Shown here: in pieces, positions 1 through 11,872 of the stretch
Position numbering within the stretch: the stretch's first letter is position 1
Layout: every line of letters starts with the position of its first letter
From: Muribaculaceae bacterium
GTDB taxonomy: Bacteria > Bacteroidota > Bacteroidia > Bacteroidales > Muribaculaceae
Direction: 5' to 3'
Assembly: GCA_017962285.1 (NCBI GenBank)
Contig: JAGCVR010000053.1
Coordinates: 1 to 11,872, forward strand
DNA: 11,872 nt
Notes under the pieces: model-generated
What the model was told of the DNA's origin: nothing
Databases searched by the model: none
The model's input: only the letters and a program-made list of their open reading frames with translations
Made by a program: the position numbers and the translations under genes

Positions 1-570
1 CAAATCGGAAGCATAGAATGTGGGAATAAAGGCCTTGTTTTTCGCAAACAATTGGTTCACATATTCACCGGGGGTGAGATGTTCATCATAAAGCGTACGT
101 GCCACATCCATGCCGTCGATTAGTTCTCCGTCTTCATCACCTTTGGCCTTGCGATTACTCTTGTAACCACGCTTCTTATTTATCATTAAAAGTACGCGGG
201 AGAAGTCTTCAAGGGAAATTTCTTCTTTCGCGGCTTTGGCGCGAAGACGAAGCGTGCTGAAAGTGCTACCTTGTCCTTGTTCTGATAAAATAGTTTCGTC
301 GTTTATAAACCTATGTTTCTTTAATAGCGAAATGAGATAATTTCTGCGTTGTTGATAACGTTTCAGGTTACGGCGCATACCACGCTTTTGGGTTCGTGGT
401 GATGTTGACGCTTTTCCTTTTTCAAAATCCGTGCGCTCATCAGTCGACAATGGATTTACACGCACACCAAGTTTCAAAATAGATGATGTCTCATTTGGAT
501 TTTCTGCCTGGTTCACTACAGCCCATCCTATGCTGGTAGTACCAAGGTCAAGACCTAAAATTCTCTTCAT
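1..570 (-). CDS. cas9: Cas9, type II-C-like, N-terminal 190 residues (runs off left edge)
   Basis: This is the RNA-guided DNA endonuclease of a type II CRISPR system; only its amino end is here. The frame is open from the ATG at 568-570 to base 1. Residues 1-19 form the RuvC-I strand (ILGLDLGTTSIGWAVV), with D8 as the expected metal-binding catalytic residue. Residues about 57-86 are an arginine-rich bridge helix (SPRTQKRGMRRNLKRYQQRR), and residues about 125-150 contain the RVLLMINKKRGYKSNRK segment that starts the recognition lobe in small Cas9s. HNH, RuvC-II/III and the PAM-interacting domain lie outside the window, so activity cannot be judged. The start is fixed by the motif's distance from the N terminus. 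No Shine-Dalgarno is visible, as is usual in Bacteroidetes. A tracrRNA candidate lies divergently upstream. Subtype II-C is inferred from the Bacteroidetes context and motif style; an IscB or other RuvC protein is unlikely given this bridge helix. Confidence 0.95.
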   Translation of the reverse strand, partial: MKRILGLDLGTTSIGWAVVNQAENPNETSSILKLGVRVNPLSTDERTDFEKGKASTSPRTQKRGMRRNLKRYQQRRNYLISLLKKHRFINDETILSEQGQGSTFSTLRLRAKAAKEEISLEDFSRVLLMINKKRGYKSNRKAKGDEDGELIDGMDVARTLYDEHLTPGEYVNQLFAKNKAFIPTFYASDL

Positions 571-608
571 GATTATTTGGAATTTGAATAGTTTTCAATT
601 TGATTTTA

Positions 609-616
609 CAAATTTA
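609..616 (-). promoter_or_regulatory. Possible -7 box for cas9
   Basis: On the minus strand this reads TAAATTTG, a perfect match to the Bacteroidetes TAnnTTTG element, and it ends 38 nt before the cas9 ATG. No TTTG lies at the usual spacing upstream. In this very AT-rich stretch the match could be chance, so the assignment is tentative. Confidence 0.35.
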
Positions 617-626
617 TTATTTTTTA

Positions 627-657
627 TTTGGATTTTTAGATTTTCTTCGTAAATTTG
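627..657 (+). promoter_or_regulatory. Bacteroidetes promoter for the tracrRNA
   Basis: TTTG at 627-630, a spacer of exactly 19 bp, then TAAATTTG at 650-657 reproduce the sigma-ABfr consensus (TTTG, N19, TAnnTTTG). Transcription would start about 664, just before the anti-repeat. It is the best-matching promoter in the window. Confidence 0.8.
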
Positions 658-663
658 CAGTAC

Positions 664-743
664 AATTTTGAAGCAATTCACAATAAGGAAGAATTTCCGT
701 TGTGAAAACATCAAGAGCGGGACTCCGGCCTCGTTCTTTTTTT
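664..743 (+). ncRNA. tracrRNA of the type II CRISPR system (predicted)
   Basis: This is an RNA of about 80 nt that would pair with pre-crRNA repeats and be bound by Cas9. Positions 666-683 read TTTTGAAGCAATTCACAA. The reverse complement begins TTGTGAATTGCTTCAAAA, closely resembling the start of known Bacteroidetes type II-C repeats (GTTGTGATTTGCTTTCAA), which supports an anti-repeat. It is followed by a nexus-like hairpin: GGAA (687-690) pairs with TTCC (694-697). CACAA (679-683) can also pair with TTGTG (700-704). A 9-bp terminator hairpin and seven T residues end it at 743. It has its own promoter at 627-657 and is divergent from cas9. The 5' end is inferred from promoter spacing. The array that would confirm the anti-repeat is outside the window. 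Confidence 0.85.
713..743 (+). terminator. Intrinsic terminator and last hairpin of the tracrRNA
   Basis: AAGAGCGGG (713-721) pairs with CCTCGTTCTT (730-738) through nine pairs, two of them G-T wobbles, around an 8-nt loop. A T-tract covers 737-743. Such a hairpin both ends the transcript and forms the usual 3' stem-loop of a tracrRNA. Confidence 0.75.
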
Positions 744-753
744 GTGCTGTCAT

Positions 754-792
754 GAGGAATTATAATTCACGCAGTTCATAATTCTCTTTTTT
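754..792 (+). terminator. Second, AT-rich terminator-like hairpin
   Basis: GAGGAATTAT (754-763, one bulged G) pairs with ATAATTCTC (778-786) across a 14-nt loop and is followed by six T residues (787-792). It lies 11 bp past the tracrRNA terminator and could be a back-up terminator. The stem is AT-rich and hence weak. Confidence 0.45.
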
Positions 793-826
793 ATTGTCTT
801 TTTTTCGGGGCAGAATTTCTGCGGTG

Positions 827-834
827 CAAAGATA
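827..834 (-). promoter_or_regulatory. Minus-strand -7 box TATCTTTG upstream of the tracrRNA, facing cas9
   Basis: The minus strand reads TATCTTTG followed by CACCGC, a context I associate with Bacteroidetes transcription starts. No -33 element is seen at 19-21 bp. It is flanked by GCAGAA-T-TTCTGC (810-822) and GAATG-CCA-CATTC (843-855), which could be operator sites. A transcript from here would run antisense through the tracrRNA into cas9. Confidence 0.4.
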
Positions 835-924
835 GGGGGTCAGAATGCCACATTCGTTCCCATGGCAGACAATTTTTGTTAAAAATATGGATGGGCGAAA
901 AGAAACCGCGAATTACCTGCTTAA

Positions 925-1255
925 GAGGAAGTGAAAGGGTGAAGTTAAAGAATGAAGTAAAAGGAGAAGTAAACGAGCTTCGCTCGTGGTGATAAGGCCT
1001 GACCGCATCTCAGACGCAGCATCACCGCCAGCGATAAGCGCAATACTTCAGATAAATCAGAAAAACCTTTAGCTCACGGGTGGACTCAAAGCGTAAGTCG
1101 GACGAAGAACGGTGCGCGGTGGCGAAGCCATTGAGATCCACCGTAATCCGTAGTTTGTTCTATTCTGTCACCCTTTCAGGGTTCTGCATGTTTTGGCATC
1201 CTCATTACGGGGGTTGACACCCCCGCCTGTGTTCTGTCAGGGCTACGCCCTTCCT
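925..1255. repeat. Gene-free, hairpin-rich repeat region
   Basis: No credible gene lies between the tracrRNA and the small ORF at 1269. The stretch begins with a purine-rich degenerate repeat (925-978, GAAGT/AAGTAAA units ending AGTAAACGAG). It then holds short stems with 3-nt loops: ACGAGC-TTC-GCTCGT (973-987), TGGC-GAA-GCCA (1120-1130), ACCCT-TTC-AGGGT (1170-1182) and AGGGC-TAC-GCCCT (1239-1251). It also has a 7-bp stem with a TGAC loop, CGGGGGT/ACCCCCG (1208-1225). GGTGAT and ATCACC form a longer-range inverted pair around 988-1024. Similar hairpin repeats occur, from memory, between genes of gut Bacteroidetes. A role as transcription end of the topB operon is possible, but no T-tract follows any stem. 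Confidence 0.6.
1163..1251. repeat. Two copies of a TTCTGTCA-plus-hairpin module
   Basis: TTCTGTCA occurs at 1163-1170 and again at 1232-1239, 69 bp apart. Each copy runs directly into a 5-bp stem with a 3-nt loop (1170-1182 and 1239-1251). The G5/C5 hairpin at 1208-1225 lies between them. The modular layout suggests one unit of a dispersed repeat family. Confidence 0.5.
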
Positions 1256-1268
1256 GCGCCAAAGCGCA

Positions 1269-1454
1269 TTACTTCCTTTTCTCTGGGCAGTCCTGCCTGC
1301 TGCAGGAGTGGGCGAGGGGGCAGCCGGCACATTGCGGCGGCATATTCCCCTCACGCCGGTGGCGGCGGATGGTGCGCACAATCATCACCACGGCAGCTGC
1401 CGCAGCCACAGCCACGACGAGCAAGGCGATTGTCAGTTGGACTGCGTGGCTCAT
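1269..1454 (-). CDS. Small cysteine-rich single-pass membrane protein (FeoB-associated-like)
   Basis: This is a 61-residue protein with one hydrophobic helix (about residues 5-27, Ala/Val-rich), then a basic stretch (RTIRRHRR), then a cytoplasmic-looking tail with C42, C45, C51 and C56 (CAGC, 5 residues, C, 4 residues, C). This order (N-terminal helix, basic linker, CxxC-type tail) resembles the FeoB-associated Cys-rich membrane proteins (Pfam PF12669), which are thought to assist iron handling. Here, however, no feoAB is in view. Its ATG overlaps the topB stop codon as ATGA, so it is almost certainly translated by coupling from the topB message. The cysteines could bind a metal or an Fe-S cluster; that is inference. 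The family assignment is tentative, the gene itself likely real. Confidence 0.7.
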   Translation of the reverse strand: MSHAVQLTIALLVVAVAAAAAVVMIVRTIRRHRREGNMPPQCAGCPLAHSCSRQDCPEKRK

Positions 1455-3514
1455 TTATCTGTGGGTTTGGCAAAAGTTTTAGCGACGAGGGTCCGCAGGC
1501 GTGCGGGAGTGAGGTCGGCAGGGTACTGCTCAAACGGCAGCACCAGCGTGCAGCCGTTGCGGTACTCGGAGCAGCCGTAGGCACGGTTGCCTTTCAGCAG
1601 ATGCCCGCGTCCGCACACGGGGCAGGGGAGTTCCTCCACGCTCTTGATGCGCGGGGCACGCGGCTTCTTCGCCTTGTCTCCGGCGGGCTTCCCCGGCGGT
1701 TTGTCGGGCTCCACGGCGATGGCGCTGCCCGTGTTGTCGCGCAGCACGCTGAGCACGATGTCGCTGACCATCGTCTTGAGTTCGTCGAGAAACTGCTGGG
1801 CGCTGAATTCGCCGCGCTCAATCTTGCGGAGCTTGTTCTCCCACAAGCCGGTGAGCTTTGCCGACTTGAGAAGCTCGTTCTTGATGGTGGCGATGAGCTG
1901 CTCACCGGCGGGGGTAGCCTCGAGGCTCTTGCGCACCTTGGTGATGTAGCGCCGCTTGAACAGCGTCTCGATGATGGCGGCGCGGGTGGAAGGACGCCCT
2001 ATGCCATTTTCCTTCATGGCGTCGCGCAGCTCCTCGTCGTCGATGGCGCGTCCTGCCGTCTCCATGGCACGGAGCAGGGTGCCTTCGGTATAGGGCTTGG
2101 GCGGCTGCGTGGCTTTCTTCAGCAGCGACGGCTCGTGTTCGCCGCTCTCGCCCTCCACGAACAACGGCATCGACTGGTTCTCGTCGTCGCCGGCGCTCTG
2201 GTCGGCATCGGCCTTGTCCTTGGCGAATATCACGCGCCAGCCTTCCTTGAGAATCTGCTTGCCGGTAGCGCGGAATTCGTGCTCGCCCACATGCGCCATC
2301 ACGGTGGTGGTGGAGAATTCGCAGTCGGGGTAGAACGCGGCGATGAACCGCTTGGCAATGAGGTTATAGACAAGTTTCTCGTCGCGCGAGAGTGCCACGG
2401 TCTGCGGCTCCACGTTGGTGGGGATGATGGCGTGGTGGTCGGTAACCTTGGAGTTGTCGAACACCTTCTTGCTTTTCGGCAGCTTGGCGCCCAGAATGGG
2501 CTGAGTGAGGGCAGAGTAGGGCGTCATGGCCTTCAGGATGTCGGGCACCTTGGCGTAGATGTCTTCACTCAGGTAGGTGGTATCGACACGCGGATAGGTG
2601 GTTACCTTTTTCTCGTAGAGCGACTGAACGAGCTGCAGCGTCTGGTCGGCACTGAACGAGAATTTGCGGTTGCACTCCACCTGTAGGCTGGTGAGGTCGA
2701 ACAGCCGCGGCGGCGCTTCCTTACCGTTCTTTTTGCTGATGTCGCCTATGGTGAGAGGCATGCCCTTAATCTGTTCTATCACCTGGTTGGCTTCGGCTTC
2801 GGTCTTGAAGCGGCCGCGGGTGGAGTTGAAAGTGGTGTCACGATAGAGTGTCTTGATTTCCCAGTAGTCTTCGGGGACGAAGTTGCGGATTTCGTGCTGG
2901 CGCGCCACGATAAGCGCCAGCGTGGGCGTCTGGACACGACCGATGGACAGCACGTTCTGCCCGTAGCCGGTGCGGTACTTGAGGGTGTAGAGACGTGTGG
3001 CGTTCATGCCCAGGATCCAGTCGCCAATGGCACGCGAAAGTCCGGCATAGTACAGGTTGTTGAATTTCTCGGCAGGCTGCAGCGACGAGAATCCCTCGCG
3101 GATGCTCTCGTCGGTGAGCGACGAAATCCACAGCCGCTTCACCGGCTTCTGGCATCCGGCTTTCTGGTACACCCACCGCTGAATGAGTTCTCCTTCCTGC
3201 CCGGCATCACCGCAGTTTATCACCTCGTCGGCACCGGCAATGAGGGTTTCAATCACATGGAACTGTTTCTTAATGCCTTCGTCTTCAATGAGTTTTATGC
3301 CGAAACGGTCAGGGATCATGGGCAATGCGCCCAGGCTCCACCGTTTCCAGAGGTCGGTGTAGTCGGCAGGCTCCTTCAGGGTGCAGAGGTGTCCGAAAGT
3401 CCAGGTCACCTGGTAGCCGTTGCCTTCGTAATAGCCCTCGTGGCGGTCATTGGCACCGAGCAGCCGGGCGATGTCGCGAGCTACACTGGGTTTCTCTGTT
3501 ACGCATACTTTCAT
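1451..3514 (-). CDS. topB: DNA topoisomerase III
   Basis: This is a type IA topoisomerase that cuts one strand through a 5'-phosphotyrosine, passes another strand and reseals; it decatenates DNA and resolves recombination intermediates in the cytoplasm. The 687 residues show an N-terminal TOPRIM domain (EKPSVARDIA at 7-16; GDAGQEGE at 102-109), SIGRVQTPTLA at 190-200, the active-site tyrosine Y307 in TTYPRVDTTYLS, KVTDHHAIIPT at 356-366, and a C-terminal zinc ribbon with C631, C634, C648 and C655. The TOPRIM DxD is DxG here (D103, G105). I recall this from Bacteroidetes TopB proteins, so it is probably a lineage trait. The start is the first ATG, immediately before the conserved strand. The gene follows mazG after a 198-bp repeat-filled gap and overlaps the small downstream gene by 4 bp. 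Bacteroidetes mobile elements also carry such TopB copies, but nothing else here points to one. Confidence 0.95.
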   Translation of the reverse strand: MKVCVTEKPSVARDIARLLGANDRHEGYYEGNGYQVTWTFGHLCTLKEPADYTDLWKRWSLGALPMIPDRFGIKLIEDEGIKKQFHVIETLIAGADEVINCGDAGQEGELIQRWVYQKAGCQKPVKRLWISSLTDESIREGFSSLQPAEKFNNLYYAGLSRAIGDWILGMNATRLYTLKYRTGYGQNVLSIGRVQTPTLALIVARQHEIRNFVPEDYWEIKTLYRDTTFNSTRGRFKTEAEANQVIEQIKGMPLTIGDISKKNGKEAPPRLFDLTSLQVECNRKFSFSADQTLQLVQSLYEKKVTTYPRVDTTYLSEDIYAKVPDILKAMTPYSALTQPILGAKLPKSKKVFDNSKVTDHHAIIPTNVEPQTVALSRDEKLVYNLIAKRFIAAFYPDCEFSTTTVMAHVGEHEFRATGKQILKEGWRVIFAKDKADADQSAGDDENQSMPLFVEGESGEHEPSLLKKATQPPKPYTEGTLLRAMETAGRAIDDEELRDAMKENGIGRPSTRAAIIETLFKRRYITKVRKSLEATPAGEQLIATIKNELLKSAKLTGLWENKLRKIERGEFSAQQFLDELKTMVSDIVLSVLRDNTGSAIAVEPDKPPGKPAGDKAKKPRAPRIKSVEELPCPVCGRGHLLKGNRAYGCSEYRNGCTLVLPFEQYPADLTPARLRTLVAKTFAKPTDK

Positions 3515-3530
3515 TGTTCTTTCTTTTTAG

Positions 3531-3662
3531 TAAACGAGTAGACGAGTAAACGAGTTAACGAGCTATTACTTTTTCTTTTTTAAGTTAACAAGTAAACGAG
3601 TTGACAAGTAAACGAGCGGATGCTTTTTAGATGACGAGTAAACGAGTTAACAAGTTGACGAG
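3531..3662. repeat. Three 32-bp blocks of an 8-bp tandem repeat between mazG and topB
   Basis: The plus-strand unit is TWRACRAG (for example TAAACGAG, TTAACAAG, TTGACGAG). Each block holds exactly four units: 3531-3562, 3585-3616 and 3631-3662. The first block of the third set starts with a variant, ATGACGAG. Spacers are 22 and 14 bp. CTATTACTTTTTCTTTT follows both block 1 and block 3, so a larger unit also repeats. The array covers most of the topB leader, ending 16 bp from its ATG. I see no open frame or clear promoter inside it. Confidence 0.85.
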
Positions 3663-3712
3663 CTATTACTTTTTCTTTTAGTTAACGGGGTTTGGCGATT
3701 TCTTGCGAGCGG

Positions 3713-4510
3713 TCATTCTCCGAGCTTCAGCCGTTTTGCCTCGTTCCACAGTTCTTCCATTTCATTGAGCGTCAAATCGTTGATACGTCGTCCTTCGAGT
3801 TTTGCTTTAAGTTCTATATGATTGAAGCGAGCGATGAATTTGCGGTTGGTCTTCTCCAACGCGTTATCGGGTCGCACGCCGTAGAGCCGCGCGGCGTTCA
3901 CCACGGCAAAGAGCAAATCGCCAAACTCCTTTTCGCGATCCACCTCGTGTCCTTCGGTGAGTTCGCGCTCCACTTCCGCCATCTCTTCACGCACTTTCTG
4001 CCACACGTCGTCGCGGTTCTGCCAGTCGAAGCCCACGTGGGCGGCCTTTTCCTGAATGCGCTCCGCCTTGATGAGCGAGGGGAGCGAAACGGGCACGCCG
4101 CCGAGAACGGTCTTGTTGCCGTCCTTCTCGCGCAGTTTAATCTGTTCCCACTTGTCGAGCACGTCGTTGGCGTTGTCGGCATGGTCGGTGCCATAGATGT
4201 GCGGATGGCGGAAAATGAGCTTGCGGCGAAGCGCGTCGCACACGCTTGCGATGTCGTAGTCGCCGGTTTCCTCACCGATACGCGCATAGAGCACCACATG
4301 GAGCAGCACGTCGCCCAGTTCTTTCTCAATGTTCTTCTTGTCATCGCTCAGAAGTGCGTCGGCAAGCTCCATCGCTTCCTCTATGGTGTTGGGGCGGAGG
4401 CTCTCGTTGGTCTGCACCGAGTCCCAGGGACAGCGTTCACGGAGCGTGTCCACCACCTCGAGCAGTTCTTCCAGAGCCTTGAGCCTCTTGTTTCTTATTT
4501 CCTCAGTCAT
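3713..4510 (-). CDS. mazG: Nucleoside triphosphate pyrophosphohydrolase MazG
   Basis: This enzyme hydrolyses (d)NTPs, including non-canonical ones, to NMP and pyrophosphate; in E. coli MazG lowers ppGpp and limits damage during starvation. The 265 residues contain the two tandem MazG domains of the full-length family. Domain 1 has EEAMELA with E44, E45 and E48, then EKELGDVLL with E64 and D67. Domain 2 has EEMAEVE with E175, E176 and E179, then EKEFGDLLF with E195 and D198; these helical acidic residues bind Mg2+. RHPHIYG (101-107) and KWEQIK (120-125) are also typical. The ATG lies 9 nt after the stop of the Zeta-like gene, so they are probably co-transcribed, an arrangement reminiscent of mazEF-mazG. 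The protein is intact and of normal length. Confidence 0.95.
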   Translation of the reverse strand: MTEEIRNKRLKALEELLEVVDTLRERCPWDSVQTNESLRPNTIEEAMELADALLSDDKKNIEKELGDVLLHVVLYARIGEETGDYDIASVCDALRRKLIFRHPHIYGTDHADNANDVLDKWEQIKLREKDGNKTVLGGVPVSLPSLIKAERIQEKAAHVGFDWQNRDDVWQKVREEMAEVERELTEGHEVDREKEFGDLLFAVVNAARLYGVRPDNALEKTNRKFIARFNHIELKAKLEGRRINDLTLNEMEELWNEAKRLKLGE

Positions 4511-4519
4511 GTTTGAAAT

Positions 4520-5113
4520 TTATTTAATCAGTGCTTTTGCCCATTCCGGAATTTCTTCAGTGTATTGCTTGATTAATTCTCCGTTGATTGTGCGATAGAG
4601 CAACTTAGGCAACTGATTGTCAACCGAATTATCATAAACATATGCTCTATCAACAAAAGAGAGCGCTTCCTCTGCATTAACAAGAGACTTGTAATAACGA
4701 GATATTACTTTAGAGATTTGTACTTCGTGTCCCCCATTAATATATCGCTGTGTAATACGGGCAACGTTTATTGATGGGTCCGATGTGCAAACATAAAAAA
4801 AACGAATAAAAAAGCCACATTCTTTTGCACTACGGAGAAACGCCAACTTTTCAGCAGAAGAAAACACCGTCTCAAAAACGAAATTCTGCCTGTTTTTTAA
4901 ACATTCGTAACGGATTTCTGTAGCTTTCTTAGCTGCTTTAATTACAGCCTCTTCCGAATTCCAATCACCAAAAGTCTCTTGTGCAATGTTATCAGGATTG
5001 ATATAAACACTATCTTCCGCCCACTCGTTAGCAAGTAGTTGGATTGTGGTAGTAGTTTTGCCCGAACCGTTTGGCCCGGCAACTACGCATAAAGTTGGTT
5101 TCCTGTCAGGCAT
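4520..5113 (-). CDS. Zeta-toxin-like / COG4185-type P-loop ATPase or kinase
   Basis: This is a 197-residue P-loop protein. Walker A is AGPNGSGKTT (12-21). NPD at 39-41 matches the place of the catalytic acidic residue in Zeta-type kinases. FETVFSS (80-86) is followed by RITQRYINGGHEV (119-131) and SRYYKSL (138-144), the GGH-and-arginine signature I associate with COG4185 proteins. Classical Zeta toxins phosphorylate UDP-GlcNAc; COG4185 members are little studied and their substrate is unknown, so toxicity is inference. The frame is open further upstream to 5227, but the ATG at 5111-5113 is preferred: it directly precedes the P-loop and overlaps the end of the upstream small gene by 8 bp, a typical coupled arrangement. 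Base composition looks more AT-rich than mazG and dsbD on either side, hinting at later acquisition. mazG follows after 9 nt. Confidence 0.8.
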   Translation of the reverse strand: MPDRKPTLCVVAGPNGSGKTTTTIQLLANEWAEDSVYINPDNIAQETFGDWNSEEAVIKAAKKATEIRYECLKNRQNFVFETVFSSAEKLAFLRSAKECGFFIRFFYVCTSDPSINVARITQRYINGGHEVQISKVISRYYKSLVNAEEALSFVDRAYVYDNSVDNQLPKLLYRTINGELIKQYTEEIPEWAKALIK

Positions 5114-5309
5114 TGGTTTTAATATATCTGTTTGCTCTACGTTTCTCAATTTCATTCTTTGCCATTTGAAGCCTACGCTTTTTCTCGGCTTCAGCCTTAG
5201 CGGTTGATTCCCGCGCCATAGCTGCAAAACCTTCCATTAAAGCGTGCAGCATTTCGTCTGAGGGCTCTTCTGACGAGTTTAAGCGATATTTTTTATGCTT
5301 TTCTTTCAT
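5106..5309 (-). CDS. Small charged protein, candidate antitoxin partner of the Zeta-like gene
   Basis: This is a 67-residue protein that I do not recognise as a named family. It is strongly charged: a lysine-rich start, an acidic segment (SSEEPSDE, 12-19), then a predicted long helix (about 20-60) rich in Ala, Glu, Lys and Arg that ends in a basic tail (EKRRANRYIK). There is no membrane segment or visible DNA-binding fold. Its last 8 bp overlap the start of the Zeta-like gene, and a TAnnTTTG box lies 23 bp upstream. Small first gene, overlapping ATPase second: this is the usual layout of antitoxin-toxin pairs, and it is the only ground for calling it an antitoxin. Confidence 0.6.
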   Translation of the reverse strand: MKEKHKKYRLNSSEEPSDEMLHALMEGFAAMARESTAKAEAEKKRRLQMAKNEIEKRRANRYIKTNA

Positions 5310-5332
5310 TGTTTGGATTTTTATTTGTGAGA

Positions 5333-5340
5333 CAAAGTTA
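5333..5340 (-). promoter_or_regulatory. -7 box for the small protein, Zeta-like and mazG series
   Basis: The minus strand reads TAACTTTG, a full TAnnTTTG match ending 23 nt before the ATG at 5309. The -33 region (about 5360) has no TTTG. Its place in the short gap after dsbD suggests the series is transcribed separately from dsbD, where I see no strong terminator. Confidence 0.5.
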
Positions 5341-5374
5341 GCAATTTTCCGTGAAACTTACGCTCCATGTTGCT

Positions 5375-7345
5375 TTATTTATCGAGTGCCTTGAGGAGGA
5401 AGCTCATGAACTTTTCCACATTCTCGTCGTAAGCCACCGGCCCGGAGATGAGTTCACCCTCGGGGTTAAGCACCACATAGAACGGCTGTGAATTGGAGTT
5501 GAACTTGTAGCGCTGCAGATAGCTCCATTTGTCGCCCACGGTGCTGAGTTTCACCTGTTTCCCGTTTTCTTCCACATAGACGGGGCTATCGAGACGAGAG
5601 CGGTCGTCCACCATCAGCGTGATGGTGATGAACCTGTCGTGAATGAGCGAGCTCACGTCATCACGGCTCAGCACGGCACCTTCCATTTTGCGGCAATTAA
5701 CACATCCGTAACCTGAGAAATCAATGAACACGGGTTTGCCGGTCTTCGCCGCCTCTGCCATTCCACTGTCGAAATCGTCGAAAACCACCGCAGCTTCGCC
5801 GTTCAGGTTAAAGTCCTGCGTGGTCATGGGCGGGACAAATGCGCTTGTGGCACGCAGCGTAGCGCCCCAGAGACCGGGAAGAAGGTAAGCTGTAAAAGCC
5901 AGCGACGCCAGCGCAAGGAACAACCTGATTACCCCCAGTTCCTTCACTTCATCGTCGTTCTTGAAACGAATCAACCCCAACAAATACAATCCCAGGGCTC
6001 CGAATATCACTATCCACAGCACGATAAACACCTCGCGGTCCAGTATGTGCCAGCCATAGGCGAGGTCCGCCACGGAAAGGAACTTAAGCGACAACGCCAG
6101 TTCCACAAATCCGAGCACCACTTTCACGGTATTCATCCAGCCTCCGGAACGAGGCAGTTGCTTCAGCCACGAAGGGAACAGCGCAAAAAGCGTGAAAGGG
6201 AGTGCCAGCGCCAATGCAAACGCAAACATACCCACCGCAGGAGCAAGCGTGGAGCCACTGCTCGCAGCCTCGACCAGCAACGTGCCGATAATGGGGCCGG
6301 TACACGAGAACGACACAATGACAAGCGTGAACGCCATGAAGAATATGCTCACTATGCCGGTGGTGCGCTCGGCGCGCTCATCCATGCGGTTGCTCCACGA
6401 TGACGGCAGCTTGATTTCGAATGCACCGAAGAAAGAAAGGGCGAACACCACAAGCAGAAGGAAGAACACAATGTTGCACACGGCATTAGTGGCAAGATTG
6501 TTCAGCGCGTCAGCACCGAAGATTGCGGTGACCAAAAGCCCCAGCAACAAATATATCACAATGATGGCGACACCGTAAGTTATGGCACTCGCCACAGCGC
6601 GTCGCCTGTTCTCGCTCTTTTTCAGAAAGAAACTGACGGTGAGCGGTATGATGGGCCACACACACGGGGTGAGCAGAGCCAGGAGTCCTCCGAGGAAACA
6701 CGCGAAGAAAACATACCACAGCGAATTGCCATCGGTGCTGCTGCCGGTGGGAGAATTGCCGTCGGAATAGGTTACGGGCGCCCACAATTTGTCATGTGAG
6801 ACTGTAACGGGGTCTGATGCGGCAAGCGTGCTGTCTTCGTCATTCCGGCTCTCTTCCTGAACGACATCCGATTCATTTTCATTTTTCTTTTTCTGCACTG
6901 TGCCGCTGAACGAGAACGGTTCCGTGGACGGAGCATTGCACTCGCGGTCGTTGCACGTCATGTAGCGAAGATTTCCCGATATGCTGTATTTTTCACCGGT
7001 AACCTCGAATTTCTGACTCAGGGTGACAGATTTCTCCCACCAGCTCAGGTCCATGTCGAACACATCGTCATGCACACGCGTCGGCGCAGGCGAAGACTTC
7101 AGTTCGCCTGTAAGCTTAACACCCTTTGTGTTGTCCCATTCCACAGAGAGCGGAGTGGGACCGCCAGCAGGCAGTTCATTTGAGTAAACATGCCAGCCAT
7201 TGTCGATTGTGGCGGTGAAGGTGATTACGCCTTGCGAGTCATCGGTCATGGCCGCACGGCTCTGCCACTTGGCATGATGCGCAACCTGCGCCACCACAGC
7301 CATTGAGATTAACAACGAGAATGCTATTGTCAGTAATCGTTTCAT
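5375..7345 (-). CDS. dsbD: Thiol:disulfide interchange protein DsbD
   Basis: This inner-membrane protein moves electrons from cytoplasmic thioredoxin to periplasmic thiol partners. Using the ATG at 7343-7345 it has 656 residues: a signal peptide (MKRLLTIAFSLLISMAVVAQ); an N-terminal DsbD-alpha-like domain with the pair C131 and C136 (TCNDREC); a charged linker; a membrane domain from about residue 209 with about eight helices, carrying C228 (LLTPCVWPIIP) and C348 (SFSCTGPIIG) as the transmembrane redox pair; and a C-terminal thioredoxin-like domain with CVNC at 548-551 (GYGCVNCRKME). All three redox pairs are present, so it should be functional. An ATG 39 bp further upstream (7384) is in frame but falls inside the predicted promoter, so the shorter start is preferred. 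It diverges from the nrnA cluster. Confidence 0.93.
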   Translation of the reverse strand: MKRLLTIAFSLLISMAVVAQVAHHAKWQSRAAMTDDSQGVITFTATIDNGWHVYSNELPAGGPTPLSVEWDNTKGVKLTGELKSSPAPTRVHDDVFDMDLSWWEKSVTLSQKFEVTGEKYSISGNLRYMTCNDRECNAPSTEPFSFSGTVQKKKNENESDVVQEESRNDEDSTLAASDPVTVSHDKLWAPVTYSDGNSPTGSSTDGNSLWYVFFACFLGGLLALLTPCVWPIIPLTVSFFLKKSENRRRAVASAITYGVAIIVIYLLLGLLVTAIFGADALNNLATNAVCNIVFFLLLVVFALSFFGAFEIKLPSSWSNRMDERAERTTGIVSIFFMAFTLVIVSFSCTGPIIGTLLVEAASSGSTLAPAVGMFAFALALALPFTLFALFPSWLKQLPRSGGWMNTVKVVLGFVELALSLKFLSVADLAYGWHILDREVFIVLWIVIFGALGLYLLGLIRFKNDDEVKELGVIRLFLALASLAFTAYLLPGLWGATLRATSAFVPPMTTQDFNLNGEAAVVFDDFDSGMAEAAKTGKPVFIDFSGYGCVNCRKMEGAVLSRDDVSSLIHDRFITITLMVDDRSRLDSPVYVEENGKQVKLSTVGDKWSYLQRYKFNSNSQPFYVVLNPEGELISGPVAYDENVEKFMSFLLKALDK

Positions 7346-7381
7346 CGGGAAATTTCTCTTCAAAGGTTCACAAAGTCTTTG

Positions 7382-7412
7382 CAAAAATACTAAAAAATAG
7401 CATAACCAGCAA
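7382..7412 (-). promoter_or_regulatory. Promoter of dsbD
   Basis: On the minus strand TTG (7412-7410) and TATTTTTG (7389-7382, TAnnTTTG) are 20 bp apart. Transcription would begin about 7375, which excludes the upstream ATG at 7384 and supports the start at 7345. Confidence 0.6.
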
Positions 7413-7430
7413 TTTCCAGTAGAGTTCTAT

Positions 7431-7458
7431 TTCATTAAATGAATTTGCTTAACGTTAA
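7431..7458. promoter_or_regulatory. Two palindromes between the divergent promoters
   Basis: TTCATT-A-AATGAA (7431-7443) and TTAACGTTAA (7449-7458) are perfect inverted repeats lying between the dsbD and nrnA promoters. They could be operator sites, but AT-rich palindromes arise easily by chance. Confidence 0.3.
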
Positions 7459-7485
7459 AGAGTGGTAAAATGCAGTTAAATGTGA

Positions 7486-7515
7486 TTGATAATTGGAGAT
7501 TATTTCTTAAATTTG
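7486..7515 (+). promoter_or_regulatory. Promoter of the nrnA-lipoprotein-glmM cluster
   Basis: TTG (7486-7488), a 19-bp spacer and TAAATTTG (7508-7515) fit the Bacteroidetes consensus. The -7 box ends 20 nt before the nrnA ATG at 7536, giving a short leader. Confidence 0.7.
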
Positions 7516-7535
7516 CAAGTTATTAATGACAATTT

Positions 7536-8552
7536 ATGGCAGTACCCATTTTAGACAAAAACGATATCAGCAAGCTGCGCAGTCACATTGAGCAGGCGCA
7601 GCGTATTGTTATCACTTGCCACAAATCGCCCGACGGCGACGCGTTGGGGTCATCGCTTGCCCTGTACTCTTTATTCCAGGCTATGGGTAAGCTGGTCAAC
7701 ATCATAACGCCCGACATGCCGCCGCGCCAACTGAATGACTTGCCACTGATTTCCAGAATCACCATAAACTCACAAAACGAAGTTCTCGCAAAGGCAATCG
7801 TAGAGCGTGCCGACTTGATATTCTGCCTCGACTTCAACGCTCTCTATCGCATTGACCGGCTGGGTGACACCATCGACAAAGCAACGGCTGTAAAAGTCCT
7901 CATCGACCATCACATGGGACCCGACATTGCCTGCGACATCATGTTCTCATTCCCGCTGATGTCATCAACATGCGAGCTTGTCTATTATGTGATTCGCGAT
8001 CTGGGATATAAGCGGCTGATGAACCGCACCATTGCGCAATGCCTTTACGTGGGAATGATGACCGACACGGGTAATTTCACATTCAACAGCGATTATCCCG
8101 AGATTTACCAGGTCATAGCCCATCTTGTGAGTTTCAACATCGACAAGGAATGGCTCTATAACCTGGCGATGAACACGTTCAGTGCCGACTGCCTGCGCCT
8201 TCGCGGCTATGCAATTAATGAAAAGATGCAGATTTACGAGCAGCAGCACGCTGCAGTCATATCTCTCAACAAAGACGAACTGACCAGATACAACTATCAC
8301 AAAGGCGACACCGAAGGTCTGGTAAACAAGCCTCTTTCCATTCCGGGAATCACCATGTCGATTTTCGTACGTGAAGACAACGATAACATCAAGATATCCT
8401 GTCGCTCGAGAGGGGACAGGTCGGTGGAGGAAATCTGCCGACTGCATTTCGGCGGTGGCGGGCATCTGAATGCCGCCGGTGGTGAATACTACGGACCGAT
8501 GGACGATGCCTTGGCATTAATCGACAAAATCATTAAAGAACTCAAATATTAA
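7536..8552 (+). CDS. nrnA: DHH/DHHA1 phosphoesterase, NrnA-like (nanoRNase / pAp phosphatase)
   Basis: This is a cytoplasmic Mn2+-dependent phosphoesterase that degrades 2-5-nt RNAs and, in related enzymes, dephosphorylates 3'-phosphoadenosine 5'-phosphate; some relatives also cleave pGpG or pApA. The 338 residues show the DHH domain with CHKSPDGDALGSS (H29, D33, D35), D99 in FCLDF, the IDHH motif (D124, H125, H126) and MTDTGNF (D177). The DHHA1 domain carries CRSRGD (289-294) and the substrate-binding loop FGGGGHLNAAGG (305-316). All metal ligands are present and the length is normal. It is first in a plus-strand cluster, with the lipoprotein gene 16 bp downstream. NrnA versus a c-di-nucleotide-specific relative cannot be decided by sequence alone. 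Confidence 0.92.
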   Translation: MAVPILDKNDISKLRSHIEQAQRIVITCHKSPDGDALGSSLALYSLFQAMGKLVNIITPDMPPRQLNDLPLISRITINSQNEVLAKAIVERADLIFCLDFNALYRIDRLGDTIDKATAVKVLIDHHMGPDIACDIMFSFPLMSSTCELVYYVIRDLGYKRLMNRTIAQCLYVGMMTDTGNFTFNSDYPEIYQVIAHLVSFNIDKEWLYNLAMNTFSADCLRLRGYAINEKMQIYEQQHAAVISLNKDELTRYNYHKGDTEGLVNKPLSIPGITMSIFVREDNDNIKISCRSRGDRSVEEICRLHFGGGGHLNAAGGEYYGPMDDALALIDKIIKELKY

Positions 8553-8568
8553 AATAACTGTCACTGAG

Positions 8569-9147
8569 ATGAAAAATATAAAATCATTACTCTACGCTTT
8601 GTGCATGATACTATTCGCTACATCGTTTGTCGGTTGCAACGAATCCAAGAGTTATGCCGAACTGCTCAACGACGAGCGTCATGCCACAAACTCATTTCTT
8701 GCCAACTACCGCATAGTAAACGAAATCCCTGCCGACTCTGTCTTTGAGACCGGTGAAAATGCACCGTTCTACAGGATTGACCCCGACGGTCAGGTTTATA
8801 TGCAGGTGGTGAGCATGAAACGCCATCGCGACGACCCCGCCAAATACAACGACCCAATCTATTTCCGTTATATGCGCTATGACCTCCTGTCGTGGTACAC
8901 CAGCGGCATTTGGGAAGGAGAGGGCAACGCAACCGAGATGAGCCTTGCCTCCACATATTTCATGTTCTCCAACTTCTCATCGGCAGCATCGGCACAATAT
9001 GGTTATGGAATCCAGCTGCCGCTCACGCTTATCGGGGTGGACAGCGAAGTGAACATTATCGTTAAGTCGCAATATGGCAAATCGGACGAAATATCCTATG
9101 TCCGTCCATTCTTGTACAGGATTCGCTATTTCCGCAGCAAGATATAA
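8569..9147 (+). CDS. DUF4827-like lipoprotein
   Basis: This is a 192-residue secreted lipoprotein: a signal sequence (MKNIKSLLYALCMILFATSF) ending in a lipobox (FVGC, C23). The residues after C23 are NESKSY, with no basic anchor. I recognise it as the Bacteroidales family DUF4827, which I know as a neighbour of nrnA-like genes; its function is unproven. The end (about residues 140-185), with alternating strands around GIQLPLTLIGVDSEVNIIVK followed by a Tyr-Gly, recalls the core of FKBP-type prolyl isomerases such as the gliding-associated lipoprotein GldI. That resemblance is my inference and would fit a periplasmic folding helper, though active-site residues are not evident. It begins 16 bp after nrnA and is probably co-transcribed. 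Confidence 0.8.
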   Translation: MKNIKSLLYALCMILFATSFVGCNESKSYAELLNDERHATNSFLANYRIVNEIPADSVFETGENAPFYRIDPDGQVYMQVVSMKRHRDDPAKYNDPIYFRYMRYDLLSWYTSGIWEGEGNATEMSLASTYFMFSNFSSAASAQYGYGIQLPLTLIGVDSEVNIIVKSQYGKSDEISYVRPFLYRIRYFRSKI

Positions 9148-9205
9148 TATTTGCCCGACTTGACACCAGTCCTCAACTTGAATACTCACAAACAAAAACA
9201 TAATT

Positions 9206-10597
9206 ATGGCTTTAATTAAATCTATCTCTGGAATTCGTGGCACAATAGGTGGTCCCGCAGGCGACGGACTTACGCCACTCGACATAGTTAAATTCACAAG
9301 TGCTTACGCCACTTTCATTCGCCGCAACACCACAAACGCGTCGAACGTGATTGTCGTTGGACGCGATGCCAGGTTATCCGGACGCATGGTCCTTAACCTG
9401 GTCACCGGCACACTCACAGGCATGGGGTTTGACGTGGTGAACATAGGACTTGCCACGACACCCACCACAGAGCTTGCCGTGGTTGAAGAGAAGGCTTGCG
9501 GAGGCATCATCATCACCGCTTCGCACAACCCCAAGCAATGGAATGCGCTTAAACTGCTCAACGAGCACGGTGAATTCCTCAACGATGCCGAAGGCAAGGA
9601 AGTGCTCCGCATTGCCGATGCCGAAGAATTTGAATATGCCGAGGTTGATGCGCTGGGACGTGAACAGAAGAACTACACATATCTCCGCCGCCACATTGAA
9701 TCTGTGCTGGCGCTGAAACTGGTGGATGTGGAAGCAATCAGGAGAGCCAATTTCACTGTGGCAGTTGATGCCGTGAACAGCATTGGCGGCGTTGCCATCC
9801 CCAAACTGCTTGAGGCTCTTGGTGTGAAAAACGTGGTTAAACTGTTCTGCGACCCAACCGGCAATTTCGGGCACACTCCCGAACCGATTCCGGAGAATCT
9901 CACGGCCATCAGCGACTATATGAAACAGGGCAAGGCAGATGTGGCATTCGTGGTTGACCCCGATGTGGACCGCCTGGCGATTATCATGGAGAACGGCGAG
10001 TTCTTCGTGGAAGAATACACACTGGTGTCGGTTGCCGACTATGTGCTTTCGCACACTCCCGGCGCAACGGTAAGCAACCTGTCGTCGTCACGTGCCCTGC
10101 GCGATGTCACCATGAAACATGGCTGCCAATACACCGCTGCAGCAGTGGGCGAAGTGAACGTCACCACCGAAATGAAACGTACCGGAGCCGTGATTGGCGG
10201 CGAGGGAAATGGCGGAGTCATTTATCCCGAACTCCACTACGGTCGCGACGCGCTCGTGGGTGTGGCACTGTTCCTCACACTGCTGGCAAAGAGCGGAATG
10301 AAAGTCAGCGAACTTAAAAAGACTTATCCGCAGTACAGCATTGCCAAGACCAAACTCCAGCTCACCCCCGAAATGGATGTGGATGCCATTCTGGAAGCCG
10401 TAAAAGAGCATTACAGGAACGAGCAGCTCACCACCATCGACGGTGTGAAAATTGACTTCGCCGACGGATGGGCACACCTGCGCAAGAGCAACACCGAGCC
10501 CATAATCCGCATCTACAGCGAAGCCCACACGATGGAAGAAGCCGAGAAACTTGGCAACGACGTGAAACAAATTGTGCAGCAACTCTGCAACAAATAA
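9206..10597 (+). CDS. glmM: Phosphohexomutase, phosphoglucosamine mutase (GlmM-like)
   Basis: This cytoplasmic enzyme converts glucosamine-6-phosphate to glucosamine-1-phosphate, feeding UDP-GlcNAc for peptidoglycan and lipopolysaccharide. The 463 residues contain all four alpha-D-phosphohexomutase signatures: SGIRGTIGG (8-16), the phosphoserine loop TASHNP (104-109, S106), the metal loop DPDVDR (251-256), the sugar loop GEGNGG (332-337), and the phosphate-binding loop RKSNTEP (426-432). GlmM, phosphomannomutase and phosphoglucomutase share these. The sugar loop differs from the GEQSGH of canonical E. coli-type GlmM, but GEGNGG is what Bacteroidetes and archaeal-like GlmM or phosphomannomutase show, so the substrate is less certain than the family. 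It follows the lipoprotein after 58 bp and ends the cluster at a strong terminator. Confidence 0.88.
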   Translation: MALIKSISGIRGTIGGPAGDGLTPLDIVKFTSAYATFIRRNTTNASNVIVVGRDARLSGRMVLNLVTGTLTGMGFDVVNIGLATTPTTELAVVEEKACGGIIITASHNPKQWNALKLLNEHGEFLNDAEGKEVLRIADAEEFEYAEVDALGREQKNYTYLRRHIESVLALKLVDVEAIRRANFTVAVDAVNSIGGVAIPKLLEALGVKNVVKLFCDPTGNFGHTPEPIPENLTAISDYMKQGKADVAFVVDPDVDRLAIIMENGEFFVEEYTLVSVADYVLSHTPGATVSNLSSSRALRDVTMKHGCQYTAAAVGEVNVTTEMKRTGAVIGGEGNGGVIYPELHYGRDALVGVALFLTLLAKSGMKVSELKKTYPQYSIAKTKLQLTPEMDVDAILEAVKEHYRNEQLTTIDGVKIDFADGWAHLRKSNTEPIIRIYSEAHTMEEAEKLGNDVKQIVQQLCNK

Positions 10598-10622
10598 ACG
10601 GAAGTATAAAGAGAATTAACGT

Positions 10623-10660
10623 GATGCGCCAAATCAAGCATGTTGGCGCATCTTTTTTTT
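10623..10660 (+). terminator. Strong intrinsic terminator after glmM
   Basis: GATGCGCCAA (10623-10632) pairs perfectly with TTGGCGCATC (10643-10652) over a 10-nt loop, followed by eight T residues (10653-10660). It ends the nrnA-lipoprotein-glmM transcript. Confidence 0.93.
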
Positions 10661-10679
10661 ATTTCCGTCAATTAGACGC

Positions 10680-10710
10680 CGCAATCCGGGTTAGAGGATG
10701 TCTGATTGCG
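10680..10710. repeat. Inverted repeat near the right-hand junction
   Basis: CGCAATC (10680-10686) and GATTGCG (10704-10710) form a 7-bp stem around a 17-nt loop in the short non-coding stretch between the glmM terminator and the start-less coding region. It could mark an element end or be chance. Confidence 0.35.
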
Positions 10711-10737
10711 AGGATTGTTTGGGGATAAAAATGGTAG

Positions 10738-11872
10738 TTCTCGCCCGAAGAGTTCGAGGCGGGGCTGCAGCAGGAGCGTGAGCAATATGTGCAGCAGCAG
10801 ATGGACGAGGCTGCCCTTGCCGAGTGGCGTGAGCGCAACCCCGAGGCTGCAGCGGTGCAGCCGAACACCCAGCAGGAGAATGGAGGCACGGCTGCGAACA
10901 CCCAGCAGGGTGGCGCACAGTTGCCGAAAGGATATGTGGAAGGCGCGCCGGAGGCGTTTGCCCCCGACATGGGACTTGTGGTGCGTGATGACGACGGCAC
11001 CGAGAAGAAGGCTGTTGTACAGAGAATGGTGCGCATGGAGGGCGGCGACTTTGTCACAGATCCGGAAGGAAACATTGTGGAAATCTACGGGGATAATGAA
11101 AAAGATTTCCGCCATATTCACAAGAACCAGCTTGCCGAGAGAGTGGTGGGCTGGAAGACGTTGCTGCAGGATGGCGAGCAGGATGGTGAAGATGCCGGAG
11201 GCGGGAACGAGATCACATCTCGTCCTACGCAGACAACACCCACGGCACAGACAGAGGAGACAGAGAATGACAACGTGGAGACTGTGGATACTGAGCTTCC
11301 TGATGATACGGAGCAGGTGGTTACGCCGATGCCGACGGTGAAGGTGGGCAATGGTAAGAACGCCCACGATGAGCCGGACTTTGTGGGAGCCGGTGCAGAG
11401 CGCAGCTTCCATTTCATCACCGAGGAGAGCGGATTGCCCAAGGAAGTGCAGGCCCAGCTTGTGAACAACGGCGTGGCGGATGCCCAGGCTAAGGTGGAGA
11501 GGGCGAACAAAGCCAAGGACAAGGTGACGCTGGAAGGTACGAACTATGGCAAGTACATGGCCGACATGGCGGCCGCCGAGGCAGAGATAGCCGCCGCGAA
11601 GAACGAGCTTGCTGTGTGGAACGAAATCAAGGCGCGCTATGACGCGCTGCGGAACGCCGAGCGAGCAGCCGCCGAAGCGGAGCAGGCAGTTAAGAACCAG
11701 GCGCTTTATGAAGAAGCCATGGAGCGTGAGCGCCGTGAGAAGGAAGAGCGCGAGCGTGAGAAGGCAGCCCAGGCAAGGGCGCTGGAGCGTAGAAAAGGTG
11801 AAGGCTCTGAACAGAGCGGCTCTGTTGAAGCAGGCGATAGTGGAAGCACAGGAGCAGCAGGAGCTGGAGGCA
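10738..11872 (+). CDS. Start-less fragment of a large Ala/Gln/Glu-rich coiled-coil protein (runs off right edge)
   Basis: I do not recognise the family. The frame opens after a stop at 10735-10737 and is coding-like from its first codon (SPEEFEAGLQQERE...). The first in-frame ATG, at 10801, lies 21 codons inside and has no ribosome site, so the 5' end seems cut off. In order: a Gln/Glu-rich helix, an in-frame 11-residue tandem repeat around NTQQ (10862-10909), an acidic Thr/Glu/Asp-rich linker (about 11215-11330), a segment SFHFITEESGLPKEVQ, then a long coiled coil ending in repeated Glu-Arg-Lys. Codons are more GC-rich at third positions than elsewhere. Near 11793-11796 the natural frame appears to shift by +1. 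The make-up recalls giant proteins of Bacteroidales phages and mobile elements, which is inference. It may be a pseudogene, an insertion edge or an assembly join. Confidence 0.6.

Follow-up and report, generated by a model that had tools for sequence, protein, structure and literature searches.

The cas9 gene at the contig edge and its divergent tracrRNA

The window, which is the whole stretch of 11,872 nt analysed here, corresponds to a complete contig (C184) of a 1.48-Mb MAG with 224 contigs and an estimated completeness of 61%, and its base 1 is therefore a contig end. At this edge, on the minus strand, are found the first 190 codons of a cas9 gene (1–570, start codon at 568–570), which cover RuvC-I, the bridge helix and the start of the REC lobe, in a reading frame that remains open as far as base 1 and is interrupted by the end of the contig, with no stop. 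The protein begins with MKRILGLDLGTTS; the D8 of RuvC-I is invariant in the nine sequences aligned (9/9), and C-terminal to it the Arg-rich bridge helix SPRTQKRGMRRNLKRYQQRR is also aligned among the nine. It was from these two elements that the original prediction had recognized Cas9, and the identification is reinforced by the TIGR01865 model (cas_Csn1), which gives 108.1 bits, above its curated cut-off of 100, over model positions 2–167 of 1070, while the Cas9d model stays at 17.5 bits, far below its own cut-off of 375. Pfam found no domain above cut-off in the 190-aa piece, and the relatives found in the PDB are named Cas9, the top structure being CbCas9 (8iyq, E 7.4e-14). The eight aligned relatives are 64–69% identical to the N-terminus of the window, and the relatives from the searched genomes and the fetched loci 61–70%; in a protein search, 646 relatives had E≤0.001, and among the best 120 of these 646 the identity does not exceed 70%. 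At the level of genomes, a Cas9 match is present in 17 of the 61 searched, and in nine of the 37 of the same genus (G017 being weak, E 2.3e-7), the genome of the window being included in both counts. A possible −7 box for cas9, TAAATTTG, can be read from the sequence at 609–616 of the minus strand; it is weak and is not preceded by a clear −33 box.

Divergent from cas9, on the plus strand, is the gene of a tracrRNA of about 80 nt (664–743), located within a covariance match at 655–759, whose transcript would start 6–7 nt past the −7 box, about 93 nt from the cas9 start codon, and would thus face the cas9 promoter region. The promoter, anti-repeat, nexus and terminator that had been proposed for it are each found, and in that order, by means of promoter comparison, duplex prediction and folding. 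The anti-repeat extends over 664–684 and overlaps the core CAATAAGG...CCGTTGTG (681–704, plus strand); within the latter, the fold places the nexus hairpin at 687–698, with the form GGAA-GAAU-UUCC, that of the relatives being usually GGA-UUAU-UCC, and finally the intrinsic terminator occupies 713–743 (stem 713–738, T-run 737–743). The limits first given for the anti-repeat, 666–683, were too short, as in the DNA the complementarity to the best repeats goes from near 660 to 684, and therefore, in an RNA starting at 664, from about 664 to 684. The single-sequence fold is less striking, with z −2.0 for the 80-nt RNA and z −2.7 for the terminator alone.

The family comparison is based on 80 loci fetched by Cas9 similarity, the best 80 of 280 candidate stretches encoding a relative. 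In 79 of them the tracrRNA core lies upstream of cas9 (74 divergent and five on the cas9 strand), at a distance from the cas9 start codon of 43–495 nt, with a median of 118; in the other, L098, the search for the core pattern upstream of cas9 found no tracrRNA. According to a passage quoted in PMC7366714, the promoter consensus of Bacteroides is TAnnTTTG at −7 together with TTTG near −33, and the putative promoter of the window tracrRNA, TTTG at 627–630 followed, after a spacer of 19 nt, by TAAATTTG at 650–657, fits this Bacteroidota consensus. In the 80 tracrRNA upstream regions compared (79 relatives and the window), TAnnTTTG appears within 75 nt of the tracrRNA in 72, that of the window among them (shuffles give 6.8 on average and 13 at most), and TTG is found 18–22 nt ahead of this box in 44, against a shuffle mean of 0.65 and maximum of 3; the eight regions that lack the box are those of L029, L039, L044, L054, L067, L074, L085 and L088. 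From the end of the −7 box to CAATAAGG there are 23 nt in the window, which is the commonest distance in the family. A generic sigma-70 scan of the window gave two weak sites only, neither of them at the tracrRNA start. The tracrRNA of the window is presumably transcribed.

The tracrRNA family, its arrays and the rest of the locus

A covariance model was built from 40 of the 79 aligned relatives, the window being left out and the other 39 held out. The core pattern with which the training RNAs were chosen was written after the upstream regions, that of the window among them, had been viewed, and therefore the model is blind to the row of the window, but not to its motif. With this reservation, the covariance search that had been proposed earlier recovers the window tracrRNA at 655–759 with 82.8 bits (E 5.1e-15), within the range of the held-out relatives, all of which were found (39/39, 67.5–102.5 bits), and in the whole MAG it is the sole match at E≤1 (E 6.2e-13). 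Of the more distant Cas9 loci, L011–L019, the model found seven out of nine and missed L017 and L019; beyond the tracrRNA loci the matches reach a maximum of 33.9 bits, from a tracrRNA relic in L027, followed by 23.6. In a sample of the phylum, 20 of 296 genomes have a match to the tracrRNA model, and in a separate sample 65 of 395 have a Cas9 above cut-off (the genome of the window being counted in both), so that the reach of the model is limited to one portion of the Cas9 diversity of the phylum. Rfam, at E≤1, has no tracrRNA family matching the window. The reusable gain is a covariance model for the tracrRNA of this Bacteroidota group; for the window itself, the cas9 at the contig edge and an RNA gene with no match in Rfam are now correctly annotated.

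Some loci hold more than one unit of this type. The relic of L027 (2423–2519, minus strand, 33.9 bits) is a second, partial tracrRNA that consists of the 3′ part and the terminator, with no anti-repeat; L118 contains a tandem pair of tracrRNA-like units, of which the first lacks the GTTGTG copy; and genome G188 (L113, L120) has two tracrRNA matches on a single contig, separated by 6.4 kb in which Cas9 matches are located.

A CRISPR array is present in 58 of the 80 related loci, downstream of the cas9 start in 57 and upstream in one (L032), with a repeat length of 47 nt in 48 of the 58 arrays, and the tracrRNA-complementary sense of the repeat is on the strand opposite cas9 in 57 of the 58. The predicted duplex between each repeat and its own anti-repeat has a mean of −27.6 kcal/mol, against −19.6 with the repeats of other loci, and the fraction of other repeats that pair better than the own one has a median of 0.0 and a mean of 0.043 (57 loci, with the repeat of L081, CAMJJG010000016.1, left out and that of L082 in the wrong orientation). 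The window anti-repeat, confronted with the repeats of relatives, reaches −32.0 kcal/mol with that of L026 and −27.3 with several, the median being −21.7; with shuffled repeats the mean is −7.8 and the minimum −19.4 kcal/mol.

These repeats also carry promoter signals. In the crRNA sense, GTTG at the first base and TAnnTTTG 18–22 nt further on, that is, a complete promoter, are found in 52 of the 58 array repeats, and the −7 box in 54 of the 58, against a shuffle mean of 1.4 of 57. Repeat promoters were considered as a new feature and rejected as such, given that passages of PMC8092290 and PMC10309648 describe them for Flavobacterium, and of PMC12080349 for type II-C generally, these same sources attributing the transcription of II-C arrays to promoters within their repeats. 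The full Bacteroidota promoter in the repeats is a modest extension of this and no discovery, because the Flavobacterium passages name TTG only and for Riemerella, in the corresponding passage, none was found. The Bacteroidota promoter is recognized in the tracrRNA gene as well as in the repeats, a point that was missed or not found in the parts of PMC5608340 and PMC5006608 that deal with promoters. The 36-nt repeats of L039 and L076 stop a few nt past the TCTTTG of the promoter site, and the 47-nt ones extend for about 11 nt more.

As regards the rest of the locus, a cas9 ORF of more than 1000 aa is found in 68 of the 80 loci (1219–1594 aa, median 1419), the remaining 12 including some that are cut by contig ends, and from these lengths some 1,030–1,400 further Cas9 residues (median about 1,230) are to be expected beyond base 1. 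The sole full Cas9 that was scanned for domains, that of L021 (1374 aa; JAGHSP010000205.1, Candidatus Sodaliphilus limicaballi), has HNH_4 and RuvC_III; in this locus and in L076 (CAJOFM010000009.1, uncultured Muribaculaceae), the two same-genus loci scanned, cas1_NMENI (type II Cas1) and cas2 are directly behind cas9, and L076 also has an array. The filing under type II-C, which the original prediction had proposed, is thus supported through the relatives, since it is they that carry HNH, RuvC-III, cas1, cas2 and arrays, and by analogy with them the system of the window is probably complete. Searches of its own MAG gave no further piece of Cas9, no cas1 and no cas2, and the expected repeat, sought with up to three mismatches, gave only the anti-repeat itself; these absences are weak evidence, because the MAG is 61% complete and divided into 224 contigs. 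Extra genes are found directly behind the cas9 of some relatives (L057:10144–10995, L028:14264–14569, L027:14371–15387, L063:14329–14850 and L022:14419–15048), and the kinds represented are Bro-N proteins, a RhuM-family protein, DUF6155 and a REP-type transposase-like protein.

Interpretation of the locus and its known counterparts

With the N-terminus of a Cas9, the anatomy of a tracrRNA, the conservation of this RNA in its family and its pairing with the repeats of relatives, the left edge of the window almost certainly belongs to a type II-C CRISPR-Cas9 locus, of which it holds the effector end; the host is a Bacteroidales bacterium, probably of the genus Sodaliphilus (Muribaculaceae). The cas9 gene would be transcribed leftwards, off the contig, where the rest of the locus would consist of cas1, cas2 and an array read towards cas9. 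It most likely works as is established for type II-C systems: Cas9 would bind the duplex that the tracrRNA forms with the repeat-derived section of the crRNA, and the complex would cut matching DNA, with probable processing by RNase III and probable interference.

Alternative explanations are that the edge is what remains of a decaying locus, that the RNA acts independently of any array, or that the protein belongs to another class. The first would suppose a fragment of cas9 and a relic tracrRNA, with the rest lost and no capacity for immunity, and in its favor are the relics that do occur, such as the tracrRNA 3′ part without an anti-repeat at L027:2423–2519, and the fact that neither the rest of Cas9 nor cas1, cas2 or an array was found in the MAG. 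However, completeness there is only 61%, the cas9 frame is ended by the contig and not by a stop, and the RNA gene retains an intact promoter, anti-repeat, nexus and terminator; an orphan of this type is very improbable. The array missing from the MAG, together with the location of an RNA that faces the cas9 promoter region at about 93 nt from the start codon, would also suit an RNA that works without an array, for example by regulating cas9 or other genes, a role played in Streptococcus pyogenes by the long tracrRNA. Nevertheless, the −7 box, 23 nt before CAATAAGG at the commonest family distance, suggests no long 5′ extension, and in the relatives the array repeats pair with their own tracrRNA, so that array independence seems extremely improbable.

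It could be argued, finally, that 190 residues alone cannot give a subtype, and that with no Cas9 domain from Pfam the protein might be of type II-A or II-B, or an IscB or other RuvC protein. This is hardly credible when TIGR01865 is above its cut-off and Cas9d is at 17.5 of 375 bits, and when relatives with 61–70% identity show the order cas9-cas1-cas2 with cas1_NMENI, and neither csn2 nor cas4 among the selected ORFs scanned in their loci.

Although well formed, this type II-C locus is an ordinary representative of a Bacteroidota CRISPR group already described. Passages of PMC7606464 describe Bacteroidota type II-C Cas9 orthologs with repeats of 45–50 bp (“clade X”), which coincide with the present family in the large Cas9, the long repeats, and the nexus and 3′ hairpin after the repeat:anti-repeat duplex; by analogy in repeat length and guide architecture we infer that the window Cas9 falls in this clade, its N-terminus being at most 70% identical to the relatives listed. 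The CRISPR-I of Prevotella intermedia, also of type II-C, has a 47-bp repeat, GTTGTATTTACCAATGCAAAGATACTAATTTTAAAGCTAATCACAAC, and resembles the present loci in the repeat pattern, in the anti-repeats upstream of cas9 and in the order cas9-cas1-cas2; in contrast, the corresponding section of PMC5608340 states that no promoter was strongly predicted for either anti-repeat, whereas that of the window is recognized via the Bacteroidota consensus. In a similar way, the type II-C CRISPR1 of Riemerella anatipestifer (anti-repeat TGAAAGCAATTCACAA) has a 47-nt repeat, an anti-repeat upstream of cas9, and cas1 and cas2, and differs in that, in the relevant passages of PMC5006608, no repeat promoters were found and of its tracrRNA only the anti-repeat is predicted. 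Flavobacterium columnare and F. psychrophilum share the II-C type, a putative tracrRNA and the proposal of repeat-encoded promoters (PMC8092290, PMC10309648), although the passages on their repeats name the TTG (−33) motif, while the repeats of the relatives of the window also hold TAnnTTTG at −7.

A predicted self-stem, and other features of the window

In the predicted fold of the free tracrRNA, the end of the anti-repeat, UUCACAAU (677–684), pairs with GUUGUGAA (699–706), enclosing the nexus. In the DNA the 5′ arm, TTCACAAT, overlaps the anti-repeat, with pairing probabilities of 0.79–1.0, and the 3′ arm, GTTGTGAA, copies the first 8 bases of the GTTGTGAATTGC-type repeats of relatives; in other words, beside its nexus the RNA carries a duplicate of the bases with which the CRISPR repeat opens. 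Among the 79 relatives the mean pairing probability of the equivalent 8 nt has a median of 0.88 and a lowest value of 0.65, and when the 3′ arm is shuffled the median falls to 0.43. In cofolds with the repeats of relatives, the self-stem is predicted to be replaced by the crRNA duplex, the nexus hairpin being kept.

The conservation of this stem was considered in an alignment of 64 selected sequences (the window, seven distant relatives, 18 of 20 further loci of the phylum and 38 of the 79 close loci), in which 99.1% of the cells pair and six of the ten pairs never vary, the sole two-sided change falling in the nexus. The alignment was fitted to the structure of the model, and the covariation count therefore leans towards structure; moreover, with arms that are near-invariant, it gives no covariation proof of the self-stem. 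One pair is broken in four of the 64 rows, those of L044 and L088 (CTCAA) and of L116 and L119 (GUAGUG).

One reading of these predictions, which we regard as rather unlikely, is that of a self-masked tracrRNA, in which the built-in copy of the repeat would cover the end of the anti-repeat until a true repeat opened the RNA. Binding of the crRNA repeat to the free toehold, GAAGCAA, would lead to strand displacement of the built-in copy, and in the meantime the unpaired tracrRNA would be kept from stray RNAs and from RNase III; if so, it would provide a built-in check on guide loading. In L017 and L019, which are more distant, the end of the anti-repeat, ...TTATCACAATAAGG, is conserved but GAAGGGTAAAAC or GAAGGTATAAG stands in the place of the copy, from which it follows that the copy answers to no general need, and it may instead be a contact for Cas9. 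Among the papers listed by a search of the literature, none on a self-folding tracrRNA was recognized, an absence that is of weak value.

Outside the CRISPR locus, a stretch without any gene-like ORF contains two hairpins at 1207–1252, where Rfam gives Acido-Lenti-1 with 33 bits, below its gathering score of 37. On the minus strand, 4520–5227 encodes a Zeta-toxin-type P-loop kinase (Pfam Zeta_toxin, 48.6 bits), the start of which is overlapped by a charged ORF of 67 aa (5106–5309, minus strand) that might be the partner of the kinase. The neighbors along 1269–10597 are ordinary: an FeoB-associated Cys-rich protein, a topoisomerase, MazG and DsbD, as well as a DHH phosphoesterase, DUF4827 and a member of the phosphoglucomutase/phosphomannomutase family.
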